DNA from: Aequorivita vitellina
GTDB lineage: Bacteria > Bacteroidota > Bacteroidia > Flavobacteriales > Flavobacteriaceae
Length of the DNA stretch: 64,000 nucleotides
Assembly (NCBI RefSeq): GCF_022008365.1
Contig: NZ_JAIRBA010000016.1
Span: 1 to 64,000 of the forward strand
Reading direction: 5' to 3'
The position numbers were made by a program, and so were the translations under genes. Each line of letters opens with the position of its first letter. Position 1 is the stretch's first letter. Shown in pieces: positions 1 to 64,000 of the stretch. The notes beneath the pieces were generated by a model, which was not told where the DNA came from, ran no database searches, and worked only from the letters and a program-made list of their open reading frames with translations.

Positions 1-168
<168 letters not shown>

Positions 169-171
<3 letters not shown>

Positions 172-265
172 CTCTGCTGATTTAGAGCATCCCGAATTAA
201 CTTCGGGAGGGTCGGGGGTTCGAACCTTCCGAAGTAAATTCGGAACAGGCTCTCATCGCCCACCA
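169..265 (+). pseudogene. tRNA-like remnant following the GIY-YIG gene
   Basis: Pieces of a tRNA can be read in order: TAGCTC...GAGC (D-arm), a stem CCCGA/TCGGG with a 7-base loop, GGGTC plus GGGGGTTCGAAC (variable region and T-arm), then after about 22 inserted bases the 3' acceptor half and tail CATCGCCCACCA. The 5' acceptor strand expected to pair (GGGCGAT) is missing; the GIY-YIG reading frame occupies that place. About 20 bases between the T-arm and the acceptor strand contain the small palindrome TTCCGAAGTAAATTCGGAA. It cannot fold as a complete tRNA, so it is called a remnant or mimic rather than a gene. Inference: the GIY-YIG gene and the tRNA end are one mosaic unit. Confidence 0.6.
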
Positions 266-313
266 GATTTTTTATTGTATTATTTTCGCGCTTTATATTA
301 AATGGAATAAGTT

Positions 314-321
314 TAACTTTG
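314..321 (+). promoter_or_regulatory. Bacteroidetes -7 promoter element upstream of the YitT gene
   Basis: TAACTTTG matches the TAnnTTTG consensus. It would place transcription start near 328, about 20 bases before the TTG start codon at 350. No clear -33 TTG at standard spacing. Confidence 0.5.
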
Positions 322-349
322 ACGAAATTATTTCTAAATACGAAAATTC

Positions 350-1330
350 TTGATTCCATTTATTCATAAAATAATAAGCAACGTAGTAAAGAAACGTCAA
401 AAGAGCGGGAAATCTGCCAATACAACTGAGCCTTTAGAAAAACGTGTAAACAATCTTGAGGTAGAACTGGTGCACGAGGCGAGTGATATATTCTTCCTTC
501 TCTTGGGCGTGGTTTCAGCGTCTTTTGGGTTAAGGGGGTTTTTAATTCCCAATGGGTTTATTGACGGTGGGGTAACAGGAGTGTCACTTATGGTAAATGA
601 ATTGGCGGGCATTTCTTTTTCACTGTTATTAGTAAGCTTTAACCTTCCATTTTTAATCTTGGCTTATTTTTCTGTAGGAAGAAGATTTGCGATTAAAAGT
701 GTTTTGGGAATAGTGTTACTGGCAGTTGCTGTGGCTATAATTCCGTATCCTACTATTACAGACGACAAAATATTGGTTGCTGCTTTTGGTGGATTATTTT
801 TAGGTTTGGGTATTGGGTTGGCTATTCGCGGGGGGGCGATAATTGATGGCACAGAGGTTTTAGCAATTTACATAAGCAGAAAAACCAGCCTTACCGTTGG
901 AAATGTAATTATGATATTTAACGTAACTATATTTACGGCAGCAGCGTATTTTCTTTCAACCGAAATTGCTTTGTACGCGATACTTACCTATTTCGCAGCT
1001 TCAAAAACCGTAGATTTCGTAATTGACGGGATTGAAGAATTTATGGGAATTACTATTATTTCTGAAAAAAACGAAGAAATTCGACTGGCCATTATTGAAA
1101 AAATGGGACGCGGTTGTACAATTTATAAAGGTGAAAACGGCTTTTCTAAAAAAGGGGAGTCTAGAAAACTTGTTGACGTAGTTTACACGGTAATTACGCG
1201 TTTAGAAATGAGTAAGCTAAAAACCGAAGTCGATAAAATTGATAAGCAGGCCTTTATGATTATGACCTCGGTGAAGGATGCGAAAGGTGGGATGATTAAA
1301 AAGAAACCCATCAAAAAGTTCGATAAATAG
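350..1330 (+). CDS. YitT family membrane protein (DUF161 + DUF2179)
   Basis: A 326-residue protein with a polar N-terminus of about 40 residues, then five to six hydrophobic segments (about 43-225) containing glycine-rich stretches such as GFIDGGVTGVSLM and GGAIIDGTEVLAIYISRK that are typical of the YitT/DUF161 family. The soluble C-terminus (about 233-315, GITIISEKNEEIR...GCTIYKGENGFSKK) is the DUF2179 domain. Members of this family are inner-membrane proteins of unproven, probably transporter-like, function. The start chosen is TTG at 350: an in-frame TAA at 335-337 excludes a longer frame, the next ATG is far inside the membrane domain, and a -7 element lies at 314-321. It stands alone, between a tRNA-like remnant and tRNA-Val. 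Confidence 0.88.
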   Translation: MIPFIHKIISNVVKKRQKSGKSANTTEPLEKRVNNLEVELVHEASDIFFLLLGVVSASFGLRGFLIPNGFIDGGVTGVSLMVNELAGISFSLLLVSFNLPFLILAYFSVGRRFAIKSVLGIVLLAVAVAIIPYPTITDDKILVAAFGGLFLGLGIGLAIRGGAIIDGTEVLAIYISRKTSLTVGNVIMIFNVTIFTAAAYFLSTEIALYAILTYFAASKTVDFVIDGIEEFMGITIISEKNEEIRLAIIEKMGRGCTIYKGENGFSKKGESRKLVDVVYTVITRLEMSKLKTEVDKIDKQAFMIMTSVKDAKGGMIKKKPIKKFDK

Positions 1331-1386
1331 CTTTAACACAATTGTTTCTTTCGGGTATTAGAATTTGTATTTTCGAAATTTTAATT

Positions 1387-1461
1387 GGGCCATTAACTCA
1401 GTTGGTTTAGAGTGTCACGTCGACAACGTGGAAGTCGTTGGTTCGAATCCAACATGGCCCA
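1387..1461 (+). tRNA. tRNA-Val (anticodon GAC)
   Basis: A complete cloverleaf: acceptor GGGCCAT pairs with ATGGCCC, D-arm ACTC/GAGT, anticodon stem TCACG/CGTGG around the loop TCGACAA, a 5-base variable loop, T-arm GTTGG/CCAAC with loop TTCGAAT, discriminator A. Loop positions 34-36 are GAC, reading GUC/GUU valine codons. CCA is not encoded. Position 33 reads C rather than the nearly universal U. Length 75 bases. Confidence 0.92.
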
Positions 1462-1536
1462 CTATCGGAATTCGCCGTGCTTATAAGAAACAGATAGTTA
1501 TGCCGAAGCTTCTTTAGAGCAAGGCACACTTTATTT

Positions 1537-2817
1537 TTAAATAATATCTAAAATTCGCTCCATCGCCATTCCGCGCGAGGCTTTAATTAAAATTGTAGCT
1601 GCTTTCGGTGGGTTGTTTTCCAGGGTTTTCTTTAATTCATCAAAATCTTCAAATTGTTTTATATGAGAAGATTTATTTGTGGTTTTTAGAAAATTGCTTC
1701 CTGTTAAATACACTTTTCCGAAAGGGTTTTCGACCAAGAAATTAACGATGTTTTGGTGCTCAGTTTCGGCATTTGCCCCCAGTTCAAACATATCGCCTAA
1801 GAACATAATTTTATTATTGCCTTTTGCTTGTTTAAAATTCTCCAATGCGGCCATCATACTCGTTGGATTGGCATTGTAAGCATCCATTAATATAGTATTT
1901 GTGCCTTTAGTAATCAATTGCGAGCGATTATTTGTAGGTATATAACTTTCAATTCCCGCCTTTATTTTTTCGGTTGGAACTTTAAAAAAAGCACCAATTG
2001 CTATTGCAGCAGAAAGATTCGCAAAGTTGTATAGTCCCACCAAATTACTTTGTATTTGTGTGCCGTTAAAGGCTACCAAAAGTTGATGGGAGCTATCTAT
2101 TAATTGAATATCGAAATCGTTATTTTTGGTGCCAAAGGTTATTCTCTCAATACCTTCAGATTTTTCCAATTGTTTTACATCTTCGGCATTTACAAAAATT
2201 TTCTTATTGTGTTTTTTGAGATATTGATACAGTTCGGTTTTACCTTGTACAACGCCATCGAGGCTGCCAAATCCTTCTAAATGCGCTTTTCCAAAGTTGG
2301 TAATATACCCGTAATCGGGTTCGGCAATTTCACTCAGCATTTTTATTTCGCCTAAGTGATTGGCGCCCATTTCTACGATACCTATTTCGGTTTCTTTGTT
2401 CATAGCGAGCAATGTTAGGGGTACGCCTATATGGTTGTTTAAATTTCCTTGTGTGGCAACGGTATTAAATTTTTTTGAAAGAACAGCGTTTACTAGCTCT
2501 TTGGAAGTTGTTTTTCCATTGCTTCCGGTAAGCGAGAGTATTGGTAGTTTTAAAGATTCTCGATGAAATCTGGCTAATTGTTGCAGGGTTAGCAGCACAT
2601 TTTCTACTAAAATGGTTTCTCCGGTGTTTTTATGAAAGCTTTCTTCATCAACAATTACTTTAAAAGCCCCTTTGTCTAATGCCTCTTGAGCGAATAAATT
2701 GCCGTTGAAGTTTTCACCTTTTAAAGCGAAAAACATACAGTTTTTAGATATTTTGCGCGTGTCTGTGCTTACGCCACTGCTCTGCAAAAAATAGTTGTGA
2801 AGTGATGCTATATTCAT
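1537..2817 (-). CDS. murF: UDP-N-acetylmuramoyl-tripeptide--D-alanyl-D-alanine ligase
   Basis: MurF adds D-Ala-D-Ala to UDP-MurNAc-tripeptide in the cytoplasm, the last soluble step of peptidoglycan precursor synthesis, using ATP. The 426-residue protein has the N-terminal Mur ligase domain (STDTRKISK near 17-25), the ATP-binding motif TGSNGKTTSKE near residues 97-107, NLNNHIGVP, EMGANHLGEI, and the C-terminal ligase domain with LMDAYNANPTSM and LGDMFELG, all typical of MurF. Length is normal for Bacteroidetes. It lies downstream of gldJ on the same strand, 70 bases away and separated by a hairpin terminator, a linkage commonly seen in flavobacteria. Confidence 0.96.
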   Translation of the reverse strand: MNIASLHNYFLQSSGVSTDTRKISKNCMFFALKGENFNGNLFAQEALDKGAFKVIVDEESFHKNTGETILVENVLLTLQQLARFHRESLKLPILSLTGSNGKTTSKELVNAVLSKKFNTVATQGNLNNHIGVPLTLLAMNKETEIGIVEMGANHLGEIKMLSEIAEPDYGYITNFGKAHLEGFGSLDGVVQGKTELYQYLKKHNKKIFVNAEDVKQLEKSEGIERITFGTKNNDFDIQLIDSSHQLLVAFNGTQIQSNLVGLYNFANLSAAIAIGAFFKVPTEKIKAGIESYIPTNNRSQLITKGTNTILMDAYNANPTSMMAALENFKQAKGNNKIMFLGDMFELGANAETEHQNIVNFLVENPFGKVYLTGSNFLKTTNKSSHIKQFEDFDELKKTLENNPPKAATILIKASRGMAMERILDII

Positions 2818-2831
2818 AAAATAAATATACT

Positions 2832-2871
2832 AAAAAACCCTCCGAAGCTGTATGCCACGGAGGGTTGTTTT
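2832..2871 (-). terminator. Intrinsic terminator between gldJ and murF
   Basis: Perfect 9-bp stem AACCCTCCG (2836-2844) / CGGAGGGTT (2858-2866) with a 13-base loop. On the minus strand it is followed by a T-run (complement of 2832-2837). The plus strand also continues with TTGTTTTT, so it may work both ways. It sits 20 bases after the gldJ stop. Confidence 0.85.
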
Positions 2872-2887
2872 TATAAATTTTATAATT

Positions 2888-4564
2888 TTAATTTCTTGGA
2901 CGTTTTCCTTTTTTAGATTTTGAACCTACGCGGCTCATAGCACATCTAAACCCAATGTAGTCTGTTGCCATATCCTGTGGAAAATAACGTCTCTGTGCTG
3001 GATCTAACCAGTAGTCTCTATCTCTCCACGAGCCTCCTTTATACACACGAACTTCGTTATCTATTAAAGTAGTTCGGTTTGAAGATTTGTCGTATTGACG
3101 ATCTAAAGTACCGCTGCTGTCTGCATATACTTTTTGAATAGGTGAGTTGTACATACGGTGGGTGCCGTCGCCACTTTCACTCTCTTCATCTGCGAATGAT
3201 TGGTAGTAGCGGGATGAACGCTTGTCTCCATCTCTATAATCGCGGTTGTCGCTTTGAGAGAAATTGGTTCTTAAATACGTTTCATTTTCGTCAATAGGTA
3301 CTTGAAGGATTCCTCCGGGCAAGTTACGGGCTACAATTTTACCATTGCTTAAAGTATCAAAAACGATGGAGTCTTTAGTAACAATTTGTACTTTTCCATC
3401 TTCGCCAATAGCGTTTTTGGTATAAACGTTTCCACGGTAATAGTTAAAGTCGTTGAATTCATCGTCAACAATTGGACGGTAAACATCTGCGACCCATTCG
3501 GCAACGTTACCAGCCATATCGTATAGTCCAAAATCGTTTGGTTCGTACGATTTTACTTGTGCAGTAATATCTGCGCCGTCATCGCTCCATCCGGCAATAC
3601 CACCGTAATCTCCATCACCTTGTTTAAAGTTTGCCATTTGATCGCCGCGAGATCTTCTTTTTCCCGACCGTGTATATTGACCTTCCCATGGATATTTTTT
3701 CTTTCCTCTGTATGCATTGTAATTACGAAGACCAACTAAGCCAAGAGCTGCGTATTCCCACTCTGTTTCGGTAGGAAGACGATACGCTGGCATAAGCAAT
3801 CCATCTTTACGTTGTATGTACAAGTTGGTGCTATCCTTACTTCTTTTTGCAATAGATTCAGATTTTTTTCCACCGCGCGTAATAGAATCATTACCTCCAT
3901 AGGTTAATGTAGGGGCGTTTAAATATGTTTGGGTGTTAAAAGTTTCTCCCGGTTCAACTTCGTAAGGTGCATTTCGTGCAGTAATACCTTCGGTTGCTAA
4001 CACCATTTCGTTAACGCGGTCTGTTCTCCAATTGCTAAATTCAACTGCTTGAATCCAACTTACACCTACTACAGGATACTCTGCGTAGGCAGGGTGACGA
4101 AGGTAATTATTGGTCATTACTTCATTAAAGCCTAAACGATTTCTCCAAACGAGGGTGTCTGGCACGGCGCCTTCGTATATTTTTCTGTAGGTTTCATCGG
4201 AAGGTGGGAAAACTTTTTTCAACCAATCAAGATATTCAAGGTACATTAAGTTTGTAACCTCTGTTTCATCCATATAAAAGGATTGAACGTGTTGCTGATT
4301 TGGTGAGTTGTTCCAATCGTGCATAGGATCGTCCTGCACTCTACCCATGGTAAAAGTACCGCCTTCAACAAATACAAGGCCTGGACCTGTTTCTTGTTCT
4401 TTAGATTGCGGGTTGTATTGAAATCCACCTTCTTTGGCGTTCATCTTCCACCCGGTGGCTCGAGAGCTGTTTTTATAGTCTCTGGTTTTGTTGCAACCTA
4501 CTAGAAGTGTGGCTGCTATTAAAGTAACAAATAGCTTAAGTGCTAGGTTTTTTCTTAACATCAT
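2888..4564 (-). CDS. gldJ: Gliding motility lipoprotein GldJ
   Basis: GldJ is an outer-membrane-associated lipoprotein needed for gliding and for stability of the type IX secretion motor partner GldK in Flavobacterium. The 558-residue protein begins with a lipoprotein signal peptide ending in the lipobox LVGC (Cys24). It carries a formylglycine-generating-enzyme (FGE/sulfatase-modifying) fold: GPGLVFVEGGTFTMG near 62-76, AYRLPTETEWEYAAL, DMAGNVAEWVADVY and the C-terminal KGGSWRDRDYWLDPAQRR...GFRCAMS. It ends in a short basic tail. ATG ATG begin the frame, so the first or second Met may be used. Divergently transcribed from porU with a 219-base shared promoter region, as is conserved in Flavobacteriia. 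Confidence 0.96.
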   Translation of the reverse strand: MMLRKNLALKLFVTLIAATLLVGCNKTRDYKNSSRATGWKMNAKEGGFQYNPQSKEQETGPGLVFVEGGTFTMGRVQDDPMHDWNNSPNQQHVQSFYMDETEVTNLMYLEYLDWLKKVFPPSDETYRKIYEGAVPDTLVWRNRLGFNEVMTNNYLRHPAYAEYPVVGVSWIQAVEFSNWRTDRVNEMVLATEGITARNAPYEVEPGETFNTQTYLNAPTLTYGGNDSITRGGKKSESIAKRSKDSTNLYIQRKDGLLMPAYRLPTETEWEYAALGLVGLRNYNAYRGKKKYPWEGQYTRSGKRRSRGDQMANFKQGDGDYGGIAGWSDDGADITAQVKSYEPNDFGLYDMAGNVAEWVADVYRPIVDDEFNDFNYYRGNVYTKNAIGEDGKVQIVTKDSIVFDTLSNGKIVARNLPGGILQVPIDENETYLRTNFSQSDNRDYRDGDKRSSRYYQSFADEESESGDGTHRMYNSPIQKVYADSSGTLDRQYDKSSNRTTLIDNEVRVYKGGSWRDRDYWLDPAQRRYFPQDMATDYIGFRCAMSRVGSKSKKGKRPRN

Positions 4565-4681
4565 AGATTCAAAATATGATAAAATTGGGTTCGCAATATA
4601 GTAATTAACGACATAAACACAATAATATTTTATTATTATTGCGCTGTAGGGTTTTAAAAGGTTTTAAGACCAATCAAGTAT

Positions 4682-4690
4682 GCAAACGTA
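4682..4690 (-). promoter_or_regulatory. Promoter -7 element for gldJ
   Basis: On the minus strand this reads TACGTTTGC, matching TAnnTTTG. It predicts a start site near 4675 and an untranslated leader of about 110 bases before gldJ. Confidence 0.5.
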
Positions 4691-4758
4691 TTAGTTTTAA
4701 AATTATTATCCTAATACGATAATAGAGAAAAACTTTAAAAAGTGCGTTATACTAAGTG

Positions 4759-4766
4759 TATATTTG
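4759..4766 (+). promoter_or_regulatory. Promoter -7 element for porU
   Basis: TATATTTG, an exact TAnnTTTG match. The predicted start site near 4773 lies downstream of the in-frame GTG at 4742 and just upstream of the ATG at 4784, so it decides the porU start in favour of the ATG. Confidence 0.6.
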
Positions 4767-4783
4767 CAGCGTTATTGGTACTA

Positions 4784-7700
4784 ATGAGAAAAGCGATACT
4801 ATTTTTTGTTTTTATTGCATTACCTATTATAGGGAAGGCACAATCAAAAAGCATTACCATAGATTGGGGAGATTCCCGTCCCACGGCAAGCGATACTAAA
4901 ATAAACGAATCGCCAGCGGCTGCAAGACAAAAAGCTATGGCAGCCTTAAAATTGCAATTAAACAAGGAAGCAATTGTCTATCACACCAAATGGGAAGACG
5001 CGGGTTTTGCCGATAAAACTTCTGCTGCAATTACCAATGTGCGTTATGGCACGGTCTCTCCCGAAGAATTGAACAAAATTGACACCCAATTAGTTCCCAA
5101 CACGCTTCAATATTCCTTGGGTAGTTCGCGCTCAAGAGAAAAACTTTTCACCATTTTAAAACTTTCACCTATAGTTAAAACTAGTGGCGGGTATCAAAAA
5201 GTACTTTCTTTTGATGTTGCTTATCGCTACGGACCATTCTGTGACGACTATACTCCAGCAGTTACAAATTCGGTGTTAGCTACTGGGCAATGGTATAAAT
5301 TTAAAGTTGAAGAAACGGGTATTCATAAAATAGACAAATCTTTTTTAAGCAGTTTGGGAATGAATACAGACGGCATAAATCCGCGAAATATTAAAATTTA
5401 TGGTTATGGCGGAAAATCGTTGCCATTACTAAATGAAGAAAATAAGTTTTTTGACCTTCCAGAAATTGCCATTCAAGTTGTAGGCGAAGAAGACGGAACT
5501 TTTGACGGTAGCGATTATATCTTGTTCTACGGCACCAGCACCCAAGGTTATGTTGAAGAGAATGATTCAAATATAAATCCATATTCAGACGACTCGTTTT
5601 ATTATGTAACGGTAAATGGAAATGCCGGAAAACGCGTGCGCCCGATGGTAGAGCCTTCGGGAGCGGTGGATTTTACTATTTCGGAATTTGACGATTATCA
5701 ATTTTATGAAAAAGACGAAGAGAGTCCTACAAAATTGGGAAGAAAATGGTTCGGAAATAGATTTGATATTAACAATGAACAAAGTTTCAATTTTGAGTTT
5801 CCTAACATTGTTTCAAGCAAACCTATTCAATTAACAATTAAAACTGCAGCGGCTTCCGAGAGTGTAACTTCATTGGCGGTAACTGTAAATAGCACTGCTT
5901 TGGATCCTATTGAATTCCGCAGATTGGGTGTGGGTGGGCTTTTAGATTTAGATACTTATGAAAAGGAGATTCCGGCGAGTGGCGAATCGGTTCAAATAGA
6001 TTTAATGTATAACAATGCCGGCAATCCGTCAAGTATAGCTTATTTGGATTATATTGGACTGTGGGCCGTAAGAACGCTGAGTGGCACTGAAGGACAATTG
6101 CCATTTCGGTATAAGGCGGCTGGCACACTTTCTGGCGTTGGAGAATATCAATTGTCGAATGCTTCGCAGTTTTCGCAAGTTTGGGATGTTACCGATGCAC
6201 AGTTTATCACTTCAAAACAAAACGAAAACAACGCTTCTTCTTTTAGTTTTAAGCAAACACTGGGCGAAGTGCGCGAATATGTAGCCGTGGGTCCTTCTAA
6301 CTATCTAATTCCTATTAAAGCAGCACAATCGGTTGTTCAGAATCAAAATTTAAAGGGTACAATTTTTAAAGACGGTTCTGGCAATTTTAAAGATGTGGAC
6401 TATCTTATTATTACGGCACCTTTTCTTATTCAGCCCGCTTTGCGTTTGGCAACCTACCATAAAAACCTTCAAGGGCTTAATGTAAAGGTGGTAACCACAG
6501 ATAAAATTTATGAGGAATTTAGCGGTGGCAGTCAAGATATTAGTGCTATCAGAAACTTTGTGCGCTATGTGTATAACAATGCTTCTTCAGAATCCAAACG
6601 GGTAAAATATGTTGGAATAATTGGCGATACCTCGATTGATTATAAAAATAGACTGCCGAACAACAACAATATTGTTCCAACGTTTCAAACACTTACGGGG
6701 GTTAGTATAGCACAGTCGTTTATGTCTGATGATTTCTTCGGAAATATGGATTCGTGCGAAGGAACTATTGGCTCTGGCACATCAGATATTGATTTGCTCG
6801 ATATTGCGATGGGCAGAATAATAGCAGACAATGTTTCCACGGCCAATGCTATGGTTGATAAAATTATAAAATACACTTCTGAAAGTTCCTACGGCAATTG
6901 GAGAACTAATTTTGTTTTAATTTCAGACGATATAGACAAGGAAAATGAAGAGCAGCTGCAATTGAAATTGGATGCCTTAGGCGATCAGATTTCAGTGGAA
7001 AAACCGTTTATTAATGTGAAAAAAATTCACACAGATGCATATCAACAAGAAGCATCGGCAGGAGGAAATCGGTACCCAGAAGTTAACGAAGCTATTAAAA
7101 GTGCTTTTGATGTAGGCGCAATAATCATTGATTATTTTGGGCATGGGGGTGAAGATGGATTGGCTGCAGAGTATATATACACTAAAGAAGCTGCGCAAAA
7201 CCTGAGAAACAAAGACAACTTGCCCTGTGTTGTTACCGTTACTTGCGAATTCACCAAATTTGACAATCCGTTGCGCATTACTGCCGGGGAGCTCACGTAT
7301 TTAAATAAAGATGGCGGAGCTATTTCGCTTGTTACAACCACCCGGGCAATCTATATTAATACAGGGGTTTTATTCAATCAATTACTTGCAGATAATCTTT
7401 TTGGCTACGGAAGAGACATACCCGAAACACCGGCCGAAGGTTTGCGTCTTTCCAAATTGGGGATGGATAGTGATTTAAGGCGCGTAGTTTTCTACATAGG
7501 CGATCCGGCGATGCATCTTGCTTTTCCTAAAAAAAGCATCCGACTAACAAAACTGAATGACATGCCTATTGGGCAAGCTACAGATACGTTAAAAGCATTG
7601 AGCAAAATAAAACTTGCTGGTGAAGTAATAAATGAAGCCGGCCTGTTAATGGCAGATTACAACGGTATTTTGGAAGCAAAAGTGTTTGATAAAAACGTAA

Positions 7701-8617
7701 TGCGACAAACTTTAGACAATGACAACTTCAATTTTGTAATGGATTTTACTACGCTTGGCGAATCGTTGTTTAACGGGAAGGCCACCATTACGAATGGAAA
7801 TTTTGAATTTGAATTTGTTGTCCCCAGAGACATTCAAATACCCGTGGGCAAAGGCCGGGTTAGTTTGTATGCTAAACGAGACAACGAGCTGGAAGACCAA
7901 GCAGGTGTAAATTTAGATATAGACGTTGGAGGTCTTAACGAAAATGCTCCTGAAGATAATGAAGGACCGCTAATAAAACTTTATATGAATGACGAGAGTT
8001 TTGTTTCAGGCGGAATTACAGATGATTCTCCAATGTTACTCGCAAAACTTGAAGATACCAACGGAATTAACACCGCTAGTGGTATTGGTCACGATATAGT
8101 TGCAATTTTAGATGGCGATGAATCCAATCCCTTTGTTTTAAATGAATTTTATCAAGCCGATGTTGACGATTATACAAAAGGGAAAGCAACCTTTAAATTC
8201 CGCGACCTCGAAGATGGCTTGCATACTTTAACTCTCAAAGCTTGGGATGTTTACAACAACTCTGCCACTGCCGAAATTCAATTTATTGTTGCGGGTAGCG
8301 AAAAGCTTGAAATTACGCGCGTGCTTAATTACCCAAACCCATTTGTAAATTATACCGAATTTTGGTTTAACCACAACCGGCCAGATGAAACTTTAGATGT
8401 ACAGGTACAAGTTTTTACCGTAACCGGAAAAGTAGTTTGGACCAAAAACGCAACCCTACCGCCTTCTGGCAGCTATTTATGTCGCGAAATCACTTGGGAT
8501 GGTCGTGATGATTTTGGCGATCGCATCGGAAAAGGTGTGTACGTTTATAAGATAACTGTTAAATCGGCGTTAACAAATCAGCGGGTTGAAAAATTTGAGA
8601 AACTCGTTATCCTTTAA
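4784..8617 (+). CDS. porU: Type IX secretion system sortase PorU
   Basis: PorU is the outer-membrane C25 (gingipain-type) cysteine protease that removes the C-terminal sorting domain of T9SS cargo and attaches the cargo to the surface. The 1277-residue protein begins with a signal peptide (MRKAILFFVFIALPIIGKAQ). The catalytic pair is visible: His787 in DYFGHGGEDG and Cys821 in TVTCEFTKFDNP. The C-terminal about 110 residues form a FlgD-like Ig module (YPNPFVNYTEFWF...WDGRDDFGDRIGKGVYVYKI). An in-frame GTG at 4742 would extend the protein by 14 residues but lies upstream of the promoter element, so ATG 4784 is preferred. Followed 34 bases later by porV. Confidence 0.95.
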   Translation: MRKAILFFVFIALPIIGKAQSKSITIDWGDSRPTASDTKINESPAAARQKAMAALKLQLNKEAIVYHTKWEDAGFADKTSAAITNVRYGTVSPEELNKIDTQLVPNTLQYSLGSSRSREKLFTILKLSPIVKTSGGYQKVLSFDVAYRYGPFCDDYTPAVTNSVLATGQWYKFKVEETGIHKIDKSFLSSLGMNTDGINPRNIKIYGYGGKSLPLLNEENKFFDLPEIAIQVVGEEDGTFDGSDYILFYGTSTQGYVEENDSNINPYSDDSFYYVTVNGNAGKRVRPMVEPSGAVDFTISEFDDYQFYEKDEESPTKLGRKWFGNRFDINNEQSFNFEFPNIVSSKPIQLTIKTAAASESVTSLAVTVNSTALDPIEFRRLGVGGLLDLDTYEKEIPASGESVQIDLMYNNAGNPSSIAYLDYIGLWAVRTLSGTEGQLPFRYKAAGTLSGVGEYQLSNASQFSQVWDVTDAQFITSKQNENNASSFSFKQTLGEVREYVAVGPSNYLIPIKAAQSVVQNQNLKGTIFKDGSGNFKDVDYLIITAPFLIQPALRLATYHKNLQGLNVKVVTTDKIYEEFSGGSQDISAIRNFVRYVYNNASSESKRVKYVGIIGDTSIDYKNRLPNNNNIVPTFQTLTGVSIAQSFMSDDFFGNMDSCEGTIGSGTSDIDLLDIAMGRIIADNVSTANAMVDKIIKYTSESSYGNWRTNFVLISDDIDKENEEQLQLKLDALGDQISVEKPFINVKKIHTDAYQQEASAGGNRYPEVNEAIKSAFDVGAIIIDYFGHGGEDGLAAEYIYTKEAAQNLRNKDNLPCVVTVTCEFTKFDNPLRITAGELTYLNKDGGAISLVTTTRAIYINTGVLFNQLLADNLFGYGRDIPETPAEGLRLSKLGMDSDLRRVVFYIGDPAMHLAFPKKSIRLTKLNDMPIGQATDTLKALSKIKLAGEVINEAGLLMADYNGILEAKVFDKNVMRQTLDNDNFNFVMDFTTLGESLFNGKATITNGNFEFEFVVPRDIQIPVGKGRVSLYAKRDNELEDQAGVNLDIDVGGLNENAPEDNEGPLIKLYMNDESFVSGGITDDSPMLLAKLEDTNGINTASGIGHDIVAILDGDESNPFVLNEFYQADVDDYTKGKATFKFRDLEDGLHTLTLKAWDVYNNSATAEIQFIVAGSEKLEITRVLNYPNPFVNYTEFWFNHNRPDETLDVQVQVFTVTGKVVWTKNATLPPSGSYLCREITWDGRDDFGDRIGKGVYVYKITVKSALTNQRVEKFEKLVIL

Positions 8618-8627
8618 AAATTAAATT

Positions 8628-8635
8628 TATATTTG
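8628..8635 (+). promoter_or_regulatory. Promoter -7 element for porV
   Basis: TATATTTG in the 34-base gap between porU and porV. The predicted start site (about 8642) leaves a leader of about 10 bases, suggesting porV can be transcribed apart from porU. Confidence 0.5.
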
Positions 8636-8651
8636 CTCAAAATTATTTAAT

Positions 8652-9812
8652 ATGAAAAAATTATTTATTCCAATTTTGTTAGGCCTTGTAGCATTTAAGT
8701 CTGTTGCACAAGAAGATAATACCGGAATTGAAAATCGTGTAATTACAACTGGTGTTCCATTTGTGCTTATTGCTGCCGATCCACGTGCCGCAGGTATGGG
8801 AGATATTGGTGTTGTTACCTCTGCCGATGCGTTTTCGCAGCAGTGGAACCCTGCAAAATACGCCTTTGCACTTTCAAAACAAGGTGTTGGTGTAACTTAC
8901 ACTCCCTATCTTAGTAAATTGGTAAACGATATATTTTTAGGTAACATTACCTATTACAATAGAATTAACGAACGTAGCGCTGTTGGTGCAAGTTTTCGAT
9001 ATTTCAGCAATGGTGAAATTGAATTGCGCCAAACTGCAGAAGAAGAGCCTTTGCTAGTGAAGCCAAACGAATTGCTTTTTGATGTTTCGTATTCACTGAG
9101 ACTTAGTGAGCGTTTCGCAATGGGAGTTGCTGGGCGTTATATTCGTTCAGATTTAAAACTTCAAACGGCAGTTGCCGACGCTTCTGCTGCAAGTACCTTT
9201 GCCGTAGATATTGCGGGTTATTATCAGAGTGAAGAAATACCTTACAACGACTTTGACGGACGTTGGAGAATGGGTTTCAATATTTCTAACATAGGCCCTA
9301 AATTAAAGTATGACGAAGTAGGTTCTGAAAGTAACCTTCCAACCAATTTAGGCCTTGGAGGTGGATTCGATTTCATCTTAGACGAATACAACAAAGTAGG
9401 TGTTTCTGCACAGGTTAATAAATTATTGGTTCCAACCCCAAGCGATTCAAACAACGATGGTGTAATTAACAGTGAAGATGATTACTATAATGAAAGTTTC
9501 TTTAGTGGAATGTTCTCTTCATTTGGAGATGCTCCAGACGGTTTTAGTGAAGAACTAAAAGAATTTACTTGGGCTTTAGGTGCTGAGTATTGGTACCAAG
9601 ATGTGTTTGCATTCCGTACAGGTTATTTCAACGAAAGTGATGACAAAGGAAGTAGAAAGTTTATGTCTTTCGGTGCTGGTTTCCGCTACACGGCAATCAA
9701 TATTGATATTTCGTACTTGTTCTCTACCTCTAAATTGTCAAACAGCCCATTAGATGGAACCCTTCGTTTTGGTTTAACTTTCAACTTTGGCGATACATAC
9801 GACGAATACTAG
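8652..9812 (+). CDS. porV: Type IX secretion outer membrane channel protein PorV (LptO)
   Basis: PorV is an FadL-like outer-membrane beta-barrel that collects T9SS cargo from the SprA/Sov translocon and hands it to PorU. The 386 residues start with a signal peptide (MKKLFIPILLGLVAFKSVAQ), then the family signature FVLIAADPRAAGMGDIGVV near 37-55 and SADAFSQQWNPAKYAFA, followed by amphipathic barrel strands and a terminal aromatic strand (DGTLRFGLTFNFG). Position immediately after porU is the conserved arrangement. A Ca-binding-like loop SDSNNDGVINSEDD is present near residue 262. Confidence 0.95.
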   Translation: MKKLFIPILLGLVAFKSVAQEDNTGIENRVITTGVPFVLIAADPRAAGMGDIGVVTSADAFSQQWNPAKYAFALSKQGVGVTYTPYLSKLVNDIFLGNITYYNRINERSAVGASFRYFSNGEIELRQTAEEEPLLVKPNELLFDVSYSLRLSERFAMGVAGRYIRSDLKLQTAVADASAASTFAVDIAGYYQSEEIPYNDFDGRWRMGFNISNIGPKLKYDEVGSESNLPTNLGLGGGFDFILDEYNKVGVSAQVNKLLVPTPSDSNNDGVINSEDDYYNESFFSGMFSSFGDAPDGFSEELKEFTWALGAEYWYQDVFAFRTGYFNESDDKGSRKFMSFGAGFRYTAINIDISYLFSTSKLSNSPLDGTLRFGLTFNFGDTYDEY

Positions 9813-9912
9813 GATAAAAGTTGGGGAGTTTATGAGTGGAGTAGTTGAGGAAAGATTATTTTTATACGAAACACTAAGCTTTTAAAACTATTGACTCATC
9901 GACTCAATGTAA

Positions 9913-10395
9913 ATGAAAAAACAAAAAATTGAAATTGCCTTGGAAGTTTTTGACACTGTTTCAGAACTTCCAAAAGATATTCAAGAATTGATGAATAAGG
10001 CGCAGCAAGCACGTGAAAATGCTTATGCGCCTTATTCACATTTTAAGGTTGGGGCAGCGCTTCGGCTGGTTTCGGGAAAAATTGTTCTGGGCAGCAATCA
10101 GGAAAATGCCGCATTCCCATCTGGACTTTGCGCAGAAAGGGTAGCTGTATTTAGTGCGGGTGCCAATTTTCCCAATGAAATTATTACAGACCTTGCCATA
10201 ACCGTGCGTGCCGAAAGTCACGAAGTAATTGAAGCTATTGCTCCTTGTGGCGCTTGCCGACAATCGTTAGCAGAGTACGAACAAAAACAAAAAAGCCCAA
10301 TAACTATCTACTTTATGGGCGAAACCGGAGAGATTATCAAAGTGGCTTCAATAATGGATTTACTGCCGCTAGGCTTTGATGCGAAATACCTCTAA
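9913..10395 (+). CDS. cdd: Cytidine deaminase
   Basis: Cytoplasmic zinc enzyme that deaminates cytidine and deoxycytidine to the uridine forms for pyrimidine salvage. The 160-residue protein shows the YAPYSHFKVGAAL substrate motif near 36-48, GSNQENAAFPSGLCAERVAVF with the catalytic Glu next to a zinc Cys, and the second zinc motif PCGACRQ. It has an N-terminal extension of about 15 residues relative to the shortest homologs. Located between porV and pdhA, an order often kept in flavobacteria. No -7 element was recognised in the 100 bases upstream. Confidence 0.95.
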   Translation: MKKQKIEIALEVFDTVSELPKDIQELMNKAQQARENAYAPYSHFKVGAALRLVSGKIVLGSNQENAAFPSGLCAERVAVFSAGANFPNEIITDLAITVRAESHEVIEAIAPCGACRQSLAEYEQKQKSPITIYFMGETGEIIKVASIMDLLPLGFDAKYL

Positions 10396-10574
10396 ATGGG
10401 GGAGCACCAAATTCTAAAAAAGACAAAACACTAAAAAACAATTTCCCCAACACAACTAATATAATTCAGATTATAACCAATAACTCTTGCTTTAAGAAGA
10501 CTTGTTAATTATTTGAATTTTATTTGAAGTTTGATTTTTCAATTTATTTCAGTTTTTGTTTTTGGGATTTGTAA

Positions 10575-10607
10575 TTTGTATTTTCTCCTTATAAAGTGCT
10601 ATTTTTG
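10575..10607 (+). promoter_or_regulatory. Promoter for pdhA (-33 and -7 elements)
   Basis: TTTG at 10575-10578 and TATTTTTG at 10600-10607 with a 21-base spacer, close to the Bacteroidetes consensus. Predicted start near 10614. The remainder of the 260-base gap before pdhA is AT-rich with no recognised feature. Confidence 0.6.
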
Positions 10608-10655
10608 TTATCCGTTTAATTTATTTTCCGCAGAGGAAAACCTTATCGCAGATAG

Positions 10656-11654
10656 ATGAAGAAAATCACCAAAAAAACGTACCTAGATTGGTATGAGAAT
10701 ATGCTCTTTTGGCGCAAGTTTGAAGATAAACTGGCGCAAGTTTATATCAATCAAAAAGTGCGAGGCTTTTTGCACCTTTACAATGGCCAAGAAGCTGTTT
10801 TGGCGGGAGCATTGCACGCAATGGATCTTTCTAAAGACCGAATGATAACCGCTTATCGAAATCACGTTCAGCCTATTGGAATGGGCGAAGATCCTAAAAA
10901 AGTAATGGCAGAGCTTTACGGTAAAGCAACTGGCACCTCACAAGGGTTGGGAGGCTCTATGCATATCTTTTCAAAAGAACATCGCTTTTATGGCGGTCAC
11001 GGTATAGTTGGTGGGCAAATCCCACTTGGAGCTGGCCTCGCCTTTGCCGATAAGTATTTTGAACGAGATGCTGTAACCCTAACCTATATGGGCGATGGTG
11101 CCACGCGTCAAGGGTCACTTCACGAAACTTTTAACTTGGCAATGCTGTGGAAACTACCGGTTGTGTTTTGTGTTGAAAACAATGGGTATGCAATGGGAAC
11201 TTCGGTTGAGCGAACTGCAAACCACACAGATATTTGGAAGCTCGGTTTGGGGTACGAAATGCCTTGTAAGCCTGTAGATGCTATGAAACCAGAGGTGGTT
11301 GCAAAAGAAATGGACGAAGCAATTAAACGTGCCCGTCGCGGCGATGGGCCAACATTCTTGGAGTTGCGCACCTACCGTTACCGAGGCCACTCTATGAGTG
11401 ATGCTCAGCATTATCGCACCAAAGAAGAAGTTGCGAAAAAACAGGAGGAAGACCCAATTACATACGTACTTCATCAGATTTATGAAAACAAATGGGCAAC
11501 CGAGGCCGAAATCAAAAAAATTGACAAGAAAGTAAAAGATATGGTGACGGAATGCGAAAAATTCGCAGACGAATCTCCATATCCAGACAAGAACATAATG
11601 TTCGACGCTGTTTACGAACAAGAGGATTACCCGTTTTTATCAGATAAATTGTAA
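10656..11654 (+). CDS. pdhA: Pyruvate dehydrogenase E1 component, alpha subunit
   Basis: Thiamine-diphosphate-dependent subunit that decarboxylates pyruvate and, with E1-beta, transfers the acetyl group to the E2 lipoyl arm. The 332 residues contain the ThDP/Mg motif GDGATRQGSLHETFNLAML ending in ENNGYAMGTS (GDG-x(n)-NN pattern), GGSMHIFS, GGHGIVGGQIPLGAGLAFA and the phosphorylation-loop-like YRYRGHSMSD. Length is normal for the two-subunit E1 type. The E2 gene pdhC follows after 148 bases; the E1-beta gene is not adjacent, so it must be elsewhere. Confidence 0.95.
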   Translation: MKKITKKTYLDWYENMLFWRKFEDKLAQVYINQKVRGFLHLYNGQEAVLAGALHAMDLSKDRMITAYRNHVQPIGMGEDPKKVMAELYGKATGTSQGLGGSMHIFSKEHRFYGGHGIVGGQIPLGAGLAFADKYFERDAVTLTYMGDGATRQGSLHETFNLAMLWKLPVVFCVENNGYAMGTSVERTANHTDIWKLGLGYEMPCKPVDAMKPEVVAKEMDEAIKRARRGDGPTFLELRTYRYRGHSMSDAQHYRTKEEVAKKQEEDPITYVLHQIYENKWATEAEIKKIDKKVKDMVTECEKFADESPYPDKNIMFDAVYEQEDYPFLSDKL

Positions 11655-11668
11655 TTTTAATTGACGAA

Positions 11669-11724
11669 GGAATTAGGACTAAAGACAAACCATAATACAA
11701 AACACCATTCAATGTCCTAAATCC
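11669..11724 (+). terminator. Possible attenuating hairpin between pdhA and pdhC
   Basis: GGAATTAGGAC (11669-11679) pairs with GTCCTAAATCC (11714-11724) with one mismatch across a 34-base loop, followed by TTTTGTCTTTTATC. It could reduce readthrough from pdhA into pdhC. The long loop makes it weak. Confidence 0.35.
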
Positions 11725-11781
11725 TTTTGTCTTTTATCCTTAACCCTTTTGATAAAAAAATAAAATAGAAACTAAAAGATA

Positions 11782-11795
11782 CCCGCATTCGCGGG
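11782..11795 (+). repeat. Short hairpin CCCGC-ATTC-GCGGG in front of pdhC
   Basis: A perfect 5-bp GC stem with a 4-base loop that ends 7 bases before the pdhC ATG. The preceding words AAAAGATACCCGC recur near 15066-15078 in front of the mannose-1-phosphate guanylyltransferase gene, so this may be a mobile repeat or an RNA leader element. Being so close to the start codon it could affect translation. Confidence 0.5.
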
Positions 11796-11802
11796 CAATA
11801 TT

Positions 11803-13524
11803 ATGGCAGAAGTAATAAATATGCCGCGTTTAAGCGACACCATGGAAGAAGGAACGGTAGCAACCTGGCTTAAAAAAGTGGGCGACACCGTAAAAGAAGG
11901 CGATATTTTAGCCGAAATTGAAACCGACAAAGCTACAATGGAGTTCGAATCTTTTTATGAAGGAACGTTACTTCATATAGGTGTGGAAGAAGGTGAAACT
12001 GCGGCGGTAGATAAACTTTTGGCGATAATTGGTGAAAAAGACGAAGATATTTCCGCATTGATCAATGGAAAATCTGAAGATAAAAAAGATGATTCATCAA
12101 ACGATGATGATGATTCGGAAGATGACACTTCAGAAAAAGATACTTCTGAAAATGACAATGCTGAGAAAATGGATTCTGAAAAGGAAGACACCAATGAAAA
12201 ATCTGAAGAATCTTCCTCTGGAGCCGAGCTGCCTGAAGGTGTTGAAGTAATTACAATGCCGCGTTTAAGTGATACAATGACCGAAGGAACTGTTGCAACT
12301 TGGCTTAAAAAAGAAGGTGATAAAGTAGAAGAAGGCGATATTTTAGCCGAAATAGAGACAGACAAAGCCACGATGGAATTTGAATCATTCTATTCCGGCA
12401 CCTTGTTGAAAATAGGCATAGGCGAAGGCGAATCTGCCGAAGTTGATGCTATGCTTGCAATTATTGGCCCGAAGGATACCGACTTGAAAGCTGTTGAAGC
12501 CATTATTAAAAAAGGAAGCACTACTGCCAATTCAAAAAGCGAAAAATCTTCTAAAAAAGCTTCCGAAGCTACTGAAAAGAAAGAAAAGCAAACTTCGGAA
12601 GATACTTCTGAAAAGGCAGTGTCTAAAAAGGAAGTTGCTGCAGATAAAAAACAGGAAGGTCATCCAACTACAAATGAAGGCCGCATTTTTGTTTCACCAT
12701 TAGCCAAAAAAATGGCTGAGGAAAAAGGCATTGATCTGCGCCAGGTGCAAGGCAGTGGCGAAAACGGTCGTATTGTAAAAAGTGATATTGAAAATTACCA
12801 ACCGGCTGCTGGTGGTGGACAGGCTTACACTCCCGTGGGCACTGAAAGTTTTGAGGAAGTGAAAAACTCTCAAATGCGTAAAACCATTGCCAAACGTTTG
12901 GCCGAATCTAAATTCACCGCTCCCGAATATTATTTAACCGTGGAGTTGGATATGGACCACGCAATTGCGGCGCGCGAAGCAATAAATGCAAATCCGGATG
13001 TGAAGATTTCTTTTAACGATATGGTGATTAAAGCGTGTGCGATGGCTTTGCGCAAACATCCACAAGTAAACAGTCAATGGACGCCAGAGGTTACTAAAAT
13101 CGCGAAGCACATCCATATAGGCGTTGCCGTAGCGGTTGATGAAGGCTTGTTAGTGCCGGTATTGAAATTTGCAGACCAAATGACTTTTTCGCAAATTGGT
13201 GGACAAGTAAAAGAACTTGCCGGAAAGGCGCGAAATAAAAAGATAACTCCGCAGGAAATGGAGGGCAGTACGTTTACGGTTTCAAACCTTGGAATGTTTG
13301 GAATTACTGAATTTACTTCAATTATAAATCAGCCAAACTCGGCAATTTTATCTGTTGGTACAATTGTTCAAAAACCAGTAGTTAAAAACGGTCAAATTGT
13401 AGTTGGCAATACAATGAATGTTACACTAGCTTGCGATCACCGCACCATCGACGGTGCAACGGGAGCTAAATTTATGCAAACTGTAAAACAGTATATTGAA
13501 AATCCTGTGACGATGTTTGTGTAA
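11803..13524 (+). CDS. pdhC: Pyruvate dehydrogenase E2, dihydrolipoamide acetyltransferase (two lipoyl domains)
   Basis: The core of the pyruvate dehydrogenase complex, passing the acetyl group from lipoyl-lysine to CoA. Two lipoyl domains are seen, about 3-78 and 148-225, each with an ETDKATMEFES motif (Lys43 and Lys188). They are joined by a very acidic Ser/Asp/Glu/Lys linker (about 85-142), and a second Lys/Ser/Glu-rich linker leads to the peripheral subunit-binding domain (FVSPLAKKMAEEKGIDL, GSGENGRIVKSDIE). The catalytic acyltransferase domain ends with FNDMVIKACAMAL and the active-site DHRTIDGATGAKFM. 573 residues, normal for a two-lipoyl E2. Two hairpin terminators follow. Confidence 0.95.
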   Translation: MAEVINMPRLSDTMEEGTVATWLKKVGDTVKEGDILAEIETDKATMEFESFYEGTLLHIGVEEGETAAVDKLLAIIGEKDEDISALINGKSEDKKDDSSNDDDDSEDDTSEKDTSENDNAEKMDSEKEDTNEKSEESSSGAELPEGVEVITMPRLSDTMTEGTVATWLKKEGDKVEEGDILAEIETDKATMEFESFYSGTLLKIGIGEGESAEVDAMLAIIGPKDTDLKAVEAIIKKGSTTANSKSEKSSKKASEATEKKEKQTSEDTSEKAVSKKEVAADKKQEGHPTTNEGRIFVSPLAKKMAEEKGIDLRQVQGSGENGRIVKSDIENYQPAAGGGQAYTPVGTESFEEVKNSQMRKTIAKRLAESKFTAPEYYLTVELDMDHAIAAREAINANPDVKISFNDMVIKACAMALRKHPQVNSQWTPEVTKIAKHIHIGVAVAVDEGLLVPVLKFADQMTFSQIGGQVKELAGKARNKKITPQEMEGSTFTVSNLGMFGITEFTSIINQPNSAILSVGTIVQKPVVKNGQIVVGNTMNVTLACDHRTIDGATGAKFMQTVKQYIENPVTMFV

Positions 13525-13535
13525 AATAATTAAAC

Positions 13536-13573
13536 AAACCTAACAGATCTTTAAGACCTATTAGGTTTTTTAC
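13536..13573 (+). terminator. Intrinsic terminator after pdhC
   Basis: Stem AAACCTA (13536-13542) / TAGGTTT (13562-13568), loop of 19 bases, followed by TTTTTA. A related AACCTGACA/TGTTAGGTT hairpin is found at 53233-53265. Confidence 0.7.
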
Positions 13574-13580
13574 TCGAATA

Positions 13581-13616
13581 GACCCCAAAGGTATCAAAGA
13601 CCTTTGGGGTCTTTCC
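13581..13616 (+). terminator. Second hairpin terminator before the SDR gene
   Basis: Perfect 12-bp stem GACCCCAAAGGT (13581-13592) / ACCTTTGGGGTC (13600-13611), 7-base loop, followed by TTTCCC. The half CCTTTGGGGTC recurs at 54891-54901, so it belongs to a dispersed repeat type. Confidence 0.7.
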
Positions 13617-13630
13617 CAAATATTTAATCC

Positions 13631-14311
13631 ATGAAAAACATAATAATTACAGGAACTTCACGCGGCATTGGTTTTGAACTGGTGAAGCTTTTTTCGGAAG
13701 CTGGACACAACGTTTTGGCATTATCGCGGAATTCAAAACCTATTTCAAATTTAAAGCTGAAAAATGTTACGGCTCTTGAATTTGATATAGCCGATCAATC
13801 TGAAATAGTAAAGCTTTCGGCTTTTTTACAAACCGGGATGAAATCTGTGGATATTTTAATAAATAATGCGGGATATTTGGTGAACAAGCCTTTTTCAGAA
13901 ATTACTTCCGAAGAATTTAAAAGATGTTATGATGTAAACGTTTTAGGCCCAACTTCACTTATAAAAACAGTAATTCCATTTATGAAGCAAGATAGCCACG
14001 TTGTAAATATTAGCAGTATGGGCGGTATACAGGGAAGTGTTAAATTCCCTGGACTCAGCGCATACAGCAGTAGTAAAGGGGCTATAATTACATTAACCGA
14101 ATTACTTGCCGAAGAATACAAAGAAACTGGTCCTGCGTTTAACGTTTTGGCACTTGGTTCTGTACAAACTGAAATGTTAGCAGAAGCTTTTCCCGGGTTT
14201 AAAGCGCCACTTTCAGCAACCGAAATGGCACAATATATAATGGATTTTTCCCTTACGGGGAATAAATATTACAACGGAAAAATACTTCAAGTTTCAAGTA
14301 CTACGCCTTAA
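13631..14311 (+). CDS. Short-chain dehydrogenase/reductase (SDR) family oxidoreductase
   Basis: NAD(P)-dependent Rossmann-fold oxidoreductase; substrate not predictable. The 226 residues show the cofactor motif TGTSRGIG at 7-14, NNAG near 83-86, the catalytic Ser in VNISSMGG and the catalytic YSSSK motif near 141-145. The C-terminal part is somewhat short for the family, lacking an extended substrate loop. The following gene starts 4 bases after its stop, so the two are probably co-transcribed. Confidence 0.88.
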   Translation: MKNIIITGTSRGIGFELVKLFSEAGHNVLALSRNSKPISNLKLKNVTALEFDIADQSEIVKLSAFLQTGMKSVDILINNAGYLVNKPFSEITSEEFKRCYDVNVLGPTSLIKTVIPFMKQDSHVVNISSMGGIQGSVKFPGLSAYSSSKGAIITLTELLAEEYKETGPAFNVLALGSVQTEMLAEAFPGFKAPLSATEMAQYIMDFSLTGNKYYNGKILQVSSTTP

Positions 14312-14315
14312 TTTT

Positions 14316-14936
14316 ATGACGGATATCCTTGAAAAATACATTCCACAAGCCTCCGTTGCCTCAGCTTTTCAGTTGATTAAAACACATAATGTTCATCTTA
14401 AAATTGTAAATGAACGCGTTACGCGTCACGGCGATTATAGAAAATTGGCCAACGGTCAGCATCAAATTACGGTGAATGCTTCGTTGAATAAATATCGTTT
14501 TTTAATCACGCTCGTTCATGAAATTGCACATTTGGAAGCTTTCACAAAATATGGACACACAATAAAACCGCACGGATTGGAGTGGAAACGCACCTTTCAA
14601 CTTTTAATGCTGCCGTATTTACGTCCCGAAGTTTTCCCCAACCAATTGTTGCCTTTGTTGGCGCGGCATTTCAAAAATCCAAAGGCTTCCAGCGATACAG
14701 ATGCAGCTTTGTCACTAGCCTTAAAACAGTTTGACCCAGAGAACGATAAAAACTATATATTTGAAATACCTTTAGGGGGGCATTTTAGATTGTACAACGG
14801 TAAAATCTTTAAACGCGGCAAGCAACGGGTTAAACGATTTGAATGTATAGAGGTTTCCACCGGAAGAACCTACCTTTTCAATCCGAATGCTGAAGTGGAA
14901 TTTTTGAAACCTCCTAACTCACAAAGGGAGTATTAA
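14316..14936 (+). CDS. SprT-like zinc metallopeptidase domain protein
   Basis: The 206-residue protein carries HEIAH (about residues 68-72), the HExxH zinc motif, followed by a third likely ligand in KPHGLEWKRTF, the pattern of the SprT/Spartan-like (WLM-related) domain. The C-terminal part (FEIPLGGHFRLYNGKIFKRG...VKRFECIEVSTGRTYLF) looks like a small zinc-ribbon-type module without the usual Cys cluster. Bacterial SprT proteins are of unclear function; eukaryotic relatives cut DNA-protein crosslinks. Four bases after the SDR gene. Confidence 0.82.
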   Translation: MTDILEKYIPQASVASAFQLIKTHNVHLKIVNERVTRHGDYRKLANGQHQITVNASLNKYRFLITLVHEIAHLEAFTKYGHTIKPHGLEWKRTFQLLMLPYLRPEVFPNQLLPLLARHFKNPKASSDTDAALSLALKQFDPENDKNYIFEIPLGGHFRLYNGKIFKRGKQRVKRFECIEVSTGRTYLFNPNAEVEFLKPPNSQREY

Positions 14937-15094
14937 TTTGAAATATTGGTTGCCATTTTTTTGAAAATGGAACCACGAAACAGGACCAAAGGGAAACAAA
15001 GAAGCTGGACTAAAGAAAAACGGAATTTAGGGAAAATAAGGCGCAGGAAACTGTAATAGATTAATAAAAAGATACCCGCCGAAGTTTATATTGA

Positions 15095-15123
15095 GCCTGC
15101 CTGCCGAAGGCACGTAGGCAGGC
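15095..15123 (+). repeat. Palindromic repeat GCCTGCCT...AGGCAGGC
   Basis: 8-bp inverted arms (15095-15102 / 15116-15123) around CTGCCGAAGG-type sequence; this word is a familiar dispersed repeat of flavobacterial intergenic DNA. It lies in a 209-base gap with no other recognised feature except the leader word AAAAGATACCCGCC just upstream. Confidence 0.55.
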
Positions 15124-15145
15124 GGAGTTGAAATACGGCATTACA

Positions 15146-16225
15146 ATGAACAAAGATTATTACGCAGTAATTATGGCAGGGGGGATTGGCTCCCGATTTT
15201 GGCCAATGAGCACTCAGGAATTTCCAAAGCAATTTCACGATATGCTGGGAACTGGGCAGACCTTGCTTCAAAAAACGTTTTCGCGTTTAAATAAAATTAT
15301 TCCTTCGGGAAATATATACATTCTCACCAATGAGATGTATCTGGAAATTACTTTAAAGCAATTGCCAGAAATTACCGAAAAGCAAGTAGTTTTAGAACCT
15401 GCAATGCGCAATACGGCGCCGTGTATTTTACTTTCCGCTTTAAAAATTAAAAAGGAAAATCCGGATGCTTTAATGCTCGTTGCCCCCAGCGATCATTGGA
15501 TTGAAGATGAAACAGCCTTTGCCAAAGACGTGCAAGCGTGTTTTGATGCGGCACAGCGCGAAGATATTTTACTCACTTTAGGCATAGAACCAACATTCCC
15601 CAATACGGGTTATGGTTATATTGAAAGCGACAAAAACAGTTCTTCAGAAATAAAACCAGTGAAACAGTTTCGCGAAAAACCCGATTACGAAACCGCAAAA
15701 CAGTTTTTAACTGCAGGAAATTTTCTTTGGAATGCAGGGATCTTCATTTGGAGCGTAAAAAGTATCGTTGCATCTTTTGAAAGCCATCTTGCCGAAATGA
15801 ATGCCTTATTTTTAAAAGGAATGGTTTCTTTAAACACTTCCGAAGAAAAGCAATTTATAGATAACAGTTATTCGCAAGCCGAGAATATTTCGATAGATTA
15901 TGGAATTTTAGAAAAGGCGCGCAATGTATTCGTAAAAAAGGCTACCTTCGATTGGAATGATTTGGGTACTTGGGGTGCGCTTTATGACAAGTTGGAAAAA
16001 AATGAAGACCGAAATGCAGTGGTAAATGCCGAAACATTATTAAAGAATTCAGATAATAATATGATCTTTACCGATAGAAAAAAACTTGTTGTTTTAGACG
16101 GTATTGCAGATTATATTGTGGTTGATAAAGAAGACGTTCTTTTGTTATTTCCGAAGAAAAAAGAGCAGGAGATTAAGGAGTTGTTGAAAGAGGTTTCAAA
16201 TAAATTTGATAATAAATATTTGTAG
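15146..16225 (+). CDS. manC: Mannose-1-phosphate guanylyltransferase
   Basis: Makes GDP-mannose from mannose-1-phosphate and GTP for cell-surface polysaccharide and glycan synthesis. The 359-residue protein starts MNKDYYAVIMAGGIGSRFWP, containing the nucleotidyltransferase signature GGxGxRxWP; other motifs are LEPAMRNTAPCI, VAPSDHWI and the FREKP motif. It lacks the C-terminal cupin (isomerase) domain, so it is the monofunctional type. A TTG at 15128 in frame would add six residues, but ATG at 15146 fits the family start. The next gene begins on the base after its stop. Confidence 0.92.
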   Translation: MNKDYYAVIMAGGIGSRFWPMSTQEFPKQFHDMLGTGQTLLQKTFSRLNKIIPSGNIYILTNEMYLEITLKQLPEITEKQVVLEPAMRNTAPCILLSALKIKKENPDALMLVAPSDHWIEDETAFAKDVQACFDAAQREDILLTLGIEPTFPNTGYGYIESDKNSSSEIKPVKQFREKPDYETAKQFLTAGNFLWNAGIFIWSVKSIVASFESHLAEMNALFLKGMVSLNTSEEKQFIDNSYSQAENISIDYGILEKARNVFVKKATFDWNDLGTWGALYDKLEKNEDRNAVVNAETLLKNSDNNMIFTDRKKLVVLDGIADYIVVDKEDVLLLFPKKKEQEIKELLKEVSNKFDNKYL

Positions 16226-17662
16226 ATGAATACATCAGGAAATAATAACGATATTAAGGCCACACCTAACGACGAGCAATTTGAGACTGTTAAGCTTAAT
16301 ACATGGCAAAGTATCAAACAATTCCTGAGAGAGCTTTTTGATATTCGTGCAGATACGGATCGCGACGCTACTATTGAAGCGGTAAAGAAGGATATTTCGT
16401 TTAAAGGGCACACGGCTTGGATTCTTATTTTCTCCATCTTTGTGGCATCTATTGGGCTCAATGTGAGTAGCACAGCAGTGGTTATTGGGGCGATGCTTAT
16501 TTCGCCACTTATGGGGCCAATTGTGGGGGTAGGGTTATCTGTTGCAATTAACGACGTTGACACTTTAAAACGCTCCCTTATAAACTTAGGAGTAATGGTA
16601 ATTTTAAGTGTGCTAACCGCCTTTCTCTATTTTAAACTTTCACCGTTAACCGAAGAAACGCCAGAGCTTATAGCCAGAACCTATCCTACTATTTTAGATG
16701 TGCTTATTGCAATTTTTGGTGGGTTGGGGTTAATTGTGGCAAAAACGAAAAGCGGCACTATAGCGAGTGTTATTTTTGGGGTTGCAATTGCTACTGCTTT
16801 AATGCCGCCACTTTGTACTGTGGGCTACGGATTGGCTATTGGCAACGCTTCGTACGCAGGTGGGGCACTATACTTATTCTCTATTAATGCTGTGTTTATT
16901 GCGCTTTCTACATTTATAGTTTCAAAAATATTACAATTTCCGTTGGTGCGGTATGCCAATAGCAAGCGCAGAAAGAGAACTTCACAGATTGCCTCGTTAA
17001 TTGCTATTGCAGTTATGGTTCCTAGCGTGTGGTTATTTATAAAGCTATTAGAACAACAGGTTTTTGAAAATAAAACCAAGGAGTTTGTAAACACCGTAAT
17101 AAAATACGACGGTGTTGAAGTAGTGAAATTTACCCAAGACTATAAAACAAAAAATATTGACGTCTATTTAATAGGTAGGCCCGTGCCGCAAAATAAAATA
17201 AATGAGTGGCTTACAAAATTAGAAAAAACCGAAAAATTAGAAGATACGCGTTTGCGAATCTACCAAGGCGCCGATCAAAGTGGAGAAATGGCTGCCAGAT
17301 TATCGGGTGAAATTAAAGCGGGAATTTTGGAAGATTTATACGTTAAAAACGAGCAAATTATTCAGAATAAGGACGAGCAAATTCGGTTTTTAGAAAATGA
17401 ATTGGCGCTTTTAAAAATTCAGAATATTCCGTTTAAACAGTTAAGCGAGGAGATTAAAATAAATTACGAAAACATTGAAACCTTTAGTTTTTCGAATAAA
17501 ATAACCACTAATTTTAAAACTACCGATACGGTTCCCGTAATTAATGTTCGATGGAAAAAGAATGTGTCGTCTAAAGAACGAAAAGCAGAATTAAAAAAGA
17601 TAGAAGCTTGGTTGAAGTTTAAAATGAAGTTTGATACCCTGCAGGTTTCCGAATATCCGTAA
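16226..17662 (+). CDS. DUF389 (TIGR00341-type) membrane protein
   Basis: A 478-residue integral membrane protein. Residues about 65-265 hold at least six hydrophobic segments with the family sequences AVVIGAMLISPLMGPIVG and FGVAIATALMPPLCTVGYGL. The soluble C-terminal half includes a coiled-coil-like stretch (about 373-400, NEQIIQNKDEQIRFLENELALLK). Function of DUF389 proteins is unknown. It follows manC with no gap, suggesting coupled expression. Confidence 0.85.
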   Translation: MNTSGNNNDIKATPNDEQFETVKLNTWQSIKQFLRELFDIRADTDRDATIEAVKKDISFKGHTAWILIFSIFVASIGLNVSSTAVVIGAMLISPLMGPIVGVGLSVAINDVDTLKRSLINLGVMVILSVLTAFLYFKLSPLTEETPELIARTYPTILDVLIAIFGGLGLIVAKTKSGTIASVIFGVAIATALMPPLCTVGYGLAIGNASYAGGALYLFSINAVFIALSTFIVSKILQFPLVRYANSKRRKRTSQIASLIAIAVMVPSVWLFIKLLEQQVFENKTKEFVNTVIKYDGVEVVKFTQDYKTKNIDVYLIGRPVPQNKINEWLTKLEKTEKLEDTRLRIYQGADQSGEMAARLSGEIKAGILEDLYVKNEQIIQNKDEQIRFLENELALLKIQNIPFKQLSEEIKINYENIETFSFSNKITTNFKTTDTVPVINVRWKKNVSSKERKAELKKIEAWLKFKMKFDTLQVSEYP

Positions 17663-17666
17663 ATGC

Positions 17667-18431
17667 TTATCCTTCTTTAAGTTGTACTTCGCGTATTTTT
17701 TTGAAAAGATCTGAAGAATACACAAAATTAGTTACGTCTTCGTTATCGGTTTTAAAGATTTCTTGATTGGTCCCTTGCCAAACAAGTTTTCCGTTTTTAA
17801 GTAAAACTACCTTTTCGCCAATTTCCATAACCGAATTCATATCGTGCGTTACTACTATTGTTGTAATGTTGTATTCGTGGGTAATTTCTTGAATAAGCGT
17901 ATCTATTAAGGTTGCGGTTTTTGGATCGAGGCCGGAGTTTGGTTCATCGCAAAATAGAAATTTTGGCTTGTTTACAATTGCTCGGGCAATAGACACTCGT
18001 TTCTGCATTCCACCAGAGATTTCTGCAGGAAACTTTTTATTTACATTTTCAAGATTAACGCGTTTTAGTACTTCGTTCACCCTGGCAATCATATCGGCTT
18101 TTTTTTGTTTGGTAAACATACGTAACGGAAACATTACGTTTTCTTCAATATTCATTGAATCGAAGAGCGCCCCACCTTGAAACAGCATGCCTATTTCCTC
18201 ACGAAGCTTGCGTTGCTGTTCGTCGTCCATATCTTGAATGGCGTTATCACCGTAATAAATTCTACCTTGTTCGGGTTTAAAAAGACCGATTAAACATTTT
18301 AAAAAAACTGTTTTACCACTTCCGCTTTGCCCGATGATGAGGTTGGTTTTGCCTCTGTCAAATTCTGTAGATATTCCTTTCAGAATTTTTTCGCTACCAA
18401 AACTTTTATGTACATTTTCAACTTTAATCAT
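17667..18431 (-). CDS. mlaF: ABC transporter ATP-binding protein, MlaF/MkL type
   Basis: ATPase of an Mla-type phospholipid transporter that moves lipids between inner and outer membranes. The 254 residues contain Walker A (GQSGSGKT, about 34-41), Q-loop, signature ISGGMQKRVSIARA, Walker B FLFCDEPNSGLDP, and the switch His in VVTHDM. It is the second gene of a pair whose reading frames overlap by 4 bases with the permease. No MCE-domain substrate-binding gene follows in the window; the next gene downstream is convergent. Confidence 0.9.
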   Translation of the reverse strand: MIKVENVHKSFGSEKILKGISTEFDRGKTNLIIGQSGSGKTVFLKCLIGLFKPEQGRIYYGDNAIQDMDDEQQRKLREEIGMLFQGGALFDSMNIEENVMFPLRMFTKQKKADMIARVNEVLKRVNLENVNKKFPAEISGGMQKRVSIARAIVNKPKFLFCDEPNSGLDPKTATLIDTLIQEITHEYNITTIVVTHDMNSVMEIGEKVVLLKNGKLVWQGTNQEIFKTDNEDVTNFVYSSDLFKKIREVQLKEG

Positions 18432-19168
18432 GAGCTTAAAAGGAGTTGTGTTATTATATAATTTGCAGCAATAATAAGTACACTAGTCCAAACAAATGAG
18501 TTGGTACTGGCTTTCCCCACTTCTAAAGCGCCACCTTTCATATAGAAACCTTGCCAAGAGGGAACGGTAGCGAGAATAAAGGCAAAAACAAAGGTCTTAA
18601 AAAAGGCGTAAAAAAGTTGATAGGGTATAAAATCTTCTTGCACTCCCGCTATAAATTCGGACGAACTGGTAAAGCCACCGTAAACACCGGCAACCCAGCC
18701 TCCGAGAACACCGAGAAACATGGAAAGTACAATTACAAACGGATAAAACATTAAGGCCACTATTTTAGGAAAAACCAAGTAGTTTAAGCTGTTAATACCC
18801 ATTACTTCTAAAGCGTCAATTTGTTCTGTAACCCGCATAGAGCCAATGCTGGAGGTGATAAATGATCCAACTTTTCCGGCCATAATTATTGAAATAAATG
18901 TTGGCGCAAATTCTAAGATAACCGATTGCCGTGTGGCAAACCCAATTAAACTATCTGGAATTATGGGGTTGTCCATATTTAGAGCAGTTTGAATTGCAAC
19001 AACTCCACCCACAAAAAAGGAGATAAAGGCCACAATACCCAAAGAACTAATAATAAGATCGTTGATTTCCTTAAAAATAAGATGCCTTAAAACCGATGTT
19101 TTGGTAAAACTACCAAACACCTTTTTAAGCATTAAAAAATAGGAACCAATATCTTGTATATACTTCAT
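18428..19168 (-). CDS. mlaE: MlaE-type lipid ABC transporter permease
   Basis: A 246-residue permease with five or six membrane segments, partner of the ATPase that overlaps its end. The family signature is clear: GKVGSFITSSIGSMRVTEQIDALEVMGINSLNYLVFPK (about 99-136), with the conserved E-x-IDALxxMGxNP-like core. The N-terminal amphipathic region (residues 1-30) resembles the interfacial helix of MlaE. No -7 element was recognised in the 68 bases upstream. Confidence 0.9.
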   Translation of the reverse strand: MKYIQDIGSYFLMLKKVFGSFTKTSVLRHLIFKEINDLIISSLGIVAFISFFVGGVVAIQTALNMDNPIIPDSLIGFATRQSVILEFAPTFISIIMAGKVGSFITSSIGSMRVTEQIDALEVMGINSLNYLVFPKIVALMFYPFVIVLSMFLGVLGGWVAGVYGGFTSSSEFIAGVQEDFIPYQLFYAFFKTFVFAFILATVPSWQGFYMKGGALEVGKASTNSFVWTSVLIIAANYIITQLLLSS

Positions 19169-19218
19169 ATAAACGCTAGCTATGGCTAAAATACTAAAAT
19201 TAGTGCACTGATAATTGA

Positions 19219-19240
19219 AAAAGCTTTTTTTAGCTTTTAT
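19219..19240 (-). terminator. AT-rich hairpin after the alkaline phosphatase gene
   Basis: On the minus strand AAAAGCT and AGCTTTT pair around a short A-rich loop directly after the phosphatase stop. The stem is AT-rich, so the call is tentative. Confidence 0.35.
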
Positions 19241-20343
19241 TTATTAAAAAGCGCCATCATTTTGTGGTAAACCTCAATGCTTTCATAAATTCCGTTGAAA
19301 CTCGCAGCACCTGGGCCTTCAGCAAAAACTGGAACCATAGTGCCTGAATGGCCCGTGGTAGAAAAGAGAGGTTTTATTGTGTTGTAATCACTGCCATCTG
19401 AAGCTAGAGTAAAACCTCCAGTTTCATGGTCTGCAGTAACAATTACAAGTGTTTCACCATTTTGTTTTGCAAAGTCTAATGCGACGCCCAAGGTTTTATC
19501 AAAATCTAGCAATTCTTGTATTAGATAGTCGGCGTCGTTGTCGTGGCCGCCCCAATCTATTTGGCTGCCTTCAACCATTAAAAAGAAACCTTTTTCGTTT
19601 TTGGAAAGTTTTTCCAGTGCCAGTTTTGTTGCATTTGGAAGAAAATCGCCGCGGCCTTCGCTCATTTTGGGCATTCCGTTTGACGCGAGTAAAATTAATT
19701 CGTTTTTATCGCTGGGGGTTTTGGGAAGTTTGTCTGTAATAACTTCATATCCTTTGGCTCGCATTGTTGCCAATAAATCTTTTCCGTCTTTTCGCTCGTT
19801 AAAAAATTTGAGTCCGCCACCGGCAAAAAAGTTAACGCCGGAATTTGGCGCAAACGCTGTAATTTCTTCGTATAATCTTCTGCTTTTTACGTGTGCATAA
19901 AAACTCGCTGGCGTGGCGTGTTGAATAGAAGATGTAGCAACAATACCAGTAGCCAAGCCTCGATTAGACAGTTGTTCCACAATTGTTGGAGCTGGTATTG
20001 TGTCTATATTTACCCCAATTGCGCCATTGTATGTTTTTACGCCTGTAGAAAAAACAGTAGCACCAGCTGCCGAATCTGTGATTAATTCGTTACCCGAAGA
20101 TGTTTTACTAAGACCTATGGTGCTAAAACGTTCAAAATTCGGTTTTCCATCTTTGTAATAAATGGCCGCCGAAACCTGACTCAAACCCATCCCGTCACCA
20201 ATTAAAAGGATGATATTTTTTGGTTTTTTTACTTCGGTAGAAGTTGTTGAAACTGTATTATCACTTACCTGAACAGAAACGCAGGAAGTAATAATAAGTA
20301 GGATTGAGAAAAAAAATGTGAGGAAAGAAATCTTGAGTTGCAT
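19237..20343 (-). CDS. Alkaline phosphatase (PhoA-type), lipoprotein
   Basis: Secreted phosphomonoesterase, probably used to obtain phosphate. The 368 residues begin with a lipoprotein signal peptide (lipobox ITSC, Cys21). Metal and active-site motifs of the family are present: LIGDGMGLSQVS, the catalytic Ser in TDSAAGATVFSTG, EGSQIDWGGHDNDADY, TADHETGG and TGHSGTMVP. It is shorter than E. coli PhoA and of the Bacteroidetes-type size. A promoter element lies 18 bases upstream. Confidence 0.92.
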   Translation of the reverse strand: MQLKISFLTFFFSILLIITSCVSVQVSDNTVSTTSTEVKKPKNIILLIGDGMGLSQVSAAIYYKDGKPNFERFSTIGLSKTSSGNELITDSAAGATVFSTGVKTYNGAIGVNIDTIPAPTIVEQLSNRGLATGIVATSSIQHATPASFYAHVKSRRLYEEITAFAPNSGVNFFAGGGLKFFNERKDGKDLLATMRAKGYEVITDKLPKTPSDKNELILLASNGMPKMSEGRGDFLPNATKLALEKLSKNEKGFFLMVEGSQIDWGGHDNDADYLIQELLDFDKTLGVALDFAKQNGETLVIVTADHETGGFTLASDGSDYNTIKPLFSTTGHSGTMVPVFAEGPGAASFNGIYESIEVYHKMMALFNK

Positions 20344-20360
20344 TGCTAAAATTTAAGGAG

Positions 20361-20368
20361 CAAAAATA
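20361..20368 (-). promoter_or_regulatory. Promoter -7 element for the alkaline phosphatase
   Basis: Reads TATTTTTG on the minus strand. The predicted transcription start is about 10 bases before the start codon. Confidence 0.45.
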
Positions 20369-20445
20369 ACGAATTTATCTACGATTATATGTTAAGGAGA
20401 TGTTGTCATATTTTAAATCTTAAATCACAAATCTCAAATTACAAA

Positions 20446-21300
20446 TCACCCAATTCCCAATTTCTTTCGGATGTTTTTCCAACGCAGCTGGCGGATGAAT
20501 TCGCCTTCCTTTTCTGAAACAATAAAGTCTAATTTGGCGTTTTTTGCTTTAAAATAACCTTTTAAAGTATCCAGAAAAAAGGAGAGGCTATTTTTTTTAG
20601 AAGCGAGTTTTGCCGAAGCAATAAGCGTGAGCCAAAAACCATAGCGCATTTTGTAGAATGCCTCGCCTTGTTTCAGTTTGGCGGCTCGTGTATAAACTTT
20701 TCCTGTAGGTTTTAGATGTTTTACGTGAAGCGATGGGTCGGTTTTAATTTTCCAGCCGTGGTATTGTGCTTGTAGTTCGTCCACGGTATCCCAACCCATG
20801 GCATTTTTTAAACCATTTATTTGCTGAAAACATTCCTTTCGGTAGGCTTTTAAAGCCCCGCGAAGATGGTCTTTATTTGTGAGATTTTCTAAAACCCAAT
20901 CGTCATCTTTTTCAATGTAGCAGAAGCCTCCTGCCATTCCAATTGATGATTCGCTTTTAAAAATTTCACTTAATTTCTCTAAATAGTTCTTTGGAAAAAT
21001 TAAGTCTGCATCAAATTTACAGATAATATCGAAGTCATCATCTAAGGTTTCAAAACCTTTATTAAAAGCATTTATAACCTTACTTCCCGGCTCGTGTAGT
21101 TTTTTGGAATTGTGAAACACACTTGTTATAAAATCGTAATTTTCGGAAAACTGATCGATTATTTTTTGGGTATCGTCTGTGGAAGCATCGTTTACAACAA
21201 CAATTTTTTTTGGGGGCAGAGTCTGTTCCACCAACGACTGAAGCGTTTTACCAATTAATGCTTCTTCGTTATGGGCTGGTATGACGATGTAAATATCCAT
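20446..21300 (-). CDS. Glycosyltransferase family 2
   Basis: A 284-residue GT-A fold glycosyltransferase with the N-terminal VIPAHNEEALIGKTLQSL, the nucleotide-sugar motif VNDASTDDTQKI and the metal-binding DxD in CKFDADLIFP. An acceptor-loop W-x-T-x-DE-type segment (AMGWDTVDELQAQYHGW) follows. The substrate is not known. Its start codon shares one base with the stop of the preceding methyltransferase gene, so the two form an operon, likely decorating a surface glycan. Confidence 0.88.
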   Translation of the reverse strand: MDIYIVIPAHNEEALIGKTLQSLVEQTLPPKKIVVVNDASTDDTQKIIDQFSENYDFITSVFHNSKKLHEPGSKVINAFNKGFETLDDDFDIICKFDADLIFPKNYLEKLSEIFKSESSIGMAGGFCYIEKDDDWVLENLTNKDHLRGALKAYRKECFQQINGLKNAMGWDTVDELQAQYHGWKIKTDPSLHVKHLKPTGKVYTRAAKLKQGEAFYKMRYGFWLTLIASAKLASKKNSLSFFLDTLKGYFKAKNAKLDFIVSEKEGEFIRQLRWKNIRKKLGIG

Positions 21301-21821
21301 TAAACTCTCTCAGCATAAACCAAATAATAACGGGGTATAATTCTTCGAAGCATTGGACGAATACCTATTTTATTCACCGGGTTGGTAAATTTCTCGCTTT
21401 TTACAATTCGCCAGCCCGCTTTTTCGAGTAGCCAATCAAATTGCCAAGCTTCAAATTCGTGATAGTGGCGATCCCATTTGTCGGTTTTACTTCTGTATGC
21501 CGGTGCAAACCAAAGTTTTAATGGAACAGATGCAACCAGTTTTTTTGCTTGAATATCTTTTAGCACGTTAAAAGGAGCGACCAAATGCTCAAAAATTTCG
21601 AAAGCGGTTACTACATCAAAATTGTTTGTTTTTACTACTTCAGTTTTAAGGTCTAGATCTTCGCCTTTGGTATTTGTTACATTGTAACCTTCCTTCGAAA
21701 GTATTTCAGAAAAAGGGTTTGAAACCCCTAAATCAAGAATTTTTTCTTCTTTAGAAATTACTTCGTTTAAAAAACTGAGAGTATGCTTATATCTTTTTTT
21801 GGGAAACCTAGCTTCGTACAT
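21300..21821 (-). CDS. Class I SAM-dependent methyltransferase
   Basis: A 173-residue small Rossmann methyltransferase. Motif I appears as EKILDLGVSNPFSE (about 28-41), and the later FDVVTAFEIFEHLVAPFNVLKDI is the methyltransf_11/23 motif around the catalytic pocket. The substrate is not known; the immediate downstream glycosyltransferase suggests a role in glycan synthesis. Its first 55 codons are duplicated at 23381-23546, the same distance from the start codon in both copies. Confidence 0.82.
   Translation of the reverse strand: MYEARFPKKRYKHTLSFLNEVISKEEKILDLGVSNPFSEILSKEGYNVTNTKGEDLDLKTEVVKTNNFDVVTAFEIFEHLVAPFNVLKDIQAKKLVASVPLKLWFAPAYRSKTDKWDRHYHEFEAWQFDWLLEKAGWRIVKSEKFTNPVNKIGIRPMLRRIIPRYYLVYAERV
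21656..21821 (-). repeat. 166-bp direct repeat, copy A (5' end of methyltransferase)
   Basis: From the ATG to the GATCTTCGCC word, this segment matches 23381-23546 along the same 166 bases without a gap, with scattered substitutions (encoding MYE-x-FPKKRY-x-HTLSFLNE in both). The central 60 bases or so are essentially identical. Confidence 0.85.
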
Positions 21822-21893
21822 TTTCTTAATTGAAAAATTCGTGATTTATTAATGGATATATATCAAATACTGAATTATATTAATAATGTTTTT

Positions 21894-23294
21894 TTAGTTT
21901 ATAGGTATTTTGATTCCTGAAATAAAATAGTCTGGATTATCTGTGCCGAAAGCCATATATATATATATATAACCGTTTTTTATGAGTGGTGAAGCAAAGG
22001 CGCCTAAATGATCCCAACACCATTCGTAAATTGGATATTTGTGGTATAGTTGTACAGGGTTAATTATTAATGGGCTTCTGCTATCATGTTTCCAAGTATC
22101 CCCGTTCCAATTAATTAGTCCATATTCTCTATTATATGAGGTCAGGTAATTTGAAGAGATTTCTTCACTTCCTAATAATATATATAAATTTGAATTAAAC
22201 TGAATATATGATGCGTCATCTGCTTTTCCTCTTAAATAACCGCTCTCATTACTACCTTTGTGAATTACATTTGATGATATAATACCATTGTTATGATCTA
22301 AGGCGTCAAATAAATTTGTTGCAATTACTTCGTGAATTTCCCTATCAATAGAAGCTGAATTTCTTTTATGGAAAAGTATTCTATAATTATTTTCAAACTT
22401 TGTTAATGCCAAAGGAAAACTATTCTGATCTTCCCCGTGCCATTCAGGAATCATAATTTCCTTAGGTTGTTGAATAATGCTAAGGTCTTCGTCTATTACC
22501 ATATATGCAGATGTATAATTGCCGTTTGGTTGTTCCACACCAAGTAAGACGAGAAAATTATTATTCTCTAGTTTATAAGGATTATCACTTGAAAAAACAT
22601 TTCCATTTGTTTTTGCAAATGGTATCATATCAGTACTTAAAATTTTTTGGTCATGAAATGTCCAATCTTCTAAGTTTTCGCTAGTTGCATAATAAATACT
22701 TCTTTTGGTATGAGATCCAAATATCACAGGAGTCAAAAGCACGTAGGTTCCATCAGATTTTTCAATAATACCACCAGGCTGAATGTAATTAAAAACCCCT
22801 TCAGGAACTCTGGTTGGATATGGGTTAAATAATGGGCGATCATTGATAATATCGTAATTAACGAATGGATTAAAAAATTCTATTGTTGCTCCTATATTTT
22901 TATTTAAACTCCCTAGATAAGTTTCTCCTAAAGTAATCCATCCATTCTCGAGATCTATACTTTCAATTTCAACTACAGTTGAAGCTTCACTGCCTTGAAT
23001 TACAAACCAACTTCGATTATTGTTTGTCTGAACCAATAAATGCTCCATATAAGTATAATTGGTTTTGATTTTATTGTTTCCATCATAATCGATTATTTCA
23101 ATAGGATTCTCACGCTTTATATTATTGAATTTGTCTGAAATTAATGCGTTGGAGAAAAGATGATTAAGACTTCCTTCTGGAAAGATTTCTTCAGAACCTG
23201 TTTCAGTTTCATCAACTATGATTGGTTCTACATCGTCATTGCTACAAGAAATGAAAAAAGAAATTATTATAATCAATGAAATTGTTTTTTTCAT
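21894..23294 (-). CDS. Lipoprotein with GH43/GH32-like beta-propeller features
   Basis: A 466-residue probable surface lipoprotein (MKKTISLIIIISFFISC, Cys17, followed by SNDD and an acidic tether). The body has repeated beta-propeller-like blades; the phrase YYATSENLEDWTFHDQKIL resembles the 'S.DL..W' blade motif of glycoside hydrolase families 43/32/117. I cannot identify catalytic acids with confidence, so activity is not claimed. Base composition is noticeably more AT-rich than the neighbours and includes an alternating AT run near 21955-21971. It sits between the methyltransferase gene and a truncated second copy of that gene, suggesting insertion into the locus. Confidence 0.7.
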   Translation of the reverse strand: MKKTISLIIIISFFISCSNDDVEPIIVDETETGSEEIFPEGSLNHLFSNALISDKFNNIKRENPIEIIDYDGNNKIKTNYTYMEHLLVQTNNNRSWFVIQGSEASTVVEIESIDLENGWITLGETYLGSLNKNIGATIEFFNPFVNYDIINDRPLFNPYPTRVPEGVFNYIQPGGIIEKSDGTYVLLTPVIFGSHTKRSIYYATSENLEDWTFHDQKILSTDMIPFAKTNGNVFSSDNPYKLENNNFLVLLGVEQPNGNYTSAYMVIDEDLSIIQQPKEIMIPEWHGEDQNSFPLALTKFENNYRILFHKRNSASIDREIHEVIATNLFDALDHNNGIISSNVIHKGSNESGYLRGKADDASYIQFNSNLYILLGSEEISSNYLTSYNREYGLINWNGDTWKHDSRSPLIINPVQLYHKYPIYEWCWDHLGAFASPLIKNGYIYIYMAFGTDNPDYFISGIKIPIN

Positions 23295-23303
23295 ATTCTA
23301 AAT

Positions 23304-23546
23304 TTATATGGGTTTGATTTCAGAATTTGCTAAAATCTCTACGTTTAATATGTTGTAATTTTGATTTTTAGTTAAATAAAGATCTTCGCCTTTCGGGTTT
23401 GTTACGTTAAAGTCTATTCCGGTAATAATTTCAGAAAAAGGGTTTGAAACCCCTAAATCAAGAATTTTTTCTTCTTTAGAAATTACTTCGTTTAGAAAAC
23501 TGAGGGTGTGGTTGTATCTTTTCTTTGGGAACTTGCCTTCGTACAT
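23304..23546 (-). pseudogene. Truncated duplicate of the methyltransferase
   Basis: An 80-codon frame whose first about 55 residues nearly equal those of the methyltransferase at 21300-21821 (MYEGKFPKKRYNHTLSFLNE; EKILDLGVSNPFSEI). After the KGEDL word the sequence drifts (NQNYNILNVEILANSEIKPI) and stops, so motif II onward is lost and it cannot be an active enzyme. It ends 10 bases before the lipoprotein start. Best read as a decayed partial duplicate; translation of the short product is possible. Confidence 0.8.
23381..23546 (-). repeat. 166-bp direct repeat, copy B
   Basis: Counterpart of 21656-21821, with the same end points relative to the start codon. The pair brackets about 1.56 kb containing the lipoprotein gene. 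Confidence 0.85.
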
Positions 23547-23587
23547 TTCTTTAATTCAGAATTCAGAAATTATAATTCTGAATTATT

Positions 23588-24646
23588 TTAAACCTTATAA
23601 ACAATCGCATTGATATTCATGCCTGCACCCACGCTGGCAAAAATAACTACATCGCCTTTTTTAATGGAGTGTCCTTTTAGTTCTCCGTTTAAAACTAAAT
23701 CGTAAAGGGTTGGTACTGTTGCCACACTGCTATTGCCCAATTTATTAATGCTCATAGGCATTATATTTTCTGGGGTAGATTTATCGTAAAGTTTATAAAA
23801 GCGGTTAACAATAGCCTCGTCCATCTTTTCGTTGGCTTGGTGTATGAATATTTTTTCAACTTCATCTATGCCGTGGCCACTTTTTTCGAGGCAAGTTTTC
23901 ATTGCATCTGGGACGTGGTTTAGCGCGAATTCGTATATTTTTCTACCGTACATTTTTATATAGCGGCGGTTGTCTTTTTTTTCCAAATTGTTGCTTTCGC
24001 CGAAATAAATAAAGTGTGCTTCATCAAAAGCGTAGGTGGCACTAAAATGACTAAGAATTCCGCCTTCAGCGTCAGTGGCTTCAACCACTGCAGCACCTGC
24101 GCCATCGCTGTAAATCATAGAGTCGCGATCGTGCGGATCAACCACGCGCGAAAGGGCTTCGGCACCTATAACCAAACATTTTTTGGCAATTCCAGCTTTT
24201 ATAAATGCATTGGCTTGAATCATACTTTCAATCCAACCTGGGCATCCAAAAAGCATGTCGTAACCCACACAAGTTGGGTTTTGAATTTTAAGATTGTGTT
24301 TTACTCGCGTGGCAATACTGGGCACGGTATCGCTTTGCACAGAGCCGTGTTTTACATCGCCATAATTGTGGGCAACTATAATGTAATCTAGTTCTTCTTT
24401 TTTAATTCCTGCGCTGTTAATTGCGTTTTCTGCGGCAAAGGTTGCAATGTCTGACGTGTTTAGGTTTTTGGGTAGGTACCTGCGTTCGGCTATACCGGTA
24501 ATGGCTTTGAACTTTTTAATTATGGTTTCATTTTCTTGACCAAAGCGCGTGCCGTCATCATTGTAAAAATGATGATTGCCGAAATGTTCATTCTTTGCAA
24601 TTTCGCTTGGAATATAACTGCCTATGCCTGTTATTTTGACATTCAT
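23588..24646 (-). CDS. 3-oxoacyl-ACP synthase III (KAS III/FabH-like)
   Basis: A 352-residue thiolase-fold condensing enzyme. Catalytic Cys135 is in the MLFGCPGW motif, the His in IFIHQANEKM and the Asn in KLGNSSVATVP, giving the full Cys-His-Asn triad of KAS III enzymes. The CoA-pocket insert GQENETIIKKFKAITGI is present near 36-52. This FabH-like subtype starts MNVKITGIGSYIPS, and many flavobacteria have a separate housekeeping FabH, so the acyl substrate and pathway are uncertain. Confidence 0.88.
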   Translation of the reverse strand: MNVKITGIGSYIPSEIAKNEHFGNHHFYNDDGTRFGQENETIIKKFKAITGIAERRYLPKNLNTSDIATFAAENAINSAGIKKEELDYIIVAHNYGDVKHGSVQSDTVPSIATRVKHNLKIQNPTCVGYDMLFGCPGWIESMIQANAFIKAGIAKKCLVIGAEALSRVVDPHDRDSMIYSDGAGAAVVEATDAEGGILSHFSATYAFDEAHFIYFGESNNLEKKDNRRYIKMYGRKIYEFALNHVPDAMKTCLEKSGHGIDEVEKIFIHQANEKMDEAIVNRFYKLYDKSTPENIMPMSINKLGNSSVATVPTLYDLVLNGELKGHSIKKGDVVIFASVGAGMNINAIVYKV

Positions 24647-24695
24647 ATTGTTAAAAAGTTTGGTTAAAAGTACGGAAAAAAAAGTGTTCAGTATT

Positions 24696-24755
24696 CAGTA
24701 GTGGTATTCAGTTATACTTTTTCACTTTAAAAGAGCGCACTGAATACCGCTACTG
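24696..24755 (-). terminator. Strong hairpin after gcvP
   Basis: 17-base inverted arms (24696-24712 / 24739-24755) with one G-U pair; on the minus strand a run of T follows at 24683-24675, on the plus strand TTTTTT follows almost at once. It separates gcvP from the KAS III gene. Confidence 0.7.
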
Positions 24756-24764
24756 CAAACTTTT

Positions 24765-27614
24765 TTAAGCCTCCATATATGCTTCTATAGGGTCGCAAGT
24801 ACAAATTAAATTTCTGTCGCCATAAGCGTCATCAACTCTTCTAATTGACGGCCAGAATTTATTATCGGTCACATATTCTATTGGAAAAGCTGCTTCCTGT
24901 CTGGTGTAAGGAAAATCCCAGTCGTCTGAGGTTAGCATTTGCAAGGTATGTGGCGAATTTTTAAGAACGTTATTAGGCTCATCTTTATCTGCACTTTCAA
25001 TTTCTTTTCTAATTGAAATCATCGCATCGCAAAATTGGTCTAAAGCCATTTTGCTTTCACTTTCGGTAGGCTCAATCATCAAAGTTCCCGCAATGGGGAA
25101 AGAAACCGTTGGCGCATGAAAACCGTAATCCATTAATCGTTTAGCGATGTCGGTTACTTCAATTCCCTTTGCTTTAAACGGACGGCAGTCTACAATCATT
25201 TCGTGAGCTGCGCGGCCGCGTTCGCCTGCGTAAAGTACTTCGTAGTGACCGTTGAGCCTTTCTTTAATATAGTTGGCGTTTAAAATAGCGTATTGTGTAG
25301 CTTTTTTCAAACCATTTACGCCAAGCATGCAGATATATGCATAGCTAATAAGGCAGACTAAAGAGCTGCCATAAGGTGCTGCTGAAATTGCTGAAATTGC
25401 TTTTTCTCCACCTGTTTTAATAACTGGATTAGAGGGCAAGAAAGGAACTAATTGTTCCGCAACACAAATGGGTCCAACACCTGGGCCACCGCCTCCGTGA
25501 GGGATAGCAAACGTTTTGTGAAGGTTTAAGTGGCATACGTCTGCGCCAATAGCACCGGGATTGGTCAACCCAACCTGTGCATTCATATTTGCGCCATCCA
25601 TATAAACTTGCCCACCGTTTTCGTGAATAATACTTGTTATTTCGCGAATAGCCGACTCATAAACCCCGTGGGTAGATGGATAGGTAACCATTAAACAAGA
25701 AAGATTGTCTTTGTATTTTAAGGCTTTTTCACGAAGATCGTCAACATCAATATTACCTTCGGCGGTAGCTTTTGTTACAACTACTTTCATACCGGCCATA
25801 ACGGCGCTGGCTGGGTTTGTACCGTGCGCAGACGACGGAATTAGGCATATATTTCTATGCGCTTCCCCGCGCGATTCGTGGTATGCGCGGATAACCATTA
25901 AGCCTGCAAACTCGCCTTGCGCCCCGCTATTGGGTTGAAGCGAAGTTGCTGCAAAACCAGTAATTTCGGTAAGTTGTTTTTCTAGTTTCTTTAAAACAAT
26001 TTGGTAGCCTTCTGCTTGTTCTACAGGAACAAATGGATGCATATTACCCCACATGGGATCGCTTAACGGAAGCATTTCGGCAGCCGCGTTTAATTTCATT
26101 GTACACGAACCTAAAGAAATCATAGAGTGATTTAAGGAAAGATCTTTGCGCTCTAGTTTTTTAATGTAGCGCATTAAATCTGTTTCGCTATGGTATTTGT
26201 TAAATACTTCTTGCTCTAAAAACTCAGTTTTACGAGCCACTTCTTCTGGAATTTTATTGCCAGTTTCTAGCTCTGTAATTTTTTGGAATTCTTTTTTATT
26301 TGCTTCGGAAAAGATTGCAACTATTTTGTTGAGATCTTTTATAGTAGTGGTTTCGTTTATTGAAATAGATACCGTTTCGTCGTTCGGATAATAGAAGTTT
26401 ACTTCTTTAGCTTCTGCCAAGAACTTAATTTTGGTCGCATCGGTTTTTATTGCGATGGTGTCAAAATAAGTTTCGTTTATTTGTTCAAAACCTAATTCTT
26501 CCAATGCATTTGCAAGGGTTACGGCACTGTTGTGTACTTTTCTTGCAATATACTTTAAGCCTTCAGGGCCGTGGTAAACTGCATACATTCCAGCCATAAC
26601 TGCCAACAAAACTTGTGCAGTACAAATGTTTGAAGTTGCTTTATCGCGTTTAATGTGTTGCTCGCGCGTTTGAAGCGCCATACGCAGCGCACGATTACCG
26701 TCTGTGTCTTTAGTTACTCCGATAATTCTTCCAGGAATACTTCTTTTATATTCATCCTTTGTAGCGAAGAATGCTGCGTGGGGTCCGCCATAACCCAATG
26801 GAATACCAAAGCGTTGTGTGGTTCCCACAACTACATCTACGCCAAAGTGGCCTGGCGATTCTAGCATTACAAGACTTAATATGTCTGCGGCGACAGCAAC
26901 TTTTATTTCGTTTTCATTCGCTTTTGCAATGAAGTTTTTATAGTTGAAAACTTTTCCGGTTTTGCCGGGGTATTGAAGCAGCGCCCCAAAAAATTCTTCC
27001 GAAAAGTCGAATTCTTCGTGATTGCCAACAACCAATTCAACACCAATAGGTAATGCACGCGTTTCTAACAACGAAAGGGTTTGCGGCAGTATTTCATCGG
27101 AAACAAAAAACTTTATAGCGTCATTCTTTTTCTTGTTTTTTGTGCGTACGTTTAACAGCAGCGACATTGCTTCGGCTGCGGCAGTAGCTTCGTCAAGAAG
27201 TGAGGCGTTTGCCAATTCCATTCCCGTTAAATCACTAACTACAGTTTGGAAATTTAATAATGCTTCTAACCTGCCTTGAGCAATCTCTGCTTGATATGGA
27301 GTATAAGCCGTGTACCAGCCCGGATTTTCAAGAATATTTCTTTGAATTACCGGCGGTAAATTAGATTGGTGGTACCCCAATCCAATGTAGGTTTTAAAGA
27401 TTTTATTTTTAGTAGAAAGCTCGGTAATGTGCTCTAGGTATTCCTGTTCGCTCATAGCCGTGTCCAAGTTTAATGCTTTTTTAAGCAAAATATCGTCGGG
27501 AACAGTTTCGAAAATAAGTTGATCTAAAGTGCTTGCGCCAATGGTTGAAAGCATTTCGGGAAGATCATTTTCCCGAGGCCCGATATGTCTTAAAGCAAAA
27601 GAATCTGTATTCAT
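24765..27614 (-). CDS. gcvP: Glycine dehydrogenase (decarboxylating), P-protein
   Basis: PLP-dependent P-protein of the glycine cleavage system, decarboxylating glycine and passing aminomethyl to the H-protein lipoyl arm. The 949 residues form the fused single-chain type: FALRHIGP at the N-terminus, PYQAEIAQGRLEALLNFQT, and in the C-terminal half the PLP-lysine region HLNLHKTFAIPHGGGGPG. Length matches the homodimeric P-protein. The other components (gcvT, gcvH) are not nearby. A promoter element lies 27 bases upstream. Confidence 0.97.
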   Translation of the reverse strand: MNTDSFALRHIGPRENDLPEMLSTIGASTLDQLIFETVPDDILLKKALNLDTAMSEQEYLEHITELSTKNKIFKTYIGLGYHQSNLPPVIQRNILENPGWYTAYTPYQAEIAQGRLEALLNFQTVVSDLTGMELANASLLDEATAAAEAMSLLLNVRTKNKKKNDAIKFFVSDEILPQTLSLLETRALPIGVELVVGNHEEFDFSEEFFGALLQYPGKTGKVFNYKNFIAKANENEIKVAVAADILSLVMLESPGHFGVDVVVGTTQRFGIPLGYGGPHAAFFATKDEYKRSIPGRIIGVTKDTDGNRALRMALQTREQHIKRDKATSNICTAQVLLAVMAGMYAVYHGPEGLKYIARKVHNSAVTLANALEELGFEQINETYFDTIAIKTDATKIKFLAEAKEVNFYYPNDETVSISINETTTIKDLNKIVAIFSEANKKEFQKITELETGNKIPEEVARKTEFLEQEVFNKYHSETDLMRYIKKLERKDLSLNHSMISLGSCTMKLNAAAEMLPLSDPMWGNMHPFVPVEQAEGYQIVLKKLEKQLTEITGFAATSLQPNSGAQGEFAGLMVIRAYHESRGEAHRNICLIPSSAHGTNPASAVMAGMKVVVTKATAEGNIDVDDLREKALKYKDNLSCLMVTYPSTHGVYESAIREITSIIHENGGQVYMDGANMNAQVGLTNPGAIGADVCHLNLHKTFAIPHGGGGPGVGPICVAEQLVPFLPSNPVIKTGGEKAISAISAAPYGSSLVCLISYAYICMLGVNGLKKATQYAILNANYIKERLNGHYEVLYAGERGRAAHEMIVDCRPFKAKGIEVTDIAKRLMDYGFHAPTVSFPIAGTLMIEPTESESKMALDQFCDAMISIRKEIESADKDEPNNVLKNSPHTLQMLTSDDWDFPYTRQEAAFPIEYVTDNKFWPSIRRVDDAYGDRNLICTCDPIEAYMEA

Positions 27615-27640
27615 TAAATATGCGATTGAAATTAAGCTGG

Positions 27641-27648
27641 CAAATTTA
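27641..27648 (-). promoter_or_regulatory. Promoter -7 element for gcvP
   Basis: TAAATTTG on the minus strand; start predicted about 20 bases before the ATG. No glycine-riboswitch-like fold is seen in the short leader. Confidence 0.5.
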
Positions 27649-27734
27649 CGATTTTTAACGCGAAATAGCTTCTTTTTTAAAGGTTTGAAACCTATTATTT
27701 TTCAACTAAATAATGAGGTTACTAACACTTTGAT

Positions 27735-27742
27735 TATTTTTG
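27735..27742 (+). promoter_or_regulatory. Promoter -7 element next to the UbiA-like gene start
   Basis: TATTTTTG lies only 5 bases before the ATG at 27748. If used, the transcript would be leaderless or nearly so. Confidence 0.4.
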
Positions 27743-27747
27743 ATATT

Positions 27748-28566
27748 ATGAAGTTTTTAAAGCGCGTTTTTGCATTTTATATAAACAGTAGCATCCACGT
27801 TGCCTTAGCAGTTGTGGCTTTGCTGGCCATAACCGTTTTGGAATATAATCTAACAATTGTAAAGCCTTTTTGGGGTTTTCTTTTTTTAGCAGCCTTAACG
27901 GGATATAATTTTGTGAAATACGCCAAAGTAGCCGGTCTTCATCACCGAAGTTTAACACATTCTTTAAAGCTAATTCAGGTTTTTTCGGCAGTGTGTTTTG
28001 CGTTATTAATATATTTTGCGTTGCAACTTCGTCTTGCGGTTTTATTGCTAACCATAGGTTTTGGGATGGCAACTTTTTTATACGCCGTTCCGGTTATACG
28101 AAGTAAAAATCTAAGAAATTTTTCGGGTATAAAGATTTTTGTCGTGGCTTTTGTTTGGGCAGGAGTGAGCGTGATTTTGCCCTTTGTAGCTTCAAAAGTG
28201 GCAATTACCCCCGATGTTTTACTCACCTTTTTTCAGCGTATGCTCATAGTAGTAGCACTTATCTTGCCTTTTGAAATCCGCGATGTGCCTTATGACGGGC
28301 TTAACCTTAAAACGCTACCACAGCAGCTTGGCGTAAAAAACACAAAATTACTGGGTTTAATTATTTTGTTGTTATGTTTAGTTGTGGAGTTTTTTAAGGA
28401 GTATTCTGAAATATCCTATCTTGCAAGTCTGCTTATTTTTTGCGTGGTTTTAGGGTGGTTGCTAGTAATTTCAAAAACCCACCAAACTCGGTATTTTGCT
28501 TCTTTTTGGGTAGAAGGCCTACCTTTAATGTGGTTGCTGCTTTATCTGCTTTTTGAACAGTTTTAA
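27748..28566 (+). CDS. UbiA prenyltransferase-like membrane protein
   Basis: A 272-residue protein with about eight hydrophobic segments. In the middle NFSGIKIFVVAFVWAGVSVILP and the loop PFEIRDVPYDGLNLKTLPQQLG match the second Asp-rich motif of UbiA-family prenyltransferases (DxxxD then TLP..LG). The first NDxxDxxxD motif is replaced by GYNFVKYAKVAGLHHRS, which lacks its aspartates, so normal prenyl transfer is doubtful. Start taken at ATG 27748; an upstream extension reading into the divergent gcvP gene is rejected. Convergent with the small Cys protein gene downstream. Confidence 0.72.
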   Translation: MKFLKRVFAFYINSSIHVALAVVALLAITVLEYNLTIVKPFWGFLFLAALTGYNFVKYAKVAGLHHRSLTHSLKLIQVFSAVCFALLIYFALQLRLAVLLLTIGFGMATFLYAVPVIRSKNLRNFSGIKIFVVAFVWAGVSVILPFVASKVAITPDVLLTFFQRMLIVVALILPFEIRDVPYDGLNLKTLPQQLGVKNTKLLGLIILLLCLVVEFFKEYSEISYLASLLIFCVVLGWLLVISKTHQTRYFASFWVEGLPLMWLLLYLLFEQF

Positions 28567-28570
28567 GTTC

Positions 28571-28816
28571 TTATTTGTCAAAGCTTTGTTGTTCTAGTCG
28601 GTTTTTTATTTGTTGCTTTTCCGTGGCGGTTAATGTTTTAAGGTTAGCAGCCTTAATGTTTTTGGTAAGCGCCGCGTTTCGTTTTGAATAATTGCGGCAC
28701 AATTTGCACATTAACAAATGCATTTTTAGCCTTAGCTTGTCTAAGAATCGGGCTTCGTTATATTGCGTTTTGTCGCATACGTGTGCGGCTTCGTTACATT
28801 TTAAATAAAACTTCAT
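28571..28816 (-). CDS. Small Cys/His protein, possible anti-sigma factor
   Basis: An 81-residue soluble protein with CNEAAHVCDK near the N-terminus and HLLMCKLC (HxxxCxxC) at about 33-40, a spacing resembling zinc-binding anti-sigma (ZAS, zf-HC2) domains. It begins 5 bases after the ECF sigma factor stop and so is probably translated with it. There is no membrane segment, so if it binds the sigma factor it would be a cytoplasmic regulator. Function is inferred from context and the motif only. Confidence 0.65.
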   Translation of the reverse strand: MKFYLKCNEAAHVCDKTQYNEARFLDKLRLKMHLLMCKLCRNYSKRNAALTKNIKAANLKTLTATEKQQIKNRLEQQSFDK

Positions 28817-28821
28817 TTGCG

Positions 28822-29370
28822 TTAATTAAACCAATTTTTTTCTAGGCACTCGGCCAACGTTTTTCGCGCCCGGTGAATTATTACCCATAGATTAGACGGT
28901 GTAATATTGTATTCTTTACAAATAGCTTCGGTGTCGTAATTAGCTACGGTTTTCAATTTAAAAATAGTTGCTTGTTTTTCGGGAAGCTTGTCTAAACATG
29001 CCAAAATTGCGAGTCCCAATTCGGTGTTTTCCATTTGGTCTTCTGCGGTTTTATCAAATGGGTCTGCGGCATTTTCTTCCAGCCAATCGCCTTCGGAATC
29101 TTCATTTTTGTATGAAATATGAACTTCGGCTTTTCCTTTTTTCGAATTAATTTTTCGATAGTGATCAATTATTTTTCGCTTTAAAATTGAAATCAGCCAC
29201 GTGCGTTCGGTGGCTTCACCTTTAAAATTATCTTTCGATTTAAGTCCGGCTAAAAATGTTTCAGAAATAAGATCTTGTGCCACAATAGGGTCGTTTACCC
29301 GCACAATAGTATAATTGTAAAGGTAATCGGCATATTTGTCAACCCATATTTCGGGATTTAATATTTCCAC
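28822..29370 (-). CDS. RNA polymerase ECF sigma factor
   Basis: A 182-residue sigma-70 family factor with region 2 (YADYLYNYTIVRVNDPIVAQDLISETFLAGL) and region 4 (LDKLPEKQATIFKL...YDTEAICKEYNITPSNLWVIIHRAR), the helix-turn-helix binding the -35 site. It starts with GTG at 29370, supported by a -7 element 23 bases upstream. The region-2/region-4 linker is acidic (KNEDSEGDWLEENAADPF). It belongs to the sigma-70 group with a small downstream Cys protein found in Bacteroidetes; target genes are not known. Confidence 0.9.
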   Translation of the reverse strand: MEILNPEIWVDKYADYLYNYTIVRVNDPIVAQDLISETFLAGLKSKDNFKGEATERTWLISILKRKIIDHYRKINSKKGKAEVHISYKNEDSEGDWLEENAADPFDKTAEDQMENTELGLAILACLDKLPEKQATIFKLKTVANYDTEAICKEYNITPSNLWVIIHRARKTLAECLEKNWFN

Positions 29371-29392
29371 AGCAATTTTTTTAAACCTATTT

Positions 29393-29400
29393 CAAAAATA
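29393..29400 (-). promoter_or_regulatory. Promoter -7 element for the ECF sigma factor
   Basis: TATTTTTG on the minus strand, giving a leader of about 15 bases and supporting the GTG start at 29370. Confidence 0.45.
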
Positions 29401-29629
29401 GGCAAGTTATATAACATATACGGAAACACGATTTGTTTAGTTTGGAAAATCTGGTTGTGAGTTGAAAAAATTTTGAAACAAAATAATTAAAAATTGCAAC
29501 ATTTTTTGAAAAATACCCTGTTGTTATTAATATAAGCGGTTGATATGAAATAGTTAAACTTTCAAAATGCCTTTATAAATAGCGAAGATGTTTTATTTTT
29601 ACGAAAAATTAACCCCTATAAACTTCCCA

Positions 29630-31075
29630 ATGAAAAAATTTACTTCAGGAATTTTAATGTTCCTTTTATTTACAATTGTTGGTTTTGCACAAAACGACAA
29701 TACTTTTTATGCAACAATGGACGCTGCAGATGCGGTTTCATTTAAAGCACTCTACCCAGATGGAATGACCATTTTGGCAAGCAATGACAAACAAGCTGCG
29801 GTTATACTTTCTGAAGAAGTTTCGCACAGTATTCACGACAACGTAAAAACCCACGGACCGGGTTATATTTTTAGAGCATCGGCCCAAAAAGCTATTCAGG
29901 CCTTAGAACCTGTTGAGCGCAGAAGTCCGCAAATAGATTACAGTATTACCGAAGATGCCTTTGTAAACGAGTGCTTAGATTTAGTTGATGGCCAAAATAT
30001 TGAAGACGATATTTTAAATCTTCAAAATTACGGTACGCGTTACCATACAAAATCGCAAGCAGAGATGGCAGTCCTCGATCAACAAGCCAAGTGGGATGCT
30101 ATGATTGCCGCGTCTGGCAGAACCGATGTGCACACCCGTATTTTTACGCACGTAAACACGCCAATGCCTTCTGTAATTATAACTTTTGACGGTGCTAATA
30201 CGCCAGATGAATTTGTAATTATTGGCGGACATATAGATTCTACAACTTTTGGAGACAAGAATAATGCGCCTGGGGCAGATGATAATGCTTCGGGAATTGC
30301 GTCTTTAAATGAAATGGTGCGTGTGCTTTTAGAAAAGAATTTTGTACCAAATAGAAGTATAGAAGTGATGGCTTTTGCCGCCGAAGAAATTGGTTTGGTA
30401 GGTTCTGCCGAAATAGCCGAAGAATACGCTAACAACGGTGTAAATGTAGCCGCTTATGTACAATTTGATATGACCGGTTATAACGGCTCTAGTAGTGATA
30501 TTAACTTAACTACAGATTGGTATAACAGCAGTGAGTTAAACGATTATTTGGCCGCGCTAATGGATCATTACAACAGCTCGGGAGCTCATAGTTTTACCTA
30601 TGGTTACACAGAATGTGGCTACGGATGTTCAGACCACGCAAGTTGGGCAGATAATGGCTACGATGCTGCATTCCCATTTGAAGCTAGAATGGGTGAAGAC
30701 AATCCGAATATTCACAGCCCGGGTGATGTTTATTCGTTTTTTAACACACCAGACCACAGTGTAAAATTCGCAAAACTTGGACTTGAATTTTTAATTGAAG
30801 CTGCTAAGCCACAAATCCTTTCGGTTGATGATTTTTCTGAAAATGCTATTCGTGTTTTTGTAAATGACAAAACTTTAAATTACCGATTAAACAATACGGT
30901 TTCAAACGTAAAAGAAGTAGTTGTTTACAACGTAGCGGGACAAAGAATAATTTCTGAAAAAGTAAATGCTGAAAGTGGAAGTCTTCAACTAAGCCAATTT
31001 GCACAAGGTTTTTACATTGTACATTTTGCTTTGGAAAACGGACATACGTTTTCAAAGAAGTTTATATTGAACTAG
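29630..31075 (+). CDS. M28 family zinc aminopeptidase with T9SS C-terminal sorting domain
   Basis: A 481-residue exported peptidase. Signal peptide MKKFTSGILMFLLFTIVGFAQ. The M28 metal ligands are visible: GGHIDS (His/Asp), GADDNASGIASL (bridging Asp), FAAEEIGLVGS (Glu-Glu) and YGCSDHASWADNGYDAAF. The C-terminal about 80 residues (VFVNDKTLNYRLNN...VYNVAGQRIISEKV...GFYIVHFALENGHTFSKKFILN) are a type A T9SS sorting domain, so it is probable cargo of the PorU/PorV system. Start ATG 29630 is preferred over 29588 because the signal peptide begins there and a weak -7 element (TATTTTTA) lies at about 29593-29600. Confidence 0.93.
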   Translation: MKKFTSGILMFLLFTIVGFAQNDNTFYATMDAADAVSFKALYPDGMTILASNDKQAAVILSEEVSHSIHDNVKTHGPGYIFRASAQKAIQALEPVERRSPQIDYSITEDAFVNECLDLVDGQNIEDDILNLQNYGTRYHTKSQAEMAVLDQQAKWDAMIAASGRTDVHTRIFTHVNTPMPSVIITFDGANTPDEFVIIGGHIDSTTFGDKNNAPGADDNASGIASLNEMVRVLLEKNFVPNRSIEVMAFAAEEIGLVGSAEIAEEYANNGVNVAAYVQFDMTGYNGSSSDINLTTDWYNSSELNDYLAALMDHYNSSGAHSFTYGYTECGYGCSDHASWADNGYDAAFPFEARMGEDNPNIHSPGDVYSFFNTPDHSVKFAKLGLEFLIEAAKPQILSVDDFSENAIRVFVNDKTLNYRLNNTVSNVKEVVVYNVAGQRIISEKVNAESGSLQLSQFAQGFYIVHFALENGHTFSKKFILN

Positions 31076-31156
31076 TGTCCAGTCGAGCACAATCGAGCCT
31101 TACTTTTTAATCATAATTAGGTTGAAAAGATGACCTCTCGACTGCGCTCGAGGTGA
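31075..31156 (+). repeat. Paired dispersed repeats (GTCGAG...CTCGAC type)
   Basis: CAGTCGAGCACAATCGAG near 31080-31097 and TGACCTCTCGACTGCGCTCGAGGTGAC at 31130-31156 are inverted copies of one short word. The same kind of pair occurs at 33877-33958 and 44102-44176. Confidence 0.7.
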
Positions 31157-31166
31157 CATTTGGAAT

Positions 31167-31221
31167 AGACCTAACAGGCGTCATTGCGAGTAACGAAGCA
31201 ATCTCCTGTTAGGTCTTTTTT
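31167..31221 (+). terminator. Terminator after the M28 gene, with a nested repeat in the loop
   Basis: Perfect 12-bp stem AGACCTAACAGG (31167-31178) / CCTGTTAGGTCT (31205-31216) followed by TTTTTT. The 26-base loop contains CATTGCGAG...GAAGCAATCT, itself a widespread palindromic repeat. Confidence 0.8.
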
Positions 31222-31223
31222 CA

Positions 31224-33266
31224 TTATACTAATCCAGCTCTTTTTAAAAGTGCTTCGGGGTCTGGTTTCTGTCCTCGGAATTTAATGTAAAGTTCCATTG
31301 GGTCAAGGGTGCCACCCTGCGAAAGCACAAACCCTTTAAAGCGATCTGCTATTTTTTTGTTGAAAATACCTTCTTGTTTAAACAATGCAAAAGCATCTGC
31401 GTCCAGCACCTCAGCCCATTTATAACTGTAATACCCTGCCGAATATCCACCTTGAAAAATATGTGAAAATGAAGTACTCATACAATTTTCCCTTACATCT
31501 GGGTAAAGTTGGGTGTCGTTAAATGCAGCAAGTTCAAAAGCTTTTACTTCTTTTATTCCCGAAGGGTCCTGGCCGTGCCAAGCCATATCTAGCAAGCCAA
31601 AGCTCAATTGGCGCAAAGTTGCCATTCCTTCCAAAAAGGTGGCGGATTCCTTTATTTTTTCAACGTATTCCATCGGGATAACTTCGCCCGTTTTGTAGTG
31701 CGTGGCGAAGAGTTCCAGCGTTTCTTTTTCATAACACCAGTTTTCCAAAATCTGGCTCGGCAATTCTACGAAGTCCCAATAGACGTTAGTTCCCGAAAGG
31801 CTGGGGTAGTGGGTGTTTGCCAGCATTCCGTGTAGGGCGTGACCAAATTCGTGGAATAATGTAGTTACTTCATTAAAAGTTAAAAGAGAAGGTTTACTAG
31901 CCGTAGGTCCTTCGACTCCGCTCAGGACAGGCTTCGTGAAATTACAAACGATTGAAATATGCGGACGGTCATTTTTCCCGTCCTTAATTTGTTGTGGTTT
32001 GTACGAAGTCATCCAAGCGCCATTCCGTTTCCCAGCACGCGGGTGGAAGTCTGCGTAAAGGATGGCGACCAATTGGCCTTCGTCGTCTTTTACTTCGTAG
32101 GTTTTTACGTCGGGGTGATATTTATCGATGTCGTGCACTTCTTCAAAATGAAGTCCGTATAATTTTTCAGCCACCGTGAAAACGCCATTAATAACATTTT
32201 TTAATTCGAAATAAGGCTTTAACTTTTCATCGTCGAGGTTGAAAAGTTTCTGTTTTAATTTTTCTGAATAATAAGCGCCGTCCCATTTTTCCAAATGATC
32301 GATACCGTCTAATTCTTCGGCAAAAGCAGTTAATTCTGCAAACTCTTTTTGAGCGGCTGGTTTTGCCTTTTCGAGTAATTCATTTAAAAACAACTTAACT
32401 TTTTCAGGAGTTTCGGCCATTCGCTCTTCCAAAACGAAATGCGCATGACTTTTATAACCCAATAAATGCGCACGTTTATGGCGAAGTTTTACAATCTGAA
32501 GTACATTTTGTTGGTTGTCTAAAGCGTCATTATGAAAACCTTTTGCTCCAAAGGCAATCGCCATTTTTTTGCGCAACTCGCGATTGTTGGCGTAGGTTAA
32601 AAAGGGAACGTAGCTTGGGTAATCCAAAGTGAAGACCCATCCCTCTTTTTCTTTTTCTCCGGCAGTTTGTGCAGCGGCTTCAATAACGCCTTCGGGTAAA
32701 CCGGAAAGATCTTCTTTATTTGTAATATGAAGCTCGAATTTGTTGGTTTCTGCTAAAACATTTTCACCAAAAGTAAGTTTCAATTTTGAAAGCTCTGCAT
32801 CAATTTTACGCAGTTCTGTTTTCTTTTCTTCAGAAAGATTGGCGCCGTTTCGCGAAAAAGCTTTGTACTTTTTATCAAGCAGCATTTGCTGTTCTTCGGA
32901 AAGATTTAATGAATCCTTTTGATTGTAAACTGTTTTTATTCTTTCAAACAACGCTTCGTTTAACAACATATCGTTGCTGAACTCCGTAAGCATAGGCGAA
33001 ATTTCCTGCGCTATTTTCTGAATTTCATCATTGGTTTCTGCACTGTTTAAATTGAAGAAAATACTCGTTGCGCGATCTAATTGCTCGCCTGTATTTTCCA
33101 AAGCTTCTACTGTATTTTTAAAAGTAGCAGGTTCAGGATTTGAAGTTATAGCATCGATTTCGCCTCTGGTTTTTTCAATCAGCTGACTTATTGCAGGGAG
33201 GAAATGTGCATTTTCAATTTTTGAAAAAGGGGCTGTGTTGTAGGGTTGTAATAGGGGATTGTTCAT
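31224..33266 (-). CDS. dcp: M3 family peptidyl-dipeptidase / oligopeptidase
   Basis: A 680-residue zinc metallopeptidase of the thimet-oligopeptidase family (Dcp/PrlC type), with no signal peptide, so probably cytoplasmic peptide turnover. The zinc motif HEFGHALHGM is at about 472-481, preceded by LLTFNEVTTLF; C-terminal GGYSAGYYSYKWAEVLDADAF is the substrate-binding loop with the conserved Tyr residues. Just before the zinc motif, residues 446-454 (PVLSGVEGP) are encoded by an in-frame copy of a dispersed palindromic repeat and look like an insertion relative to the family's CNFTKP-to-KPSLLTF spacing. The frame is open throughout. Confidence 0.92.
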   Translation of the reverse strand: MNNPLLQPYNTAPFSKIENAHFLPAISQLIEKTRGEIDAITSNPEPATFKNTVEALENTGEQLDRATSIFFNLNSAETNDEIQKIAQEISPMLTEFSNDMLLNEALFERIKTVYNQKDSLNLSEEQQMLLDKKYKAFSRNGANLSEEKKTELRKIDAELSKLKLTFGENVLAETNKFELHITNKEDLSGLPEGVIEAAAQTAGEKEKEGWVFTLDYPSYVPFLTYANNRELRKKMAIAFGAKGFHNDALDNQQNVLQIVKLRHKRAHLLGYKSHAHFVLEERMAETPEKVKLFLNELLEKAKPAAQKEFAELTAFAEELDGIDHLEKWDGAYYSEKLKQKLFNLDDEKLKPYFELKNVINGVFTVAEKLYGLHFEEVHDIDKYHPDVKTYEVKDDEGQLVAILYADFHPRAGKRNGAWMTSYKPQQIKDGKNDRPHISIVCNFTKPVLSGVEGPTASKPSLLTFNEVTTLFHEFGHALHGMLANTHYPSLSGTNVYWDFVELPSQILENWCYEKETLELFATHYKTGEVIPMEYVEKIKESATFLEGMATLRQLSFGLLDMAWHGQDPSGIKEVKAFELAAFNDTQLYPDVRENCMSTSFSHIFQGGYSAGYYSYKWAEVLDADAFALFKQEGIFNKKIADRFKGFVLSQGGTLDPMELYIKFRGQKPDPEALLKRAGLV
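31906..31931 (-). repeat. Dispersed palindromic repeat inserted in frame in the M3 peptidase
   Basis: The plus strand reads GGTCCTTCGACTCCGCTCAG followed by GACAGG; the core CCTTCGACTxCGCTCAGG matches the intergenic copy at 48850-48868 (CCCTGAGCGCAGTCGAAGGG) in inverse orientation. The 26 bases keep the reading frame and encode PVLSGVEGP. Confidence 0.85.
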
Positions 33267-33285
33267 TTTAAATTGTGATTTTTTG

Positions 33286-33356
33286 CCCGCGGATTTCGCG
33301 GATTTTCGCAGAACTCATTCCATATATTTTCTACAAAAATCTGTGAAATCTGCGGG
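33286..33356 (-). repeat. 21-bp inverted repeat between purE and the M3 peptidase
   Basis: Arms 33286-33306 and 33336-33356 pair over 21 positions with three G-U-type differences (CCCGCGGATTT... against ...AAATCTGCGGG). The word AAATCTGTGAAATCTGCGGG is a dispersed repeat in flavobacteria; here two inverted copies form a long hairpin between two minus-strand genes and may stop or stabilise the purE transcript. Confidence 0.7.
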
Positions 33357-33368
33357 AAACTTTTAAAG

Positions 33369-33854
33369 CTATTTGTTTAATTCTTTTGAAGCTGATTCAA
33401 CTTTAACCTTCAATTCTTCCTTGTAGGCTATAATTCTGTCCAGTACCGCTTTATCTGAAGACCCAATAATCTGTGCGGCAAGAATTCCTGCGTTTTTGGC
33501 GCCATTTAATGCTACGGTTGCAACAGGAACGCCGCCGGGCATTTGGAGAATGGAAAGTACGCTGTCCCAGCCGTCAATGGAGTTGCTGGATTTTACGGGC
33601 ACGCCAATTACCGGTAGAGGCGAAAGCGAAGCAATCATCCCTGGTAGATGTGCCGCGCCGCCTGCGCCCGCAATAATTACCGAAAAACCACGCGTATGGG
33701 CATTTTTTCCGTAATCAAAAAGTTTATCGGGGGTTCGGTGGGCAGAGACGATGTCTATTTCAACCTCTATGTTAAATTCTTTTAAAATATCCACAGCGTC
33801 TTGCATTACTGGCAGATCGCTGGTACTTCCCATTATTATTGCTACTTTGTTCAT
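33369..33854 (-). CDS. purE: N5-carboxyaminoimidazole ribonucleotide mutase
   Basis: Converts N5-CAIR, made by PurK, to CAIR in purine synthesis (class I PurE). The 161-residue protein has MGSTSDLPVM (about 8-17), the SAHRTPDKLFDY motif with the catalytic His, and AGAGGAAHLPGM; LPVIGVPV follows. Length is normal. It lies downstream of purK on the same strand, 104 bases away, separated by a pair of dispersed repeats. Confidence 0.96.
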   Translation of the reverse strand: MNKVAIIMGSTSDLPVMQDAVDILKEFNIEVEIDIVSAHRTPDKLFDYGKNAHTRGFSVIIAGAGGAAHLPGMIASLSPLPVIGVPVKSSNSIDGWDSVLSILQMPGGVPVATVALNGAKNAGILAAQIIGSSDKAVLDRIIAYKEELKVKVESASKELNK

Positions 33855-33876
33855 TTGTTTTTATTTTCGTTTGTCT

Positions 33877-33958
33877 GGTCGAGCGCAGTCGAGACCTACT
33901 TATTAAGACAATTTTTTTTCCTTTATATTGACCTCTCGACTGCACTCGAGGGGACACC
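33877..33958 (-). repeat. Paired dispersed repeats between purK and purE
   Basis: GGTCGAGCGCAGTCGAGACC (33877-33896, itself a palindrome) and TGACCTCTCGACTGCACTCGAGGGGACACC (33929-33958). The second copy abuts the purK stop at 33959. The pair could form a long hairpin across about 30 bases of AT-rich DNA. Confidence 0.75.
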
Positions 33959-35113
33959 TTATTTACTAATTACCTCTATCGTCTTTTTAACCTCCTCCGC
34001 AATTTTTCGTGCTACATTCAGGTCTTTGTTTACTATGGTTACGTGGCCCATTTTTCTGAAAGGGCGAGTTTCTTTTTTACCGTAAATGTGGGGTGTAACG
34101 CCTTCCATTGCTAGAATTTTTTCTATGTTTTTATATACCACTTGACCCGTGTGGGCTTCGGCGCCAACTAAGTTTACCATTATGCCGCCCACTTTGCTGT
34201 CGGTATTTCCTAAGGGTAAATCTAGGATTGCCCGTATTTGCTGCTCAAATTGGTTGGTAAAACTAGCTTCAATGCTGTAATGCCCGCTGTTATGTGGACG
34301 CGGGGCTACTTCGTTTACAAGAATTTCGTCGTCTTCGGTTTGAAATAATTCAACCGCTAAAAGGCCTACGTGTTTAAAAGCTTCGGAAACTTTGGTGGCT
34401 ACGGCTCTCGCTTTATTTGCAACGGCTTCGTCTATTCTTGCGGGACAGATTACATATTCCACTTGATTTGCTTCGGGGTGAAATTCCATTTCTACTACCG
34501 GATAAGTAATTACGTCTCCCGATGGATTTCGAGCTACAATAACGGCCAATTCATTTTTAAAGGGAATTAATTTTTCAGCAATACAGGCGCCTTCCGAAAG
34601 TGGAATTACATCTTCGGCACTGCGAATAATACTTACGCCTTTACCGTCGTACCCGCCGATGCAACTTTTCCACACAAAAGGAAAGTGTAGCTCTTTGCGA
34701 ACTATGGCTTCGTTTAAATCGTTTTTATCTTTGTAAACTTTAAAAGGCGAAGTAGGAATTTGGTGCTCTTTATAAAACTGTTTTTGAACCCCTTTATCCT
34801 GAATATTTCGGAGTGTTGCTGCGCTGGGATATACTTTTACACCTTCGTTTTCTAACTTTTCCAAAGCTTCCACATTTACGCCTTCAATTTCAAAGGTAAG
34901 TACATCTACCTTTTTTCCGAAGTTGTAAACCGTTTCAAAATCCATTAGGTCGCCTACTTCAAAATTCTCTGTGGCAATGCGGCACGGTGCTTCGGGGCTG
35001 GGGTCGAGGACGTTGGTGCGGATGTCCCATTTACGGGTTTCGTAGAGCATCATTTTGCCCAACTGGCCGCCGCCTAAAATGCCAAGCGTGAAATTAGTGG
35101 AAAAGTAGTTCAT
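33959..35113 (-). CDS. purK: N5-carboxyaminoimidazole ribonucleotide synthase
   Basis: ATP-grasp enzyme that carboxylates AIR with bicarbonate to give N5-CAIR, the substrate of PurE. The 384 residues start with GILGGGQLGKMM (about 11-22) and contain the ATP-grasp elements FVWKSCIGGYDGKGV, AEKLIPFKNELAVIVARN, and the metal-binding VNEVAPRPHNSGHYSIEA. Length is normal. The two-gene order purK-purE supports the assignment. A -7 promoter element is 39 bases upstream. Confidence 0.96.
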   Translation of the reverse strand: MNYFSTNFTLGILGGGQLGKMMLYETRKWDIRTNVLDPSPEAPCRIATENFEVGDLMDFETVYNFGKKVDVLTFEIEGVNVEALEKLENEGVKVYPSAATLRNIQDKGVQKQFYKEHQIPTSPFKVYKDKNDLNEAIVRKELHFPFVWKSCIGGYDGKGVSIIRSAEDVIPLSEGACIAEKLIPFKNELAVIVARNPSGDVITYPVVEMEFHPEANQVEYVICPARIDEAVANKARAVATKVSEAFKHVGLLAVELFQTEDDEILVNEVAPRPHNSGHYSIEASFTNQFEQQIRAILDLPLGNTDSKVGGIMVNLVGAEAHTGQVVYKNIEKILAMEGVTPHIYGKKETRPFRKMGHVTIVNKDLNVARKIAEEVKKTIEVISK

Positions 35114-35151
35114 TGATTAATACTTATTTTTTATTGTTATTATTTATTGTG

Positions 35152-35159
35152 CAAAGATA
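35152..35159 (-). promoter_or_regulatory. Promoter -7 element for purK-purE
   Basis: Minus strand reads TATCTTTGC; predicted start near 35145, leader about 32 bases. Confidence 0.5.
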
Positions 35160-35272
35160 GTTATTTCGATTTTCGTTAAACGGGTATTTATAAATCTAAA
35201 CTGATGCCGCGAATTCATAAAAGTAGTTGCATTGAATTGTTGGATTTAGCTAGTAAATTGAGTGTTTATTTC

Positions 35273-35280
35273 TAAATTTG
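35273..35280 (+). promoter_or_regulatory. Promoter -7 element for the thioesterase operon
   Basis: TAAATTTG followed by A; predicted start near 35287, 28 bases before the first ATG of a run of four closely spaced genes. Confidence 0.5.
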
Positions 35281-35314
35281 AGGAATTAGTCTAAAATTGA
35301 AAAATCAATAAAAA

Positions 35315-35770
35315 ATGCTCCAAAACAATATAGAACTTATTAAAACCACTTTTGAAGAAAGCATCCCAATGCATAAGTTTTTGGGATTAAAAATTGAGGT
35401 GCTTGAAAAGAATTTTGTTCGAATTAGCGTTCCTTTCAGAAAAGAATTGGTGGGCGATTTCAGAAATAATAGATGGCATGGCGGTGTTATTGCTACCGTG
35501 ATGGATTCGGTGGGCGGTGTAATAGGCGCCACACATTTTACTTCGCTTGAAGATAAAATTTCTACCATAGATTTAAGAGTAGATTACCTGCGAGGTGCCG
35601 AACCCGAAGCGATTATGGTGGAAGGCAAAATTATTAGGTTTGGCAACAGAATACTGGTGGCAAGAATGAAAGCCTTTCAAAATGATAAATTAATAGCTGA
35701 AGGAAAAGGAGTATATAATTTTGTAAGGATGAACCACGAACACGTTAATGGGGAAAGTGGAAACGATTGA
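35315..35770 (+). CDS. PaaI-type hotdog-fold thioesterase
   Basis: A 151-residue hotdog protein. Motifs include NNRWHGGVIATVMDSVGGVIGATH (about 50-73), matching the HGG...D helix of PaaI/YbdB acyl-CoA thioesterases, and TIDLRVDYLRGAEPE for the long strand. It probably hydrolyses an acyl-CoA thioester in the cytoplasm; the substrate is unknown. First gene of a likely operon with the thioredoxin-like, CrtA-like and unknown genes. Confidence 0.85.
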   Translation: MLQNNIELIKTTFEESIPMHKFLGLKIEVLEKNFVRISVPFRKELVGDFRNNRWHGGVIATVMDSVGGVIGATHFTSLEDKISTIDLRVDYLRGAEPEAIMVEGKIIRFGNRILVARMKAFQNDKLIAEGKGVYNFVRMNHEHVNGESGND

Positions 35771-35794
35771 AGTAAATTTTGAAAAGGTTTAACG

Positions 35795-36112
35795 ATGGAA
35801 GCTAATGCTTTAAAAGAAATAATAAACTCTGAACTCGCAGTTGCGGTTTATTTTTCTGCGCCAAATTGTAGCGTTTGCTATGCTTTAAAGCCGAAGGTTG
35901 AGGCTCTGTTTTTAAACGAATTTCCTGCTGTAAAATTTATACATGTTGAAATAGATAAATCTCCCGGAATTTCTGGTGCTTTCGGGGTGTTTTCTGCACC
36001 CACATTATTGGTGTTTTTTGAAGGAAAAGAATTTTTACGAAAAGTACGATTAATGAGTATTCAAGAATTACAGCAAAAAATAGAGCGGCCGTATAAATTG
36101 TTAATCGGTTAA
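35795..36112 (+). CDS. Thioredoxin-like protein (CSVC active site)
   Basis: A 105-residue single-domain thioredoxin fold with no signal peptide. The active site is APNCSVCYALKP, CxxC with a Ser-Val pair rather than Gly-Pro, and the cis-Pro loop is SAPTLLVFFEGKE. Likely a cytoplasmic disulfide reductant or thiol transfer protein. 24 bases after the thioesterase gene and 16 before the CrtA-like gene. Confidence 0.88.
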   Translation: MEANALKEIINSELAVAVYFSAPNCSVCYALKPKVEALFLNEFPAVKFIHVEIDKSPGISGAFGVFSAPTLLVFFEGKEFLRKVRLMSIQELQQKIERPYKLLIG

Positions 36113-36128
36113 AATATGACTATTAAAT

Positions 36129-36845
36129 ATGATTATTTTTTCTTATCACTTAGTTGAATTGCCGATAGCTACTGCAGTAAAAGGACTATTCTCGATTCCA
36201 ATTTCCAAGAAAACAAAAGGGCTTATTCATAGGGAGTATATGACAGCGATGACTCTCGGTTCCCCAATTTTTTCAACTTCAAGATTCCTAATAACGGAGG
36301 CGGCTATCTTCATTCAGTGGGAAAGTGAATTTGCTTTAAACGAATATTTAAAACAAGACGATTTTGGCAGAATTCTAGCAAAAGGTTGGCACGTGCGTTT
36401 GTCTTTTATACGAGACTGGGGAGCGTTTAGTGGTTTCAAAATACCTAAACAGAAAGCCAAATTAGAAACGGTTAATTCTCCCGTGGTTGCTGTAACTATT
36501 GCACGAATGAAACCATTAGAGATTCCACGTTTTCTCCATTGGGGAAGACCGGTAGAAAAACTAGTTCGCGACCATCCGGGAACTATACTTTCACTAGCAT
36601 CAGTTCGATTTCCGAATACGGTTTCAACTTTTTCAATTTGGAAAACAGAAGTAGAAATGACCAATATGGTTCACGGACATAGTGCTGTGCCCAAACCTAA
36701 AAGGCATTCAAATGCAATGAAAGAAAGAGCTCGAAGGAATTTTCATTTTGAATTTACAACATTACGATTTAAGCCAATTGCAGAATTTGGCACTTGGAAA
36801 GGCAAAAAAGACTTTGTTCCCAACATTGAAAAAGTAAATCGATAA
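36129..36845 (+). CDS. CrtA-like (spheroidene monooxygenase-like) protein
   Basis: A 238-residue soluble protein. The second half follows the CrtA pattern: VVAVTIARMKPLEIPRFL, then STFSIWKTEVEMTNMVHG, then NAMKERARRNFHFEFTTLRF and a terminal FGTW, comparable with the 'TFSIWP...HA.AI....W..EELYARF...GSW' of spheroidene monooxygenase. CrtA-type enzymes are heme or oxygen-dependent hydroxylases of carotenoids, but no carotenoid gene is in this window, so the substrate is open. It overlaps the next gene by one base (TAATG), implying coupled translation. Confidence 0.6.
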   Translation: MIIFSYHLVELPIATAVKGLFSIPISKKTKGLIHREYMTAMTLGSPIFSTSRFLITEAAIFIQWESEFALNEYLKQDDFGRILAKGWHVRLSFIRDWGAFSGFKIPKQKAKLETVNSPVVAVTIARMKPLEIPRFLHWGRPVEKLVRDHPGTILSLASVRFPNTVSTFSIWKTEVEMTNMVHGHSAVPKPKRHSNAMKERARRNFHFEFTTLRFKPIAEFGTWKGKKDFVPNIEKVNR

Positions 36846-37705
36846 TGGGAATTGCTCTTTTAAAACAAAATTTTCAAGACTGGATAACACAACAATGGGT
36901 TATTCTATTTGGGAAAAGAATTAATCGCGATCAACACGAATGGTTAATAGGTCCCTTTGGAAAAACGAACGGTATAGGTAAAAAATTTATCAAGCAATTA
37001 GCGGAAACCGAAAATTTAGTTATTGATGATAGTGAAAGAAGTAAAGGTATTTTACAATCTATAAGTCAGCTTAATTTAGCTGAAGAGGAGCTGAATAGGT
37101 TGTCTAAAGAAGTAATTGATTTTTATGAAAATACTAGTGATTACAATTTCGATTTAAATGTTAAATGGAATCCGATTTTTAAAGTTTTCGGTGTTTTACT
37201 AAAAATACTTTTCAGTAATCGAATAGAACAATTAAACATTCCAATTGAAAATATAAAGGATTCTAAAGTATTATCAAGTGAAATAATTCAATTATTAAAT
37301 AGTGAGACAGCCGAAATAAAACACACCATTTGGTTAAGAGCGTTTAAAGCAACAGGCCATGTAGTGTATTCTGGTGTTTATGAAACCGGCCCAATTCCCA
37401 CTGGCCAAACTTGTGTAAAAGCAATATTCCCCCTTCCTAATGGAAATGCAACAGTTATTTTATATCCAAGTGTTGGTGAAAACGGAGAACTCATTTTAAC
37501 TTCTTCAGGTAAAAAAATTGGTGATAGTGGTTTTTACTTCTTATTAAATGATTCAAAAGGTAATTTATGGACGAAATTTATAAGTTCGTTTAAAGACGAG
37601 TTAGTTGTTAGCGCTATAAATGAGCAAATCGTGGCAAAACAGTCATTAACATTGTGGAATTTAAGAGTTGTAAATTTTAAATATACCATCAATAATAAAA
37701 TGTGA
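36845..37705 (+). CDS. Unknown soluble protein coupled to the CrtA-like gene
   Basis: A 286-residue protein I do not recognise. No signal peptide or membrane helix. The N-terminal third is helical and charged (WITQQWVILFGKRINRDQHEW, then EEELNRLSKEVIDFYE); the C-terminal part looks beta-rich (YETGPIPTGQTCVKAIFPLPNG, then VILYPSVGENGELILTSSGKKIGDSGFYFLL). No catalytic motif was identified. Its ATG overlaps the stop of the CrtA-like gene, so the two probably act together. Confidence 0.75.
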   Translation: MGIALLKQNFQDWITQQWVILFGKRINRDQHEWLIGPFGKTNGIGKKFIKQLAETENLVIDDSERSKGILQSISQLNLAEEELNRLSKEVIDFYENTSDYNFDLNVKWNPIFKVFGVLLKILFSNRIEQLNIPIENIKDSKVLSSEIIQLLNSETAEIKHTIWLRAFKATGHVVYSGVYETGPIPTGQTCVKAIFPLPNGNATVILYPSVGENGELILTSSGKKIGDSGFYFLLNDSKGNLWTKFISSFKDELVVSAINEQIVAKQSLTLWNLRVVNFKYTINNKM

Positions 37706-37746
37706 GAAGGTTGATAAACTATTAAATACTTAGTTATTTTTATAAA

Positions 37747-39945
37747 ATGAACAAACTAAAAGTTGAAATTGAGCAAAGTCTGCATACTCGCGAGGCGCGT
37801 AGAATTGAAAATTCATTAAAAAGAAATGCAGGTGTTAGCTATGCTTCTGTATCTAATTCGGGTGTTATGTTTGTTGAATGGGATGGGGACCAAACTGTTC
37901 AGTCTGCTATTGTAAAATGCATCGCCAAACAAGGCTTAACTATTGTAAATATTCAAAATACAAATGGGGCTGATGATTTAAAAGAGGGTGATCATAATCA
38001 TTTTAAGCTTACTATTTTAGGTGAAAATACCGAGCTTTATTTTGCTGTAATCAGCGGTGTTTTTTGGGTTTCGGGAATAGTGCTTTCTTTTATTGCGGGT
38101 GTTGCTGATATTCTTGTAACAATTCTATTTATTATTGGCGCCCTTTTCGGTGGGGTTTTTACTCTTTTTTCAGCAGCAAAAGATTTATTCCGTGGCAAAT
38201 TTGAAATAGATTTTTTAATGCTTTTTGCGGCAATTGGTGCGGCAGCATTGGGAAAATGGGGGGAAAGTGCACTATTGCTTTTTCTGTTTAGCTTGGGACA
38301 CGCCTTAGAACATTACGCAATGAAACGTGCGCGAAAATCTATTTCGGCACTTTCAGATTTAACACCGCCAAAAGCACTTGTAAAGCAAGAAAATGGCGAG
38401 TTAAAAGAAGTTTACATTGAAGAGTTAAAAGTGGGAGATATTATTGTGGTAAAACCAAACTCTACAATAGCTGCAGATGGTGTAGTTGCTAAAGGTAGCA
38501 GTCCGGTAAATCAGGCTTCTATTACTGGCGAAAGTATGCCAGTAACTAAACATTCTCACGACGATTGGCAAAGTGAAATCGATATTACAAAACTGCTACC
38601 TGAACATCGGGTATTTGCGGGTACAATTAATGGCAACGGCGCATTGGAGATAAAAGTTTTAAAGGAAGCAAAAGACAGTACGTTGTCGCGATTAATATAT
38701 TTGGTGAAAGAAGCCGAAACACAAAAATCGCCCACACAACACCTCACTGATAGGTTTGAAAAATACTATGTGCCTACAGTTTTAATATTCGTTTTGCTAC
38801 TATTATTTGCCTTTGTAGTTTTAGACGAAACTTTTGAACAAAGTTTTTACAGAGCCATGTCTGTATTAATCGCTGCTTCGCCTTGTGCGTTAGCTATTTC
38901 TACACCCAGCGCCGTATTGGCCGGAATTGCACGAGCCGCCCGTAAAGGGGTGTTAATTAAAGGCGGTCGTCCGCTCGAAGATTTAGGCTCAGTTAGTGCC
39001 ATTGCATTCGATAAAACGGGCACTTTAACCGAAGGCAGACCCACCTTAACCAATGCCATTCCTTTTGGAGCAACGACCAAGGAACAACTATTAAAAGTTT
39101 CAGTTGCGGTGGAAGGTTTAAGTGATCATCCGTTGGCTGCAGCCATTGTTGAAGGAGGAAGAAAAGAATTGGGTGACGTTGAAATTCCGAAGGCTGAAAA
39201 TTTAAAAGCATTAACTGCAAGAGGAATTCAAGCAGATTGGAATGGAGGTGTTGTACATATTGGCAACCGAAGGCTTTTTGAAGAGTTAACAGGAAAACCG
39301 GTTCCAACAGAAATAGATCAGCAAATGGCAGCACTTGAATCTGACGGACATACGGCTATGATTGTTCATCAAAAAGCGGAATATTTGGGAGTTATTTCGG
39401 CAATGGATGTTGCGCGTCCCGAAGCTATTTCAACATTAGAGAATTTAAAGAAAATAGGCATTAAACGAATGGTTATGCTTACGGGCGACAATCAATTAGT
39501 TGCAAATGCAATTGCTAAAAACATAGGAATCACGGACCCGCTGGGTAGTTTACTTCCCGAAGATAAAGTAACGGCAATAGAGAAATTAAAAGCCGAAGAA
39601 AATGGCGTAGCAATGGTGGGCGATGGTGTAAACGATGCGCCGGCAATGGCAAAAAGCACAGTGGGTATTGCAATGGGCGCAGCAGGATCAGACGTGGCGC
39701 TGGAGACCGCAGATATTGCATTAATGGCCGATAAACTAGATAATCTGCCGTTTGCTATTGGTTTAAGTAGAAAAGCGAAAAGCATAATAAAGCAAAACCT
39801 AATTATTAGTTTGGGAATGGTGGCTATACTAGTGCCTTTAACATTACTCGGCACAATCGCCATCGGTCCCGCCGTAGTATTTCACGAAGGTTCTACTTTA
39901 GTGGTTGTGCTGAATGCGTTAAGGTTGTTGAGGTATAATGCGTGA
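37747..39945 (+). CDS. P1B-4-type heavy-metal translocating P-type ATPase
   Basis: A 732-residue ATP-driven metal exporter of the inner membrane. Phosphorylation Asp422 is in FDKTGTLTEG, TGES is in the actuator domain (ASITGESMPVTKH), and the hinge reads MVGDGVNDAP. The metal site is S-P-C (Cys380 in AASPCALAIS) together with HEGST near the C-terminus, the two hallmarks of the P1B-4 group (Co, Fe, Ni, Zn or Cd export). The N-terminal 75 residues keep an HMA-like fold pattern but have no CxxC metal-binding motif; a His-rich word GDHNHFK follows it. No metal-responsive regulator gene is adjacent. Confidence 0.92.
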   Translation: MNKLKVEIEQSLHTREARRIENSLKRNAGVSYASVSNSGVMFVEWDGDQTVQSAIVKCIAKQGLTIVNIQNTNGADDLKEGDHNHFKLTILGENTELYFAVISGVFWVSGIVLSFIAGVADILVTILFIIGALFGGVFTLFSAAKDLFRGKFEIDFLMLFAAIGAAALGKWGESALLLFLFSLGHALEHYAMKRARKSISALSDLTPPKALVKQENGELKEVYIEELKVGDIIVVKPNSTIAADGVVAKGSSPVNQASITGESMPVTKHSHDDWQSEIDITKLLPEHRVFAGTINGNGALEIKVLKEAKDSTLSRLIYLVKEAETQKSPTQHLTDRFEKYYVPTVLIFVLLLLFAFVVLDETFEQSFYRAMSVLIAASPCALAISTPSAVLAGIARAARKGVLIKGGRPLEDLGSVSAIAFDKTGTLTEGRPTLTNAIPFGATTKEQLLKVSVAVEGLSDHPLAAAIVEGGRKELGDVEIPKAENLKALTARGIQADWNGGVVHIGNRRLFEELTGKPVPTEIDQQMAALESDGHTAMIVHQKAEYLGVISAMDVARPEAISTLENLKKIGIKRMVMLTGDNQLVANAIAKNIGITDPLGSLLPEDKVTAIEKLKAEENGVAMVGDGVNDAPAMAKSTVGIAMGAAGSDVALETADIALMADKLDNLPFAIGLSRKAKSIIKQNLIISLGMVAILVPLTLLGTIAIGPAVVFHEGSTLVVVLNALRLLRYNA

Positions 39946-39959
39946 TAAAAAGAAGGATT

Positions 39960-40343
39960 CTATTTAGTGAAAAGAGGTTTGTATTTTTCTTTATAAAATA
40001 GTATCAAACTGAAATTTAGCAGCGCAACAACCAAGGCTGGGATGGCATCTATAAAATCTTGGTTTGAAATGCTGAAAATTAAAAATGCAACCGATAATGG
40101 GAAAAGGACAATTAATAAAAACGGGGTCCATTTATTTAATATTAATAACAAGCCCAAAATGATTTCAAAAAAGTAAAGTATGGGAAGGTAAACTACCACC
40201 GCATATATAAAATCCATGGCATCCTCAGGCATTTTTCCGTAGCTGGTTGGCAGAAAACGGAAAAACTGATTTAATGAGTACAGAATTAAGAACAAACCGA
40301 GGAAAATTCTGAGCCCAGTTTTTAGGGATTGGTTGCTTTTCAT
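39960..40343 (-). CDS. DoxX-like small membrane protein
   Basis: A 127-residue protein with four predicted membrane helices (about 10-28, 45-66, 72-90, 97-117), the usual DoxX-family layout, with GLRIFLGLFLILYSLNQFF at the start and FEIILGLLLILNKWTPF in the middle. DoxX-type proteins are of diverse and mostly unknown function. It is convergent with the metal ATPase gene, 14 bases apart. Confidence 0.75.
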   Translation of the reverse strand: MKSNQSLKTGLRIFLGLFLILYSLNQFFRFLPTSYGKMPEDAMDFIYAVVVYLPILYFFEIILGLLLILNKWTPFLLIVLFPLSVAFLIFSISNQDFIDAIPALVVALLNFSLILFYKEKYKPLFTK

Positions 40344-40798
40344 TTTATGAAATTTTATAAAGAGTAAAGGTAAGGTTTCAATTAACCGAATAATATGACA
40401 ATTGTCAGACGTCTTTTGGCGTGCTGAAACCTACTTGGTGGTTTGTGGAGCAAAAAAAGCTGACGCACGTTTGCAACACCTACCTCATTGACACGTCCTT
40501 AAAAAAAGTTTATATATTTTAAATTTTCCCTTGATATTGAAGATCTCGGTATAAGATTAAGTACCTTTATGAATATTTATTTGCTAATGGCTAAACAGCT
40601 ATTGATCTATAAAATTTAACCATTGCCGCCCAATAAAAGTATTGATTGATCCTGAAACCCCGCGCCAAATCCAACCCCTGCAAGACTTGGACTTTGATGG
40701 CGAGTTCCATTCCCTTTGATTATTGAGAAGCTTTAAGGTGTTTAAAAAAAACGTTTTAAAATACAGCTACCTCTTCGGGAAATATAGCAATTGAGATT
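40344..40798. other. 455-base gap without an intact gene
   Basis: AT-rich, with a short stop-terminated frame at about 40622-40720 that reads PIKVLIDPETPRQIQPLQDLDFDGEF before TGA and has no good start. It could be a relic of a former gene. I see no convincing terminator, promoter or RNA; the remaining sequence shows no structure I can name. Confidence 0.5.
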
Positions 40799-41347
40799 AT
40801 GAAAATTCACATAGAAACAGAACGCCTACTTCTGCGCGATATGATAGATGAAGACGTCAACGGTATGTTCGCAATGGATTCCGATGCCGAAGTGCATAAA
40901 TTTTTAGGAAACAAACCAATCGATACTTTAGAAGAAGCGAAAAATACAATTGATTACATAAAGCAACAATACATCGATAACGGGATAGGCAGATGGGCGG
41001 TGGTTGAAAAAGAGAGCGGAGCGTTTGTGGGGTGGTGCGGTTTTAAACTTATTACGAACGTGATAAATGGCAGAACTAATTACTACGATCTTGGGTATCG
41101 TTTTCTTAAAAAACACTGGGGCAAAGGCTATGCTTCCGAAACTGCATTTGCATCTTTAAACCATGGTTTTCACGAATTAGATTTCACAGAAATTGTGGGA
41201 ATTGCAGATGTTTCGCATACGGCCTCTAATGCTATTTTACAGAAAGTAGGGCTGATAAAAAGAAATGAATTTATGTATGAAGGCATACTTCACAATTTTT
41301 ATTCACTTAAAAAATCGGATTGGAAAAAGCCTGAAAGTAAACTGTAA
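40799..41347 (+). CDS. GNAT family N-acetyltransferase (RimJ/RimL type)
   Basis: A 182-residue acetyltransferase with the family start IETERLLLRDMIDEDVNGMF, the acetyl-CoA loop KKHWGKGYASETAFASLNHGF (Q/RxxGxG/A-type), and a terminal NAILQKVGLIKRNEF typical of RimJ/RimL homologs. It acetylates an unknown amine, possibly a protein N-terminus or antibiotic. It stands alone after the 455-base gap. Confidence 0.9.
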   Translation: MKIHIETERLLLRDMIDEDVNGMFAMDSDAEVHKFLGNKPIDTLEEAKNTIDYIKQQYIDNGIGRWAVVEKESGAFVGWCGFKLITNVINGRTNYYDLGYRFLKKHWGKGYASETAFASLNHGFHELDFTEIVGIADVSHTASNAILQKVGLIKRNEFMYEGILHNFYSLKKSDWKKPESKL

Positions 41348-41393
41348 TTCAGTACAAATCACTAACTTAGTGGTTGTTTAGAGAACGGTCGCT

Positions 41394-41891
41394 ATGAAAA
41401 CTATCAAACTACATTTTTCTTTTCTAGCACTTTTAAGCATCCTCTTGCTTACTAGTTGCGAAGCTACTTTGGCTCCCGCCTACGACCAAGCTATTGTAGA
41501 TAAAGTAACCGTTAGCAGCGATTTGGCAATGCGGTTTTTTGCGGAGGTTGACGAAGGTACAGATAGCATTAGTTTTCCTGTTAGAGAACCAGTTTACAAC
41601 CAACTTATTGGCGCTTTTGAGTCGCTAAAACTACATGCCAAAGCCCGACCAGTGCCCAGTGACGGTGCAACAAAAAAAATAAATGCATTATTGAAATCTA
41701 AAGGAAGCAATCCCATTGCTGGCGATTATCCGAGTGCTTTTGCCTTTGAGCAGATAGCCGAAACCTTTCAAAGAATGAAGCAAACCGATAGAGAAAAAGG
41801 TTTAAATCCAATAGTAATTGAAGCGTTTAAAGGACAAATTGAAATCTATTTAGACCAAGCAATGACTTATGAAAGTTTCTTAAAAAGATAA
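41394..41891 (+). CDS. Small lipoprotein of unknown function
   Basis: A 165-residue protein with a lipoprotein signal peptide (LLLTSC, Cys22) and a soluble, mostly helical body (KLHAKARPVPSDGATKKI; AFAFEQIAETFQRMKQTDRE). No known domain was recognised. It is followed 4 bases later by a second small gene, suggesting an operon. Confidence 0.75.
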   Translation: MKTIKLHFSFLALLSILLLTSCEATLAPAYDQAIVDKVTVSSDLAMRFFAEVDEGTDSISFPVREPVYNQLIGAFESLKLHAKARPVPSDGATKKINALLKSKGSNPIAGDYPSAFAFEQIAETFQRMKQTDREKGLNPIVIEAFKGQIEIYLDQAMTYESFLKR

Positions 41892-41895
41892 GGTT

Positions 41896-42210
41896 ATGGG
41901 CGAAAATGTAACAGCAATTATCACCGAAATGAAGAATATTAGTTCGGGTATTTTAAACAAAGATCTTACTACGGTGCGTGGCTTTAGCGAGCGACAATTA
42001 GAGGCGATTGCCAAACAGACGGTGCTTATTCAAAAAGGAGTTAAAAGTGGCGATATAGACGAAGATCTTCGAGAGTTCTTTCTTGACGGATTGGAAGCCA
42101 TGACGCGTAATTTTATAAACACCTTAAAAGGAATTTTACTCGTTACTATTGAAAAACTTTGGAACGCTTTAATTAGCTTTCTGTACAAGGCTGTTGGGGC
42201 TGTGGTTTAA
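41896..42210 (+). CDS. Small helical protein of unknown function
   Basis: A 104-residue protein without a signal peptide, starting MGENVTAIITEMKNI. It is almost entirely predicted helix, with a hydrophobic C-terminal segment (about 78-104, ILLVTIEKLWNALISFLYKAVGAVV) that may be membrane-associated. Function unknown; likely partner of the preceding lipoprotein. Confidence 0.7.
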   Translation: MGENVTAIITEMKNISSGILNKDLTTVRGFSERQLEAIAKQTVLIQKGVKSGDIDEDLREFFLDGLEAMTRNFINTLKGILLVTIEKLWNALISFLYKAVGAVV

Positions 42211-42433
42211 GAATTCAACAATTGATTTCCATAAAATTTTGCGCGATTAACAGTTCGGCTTGTTCATTATTGAAGTAGAAGAACCATTGGAGGCTATTCG
42301 ATTATTTGTGTGAAGATAACTTCACAAGTGTAAGAATTCAATCTTCATTCTGCAAATTTCACGATTTACCTTTACAGATATTTAAGCCCAAATTAACAAA
42401 TCCCGAATTAACGATTCCCCAATTATAATTTCG

Positions 42434-42442
42434 TAAATTTGC
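42434..42442 (+). promoter_or_regulatory. Promoter -7 element for adk
   Basis: TAAATTTGC, an exact match; predicted start near 42449, so the leader to the ATG at 42475 is about 26 bases and the upstream frame opening at 42439 is not used. The rest of the 264-base gap before adk holds no gene I can see. Confidence 0.6.
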
Positions 42443-42474
42443 AACTTCGTTTTTTCACATATAAAACCACAAGC

Positions 42475-43047
42475 ATGACTAATATTATTTTATTCGGCCC
42501 TCCTGGCGCAGGAAAAGGAACCCAAGCTACATTTTTAAAAGAAAAATACAATTTAGTACATATTTCTACTGGCGATGTTTTTCGGTATAACATTAAAAAT
42601 GAAACCGAGCTTGGTAACTTGGCTAAATCGTTTATGGCAAAGGGGAAACTAGTTCCAGATGAGCTTACAATCGATATGCTTAGCAACGAAGTGGATAAAA
42701 ATAGCGATGCTAAAGGTTTTATTTTTGACGGCTTCCCAAGAACCGAAGCGCAGGCCGAAGCATTGGGTCATTTAATGGACGATAAAGACTCTCAAATAGA
42801 CGCGATGGTTGCTTTGGAGGTAGATGATGAAGTCTTGGTGAAGCGTTTACTAAAACGGGGCGAAACTAGCGGAAGAGCAGATGATGCCGATGAAAGCATA
42901 ATTAGAAACCGAATAAAAGTTTACTATAACGAAACCGCTATTTTAAAAAATTATTACGAAAAACAGGGTAAGTATTACGGCGTTGATGGCGTGGGCAGCA
43001 TTGAAGAAATAACCGAAAGGTTAAGTGAGGTAATAGATGGTTTATAG
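42475..43047 (+). CDS. adk: Adenylate kinase
   Basis: Balances ATP, ADP and AMP. The 190-residue protein begins MTNIILFGPPGAGKGTQA with the P-loop, then STGDVFRYNIK, the conserved FDGFPRTEAQAE and a short LID without zinc cysteines (RGETSGRADD). It is a stand-alone enzyme, not fused to a phosphoribosyltransferase. The start at ATG 42475 is fixed by the P-loop and the promoter element. 46 bases before obg. Confidence 0.96.
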   Translation: MTNIILFGPPGAGKGTQATFLKEKYNLVHISTGDVFRYNIKNETELGNLAKSFMAKGKLVPDELTIDMLSNEVDKNSDAKGFIFDGFPRTEAQAEALGHLMDDKDSQIDAMVALEVDDEVLVKRLLKRGETSGRADDADESIIRNRIKVYYNETAILKNYYEKQGKYYGVDGVGSIEEITERLSEVIDGL

Positions 43048-43093
43048 TTTGGAGTTCCCAATATTAAACCATAAATAATAAACATTAAATATA

Positions 43094-44092
43094 GTGACTG
43101 AAGGCAATTTTGTAGATTACGTTAAGGTTCATGTTACTTCCGGAAAGGGAGGGCAAGGCAGTAAACACATGCGACGGGAAAAATATATCCCTAAAGGTGG
43201 TCCCGATGGTGGTGATGGTGGTCGTGGCGGACACGTAATTGTAAAAGCCAATAAAAATCTTTGGACGCTTTACCACTTAAAATTTAAAAGACATTATAAG
43301 GCCGAACACGGTAGTGCAGGTAGTAAACAAACCAGCACAGGTGCCGATGGTGCCGATGTGTATATTGAAGTGCCACTGGGTACTGTTGTTCGCGATAAGG
43401 AAACCGAAGAGATACTCTTTGAACTCACCGAAGATGGCGAAGAAAAAGTTGTGGCTCAAGGAGGTCGTGGCGGATTGGGCAATGCACACTTTAAATCTTC
43501 AACTAACCAAACGCCCCGGTATGCACAACCCGGTGAAGAAGGGGAAGAAGTAGATATTATTTTAGAATTAAAAATACTTGCAGATGTGGGATTAGTAGGA
43601 TTTCCAAATGCTGGAAAATCTACTTTGCTTTCGGTTATTACTGCGGCAAAACCTAAAATTGCCAATTATGAATTTACGACACTAAAACCCAATTTGGGAA
43701 TCGTGGAATACCGCGATTTTCAAACATTTGTAGTTGCCGATATTCCCGGAATTATTGAAGGTGCTGCCGAAGGAAAAGGCATCGGGCATCGTTTTTTACG
43801 GCATATTGAACGTAATTCAACATTGTTGTTTTTAATTCCAGCCGATGCGCCAGATATTAAAGAACAATACGAAATTTTAGTTGACGAATTGCGTCGTTAC
43901 AACCCACAACTTTTAGACAAGGAACGCTTAGTGGCCATCAGTAAAAGCGATATGCTAGACGATGAGTTAAAAGCCGAAATGAAAAAGATTCTTGATAAAG
44001 AATTTAAGGATATTCCGTATTTGTTTATTTCTTCTGTTGCGCATCAAGGTTTAACAGAGCTTAAGGACAAGCTTTGGGCAATGTTGAACTAG
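43094..44092 (+). CDS. obg: GTPase Obg (CgtA)
   Basis: Essential GTPase for large ribosomal subunit maturation and stress response. The 332-residue protein has the glycine-rich Obg domain ([19 protein letters not shown], then [14 protein letters not shown]) and the G domain with [12 protein letters not shown] (G1), [16 protein letters not shown] (G3) and SKSD (G4). The C-terminal OCT domain is absent, as usual in Bacteroidetes. The start is GTG at 43094, which gives the family's [14 protein letters not shown]-terminus. Confidence 0.96.
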
Positions 44093-44481
44093 AACAAATG
44101 TCAGGTCGAGCGCAGTCGAGACCTCTTCTTATTTTAAATCTGACAGATAATATTCCCTCGATTGTGCTCGGGGAGACGACTTCGGTTTTCTCAAAACTTC
44201 TTAACTTTCATTCAATTTAGAAATACCTTTTCTCGCTGCTTTACAATTTCGTTTTATAAATAATTCATATAAGTGATTGAATTATAGTGTGGTTACACTT
44301 CAATTCTTGTGTTGATGTTTCTTTTCAAATCAAAATTCCATAATTCCAACAACCAATTTTAGCCATTCACATCATTTAAGTCCAACGAGGGTGTTGTTCC
44401 GTTAATTTAGTGGATGTAAAAATACCTGATCAGTGTTTACAAGTTTAACAAACAAGTTATAAACCCTTAAAATTATCAGTT
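44093..44481. other. 389-base intergenic region with paired repeats
   Basis: Contains the dispersed repeat pair AGGTCGAGCGCAGTCGAGACCT (about 44103-44124) and CCCTCGATTGTGCTCGGGGAGA (44155-44176), followed by about 300 bases of AT-rich sequence up to the next gene. No promoter of the TAnnTTTG type or gene was recognised there. Confidence 0.6.
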
Positions 44482-45033
44482 ATGAAAACTTTAATTATTT
44501 CTATTATTTTTATTTTGACCGCTACGGTACTCAGTGCTCAAGAAGTTACCGTTTTAGATGAAGCTAGACTGTTTTACGCTCCGCTCAATGTTGTAATAAC
44601 CCAAGACGGCGACAGTTATGTATATAATATTAAAGAAAGCCAAAGTCGCCAATTTGCTCGCGACCCCATTGGTTTTATGAAAGCTAATTTTGATATTCAA
44701 AGCTTTATCACCCATACGGCAGACAAAAAATATCACGCCTATTTGGTAACGTTTAAAAGTTCAAACGGATCTTTGGAGGCAGATTTTGACAGCAAAGGCA
44801 GGCTGCTAGAAACTCGTCAGCAATTTAAAAATGTGATTTTACCAGCAAACCTCAGAAGCGATGTGCACAAAGCCTACCAGGGATATACTTTAACTAAAAC
44901 CAAATATACTGCCCGCACCAAAGGGGAAATATTGGCCAATGCCAAATATAAAATTCGTCTTGAAAATGGAAAAGACAAACAGCACCTAAAAATTGACGCT
45001 ATAAGTAGCGGCGTTGGCGTGGCCGTTAATTGA
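44482..45033 (+). CDS. Secreted protein of unknown function
   Basis: A 183-residue protein with a signal peptide (MKTLIISIIFILTATVLSAQ). The middle part HAYLVTFKSSNGSLEADFDSKGRL, with 'lV.F....G...a.FD..G.L', resembles PepSY-like beta repeats found in Bacteroidetes secreted proteins. No enzyme motif was seen. It is followed by a clear terminator, so it is a single-gene unit. Confidence 0.7.
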   Translation: MKTLIISIIFILTATVLSAQEVTVLDEARLFYAPLNVVITQDGDSYVYNIKESQSRQFARDPIGFMKANFDIQSFITHTADKKYHAYLVTFKSSNGSLEADFDSKGRLLETRQQFKNVILPANLRSDVHKAYQGYTLTKTKYTARTKGEILANAKYKIRLENGKDKQHLKIDAISSGVGVAVN

Positions 45034-45057
45034 ACGAATGTGGTTTGCCAATTCTAT

Positions 45058-45093
45058 AAAGACCGTCTGGCAACAAATGCCGATGGTCTTTTT
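45058..45093 (+). terminator. Intrinsic terminator
   Basis: AAAGACC (45058-45064) pairs with GGTCTTT (45085-45091), extended inward by GTCTGGCA / TGCCGAT with one bulge, followed by a T-run. Stops transcription of the secreted protein gene. Confidence 0.8.
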
Positions 45094-45204
45094 ATAGATT
45101 GAACAGGCTCTAAATATTGAGTTCTTACGCCGCCAACCAATTGATTTTAAATATCTTTACCTGACCATTTACTGTTTTTAAAATTAATCATAAATTATTT
45201 TATA

Positions 45205-45972
45205 ATGATAAAAGCACTTGTAATAGATGACGAAGAGCTTGCCCGTAAAAGGGTTCTCTACCTGCTTCTGCAAGTGCCAGATGTGGAGGTAATAGGAGAA
45301 TGTTCTAACGGTAAAACCGCCATTGCAGAGATAGACAAACAACGCCCCGACCTTATTTTTTTGGATATCAATATGAAGGATATGAATGGTTTTGAAGTCT
45401 TGCAAAAAATAACCCTTTCGCCAAAACCCATCGTTATATTTGTTACTGCTTACGACAATTACGCGCTTAAAGCCTTTGATGTTGATGCTTTCGATTTTTT
45501 GCTGAAACCTTTTAAAGACGAACGCTTTTTTAGAACGATTGAAAAAGTACGTAAAATTTCAGCAAACGAAGCAGATGAAAATTTTGAAAAACGTATCATC
45601 GAGCTTTTCAATTTATACAAAAGCAAAGCGCAAAAAACCGCAATTCTTGATAAAATACCAGTTAAACAAGGGAACAAAACGGTGTTAATTCATCCAGATG
45701 AAATTTTATACATAACGGCATCTGGTAGCTATGCCGAAATTTTTGTGGAAAACAAAAAATACGTGCTTCGAGAATCGCTAAACAGCCTTTGCGAGTCATT
45801 GGACGGTAATAAATTTATTAGAATTCACAGATCTAGCATTGTCAATCTGCATCACGTAAAGGAAATTGTACATTCAGAATTTTCAGAAATTGATGCCCGA
45901 ATGACCGATAATAATTTGTTGCACATCAGTAAATCTTATAAAAAAGATTTTTTGGAAAAAGTAGGAATATGA
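45205..45972 (+). CDS. LytTR family response regulator
   Basis: A 255-residue DNA-binding regulator with a receiver domain (phospho-acceptor Asp54 in LIFLDINMKDM, Thr in FVTAYD, Lys in LLKPFKDE) and a C-terminal LytTR domain (about 150-252, ILYITASGSYAEIFVENKKY ... IRIHRSSIVNLHHVKEI). The receiver output is probably controlled by the LytS-type kinase gene that overlaps its last 4 bases (ATGA). Targets are unknown. Confidence 0.94.
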   Translation: MIKALVIDDEELARKRVLYLLLQVPDVEVIGECSNGKTAIAEIDKQRPDLIFLDINMKDMNGFEVLQKITLSPKPIVIFVTAYDNYALKAFDVDAFDFLLKPFKDERFFRTIEKVRKISANEADENFEKRIIELFNLYKSKAQKTAILDKIPVKQGNKTVLIHPDEILYITASGSYAEIFVENKKYVLRESLNSLCESLDGNKFIRIHRSSIVNLHHVKEIVHSEFSEIDARMTDNNLLHISKSYKKDFLEKVGI

Positions 45973-47084
45973 ATAAAAGTTACAATTTAGAGAAGAAATA
46001 CATAGACCTAAAATTAATTCTTCTTTTAGGTGGATTTTATGCATTGTTCGACTTGGTTTTAATTGCAAAAACCGCCTATATGCAAGTCTTCGGTATGGAG
46101 AAAATGGAAGTCTTCTCTTGGTCTCGATTCTTAATAGACAACCTGCTTTTTGACTATATAATTGTGCTTAGCTTTATGACGCTAATTGCCATTAGCACCA
46201 AACGATTTCTTCGGAAAAACTATTCGTGGACAAAAATTATTTCCACCCACATTTTGTTTTCGCTCTTAATAGGCATGTTTATTAGGCTTATTGTTGATCT
46301 GTATTATATTTTATTAGGAAGAATAACCTTTGCCGAATATGATTTTGAGCGTAGTATTTTTAGGTTTATGTACGTGATAGATCTCAATTTTCTCATCTAC
46401 TTTGCTATGGTTTTTATAATCTACACGTATTACTATGTGAAAGAGGTAAAAAAGGCTGAAAAAAAACAGGGGAAATTGGAAGCGCAACTCGTTAACACCC
46501 GGATGAAAATGCTTTCCTCACAATTGCAGCCACATTTTCTTTTTAACACATTAAATTCCATTGCCGTGTTAACCGACATTGATGCTTCAAAAGCCAAAGA
46601 TACAATTGCCGATCTCAGCGATTTTTTAAGAGAAATTCTTTATGACAATGACAGCAATCGAATTCCATTGGAGAAAGAATTACGGATTTTAGAATTCTAT
46701 CTCAATATTATAAAAGTGAGATTCACCGACCATTTAAAAATTTTAACGGAAATAGACGAATCGCTACTTCAAAAAATGGTGCCAGCACTTTTGCTACAGC
46801 CCATACTCGAAAATTCCATTAAACACGGCTATGATTTTAACCATACCGATCTGGAAATTCTTGTAAAAATTTATGCCGAAGAAAAAAACCTAATTATAAA
46901 GGTAGAAAATGATGGAGCTCCAGTAACTGTGGCCCACGGCTTGTTGCTTAAGCGTGGTATGGGTTTGGCTAACATAAATGACCGATTAAATAATCTGTAT
47001 GGTAACAATTATTTTTTTGAAGTGAGAAATAGAAATGATGGCGCGGGAGTTGAAACGATAATTAAAATTCCTTTAGAAAATTAA
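45969..47084 (+). CDS. LytS-type sensor histidine kinase
   Basis: A 371-residue inner-membrane kinase with four predicted membrane helices (about 13-33, 52-76, 92-112, 127-150), a short coiled coil, the His-kinase motif QLQPHFLFNTLNSI with the phosphorylated His, and an HATPase domain with LQPILENSIKHGY (N-box) and RGMGLANINDRL (G-box). No periplasmic sensor domain is seen, so the signal may be sensed in the membrane. Partner of the overlapping LytTR regulator. Confidence 0.93.
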   Translation: MNKSYNLEKKYIDLKLILLLGGFYALFDLVLIAKTAYMQVFGMEKMEVFSWSRFLIDNLLFDYIIVLSFMTLIAISTKRFLRKNYSWTKIISTHILFSLLIGMFIRLIVDLYYILLGRITFAEYDFERSIFRFMYVIDLNFLIYFAMVFIIYTYYYVKEVKKAEKKQGKLEAQLVNTRMKMLSSQLQPHFLFNTLNSIAVLTDIDASKAKDTIADLSDFLREILYDNDSNRIPLEKELRILEFYLNIIKVRFTDHLKILTEIDESLLQKMVPALLLQPILENSIKHGYDFNHTDLEILVKIYAEEKNLIIKVENDGAPVTVAHGLLLKRGMGLANINDRLNNLYGNNYFFEVRNRNDGAGVETIIKIPLEN

Positions 47085-47200
47085 TTTAAACAGTTTAAAA
47101 GCCGAGGCGAATTTTGTGTTAAAGTGGTTCTTCCAACTTTAACCTTTTCTAAAAACCAATTCTTCAGTTTTTGCGTATTTTTATTGAAAAGAAAAACGCA

Positions 47201-47725
47201 ATGAAGTTCCTCTCGATTTTTATGCTTTCACTGTTTTTGGTGTCCTGTGGCGCCACAGTCGCAGTAGATTACGACAAGCAAATAGATTTTTCAAAATACA
47301 ATAGCTACAATTATTTCCCTACTATAGATTCTGGTTTAAATGAACTGGACGACAATCGCATAATTCAAATTACCGATAGTCTTTTGCAGCAACGCGGCTT
47401 CGTAAAAAGCGAAACCCCGCAACTGTATATCAACTTTTTTGCACGTGAAAGTGTTTCCCGTTCCCGAAACACGATTGGCATAGGTATCGGCAGTGGCGGT
47501 GGCAATGTTGGCGTGGGCGTTAGTGGCGGTATTCCCATTGGCGGAAGAGTCGTCAACCAGCAATTAACAATGGATTTTATAGATGTTGAAAAAGACGATT
47601 TGGTGTGGCAAGCCGTTGTGGATGGCGAAATGAAAGAACGCGCAACCCCACAACAAAAGGAAGCGTATTATACAGCTATTATTCGGAAAATATTATCAAA
47701 ATATCCACCTTCTTCGAAAAAATAA
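47201..47725 (+). CDS. DUF4136 lipoprotein
   Basis: A 174-residue protein with lipobox LVSC (Cys16), followed by the DUF4136 domain start VAVDYDKQIDFSKYNSYNYFP and the central glycine-rich IGIGIGSGGGNVGVGVSGGIPIGG. The start at ATG 47201 gives the signal peptide; the TTG-initiated extension upstream is not needed. Function of this family is unknown. The TPR pseudogene starts about 30 bases downstream. Confidence 0.85.
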   Translation: MKFLSIFMLSLFLVSCGATVAVDYDKQIDFSKYNSYNYFPTIDSGLNELDDNRIIQITDSLLQQRGFVKSETPQLYINFFARESVSRSRNTIGIGIGSGGGNVGVGVSGGIPIGGRVVNQQLTMDFIDVEKDDLVWQAVVDGEMKERATPQQKEAYYTAIIRKILSKYPPSSKK

Positions 47726-47756
47726 CAAATCCCAAATCTCAAGAAAATAACGAAAA

Positions 47757-48788
47757 TTGCAGTTTCTAAAATCAACTATCGGCTTTTGTTTTTCTTTATA
47801 TGAAAAGGTTTCGTTTTCGCATAAAAAGGGCTTCTTTTTAGTATTTATTTTCTTACAGTTATTCCCTGTATTTGTAATGGCTCAAACAAACTATCAAAAA
47901 GCAGAGGAATATTTTAAACAAGAAAATTTCAGCAGAGCAAAACCTATTTTTAAGCGTTTTCTGAAGCAGCATCCCACCGACAAAAAAACGCGGGAATATC
48001 TGGGTGATATTGCGGGTTACCAAAAGGATTGAGATACTGCAATTGCGTATTATAAAGCTTTGGTGAACGATGAAAAAAGCAATGCCAATTACCATTTTAA
48101 GTACGGCGGCGCATTGGGAATGAAAGCGATGTCCGTTAGTCGAATTCGTGCAGTTACTTATATTGGCGATATAAAACATCATTTGGAAAGCGCCACAACG
48201 CTCGATCCACAACACATTGAAGCACGATGGGCATTAGTGGAATTCTACATACAACTACCAGGAATTTTTGGCGGAAGCGAAAACAAAGCCATTGCCTACG
48301 CAAATGAATTGGGGGCTATTTCAGAAGTGGACGGATATCTAGCCAAAGGTTATATTGCTGAATATTCAAACAGACCCAAGGATGCGGAGCGGTATTATAA
48401 ACAAGCGATTGAAGTAGGCGGTTCGCCACATACGTATGAAAAACTTTCGAGTCTTTATGAAAAGAATAATCAGCCAAAAGAAGCCATCGCCACAACTTCA
48501 GAATCGTTGAAAAAGCACAAGCGCAATCAGCTCAATTACCAGATAGGTAAAATCTCCGCGCAGTACAATTTGGAGCCAGAATACGGCATTGCATGCTTGA
48601 GTGAATACTTGGCCAACTATTCTATAAAGGACGGTGTGCCGAAGGATTGGGCGTATTATCGATTGGCGCAGATTTATAAAAATTTAGGCAAAAAGGAAAT
48701 CGCGCTTACTTGGATAAACAAAGCTTTAATTGATCGCGCAGATTTCGATGAAGCGCAAAAAGAGAAATCACTCATTTTAGCAATGTAA
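47757..48788 (+). pseudogene. TPR repeat protein broken by an in-frame TGA
   Basis: Read through position 48030-48032 the frame is open from 47757 (TTG) or a nearby start to 48788 and gives about 343 residues: a hydrophobic export signal (FFLVFIFLQLFPVFVMAQ) followed by tetratricopeptide repeats (YQKAEEYFKQENFSRAKPIFKRF, then NYHFKYGGALGMKAM, ..., KDAERYYKQAIEVGGSPHTYEKL). The only defect is TGA at codon 92 where the repeat pattern, KDxDTAIAYYKALV, calls for Trp (TGG). The downstream part (48060-48788) would lack a signal peptide if made alone. A point mutation, sequencing error or readthrough are possible. The role of such exported TPR proteins is not defined. Confidence 0.75.
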
Positions 48789-48843
48789 TTCTGAAATATG
48801 AATCTTGAATTCAGCATTAGAAAAAGTATCTTTACAAAACGAA

Positions 48844-48871
48844 TGTCACCCTGAGCGCAGTCGAAGGGTTA
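48844..48871 (+). repeat. Dispersed palindromic repeat upstream of mpl
   Basis: TGTCACCCTGAGCGCAGTCG plus AAGGGTTA contains the same CCTGAGCG-AGTCGAAGG core as the in-frame copy in the M3 peptidase. Confidence 0.75.
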
Positions 48872-48886
48872 AATATTAAACCCCAC

Positions 48887-50242
48887 ATGAGAATCCATTT
48901 TATAGCTATAGGCGGTAGCGCGATGCACAATCTTGCATTGGCACTACATCAAAAAGGAGATACGGTAACCGGAAGCGATGACGAGATATTTGAACCCTCC
49001 AAAAGTAGATTAAATAAGAAAGGGTTACTGCCCGAAAAAGAAGGCTGGTTTCCCGAAAAATTGAATTCTGAAATTGATGCAGTTATCCTCGGAATGCACG
49101 CCAAAGCAGATAATCCCGAACTGGTAAAAGCGAAGGAGCTCGGGTTAAAAATCTACAGCTACCCCGAATTTCTTTACGAACAATCCAAAACGAAAACCCG
49201 TGTGGTAATTGGTGGTTCCCACGGAAAAACTACAATTACTTCTATGATTCTTCACGTGATGAATTATCACGAAAAAGATGTGGATTATATGGTTGGTGCT
49301 CAATTGGAAGGGTTTGACACCATGGTGAAAATTACAGATGACAACGATTTTATGGTTATTGAAGGCGATGAATATCTGTCTTCGCCCATAGACCGCAGAC
49401 CAAAATTTCACCTTTACAAACCGAACATTGCCTTGTTGAGTGGTATTGCTTGGGATCACATTAACGTTTTTCCAACTTATGAAAACTACGTGGAGCAGTT
49501 TGAAATTTTTCTAAAGGAAATTACCAACGGCGGCGCAATAATTTACAACGAAGAGGACGCAGAAGTTAAACGAGTAGTGGAAGCAGCAACAAACCCAATT
49601 AAGAAATATCCGTACCAAACTCCCGAATATACAGTTGAAAACGGAACTACGCTACTAGAAACTCCCGAAGGCCCAATGCCTATTGAAATCTTTGGAAAAC
49701 ACAATTTAAACAACCTAGAAGGCGCTCGATGGATCTGCCAATTGATGGGCATAGATGCCGATGATTTTTACGAAGCCATCGCCACATTTAAAGGCGCGAG
49801 TAAACGATTAGAAAAAATTGCCGAAACCAAAACTGCGGTAGCGTATAAAGATTACGCACATTCGCCCAGCAAAGTAAAAGCCACTACGCAAGCCGTAAAA
49901 AACCAATACCCAAATAGAAAATTGATAGCCTGTTTGGAGTTACATACCTACAGCAGCCTAAATCCTGACTTTTTAAAAGAATACAAAGGAACGCTCGATG
50001 CAGCCGATAGCGCAGTAGTATTTTACTCACCCCATGCGGTAATGATAAAACAGCTCGACGAAATAAAAAGGGAGCAAATAGAGGAGGCCTTTGACCGTGA
50101 TGACTTGGTAGTTTTCACAAACCCGGCAGATTTTAAAACCTACCTTTTTTCGCAGGATTATGACGATACTTGCTTGCTTTTAATGAGTAGTGGTAATTAC
50201 GGAGGATTAAATTTTGAAGAGGTAAAGGAGTATTTAAAATAG
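48887..50242 (+). CDS. mpl: UDP-N-acetylmuramate:L-alanyl-gamma-D-glutamyl-meso-diaminopimelate ligase
   Basis: Recycles cell wall by ligating the released tripeptide to UDP-MurNAc in the cytoplasm. The 451-residue Mur-ligase protein starts MRIHFIAIGGSAMHNLALAL, the GGSAMH word being typical for Mpl rather than MurC, and has the ATP motif VIGGSHGKTTITS, EGDEYLSSPIDRRPKF and the C-terminal KDYAHSPSKVKATT. Length is normal. A dispersed repeat sits just upstream. Confidence 0.94.
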   Translation: MRIHFIAIGGSAMHNLALALHQKGDTVTGSDDEIFEPSKSRLNKKGLLPEKEGWFPEKLNSEIDAVILGMHAKADNPELVKAKELGLKIYSYPEFLYEQSKTKTRVVIGGSHGKTTITSMILHVMNYHEKDVDYMVGAQLEGFDTMVKITDDNDFMVIEGDEYLSSPIDRRPKFHLYKPNIALLSGIAWDHINVFPTYENYVEQFEIFLKEITNGGAIIYNEEDAEVKRVVEAATNPIKKYPYQTPEYTVENGTTLLETPEGPMPIEIFGKHNLNNLEGARWICQLMGIDADDFYEAIATFKGASKRLEKIAETKTAVAYKDYAHSPSKVKATTQAVKNQYPNRKLIACLELHTYSSLNPDFLKEYKGTLDAADSAVVFYSPHAVMIKQLDEIKREQIEEAFDRDDLVVFTNPADFKTYLFSQDYDDTCLLLMSSGNYGGLNFEEVKEYLK

Positions 50243-50257
50243 CCAATACTTCATCTT

Positions 50258-50854
50258 TTATTTATAGATATTTTCGATAAACACTGAATCTTCCGCTCGT
50301 GATTTTTTGATTAATTCCTTCTTCGCATTTTCAAAATCCTGTGCGTTTTTATCTTGCGAAAGCTTGAATTTTCCTTCCCAATTGGTGATTTCAATTTCAA
50401 AAGCTTGAATATAGTCAATCAATTTTTCCATTCGGGAGTCGTTCATTTTTAGACTAAATTTTTGGTTCTTTCCTTCTAAAAAATCTGTCATATCTACAAG
50501 GGTCTTTTTAGCTACCTCGGCATTGCGAATAAGCTTGAGTTTCCCTGTAACGTGAACGATAATATAATTATATGTTGGCAATTGTGGTGTAGTATAAATA
50601 CTCGGGGAAATGTACGTATCGGGACCATTAAAAACTGCAGTAACTGTGGCACCGTCTTTTAAAGTCTCCATTTGTGGATTGCTGCGATCTACGTGGGCTA
50701 CGAGTCTTTTTGAATTTTCATTATATATAAACGGAATGTGCGTAATAAATGGCTTTCCATCTTTTGCGGTAATCAGAGCGCCCAACGGAAAGTTCTTAAT
50801 TACTGAAATCATTTTTTCAATATCGTGCGATTGATGATGTGGAGGTGGATACAT
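50258..50854 (-). CDS. PaiB-type FMN-binding split-barrel protein
   Basis: A 198-residue member of the PaiB family (FMN-binding negative transcriptional regulator type). The family start MYPPPHHQ fits the annotated ATG at 50854; a longer frame to 50932 is rejected. Motifs include FPLGALITAKDGKPFITHIP, LVAHVDRSNPQ and YISPSIYTTPQLPTYNY with the terminal family helix. Whether it acts as a regulator or an FMN-dependent reductase is not clear. Confidence 0.85.
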   Translation of the reverse strand: MYPPPHHQSHDIEKMISVIKNFPLGALITAKDGKPFITHIPFIYNENSKRLVAHVDRSNPQMETLKDGATVTAVFNGPDTYISPSIYTTPQLPTYNYIIVHVTGKLKLIRNAEVAKKTLVDMTDFLEGKNQKFSLKMNDSRMEKLIDYIQAFEIEITNWEGKFKLSQDKNAQDFENAKKELIKKSRAEDSVFIENIYK

Positions 50855-50974
50855 TTGCTTAATAAATAATGCTAAATAAATAATGAAACTTAGTGACTCG
50901 TTGTGCAACTCCGCAGTATAACGATCACACAAAGCCGCTGGGGTTCACGGAGCTTAAATATAATTAAAAATGAT

Positions 50975-52465
50975 TTAAACTTTGGACGTCAGCGATTTAA
51001 AAAACACAAATCCAAACCCTAAGAAAAGCATCAAATGAAACGGGAAAAGCCCGAAATCGCCACCTTGGTCGCCAACTACAAAGGCGCTATACATTCCAAA
51101 AGCGAAGTAGAGCATCAAAATTCCTTCAAAGATTACATTTGTAGAAATATTTTTTGTGAGGTATTTATTGCTTTTCCAACCTTCCTTTAAACTGCCGATA
51201 TTGAATTTTGGAGTTCGGATAAATTCACTTTTCTTACCAAAATGTCCTTCCAAAACGGCAATAGAATTGTGAAGTGAAAAACCCATCGCAATAGAAAAGA
51301 AGGTAAAAAACATCGCAGAATACTTGAAAAAACGTTTAAATCCGCCGCCGTAAATTGCTTTGTAAGTAAACCAATAGCAGATAAAAAAAATAGCTGTACT
51401 AATCACAAAAAAGCTCATTACATAAAAATAAACTTTCAAATGTTCGTATTCGTTTTTAATGTATAGCATCGGAATACTCAAAATAGCGACAATCAAAATA
51501 TTTAAAAACATGGTGCTATTCAGCAAATGCAGGAAACTGTGTATTTTAGTTTTAAAAGTAACATCCTCGCTCTTAAAGACGCGCCACGCCATTTTTTGAA
51601 AATTCTCGGCGCCACCTTTGTTCCAACGAAATTGTTGGGATCGAGCCGCGCTAATAACCACTGGCAGCTCGGCCGGAGTTTCTACTGCTTCCAAATATTT
51701 GAATTTCCAATTTTTAAGTTGCGCGCGATAGCTGAGGTCTAAATCTTCTGTTAAGGTATCGCCTTCCCAATTACCCGCATCCAGAATACACGCTTTTCGC
51801 CAAACACCCGCTGTTCCGTTAAAATTTATGAAATGTCCTTTACTATTTCGGCCCACTTGCTCTAAAGTAAAATGTGCATCGAGCGCAAAAGCCTGCACGC
51901 GGGTAAGGATGGAATAATTGCGATTTAAATGGCCCCACCGAGTTTGCACTACACCTATTTTGGAATCTTTAAAATATGGAATTGTATTTTTTAACCAGTT
52001 TTTCTTCGGAAGAAAATCTGCGTCAAAAATCGCGATATATTCGCCTTTGGCAGTTTTTAAACCTTCTTTTAGCGCACCTGCCTTAAAACCAGATCGATTT
52101 GTTCGTGTAACGTGCTGAATATCTAAGTCTGTTTTCTGAAGTTTTTGAATGTGTTTTGCAGTTGCTTCGAAGGATTCATCGGTGCTGTCGTCCAACACCT
52201 GTATTTCTAATTTATCTTTTGGATAATCAATTTCAGCAATATTGTCCAACAGGCGTTCCATTACATATAATTCGTTATAAACGGGAAGTTGGATGGTTAC
52301 TAAAGGAATTTCTTCAGCCTTTAAAAAATTGAATGTTGGGCAGGTTTTGTGATTCTTACGCGCTTTTAAATAATTGAAAAGCAGGTTCAATTGCGCCAAA
52401 GCGTACATAAAAATGAGAAGCAAGGCTACGGAGTAAATTACAATGATAATAGATTCAAGAATCAT
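50975..52465 (-). CDS. Membrane-anchored processive glycosyltransferase family 2
   Basis: A 496-residue cellulose/chitin-synthase-like GT2 with an N-terminal membrane helix and four or five C-terminal helices. Catalytic motifs: VLDDSTDESFEATAKHI, the DxD IFDADFLPKKNW, TEDLDLSYRAQLK, and QQFRWNKGGAENFQKM (the QxxRW processivity motif). Its start overlaps the end of the second GT2 gene by 4 bases, so both make the same surface polymer or lipid-linked sugar. Confidence 0.9.
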   Translation of the reverse strand: MILESIIIVIYSVALLLIFMYALAQLNLLFNYLKARKNHKTCPTFNFLKAEEIPLVTIQLPVYNELYVMERLLDNIAEIDYPKDKLEIQVLDDSTDESFEATAKHIQKLQKTDLDIQHVTRTNRSGFKAGALKEGLKTAKGEYIAIFDADFLPKKNWLKNTIPYFKDSKIGVVQTRWGHLNRNYSILTRVQAFALDAHFTLEQVGRNSKGHFINFNGTAGVWRKACILDAGNWEGDTLTEDLDLSYRAQLKNWKFKYLEAVETPAELPVVISAARSQQFRWNKGGAENFQKMAWRVFKSEDVTFKTKIHSFLHLLNSTMFLNILIVAILSIPMLYIKNEYEHLKVYFYVMSFFVISTAIFFICYWFTYKAIYGGGFKRFFKYSAMFFTFFSIAMGFSLHNSIAVLEGHFGKKSEFIRTPKFNIGSLKEGWKSNKYLTKNISTNVIFEGILMLYFAFGMYSAFVVGDQGGDFGLFPFHLMLFLGFGFVFFKSLTSKV

Positions 52466-53160
52466 TTTTTGAAACTGTATTTAAAGATCCAGCTCAGGAT
52501 TTTTACGCCTGCAAATATAGCACCTTTTACCGTACCCGAAACTTTTGAAACGCCAATACGGTTTCTATAATTTACGGGTACTTCAACATAACTATAGTTT
52601 TTTTTCAATGCTTTTAATTGCATTTCTACCGTCCAACCGTAGGTTTTATCCTCCATATTTAAAGCGAGCAATTTTTCGTATTTAATTGCGCGAAAAGGTC
52701 CTAAATCTGTAAATTTTGAATTGAAAAAAAGCGTCATTAATTTAGTTGCCAACCCATTTCCAAAACGCTGCGGAAACGTCATGGAACCGGTTTCTTGTAA
52801 CTTTTTTACCCTTGCGCCCACCACGAAATCTATATCGTCTTCAATTATTGGAGCAACTATTTTTGTTAATTCAGAAGGATAATCGCTGTAATCGCCATCG
52901 AGAAATACAATAATGTCTGGATACTGTTGCTCATAACTTGCCACATATTCCATGCCTTTTAAGCAAGCATTTCCGTAGCCAGCCTTCGGTTCAAAAAGCA
53001 CGGTTGCACCCGCAAGTTCGGCAGCATTGGCGGTATTGTCTGTGGAATTATTGTTAACCACAATTATTTCTGAAACAATATTGGGAATTTCGGCAATCAC
53101 CTTCCCAATTGAATCTTCTTCGTTATAAGCGGGAATGATTACCTTGATGTTTTTTACCAT
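52462..53160 (-). CDS. Dolichyl-phosphate-mannose-synthase-like glycosyltransferase family 2
   Basis: A 232-residue soluble GT2 with IIPAYNEEDSIGKVIAEI at the start, VNNNSTDNTANAAELAGA, the DxD in VFLDGDYSDYPSEL, and C-terminal VEMQLKALKKNYSYVEVPVNYRNRIGVSKVSG, the pattern of DPM1-type enzymes that charge polyprenyl-phosphate. It lacks the C-terminal transmembrane region of bacterial ArnC-like forms. First gene of the two-gene unit with the processive GT2. Confidence 0.88.
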   Translation of the reverse strand: MVKNIKVIIPAYNEEDSIGKVIAEIPNIVSEIIVVNNNSTDNTANAAELAGATVLFEPKAGYGNACLKGMEYVASYEQQYPDIIVFLDGDYSDYPSELTKIVAPIIEDDIDFVVGARVKKLQETGSMTFPQRFGNGLATKLMTLFFNSKFTDLGPFRAIKYEKLLALNMEDKTYGWTVEMQLKALKKNYSYVEVPVNYRNRIGVSKVSGTVKGAIFAGVKILSWIFKYSFKK

Positions 53161-53232
53161 TAAAAGTTTGGGGTTTTTGGATTGCGAATTTCAGAAAAAT
53201 AAATGACAATCCCTTGGACGAAAATAGCTTCT

Positions 53233-53265
53233 AAACCTGACAAGCCTTTGTGATCTGTTAGGTTT
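53233..53265 (-). terminator. Hairpin after the NosR-like gene
   Basis: AAACCTGACA (53233-53242) pairs with TGTTAGGTTT (53256-53265), one G-U pair; it touches the stop codon of the NosR-like gene. The word belongs to the same family as the hairpin after pdhC. Confidence 0.5.
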
Positions 53266-54851
53266 TATTTATTCACATAATTCATTAAATCTACATCGTT
53301 ACCAAGTAGAATTTCGTTGCTACTGATGCGTTTTTCCAACGGACCGTTTTCAAGTTTTAATACGCCACGTGGACAAACTGCTGAGCAAATTCCGCAGCCT
53401 ACACAGCTTGATCGTACGATGTTTTCGCCTTTTTGAGCATAAGCACGTACGTCGATACCCATTTCACAATAAGTAGAACAATTACCGCAGCTAATGCATT
53501 GTCCGCCGTTTGTTGTAATTCTAAATTTTGAAAACAAGCGCTGCTGAAATCCTAAAATAGCGGCCATTGGGCAACCAAAACGACACCAAACCCGACTCCC
53601 GAAAATAGGGTAGAAGCCCACCCCAATTACACCACTAAACACAGCGCCAATAAGAAAACCGTAAGTTTGGCGCAGGGTTTCTGCTTCAAACAGAAATAAC
53701 TTTGTTCCAGAGAAATAATGAAAACCTATTAATGAAATTATAATGACGAAGTAACCTATGGCACCCAATTTTGCATCTTTCTTCAATTCGTCTCTTTTAA
53801 AAATCCAAGTTCCTGCGAAAACCAAAGTTAAAAACACAGCAACCGAGATTAAAAAAGTGTTCTTAGTTAACCAATATTTTGAACTATCATCGCCCAAATA
53901 GGAATACACAACCGCAGTGGTCATCAAAACCACAAAAACCAAAACACTGTGAATTACCCAACGCTCAACCTTCCAAGCCATTTGACTTTTATCGCTTAAA
54001 TGACGAAATGGGTCGCCAGCAGTTTCTGCCAATCCGCCGCAACCGCAAACCCACGAACAATACCAGCGTTTGCCGTATTTATACGTTAAAATAGGGGTGA
54101 TTATAAAAATAGAAGCTACGCCAAAAATTAGTAATCCCAGGCCAATATCGCCTGCGGAAATAAAGGAGTCTACTCTATATTGTTCAAAGTTGTAATAATT
54201 AAGTGGCCAGATATTTTTTAAGTCGTAATATGGAAGTGAAAAAGAGTCGCTATTTAATCGAGACATAAGTTCGGGGATTAAAAAAGCGAAACCGAGCTGG
54301 AAAAACATCACAGAATACGTACGAAGTTTTTCGTATTTATTATGGCGATATTTTAAAAGAAATTTTATTCCGAAAGCCAAAATAGCCAATGTATAAAGCG
54401 TTCCATATAAAAACCATTGGCTTGCGGGACCACCGTTTAGAAACTGACTTAGTGGGTCAAAAAGGGCAACAACACCGCTGTTATTACCGTCTTGCGCCAA
54501 GCCTAAATATTGCGGAAACCAATAAAGCAGTACGTAAAATAAGGTGAGAAAAATTCCCAAAATCCAAGCCCAAAAACCTTTTGAAGTAAGCGACTTAAAG
54601 TAAACGCCATCATTTTTAATTCCTTCGTGTTTATTTGCATATGCCGCGATAGAAAACCAAACCGTTCCGCCACCAATGGCAATTATAGAGGCGGTAAGCC
54701 ACAAGCTTTTGTTCGGAAAATTAAGGTTGAAGAAAGCCAATACTAATACCATCAATCCCAATAACCCAATGAAGGAAGCAATTTTTTGTTGCGTATTTAT
54801 GGTTTTTGGTGGCTCGCCAGTTAAGGACATATTTCGTTGAACGGTGCTCAT
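53265..54851 (-). CDS. NosR/NapH-like membrane iron-sulfur protein
   Basis: A 528-residue membrane protein with about ten hydrophobic segments and two 4Fe-4S ferredoxin clusters at the C-terminus (CISCGNCSTYCEMG and CVGCGICSAVCPRG, about 442-487), plus further cysteines in WYCSWVCGCGGLAET and WCRFGCPMAA, the pattern of NapH/NosR/CcoG-type electron-transfer proteins. It likely passes electrons across the inner membrane. The oxidoreductase gene upstream suggests a redox pair. The acceptor is unknown: no nitrous oxide or nitrate reductase gene is in the window. Confidence 0.85.
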   Translation of the reverse strand: MSTVQRNMSLTGEPPKTINTQQKIASFIGLLGLMVLVLAFFNLNFPNKSLWLTASIIAIGGGTVWFSIAAYANKHEGIKNDGVYFKSLTSKGFWAWILGIFLTLFYVLLYWFPQYLGLAQDGNNSGVVALFDPLSQFLNGGPASQWFLYGTLYTLAILAFGIKFLLKYRHNKYEKLRTYSVMFFQLGFAFLIPELMSRLNSDSFSLPYYDLKNIWPLNYYNFEQYRVDSFISAGDIGLGLLIFGVASIFIITPILTYKYGKRWYCSWVCGCGGLAETAGDPFRHLSDKSQMAWKVERWVIHSVLVFVVLMTTAVVYSYLGDDSSKYWLTKNTFLISVAVFLTLVFAGTWIFKRDELKKDAKLGAIGYFVIIISLIGFHYFSGTKLFLFEAETLRQTYGFLIGAVFSGVIGVGFYPIFGSRVWCRFGCPMAAILGFQQRLFSKFRITTNGGQCISCGNCSTYCEMGIDVRAYAQKGENIVRSSCVGCGICSAVCPRGVLKLENGPLEKRISSNEILLGNDVDLMNYVNK

Positions 54852-54873
54852 ATTTATTGTTTTTATTTAGAAT

Positions 54874-54898
54874 CCCAGAGACTTTAAAAACCTTTGGG
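54874..54898 (-). repeat. Small hairpin between FAD oxidoreductase and NosR-like genes
   Basis: CCCAGAG (54874-54880) / CTTTGGG (54892-54898) with one G-U pair. The second arm belongs to the CCTTTGGGGTC word seen in the terminator at 13600-13611. Confidence 0.45.
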
Positions 54899-54912
54899 GT
54901 CTTAAAGACTTG

Positions 54913-56217
54913 TTAGGTTACTGTTTCAGTTAATGATAAATATTCCTTTAAAATTTCCCTTTCATACCTTTTAAAGAACTCGGGGTCAAAATTGGCTTGT
55001 TTTAGACTTTTAACTACATAATCGAGACTTCTTTTTTCATTCAGCCAATTATCAAAAACTTCCTGTTTCATTCGTATTCCGAAAGTGTTTATTCCTAAAA
55101 ATTCGTTGTTGTCTTTATTATATGAAATGGTGATGCAACGCAAATCGCTTTCGCATTTCCAATGAAATTGTGCTTCGTAATCCTTTCGTCTTTCTGCTGA
55201 AAAAACCCAGCCGTACGTTTGGTATTCAATATCAAAAAACTTGGCGCTGTTAAACCAGTTGCCGGGTTTATATTCAAATGGATTGCCGCAAATTGTTTGC
55301 GCAAGCGCTTCACCCATCATACGGCCGGTGTACCACACAGCTTCAATTGGCGGTCGGTTACTGATGGGTTCGCGTTGCTGGGCGCAATCGCCAATGGCAT
55401 ACACGTCTTCAATATTTGTTTCTAGTTTTCGGTTGACCAAAATGCCTCTGTCTGTTTCAATTTTTGAATTTTTCAGAAATGAAATATTCGGTTTTACGCC
55501 AGTGGTTATTCCCACGACACTACACGGAATTTCTTCGCCATTTTTGGTGATAACCGATTTTACGTTTCCGTCTCTATCGCCTATAATTTTATCGAGCTCT
55601 TCATTATGCCGAAGATCCACTCCGTGCGAAACAATATGCCGCGAAATCATTTTGGCATCCTGTTTTGGAAGTACGTTGGCCCAAAAACCATCTTCGCGGA
55701 CGAGCATAGTTACTTCAATCTTTCGAGTGCGGAGCATTTCGGCCATTTCAACACCAATTAATCCGCCGCCAATTATTACTGCACGCGGACATACGTTGTT
55801 ATTAGGTGCATTTTTTTCGAGTTTTTCCAAATCTTGTTTTGAAATCAAACCTTGAACTCCGTTGAGCTCCAAGCCTTCCCAGCCAAATGTATTTGTTACC
55901 GAACCAGTTGCGATTATGAGTTTGCTGTAAGTTAACGAACCACCTTTTTTAAAATGAAGGGTTTTGTTATTTGTATCGACGGTTTCAACATAGGCGTTTA
56001 TAAGTTCCAATCGGTTTTTTTTCCAGAACCACGATTCGTATGGTTCAATATCACGCCAACGCATATGGCCCATATACACGTACATTAGCGCGGTGCGAGA
56101 AAAAAAATGATCGGTTTCGGCAGAAATTATGGTTATCTTTTTATCGGAAAGTTTACGAATGTGTCGCGCGGCGGTTATACCAGCAATTCCGTTGCCTATA
56201 ATGACGATGTGTTCCAT
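54913..56217 (-). CDS. NAD(P)/FAD-dependent pyridine nucleotide-disulfide oxidoreductase
   Basis: A 434-residue flavoprotein related to nitrite reductase NirB's N-domain and rubredoxin/ferredoxin reductases. FAD motif IIGNGIAGITAARHI (about 5-19), NAD motif VIIGGGLIGVEMAEML, and the second FAD motif VYAIGDCAQQ. A C-terminal segment (FNSAKFFDIEYQTYGWVF) follows. Together with the NosR-like ferredoxin gene immediately downstream it could form a NADH-driven electron-transfer chain. The terminal acceptor is unknown. Confidence 0.88.
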   Translation of the reverse strand: MEHIVIIGNGIAGITAARHIRKLSDKKITIISAETDHFFSRTALMYVYMGHMRWRDIEPYESWFWKKNRLELINAYVETVDTNNKTLHFKKGGSLTYSKLIIATGSVTNTFGWEGLELNGVQGLISKQDLEKLEKNAPNNNVCPRAVIIGGGLIGVEMAEMLRTRKIEVTMLVREDGFWANVLPKQDAKMISRHIVSHGVDLRHNEELDKIIGDRDGNVKSVITKNGEEIPCSVVGITTGVKPNISFLKNSKIETDRGILVNRKLETNIEDVYAIGDCAQQREPISNRPPIEAVWYTGRMMGEALAQTICGNPFEYKPGNWFNSAKFFDIEYQTYGWVFSAERRKDYEAQFHWKCESDLRCITISYNKDNNEFLGINTFGIRMKQEVFDNWLNEKRSLDYVVKSLKQANFDPEFFKRYEREILKEYLSLTETVT

Positions 56218-56350
56218 AATTATGCAGTTGTCGTTTTCTTCAGTCGTTTATAAATTTACGCAATTACAAGGGGAGCAGATTTAAAACCGTTCTAAATATT
56301 CTTATAATTTTTGATATAAAGTCTTAAATTCAACCCTCATAAAATTTGAA

Positions 56351-57406
56351 ATGACAAAACGCTATACTTTTCTTGCCTGTATTTTAATTTTTTCCCTACT
56401 CAGTAGTTGTGCACAAAAGAAGGAATCGCCCAAAATGAACGTGCAGAAAGTGAAGGGAATTTCAAAAATAAACGGTGTTAGCCTTGTTGCTTCCAGAGAC
56501 ACACTTTTTCAGCAAAATGTAGAACCTTTAAATGAATTGGGAGCAAATTACGTCGCAATTATGCCCTTCGGTTTTATAAAAAATCTAGGGCATCCCGAAA
56601 TATTTTACAATCAGCCACGCCAATGGTTTGGTGAGTCGGTGCAGGGTGTGGCGCAATATGTTAAATTGCTTCACGAAAACGAAATAAATATTATGTTGAA
56701 GCCTCAAATCTGGGTTTCGCGGGGCGAATTTACTGGTTTGGTTGAAATGGCCTCGGAAGAAGAATGGCTTCAACTTGAAGAAACGTATCGCAATTTTATT
56801 ATGGATTTTGCGAATGTTGCCGAAGCAGAAAATGTTGCTATTTTCTGCATTGGCACCGAGTTGGAAAAATTTATTGAACACCGTCCCGAGTATTGGCGAA
56901 CCTTGATTAATGAAGTGAAAAATGTTTATAAAGGAAAGCTAACCTATGCCGCCAATTGGGACGAATACAAGCGTGTTCCTTTTTGGGATGCGCTGGATTT
57001 TATAGGCGTAGATGCCTATTTCCCGGTTTCTGAAAGTAAAACCCCAACAATTGATGAAGTGAAAATGGGGTGGGAGCGATGGAAAACAGAATTGAAAGCT
57101 ATTTCAGAAAAGGAAAACAAGAAAATTCTCTTTGCAGAATACGGGTATCGGAGCGTGGATTTTAGTGGGAAAGAACCGTGGAAGAGCGATCGGGAAATGA
57201 ATGCGATAAACTTAGAGGCGCAATCCAATTCATTAGACGGATTATACCAAACTTTGTGGAACGAAGAGTGGTTTGCTGGCGGATTTCTTTGGAAGTGGTT
57301 TATCGTGCACGAAAGGGCTGGTGGCGAAGTTGACACGCAGTTTTCACCACAAAATAAACCGGCGCAGACCGTAATTGCGAAATATTATTCAGCTAACAAA
57401 TATTAA
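56351..57406 (+). CDS. GH113-like glycoside hydrolase, lipoprotein
   Basis: A 351-residue TIM-barrel protein with a lipoprotein signal peptide (LLSSC, Cys20). It shows FCIGTELEKF (acid/base Glu region near strand 4), KLTYAANWDEYKRVPFWDALDFIGVDAYFPVS, and ILFAEYGYRS (nucleophile Glu near strand 7), matching the family 113 mannanase-like hydrolases of Bacteroidetes. Surface or periplasmic beta-mannan or related glycan hydrolase activity is inferred. Convergent with the hemerythrin gene. Confidence 0.8.
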   Translation: MTKRYTFLACILIFSLLSSCAQKKESPKMNVQKVKGISKINGVSLVASRDTLFQQNVEPLNELGANYVAIMPFGFIKNLGHPEIFYNQPRQWFGESVQGVAQYVKLLHENEINIMLKPQIWVSRGEFTGLVEMASEEEWLQLEETYRNFIMDFANVAEAENVAIFCIGTELEKFIEHRPEYWRTLINEVKNVYKGKLTYAANWDEYKRVPFWDALDFIGVDAYFPVSESKTPTIDEVKMGWERWKTELKAISEKENKKILFAEYGYRSVDFSGKEPWKSDREMNAINLEAQSNSLDGLYQTLWNEEWFAGGFLWKWFIVHERAGGEVDTQFSPQNKPAQTVIAKYYSANKY

Positions 57407-57418
57407 TTTTACAGGAAT

Positions 57419-57853
57419 TTATCTGTTTTTTTTCATTTCTTCCAAATAATCCTTGGCGATAGCTGTTTTTTGGGTTTCGGTAAAAACCTTTCCTGCTAAT
57501 TGAAAAAAGCTGTGCTCCTCATCGTCCAAATGGTGCTCTACCTTTTCACACAATTGTTTTGCATACACAAGCCAAGCGGGCGAATCCATATCGGTTTCGT
57601 CTATTTTCTCTATTAATTCGTCCATTTCATGATGTTCTGCAATGCCGTGTCGGGCGTGCTCCTGCATCATATCATTATGAATTAGTGGCGAATAAAAGGT
57701 GCGTTCTTCGGCGTCTGCGTGTATTTGCAGTTCGTGCTTTAGTTTTTCCCACATTTCTTTCCTCCCTTTTGAATCGCCAGAAGTGGATGTTACTAATCTG
57801 CACAGTTCGCGTTGCTTGTCGTGATCTTTTCTAATTGCTTCAAAAATGTTCAT
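57419..57853 (-). CDS. Hemerythrin-like domain protein
   Basis: A 144-residue four-helix protein with the di-iron His/Asp/Glu pattern: DHDKQREL near residue 10, HADAEERTFY, HHEMDEL, and the C-terminal HHLDDEEHSFF. Probably an oxygen- or iron-handling protein in the cytoplasm. It lies at the left border of the arsenosugar-like cluster and could be separate from it (118 bases from the next gene). Confidence 0.85.
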   Translation of the reverse strand: MNIFEAIRKDHDKQRELCRLVTSTSGDSKGRKEMWEKLKHELQIHADAEERTFYSPLIHNDMMQEHARHGIAEHHEMDELIEKIDETDMDSPAWLVYAKQLCEKVEHHLDDEEHSFFQLAGKVFTETQKTAIAKDYLEEMKKNR

Positions 57854-57971
57854 AGCCGTGTTTTTAATATTAGTAATTCAAATTTCCTAAAAAACTTTGA
57901 AAGAAGCAGAATTTAATTAAAAATGAATATGAATTTTAACTCTTTTCGTTTTAATTATTTGTTGCGGAGCA

Positions 57972-58712
57972 CTAAGCCGAATGATTTGAAACATCGGACT
58001 TTATATTCTTTAAATAATACTTATGAAGTTCTTCGGCCTTTGCACCAAACCTTTGTTTTGCGTGAATAGCCCAGAAGTGATATTGTAAATTCCAGACACC
58101 TTTCTGCCTATAAAGTCGGGCAGAAGTGGTGAGGTTTTTTGGAATAACTACAAACTTTTTTCGTTTGTAAAGTTCGCTAATTAAGATGTTGTCTTCGTAA
58201 ATAATATATTCTTCATTAAAGCCATCAATGGCGTTAAAAAGCTGTTTTGTAATAAACTGGCTTTGATCTCCGCCGCGGCAACCCTGCCACGTAAACCGTG
58301 TAAACCAACTTGCAAGCTGAAGCCACCAATGGTCGCTATCAAACTTTAAGCGGAAACAACCTGCGGGGTTTCCTTTGTTTACTTCGAAAATAATGTATTT
58401 GTCAAATTTTTTAGGGGGAAAAGAATCGGCGTGTAAAAAATAGAGTATTTCGCTTGAAGCATGGCGCGCACCGGTGTTCATTTGCTTTGCACGACCTTTT
58501 TCTGAAGAAATTAATTGAATGGAATAAATGTTTCGAGGCGTGGCGGTTTTCTTTATAAATGCGGTGATTTTGGCTTGCGTACCATCGGTGCTACCGCCAT
58601 CTACTAAAATTATTTCGGCACGGTATTTCCCTGAAAGTTTTTCTGGAAGTTTTTGAAGCAATCTGTCTATTATTTCGGCTTCATTTAAAACTGGAATGAT
58701 GATGGATAGCAT
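57972..58712 (-). CDS. rSAM/selenodomain-associated glycosyltransferase (TIGR04283)
   Basis: A 246-residue GT2 of the subgroup that travels with ArsS-type radical SAM genes. Features: SIIIPVLNEAEIIDRL at the start, ILVDGGSTDGTQAKI, the distinctive GRAKQMNTGARHASSEILYFLHADSFPP, and GDQSQFITKQLFNAIDGFNEEYIIYEDN near the end. It is believed to move a sugar in arsenosugar synthesis. It is the left-most clear member of the cluster. Confidence 0.85.
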   Translation of the reverse strand: MLSIIIPVLNEAEIIDRLLQKLPEKLSGKYRAEIILVDGGSTDGTQAKITAFIKKTATPRNIYSIQLISSEKGRAKQMNTGARHASSEILYFLHADSFPPKKFDKYIIFEVNKGNPAGCFRLKFDSDHWWLQLASWFTRFTWQGCRGGDQSQFITKQLFNAIDGFNEEYIIYEDNILISELYKRKKFVVIPKNLTTSARLYRQKGVWNLQYHFWAIHAKQRFGAKAEELHKYYLKNIKSDVSNHSA

Positions 58713-58825
58713 TTTACTGTATAATTTTAAATTTGGGGAATTTTTCGGTTTATCAAATTATACCGATTATTAAGGCATTACTAACTTGCAAAGTTACTGC
58801 GTATTTTGATGACAACCTTGAAATA

Positions 58826-59629
58826 TTATTTCTGTTCGTTTAAGTTCCAATCGTAGTTTTTATAGGTTATAGTTGCGTTGGCATCTATTTTCGTCTTTGA
58901 ATACTGGTTAATGTAGCCAATAACATTCTGCTTTCCATTAACGGTAAAATCCTTTTGGTACCAATCAAAAATTGACGACAGTTTTGGGTTGCTGGCAGAA
59001 ATATCGTTTTCGGCACTATTGATAAAAGATTTGGTTACGCGGTCTAACTGTTCGTTAATTTTAGCTGCAGTATAGGCTTCGTTTAAAAGTTTTGGACAGG
59101 AAATTGAAGCACAATTTATGGCGAAGTGAATTCGCGGCTCGTTCATTTTCCGAAGTATTCCGTTTTCAATTCCACCAAGCGAGAGCATTTTATCGCCCAC
59201 TGCAACGCGTCCTTTGGTCCAAGGCCCGTCAATATCTTTAATACTTTTTACCGGATAATTTTCAATAATTAGTTTTACAGTCGCCGCATTGTATATATTT
59301 ATGTAGTAGGCGAGCAATTCCTGTACGCTCCAGTCGTTGCTAGGGTTTTGTTGCGAAAGCATTTTTAAATATGCGTCTAATTGAGAAATGTCGTTTTTAA
59401 AGCCTTTGTAATCTACTAAGCCTTGGGTGTTTACATGCTTTTTCAGAAGTTTGTCCCATTGGGAATGATCTACATTTACTGCTGAATTTGCCGTAGTTGA
59501 AGTTAGTTCTTGCCCCACTTCTTTCGTTGGCTGCCCTTGGCTACTGAAGCCTGCAGCCGAAATAAGGTTGCAACTTTGTAAAGAAAATACAATAAAAAGT
59601 ATAGCGGCAAGATTGAACACGGTTTTCAT
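58826..59629 (-). CDS. DUF547 domain lipoprotein
   Basis: A 267-residue exported protein (lipobox LQSC, Cys20) with a DUF547 domain. Typical phrases are YYINIYNAATVKLIIENYPVKSI, GGIENGILR, INCASISCPKLLNEAY and SIFDWYQKDF. Function unknown; DUF547 proteins are frequent passengers in ArsS clusters. Same strand as the flanking genes, 28 bases downstream of the sterol-desaturase-like gene. Confidence 0.88.
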   Translation of the reverse strand: MKTVFNLAAILFIVFSLQSCNLISAAGFSSQGQPTKEVGQELTSTTANSAVNVDHSQWDKLLKKHVNTQGLVDYKGFKNDISQLDAYLKMLSQQNPSNDWSVQELLAYYINIYNAATVKLIIENYPVKSIKDIDGPWTKGRVAVGDKMLSLGGIENGILRKMNEPRIHFAINCASISCPKLLNEAYTAAKINEQLDRVTKSFINSAENDISASNPKLSSIFDWYQKDFTVNGKQNVIGYINQYSKTKIDANATITYKNYDWNLNEQK

Positions 59630-59657
59630 TTTGTTTGATTTTATATTTCTGAAATAC

Positions 59658-60554
59658 TTACGAAATTTTTCGCTCTTTGGTTTTTACGGGATAAAGCGTC
59701 TGCCGTACAAAATCGTCTGGAAATTTTTCGTCGCCATCAAAGCCCAGCTCAATATCTCTACCATCGTGCGGAATGTGATTGGTTTTGAAAAGATAGTCCC
59801 AAACGCTCAAACTTATTCCGAAATTAACACCGTATTGTGCGTGTTTTGGTAAAACTTTAGCGTGATGCCAAATGTGCATTTTAGGGTTGTTGAAGAAATA
59901 TTTTAAAAAACCATAATCCCAACCCAAATTGGCGTGATTTAAATGGCCAATTGCAAGCGCTGAAAAGTGAACGATTGCTACAGATTCTACATTAAAACCT
60001 CCAATAATTGCTAGCGGGATGTATAGAATGGATTTGTAAACAATGGGTTCCATCCAGTGATATCGCAGGTGAGCGGCGAATCCCATTTCTTTAACCGAGT
60101 GATGCAGCTTGTGAAAATTCCAAAGAAATGGAGAGTAATGCAATAGCCGGTGGGTGTTCCATTGCACGAAATCTGTGATTAAAAAGAATATTAAAAGTCC
60201 GAGGCCAAACGGAAGTGCATCTAAATCTAAAAGCTGAAAATTTGCAAGCTTCAATCCTAATAAAGACAGCACGTCATTAAACAATTCGGCGGTTGCATTT
60301 GAGAGAAAAATAAGCACGATTAAGTTCAACAGGAAAAAGTTGAAAAACATATAAAAGGTGTCCAACCAAAAATCTTTTCTGAATACTTTTTGGTCCTTTC
60401 GCCAAGGGAATAATAATTCCAAACCCCAAACTATTAATGAAACCAATATTAATCCGTAGAAATAATTTTCCCAATGGAAGTATGTAATTTCCTTCCACAG
60501 ATAGTTGAAGTAGCCGTGGTATGAATTTTTGAATATTTCGAAATATTTCTCCAA
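59658..60554 (-). CDS. Sterol desaturase / fatty-acid hydroxylase superfamily protein
   Basis: A 298-residue membrane di-iron enzyme with several helices and the three His boxes of the family: HRLLHYS with FHKLHHSV, then HWMEP, then HIWHHAK plus HAQYGVNFGISL near the C-terminus. Such enzymes hydroxylate or desaturate lipids. Position inside the run suggests a lipid partner, for example arsenolipid formation, but this is inference only. Confidence 0.87.
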   Translation of the reverse strand: MEKYFEIFKNSYHGYFNYLWKEITYFHWENYFYGLILVSLIVWGLELLFPWRKDQKVFRKDFWLDTFYMFFNFFLLNLIVLIFLSNATAELFNDVLSLLGLKLANFQLLDLDALPFGLGLLIFFLITDFVQWNTHRLLHYSPFLWNFHKLHHSVKEMGFAAHLRYHWMEPIVYKSILYIPLAIIGGFNVESVAIVHFSALAIGHLNHANLGWDYGFLKYFFNNPKMHIWHHAKVLPKHAQYGVNFGISLSVWDYLFKTNHIPHDGRDIELGFDGDEKFPDDFVRQTLYPVKTKERKIS

Positions 60555-60585
60555 GGTTCTTTTGGTCGCAATAATGTGGAATTGA

Positions 60586-61404
60586 TTACAACTGCTTAAT
60601 CAACTCTGAAAACAAAGTAATCATGTCTGGTTCTGCTTTGGCGGCCATTGCAATTATTTCTTCAATATTTACAGGTTGCAGATTGTCTGGATTGCATTCA
60701 TCGGTTAATATTGAAACGGCCAAAACTGGCAACCCTAAATGGTTGGCAACAATAACCTCGGGCACGGTGCTCATTCCCACGGCATCGGAGCCAATAATTT
60801 TCAGGTATCTGTATTCGGCACGGGTTTCCAGTTGTGGACCCACGACGCTGGCGTAAACACCTTTGTGTAGTTTTATGTTATTTTCGGAAGCAATTTGCTC
60901 CAGTTTTCGGTTCATTTCAGGATTATATGGCGCGCTCATATCTACAAAACGTTCGCCCATTTTCTCCACGCCACGGAAGGCGAGGGGAGAATTGCCCTGC
61001 AGATTAATGTGGTCGTCAATTAGCATGATTTCACCTTTTTTGAAATTGAGGTTTATCGCTCCGGAAGCATTGCTAACCAACAAATGTTTTATTCCCAAAA
61101 GATGCATTACGCGAACGGGGAAGGTAACGTCTGTAAGCGAATAGCCTTCATAAATGTGAAAACGACCTTGCATAAGTATTACCTTTTTGCCTTCGAGCGT
61201 GCCGTAAATTAATTTTCCTTTGTGAAATTCTACAGTTGCGGTTGGGAAGTTTGGGATGTGATTGTAACTTACTTCGGCTTCAATTGCAACGTTTTCAATA
61301 ATTCTCCCTAGGCCAGTGCCGAGAATAATCCCTACTTCAGGTTTTTCAAACCCTCTTTGCTGCAGGTATGCTACCGCTTCTTCAATGTATTTTATAGATG
61401 TCAT
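60586..61404 (-). CDS. Purine nucleoside phosphorylase
   Basis: A 272-residue PNP of the trimeric type: GIILGTGLGRII (phosphate loop), QGRFHIYEGY, SNASGAINLNFKKGE, VVGPQLETRAEYR and SDAVGMSTVPEVIVANH with the conserved C-terminal Asn. It cleaves purine nucleosides with phosphate; in the arsenosugar setting it may remove adenine from the 5'-deoxy-5'-arsonoadenosine intermediate. Its start codon lies 2 bases after the stop of the upstream gene. Confidence 0.93.
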   Translation of the reverse strand: MTSIKYIEEAVAYLQQRGFEKPEVGIILGTGLGRIIENVAIEAEVSYNHIPNFPTATVEFHKGKLIYGTLEGKKVILMQGRFHIYEGYSLTDVTFPVRVMHLLGIKHLLVSNASGAINLNFKKGEIMLIDDHINLQGNSPLAFRGVEKMGERFVDMSAPYNPEMNRKLEQIASENNIKLHKGVYASVVGPQLETRAEYRYLKIIGSDAVGMSTVPEVIVANHLGLPVLAVSILTDECNPDNLQPVNIEEIIAMAAKAEPDMITLFSELIKQL

Positions 61405-61406
61405 AT

Positions 61407-62099
61407 TTATAAAAAGTTTTTGTCTAAATACGGAGGTAAAAACTGCTGAAAAGCATCAACCTCTTTAATATCTTGGTAATAATCAATGTCGTTTCGCTCT
61501 TCCAGTAACACGTATTTTTTTGTGCGTAGATCGTTGAGCGTGTCGTCTAAAACGGTATTTGTACCCCAGTTTTTATTTTTAAATATTTTGGAATCCAGCT
61601 CCTTCATGCCCAATAAATAATAGCCCCCATCTTTGGCTGGGCCAATTACCAATTGGTTTGACTGTAAAGCATCGAAAGCATTTTCAATGTCTTTTTGATT
61701 TATTTCGAAAATATCGCTTCCTACAATTAGTACACTTTCGTAACCCATGTCAAATAATTCAGAAAACGCATTATTCATTTTTTCGCCTAAATTTTCTCCA
61801 GATTGCAGTTTTTTTCTGAAAATATCTGGATTCCAAATATCATCGCGATGGATGTTTTCAGAATAAAACACGTATTTATCTACGTTTAAATTTTTAGTAA
61901 TTTCAACGGTGTGCTTTAAAAGAAATTTATAGATTTCCAAGGCACTTTCATCGCCCACTGATTTTGCGAGCCGGGTTTTTACTTTGCCCAATTCTGGGTT
62001 ACGAGTAAAAATAATTAGCGCTTTTTTTGAGGTTGGGAAGTAAAAATCGCGAGCCATTTCGTTGTCGCTACTTGTTTTTTTTGAAGTTAGTAATGCCAT
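61407..62099 (-). CDS. TIGR04282 arsenosugar-associated glycosyltransferase (DUF2064)
   Basis: A 230-residue protein with the family words ALIIFTRNPELGKVKTRLAK, VLIVGSDIFEI, and VIGPAKDGGYYLLGMKEL, which define DUF2064/rSAM-associated transferase 1. Activity is inferred as nucleotidyl or glycosyl transfer. Head to tail with purine nucleoside phosphorylase, 2 bases apart. Confidence 0.9.
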   Translation of the reverse strand: MALLTSKKTSSDNEMARDFYFPTSKKALIIFTRNPELGKVKTRLAKSVGDESALEIYKFLLKHTVEITKNLNVDKYVFYSENIHRDDIWNPDIFRKKLQSGENLGEKMNNAFSELFDMGYESVLIVGSDIFEINQKDIENAFDALQSNQLVIGPAKDGGYYLLGMKELDSKIFKNKNWGTNTVLDDTLNDLRTKKYVLLEERNDIDYYQDIKEVDAFQQFLPPYLDKNFL

Positions 62100-62133
62100 T
62101 TTTAAGTATGCTATTTTCAGGGAGATTCAAAAT

Positions 62134-62634
62134 TTAATAAACAGGATTCCCCGCATTCAAATATGAGCTCCAATGTTTGGAAAAAACGTGTATGTTTTCA
62201 GTGTTTTTTCCTGCTGAATCGACGACGGGATACCCTTTGTATTTCCATTCAAAGATACCGCCGTAGAGGTTTTTTACATTGGTAAACCCAATTTTTTTTA
62301 GTTTTTCGCCAATTTTTTCGGAACGGATTCCTACCGAACAATATACTACTATAGGAATATTTTTATTCAGTTTTTGAAGTTGTTTTTCCTCAGAATGGAA
62401 ATCGTTATAACCCACGTTTAATGCAGTTTTTATATGGCTCACTGCAAATTCATCTGGCTCCCGTGCATCTAATATAATAACAGTATCGTTCAATTGAAAC
62501 ATGCGCAGTTCTTGCACAGAAATGTACGGGATACTGTAGGAATTGTAAGCTTGGAGCAATTGGTCTAAATTTTTTTGTGCAAAGCTGTTTTCTGCAAATA
62601 AAAAAAGGAGCAATAAAATTGACAAATGTTTCAT
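62134..62634 (-). CDS. Rhodanese-like exported protein
   Basis: A 166-residue protein with a signal peptide (MKHLSILLLLFLFAENSFAQ) and one rhodanese domain: ILDAREPDEFAVSHI, the active-site loop IVVYCSVGIRSEKI (Cys then VGIRS), and VKNLYGGIFEWKYKGYPV. Likely a periplasmic sulfurtransferase or arsenate-related thiol carrier. Between ArsS and the TIGR04282 gene. Confidence 0.88.
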   Translation of the reverse strand: MKHLSILLLLFLFAENSFAQKNLDQLLQAYNSYSIPYISVQELRMFQLNDTVIILDAREPDEFAVSHIKTALNVGYNDFHSEEKQLQKLNKNIPIVVYCSVGIRSEKIGEKLKKIGFTNVKNLYGGIFEWKYKGYPVVDSAGKNTENIHVFSKHWSSYLNAGNPVY

Positions 62635-62656
62635 TTTGGGTAAATTTTATATCCAA

Positions 62657-63736
62657 TCACGATGTTGAGACCGCACCTTGGCAACTGCTACCCGCTCCTG
62701 CTGTGCACCCGTAGCAATGCTGGCTAATTATTATTTTTCGATTGTTTAAAATTTCTTCGTTGTATTCTGAAACGTGCTGAATTTTGCTCGCAACCTTCAA
62801 TTCCAGCATTTGGTTAAAGTCGCAGTCGTACAGATAGCCATCCCAACTAATTGAAATGGTATTTCGGCACATTACATTTTTTACGGCTGCCGGATTGTAC
62901 GCTTCTACTAGCGAATACATATAATCTTCATAGTTTTCTGAAACAATTAAATAATCTAAAAACCGTGAAATAGGCAGATTTGTAATGGCAAAAAGACTGT
63001 GAAAATGTATGCCAAAATCTTCGAGCAATGCTTTTTTGAAATCTTTTTCCATGCTGGCTTGATCCCCGGGCAAAAAGGCTCCGCTGGGGTTATAAACCAA
63101 ATCTAAACGCAGGTTGCTATTTGGCATTCCGTAGCCAACGGCATTTAATTCTTGCAATGCTTTAATAGATTGATCAAAAACGCCCTCGCCCCTTTGTTTA
63201 TCGGTCTTTCCACGTGTCCAGTGTGGCATGCTGCTCACCACGTGCACGTTGTGTTTTTTGAAGAATTGAGGTAAATCGTAATATTTTTTGTTGGCGCGAA
63301 TAATTGTTAAATTACTTCGAACAATAAAATCCTGAATTCCCGCCTTGCTTGCTTCTTCAACAAACCAGCGGAAATCTGGGTTCATTTCGGGGGCACCGCC
63401 TGTAAGATCTAAAGTGTGGGCACCTGTGTTTTTAATTATTTCCAAGCACTGTAGCATGGTTTCGCGCGTCATTATTTCTTTTCTGTCTGGGCCGGCGTCT
63501 ACGTGGCAATGTTCGCAAACTTGGTTGCACATATAACCCACGTTAATTTGAAGAATTTCCAGTTTATTGGGACGTAACGGAAATTGATTTGTCTCCTCTA
63601 TTTTTTCTGAAAAAGTAGGTAGCTCGCCATTGGCAAAGATGCCGTTAGAAAGTTTTTCGAGTTGTTTGTTTGCCATTGCGAACTCGCTATCGCGTTTATG
63701 AAGGGATTGTTGTTTTTTCTTTTTTTCTTTCAGCAT
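62657..63736 (-). CDS. arsS: Arsenosugar biosynthesis radical SAM protein ArsS
   Basis: A radical SAM enzyme of the TIGR04167 (rSAM/Cys-rich) group, thought to install the adenosyl/ribosyl part on methylated arsenic. The cluster motif is CNQVCEHCHVDAG (CxxxCxxC) and the C-terminus is Cys-rich (HCYGCTAGAGSSCQG, where selenocysteine occurs in some relatives; here all are Cys). Start chosen at ATG 63736 (QQSLHKRDSEFAMANKQLEK...SNG follows family pattern); a GTG at 63808 and an ATG at 63676 are alternatives. About 359 residues. Confidence 0.9.
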   Translation of the reverse strand: MLKEKKKKQQSLHKRDSEFAMANKQLEKLSNGIFANGELPTFSEKIEETNQFPLRPNKLEILQINVGYMCNQVCEHCHVDAGPDRKEIMTRETMLQCLEIIKNTGAHTLDLTGGAPEMNPDFRWFVEEASKAGIQDFIVRSNLTIIRANKKYYDLPQFFKKHNVHVVSSMPHWTRGKTDKQRGEGVFDQSIKALQELNAVGYGMPNSNLRLDLVYNPSGAFLPGDQASMEKDFKKALLEDFGIHFHSLFAITNLPISRFLDYLIVSENYEDYMYSLVEAYNPAAVKNVMCRNTISISWDGYLYDCDFNQMLELKVASKIQHVSEYNEEILNNRKIIISQHCYGCTAGAGSSCQGAVSTS

Positions 63737-63821
63737 ATTCTTTTTAAATTTTTCTTTTGAAATTTTTCGAATTTTGAAAATTTCAAAAGTGGTATGTAGT
63801 AGCAGCACAAGTGTTGTGTCT

Positions 63822-64000
63822 CTACATTTCCAATTTGTTCACCTTGTTCATCATCATAACGCCGTGGACTAAAGTGGCGCCACTTTTAATGGCTGCTCCC
63901 ACGTGTACGGCCTCCATCATTTCTTCTTTTGTAATGCCGCGCTGAAGCCCATCTTGCGAGTAGGCGTCAATACAGTACGGGCACATTTCGGTGTGTGCAA
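63822..64000 (-). CDS. AhpD/carboxymuconolactone decarboxylase-like arsenosugar-associated protein (partial)
   Basis: Open from the right edge of the window on the minus strand to TAG at 63822-63824; 58 codons of the C-terminal end. It reads AHTEMCPYCIDAYSQDGLQ...GITKEEMMEAVHVGAAIKSGATLVHG...MMNKVNKLEM. The CPYC is the peroxidatic CxxC of AhpD-like domains, and TIGR04169-type proteins sit next to arsS. The N-terminus lies outside the window. It ends about 86 bases upstream of the ArsS start. Confidence 0.85.
   Translation of the reverse strand, partial: AHTEMCPYCIDAYSQDGLQRGITKEEMMEAVHVGAAIKSGATLVHGVMMMNKVNKLEM

Follow-up and report, generated by a model that had tools for sequence, protein, structure and literature searches.

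The window, a 64,000-nt stretch of an Aequorivita vitellina contig, carries a peptidase gene in which a short palindrome is translated in frame, shortly before the zinc motif. Palindromes that code for protein are known above all from Rickettsia and Wolbachia. How did such an element enter this coding sequence, and does it belong to a family that has entered other genes as well?

An in-frame palindrome in an M3 peptidase gene

The features at this locus were the following.

31224..33266, minus strand: gene that carries the insert; its 680-aa product is an M3 peptidase of the Dcp / oligopeptidase A type, recognized by Pfam and PDB matches
~31908..31931, minus strand: 24-bp in-frame palindromic insert, codons 446-453 (PVLSGVEG), delimited by a gap in homologues
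31912..31923, minus strand: repeat core in M3, GAGCGGAGTCGA, matching the 91 genome copies of GAGCGNAGTCGA
31839..31853, minus strand: HEFGH zinc motif, residues 472-476, from the translation; the columns H472, E473, F474, G475 and H476 are invariant

The product matched Peptidase_M3 (PF01432, E 2.8e-139) in Pfam and Dcp (1y79, E 4.3e-137) in the PDB, and the closest genes came from Aequorivita records, with 90% and 88% identity. The dN/dS was ~0.03 both against G160 and against G156, with dS near saturation. These ratios, which cover the host gene and not the insert, point to a gene under constraint.

At the insert the protein reads KPVLSGVEGPTASK. The first-pass annotation had described PVLSGVEGP, residues 446-454, as the translation of a 26-base palindrome inserted in frame. 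The residues and the in-frame palindromic nature held, the lengths did not: the coding span (31905-31931) has 27 bases, and measured against homologues with an empty site the insert comprises eight residues or 24 bp (446-453), not nine residues. A unit of 24 bp adds eight codons to M3 and keeps the phase. Because CCT is found at both ends, the placement of the edges is ambiguous by up to 3 bases, and an alternative reading of the insert is TGTCCTGAGCGGAGTCGAAGGACC after AAGCC. The HEFGH motif begins at residue 472, 18 residues past the insert, as previously noted.

In the AlphaFold model (60 sequences, mean pLDDT 93.6), residues 450-455 were the sole segment of three or more residues with a pLDDT <50. 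They cover the last residues of the insert plus the two that follow it, are placed between the strands 436-440 and 456-458, and precede the helix 464-481, which bears HEFGH. The model thus supports the earlier suggestion of a loop that tolerates extra residues.

The alignment proposed at the outset gave a clean 8-residue gap at CNFTKP/TASKPSLLTF in homologues, and the same gap was found in PDB Dcp 1y79 and oligopeptidase A 4ka8. Within the genus, orthologues were obtained as 27 loci from 28 genomes (the G164 locus was partial, and G165 yielded a paralogue only). The insert was absent from 25 of these 27 loci, the window counted in. The second bearer, G163, has PVLSAAEG, encoded by 24 bases at the same codon and with the same orientation, length and frame. 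Named records supplied 80 homologous loci, two of them titled Aequorivita, and 79 of the 80 had no insert of such size; among the 78 not so titled, 77 were without it. The exception was Mariniflexile maritimum (L048), with its own 24-base sister palindrome after the same KP, encoding the eight residues VLSVTKGS. No consistent target duplication was found: CCT flanks the insert in the window, and the Mariniflexile insert shows no such ends.

Near the M3 site, G152 had three extra non-palindromic residues and L108 one extra residue, so this site varies in other ways too. Elsewhere in M3, around residues 561-573, G152 (L200) had a 39-bp in-frame palindrome consisting of one repeat nested within another. 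G171 and G173 (L192, L195) carried a 20-residue insert with ATACCCGCCTCCGCGGGTAT, a further in-frame palindrome type, and G172 an insert at the same place as these two, without an evident palindrome.

A dispersed repeat family

In the window, CCTTCGACTCCGCTCAGG lies at 31909-31926 and has a twin at 48850-48867, which differs by one base, at the N of the core. At up to 3 mismatches these were the only two matches in the window, and shuffled sequences gave an expectation of 0.01. The twin and three pairs of related palindromes are intergenic:

48842..48868, plus strand: single copy of the TGTCACCCTGAGCGCAGTCGAAGGGT type, just before the ORF at 48887
31076..31158, unstranded: inverted-palindrome pair directly behind the ORF that ends at 31075, repeat families D6/D7
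33872..33956, unstranded: inverted-palindrome pair between the ORFs 33369-33854 and 33959-35113
44099..44178, unstranded: inverted-palindrome pair between the ORF ending at 44092 and the ORF starting at 44482

The first-pass annotation had placed a second core at about 48850, which was recovered, and related words at 31080-31156, 33877-33958 and 44102-44176. These words are real and form inverted pairs between ORFs; three of the six arms are 1-2 bases off the core. The window also has a 134-nt direct repeat (21703-21836 and 23428-23561, 89% identity), touching two nearby minus-strand ORFs.

The genome-wide search asked for by the same annotation showed a dispersed repeat with some copies within genes. 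In the host genome (3.63 Mb, 197 contigs), the 12-base core GAGCGNAGTCGA occurred 91 times, 47 and 44 times per strand, and the 18-mer nine times; the reversed controls of both gave 0 matches. TGTC preceded the core by up to 9 nt in 62 of the 91 copies, namely in 60 of the 67 with N=C and in 2 of the 24 others, one of which is the M3 copy. Neither GTAG nor CGTC was found as a tag within the 9 nt upstream of any of the 91 cores. An outer stem encloses the core, with a mean of 4.15 pairs compared to 2.57 with shuffled partners (the top mean of 200 shuffles was 2.93). It had 4 or 5 pairs in 76 of the 91 copies (counted up to 6 pairs), and its pairings varied (ACC/GGT, AGG/CCT, ACAC/GTG and so on). 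The 12-nt core inside it forms at most a weak inner stem. By a crude test, CCA followed within 8 bases of the core in 13 of the 91 copies.

Counting strict cores of this genome and neighbours within 120 bp, 61 copies were single; the nearest neighbour shared the strand of the copy in 16 cases and was on the opposite one in 14. Many inverted pairs were found in two Flavobacteriaceae genomes of one genus. An apparent one-sided orientation relative to replication in two genomes proved, in the full listings, to be an artefact of row order, and a replication-strand bias was rejected.

All 28 genus genomes contained the core, with 6-125 copies each (reversed pattern 0-2). Beyond the genus, TGAGCGNAGTCGAAG was found in 83 of 296 Bacteroidota genomes, the reversed pattern having one match in each of six. 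Of 149 genomes sampled from the family, 14 contained a 20-base version, and none contained its reverse. Runs of TGTCAGG(G/C)TGAGCGCAGTCGA with a constant GTCTAAC flank, 16 copies, were found on contigs C115, C141, C146 and C152 of G000 (L027, L030, L157, L159, L164). On C141 they are in places 57-73 bp apart, beside an ORF that, as an impression, resembles a Wzc-type kinase. We considered integron-like arrays for these 16 copies and rejected them, as the 130 bases scanned upstream had no GTTRRRY motif. Further, 24 stretches of viral contigs (L328-L351), which may be phage or host DNA, contained TGTCCTGAGCGNAGTCGAAGG.

Copies inside other genes

Of the 91 cores, 20 lay within ORFs of at least 100 aa in which an ATG precedes the core; hemW holds a further copy. 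The hemW copy fails the ATG rule and was added by hand, and the count covers no ATG-less stop-to-stop frames. Fifteen copies were in frame and interior to 13 genes supported by Pfam: purL (three copies), M3, hsdS, an A2M-type gene, gltX, metG, GH92, mnmA, an acrB-type gene, methylmalonyl-CoA mutase, mutL, an M28 peptidase and hemW. The Pfam scans leave out a core-bearing 971-aa ORF (L167) and the 534-aa ORF of L133. Copies at the extreme ends of a paaA-type gene, holA and arginase were left uncounted because starts and stops may be misplaced.

Compared with homologues, seven of nine in-gene copies coincided with extra residues at the core. At M3 and two PurL sites this was seen against close relatives; for MetG, MnmA, GH92 and HemW the comparison was with distant PDB homologues only, which is weaker proof. 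GltX and the M28 peptidase had no clear extra residues at the core, meaning that a core inside a gene need not be an insertion. Where N is not C, cores were more often inside these 13 genes (9/24, compared to 6/67 with N=C; Fisher p 0.003).

The 24-base unit is open in five of its six frames, making it translatable in most orientations. Read by hand, four frames were used in genes: VLSxVEG, ERSR, PSTxL and FDSAQ. The repeat would explain stray peptides such as VLSGVEG, PSTSLRTG and FDSAQD in annotated proteins.

Outside the genus, four copies of the 20-base version were in long ORFs, and all three that were scanned had Pfam support: a DHODH, an A2M-type protein and an HsdS (near the N-terminus). 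The DHODH of G088 had seven extra residues compared to the E. coli enzyme.

Probable recurrent insertion at the same codons

A tree was built from M3, metG and purL of 26 of the 28 genomes (G164 and G165 left out; these are the genes whose inserts are counted, and sparsely filled columns were removed). The window grouped with G160 and G163 with G167, each with support of 100/100, and neither G160 nor G167 had the M3 insert. A single clade of the window and G163 was rejected (p-AU 0.0003 for the concatenated genes, 0.005 for M3 alone). As the bearers are not sisters and each stands beside an insert-free species, insertion at this codon has most likely recurred. The absence from the sister species, together with recurrence elsewhere, supports the earlier view that the repeat spread recently; the repeated use of the same codons and the other host genes go beyond it.

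The least number of changes on the tree, which are changes and not gains, was 2 for the M3 site, 3 and 6 for the PurL sites and 5 for the nested insert in MetG. By eye, metG had some palindrome at about residue 516 in 23 of 26 genomes and none in three. It was of the core type in 18 genomes (three of them decayed), of the GAGCTTGTCGAAG type in four, and in the opposite orientation in G163. A second repeat was nested in the first in six genomes, requiring at least five changes. PurL has a pair of sites, at about residues 303 and 376. The state of site 1 could be read in 19 genomes and that of site 2 in 18; among the tree genomes, seven loci were incomplete or disrupted, and G155 gave no readable state at site 2. 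Site 1 was occupied in 6 of 19 genomes, with three changes, and site 2 in 6 of 18, by three different palindromes and with six changes. The purL of G163 (L255) has stops in frame as read and a separate 5' piece, which may reflect a frameshift, an assembly error or an insertion. The hot spots in metG and purL resemble that of M3, with several palindrome types, some of them nested.

Together, these results make it probable that the element is a small REP-like, non-autonomous palindromic repeat, dispersed in the genus, that inserts in frame into tolerant loops and does so repeatedly at the same places. Its unit would usually consist of a TGTC tag followed by a short hairpin whose core is conserved and whose outer stem covaries, and it may have spread through the genus and other Bacteroidota by moving as a DNA hairpin, via a transposase-like or single-strand process. 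Copies in genes would persist where the protein accepts a longer loop, and the insert would be neutral for the protein. Other palindromes, too, would share the targets M3 after CNFTK, MetG at ~516 and PurL at ~303 and ~376, and we suppose that these hot spots arise from tolerance and not from target choice.

A bolder claim would be that, in Bacteroidota, a phase-neutral hairpin and at least two other palindrome families re-insert at the same few codons of core enzymes (M3, MetG, PurL), also within the loops of earlier hairpins and independently of Y1 transposases, because they are directed to these sites and not just filtered by selection. We put this forward tentatively, its chance appearing to us somewhat below even.

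It is unlikely that M3 received a single ancestral insertion which most lineages lost precisely and of which the two bearers are remnants. Such an insertion would account for the codon, length, orientation and frame shared by both bearers, and the single-strand transposases of IS200/IS605 elements are capable of precise excision. However, losses would be required in both sister species and in most other lineages, compared to two changes if the insert was gained twice. Moreover, the inserts of the window and G163 differ in sequence, and Mariniflexile has yet another sequence at this codon.

The in-gene repeats could also have been retained for a useful peptide or an mRNA hairpin with a regulatory or structural role. 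The nearly filled metG site and the several core enzymes among the hosts would fit with this. The same sites are, however, filled by differing frames, orientations and sequences, most genomes have nothing at the M3 and PurL sites, and the M3 insert is modelled as a low-confidence loop, so that we regard a retained function as quite improbable.

That the lineage of the window and that of G163 exchanged the M3 segment horizontally is, in our view, very improbable. One insertion would then explain the shared site, but the flanks (60-600 bp) were not unusually alike, G163 ranking 16th or 17th of 25 in likeness to the window, and the shared stretch would have to be shorter than 60 bp. The tree of M3 alone also leaves each bearer with its own sister. 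Gene conversion of the segment was rejected in the same way, with no signal in the flanks. Chance similarity, with the M3 stretch being ordinary coding sequence, could draw on the in-gene cores that align without a gap (GltX, M28), but is refuted by the 18-base match, the empty reversed control and the clean 24-bp gap.

Apart from the empty site, this genus has core genes in which single codons bear several insertions, apparently independent of each other, as well as nested ones. With empty, filled and nested sites at hand, repeat movement and the gain of protein loops become directly testable.

Relation to known palindromic repeats

The first-pass annotation had likened the element to the palindromes of Rickettsia. 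The likeness holds for behaviour and not for size, the M3 unit having 24 bp compared to the 100-150 bp of RPEs, of which one RPE-4 has 84 bp (available part of PMC3767692). Like RPE-1 to RPE-7 and the Wolbachia palindromes, as far as the accessible descriptions of these go, the repeat has entered otherwise conserved genes in frame, as judged from extra residues at M3, PurL, MetG, MnmA, GH92 and HemW, which GltX and M28 do not clearly show. Besides the in-frame palindromes of Rickettsia, intragenic REPs are on record from several phyla (PMC3733652, PMC3767692). Unlike the RPEs, which occur in obligate intracellular hosts, it belongs to Bacteroidota, and the two are likened by behaviour and not by sequence. 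According to the portion available, RPE hosts include a tRNA synthetase and a polymerase, and different RPE groups lie near each other in orthologues (PMC3767692). Whether RPE-4, RPE-6 and RPE-7 mark a hot spot or one diverged insertion is left undecided there, with a leaning to common origin. Here, in contrast, the M3 and PurL sites are unoccupied in the majority of the genus genomes, which allows recurrence to be counted. If the site-directed reading is true, it would settle this question for the genus.

Further parallels were seen with the CGTC-tagged REPs, to which RPE-4 and RPE-6 have been assigned. In the part of PMC3733652 (Di Nocera 2013) available, these have an unpaired end tag (TGTC being a listed variant), a short hairpin, intragenic copies and no dedicated transposase, and occur in five phyla, Bacteroidetes included. 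The TGTC tag (62/91), the hairpin, the intragenic copies, the want of a transposase tied to the repeat and the presence in Bacteroidetes are shared. As described there, the CGTC-tagged REPs differ in a stem of 8-9 pairs with a loop of 4-5 bases, where our outer stem mostly has 4-5 pairs, and in a 3-base unpaired tail, mostly CCA, where we found CCA in 13 of 91 copies, no constant tail, and the core GAGCGNAGTCGA. The same source reports different REPs at about the same site of recB orthologues in Xanthomonas. That is one example; here, tree-based counts of changes are available for M3, for MetG and for both PurL sites.

With the GTAG REPs and REPINs (RAYT, TnpA-REP), the repeat shares dispersed hairpins, tens to about a hundred copies and some inverted pairs. 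It differs in having GTAG in 0 of 91 copies, and in Y1 genes without a flanking repeat, bar a possible case (L282). MITEs are 70-300 bp long, end in inverted repeats like those of IS elements and duplicate their target; here the M3 unit has 24 bp and there is no consistent duplication.

The repeat is not described in the available text of PMC3733652, PMC3767692, PMC6006769 or PMC12306157, the last of which includes two Flavobacterium genomes in the accessible part of its table. In the open-licence literature searched, peptides of the VLSGVEG/VLSEVEG type and 15-16-base words of the repeat gave no match, and no title matching the 12-base core concerns repeats. Likewise, for REPs of Flavobacter-, Bacteroidetes or Aequorivita, none of the titles and abstract beginnings in this literature names the repeat.

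Search for a mobilizing enzyme

The likely route of spread is single-stranded hairpin movement, as proposed for REPs, with a putative enzyme. Y1 transposases were considered as mobilizers and rejected, as their numbers were unrelated to copy numbers and their flanks were without the repeat. Across the 28 genomes, the number of Y1_Tnp genes did not follow the number of copies (rho 0.09, p 0.64), and the nine genomes without Y1_Tnp contained 6-91 copies. The core was found within the fetched flanks of 4 of 31 Y1 loci, three of these being, by position, the metG copy; the single locus with a core nearby elsewhere, L282, is a possible association. The three Y1_Tnp genes of the window's genome had other repeats or none in their flanks.

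Several Y1 loci had their own hairpins. GTCCC...GGGAC hairpins surrounded the gene in L175 / L040 (G000:C128), L271, L288, L272, L276 and L273, and in L175 they formed an array of TGTCCCGTTAGGGACA...ATATCGGTA with a period of ~50 bp. By its YIxNQxxHH motif, the L175 protein would resemble Y1 subclass 1.2. In the available part of PMC6006769, this subclass is listed without such flanking structures, and some Bacteroidetes Y1 subclasses have atypical ones. A RAYT-like Y1 gene in L042 (G000:C124, ~258-814) had GGCGCGAGCGTCCCGCTCGTGC-type hairpins on both sides, and L285 and L294 had similar words; these hairpins are a different family from the core repeat. G156 had three equal-scoring Y1_Tnp genes in a row within 2.2 kb (G156:C1:116037-118199).
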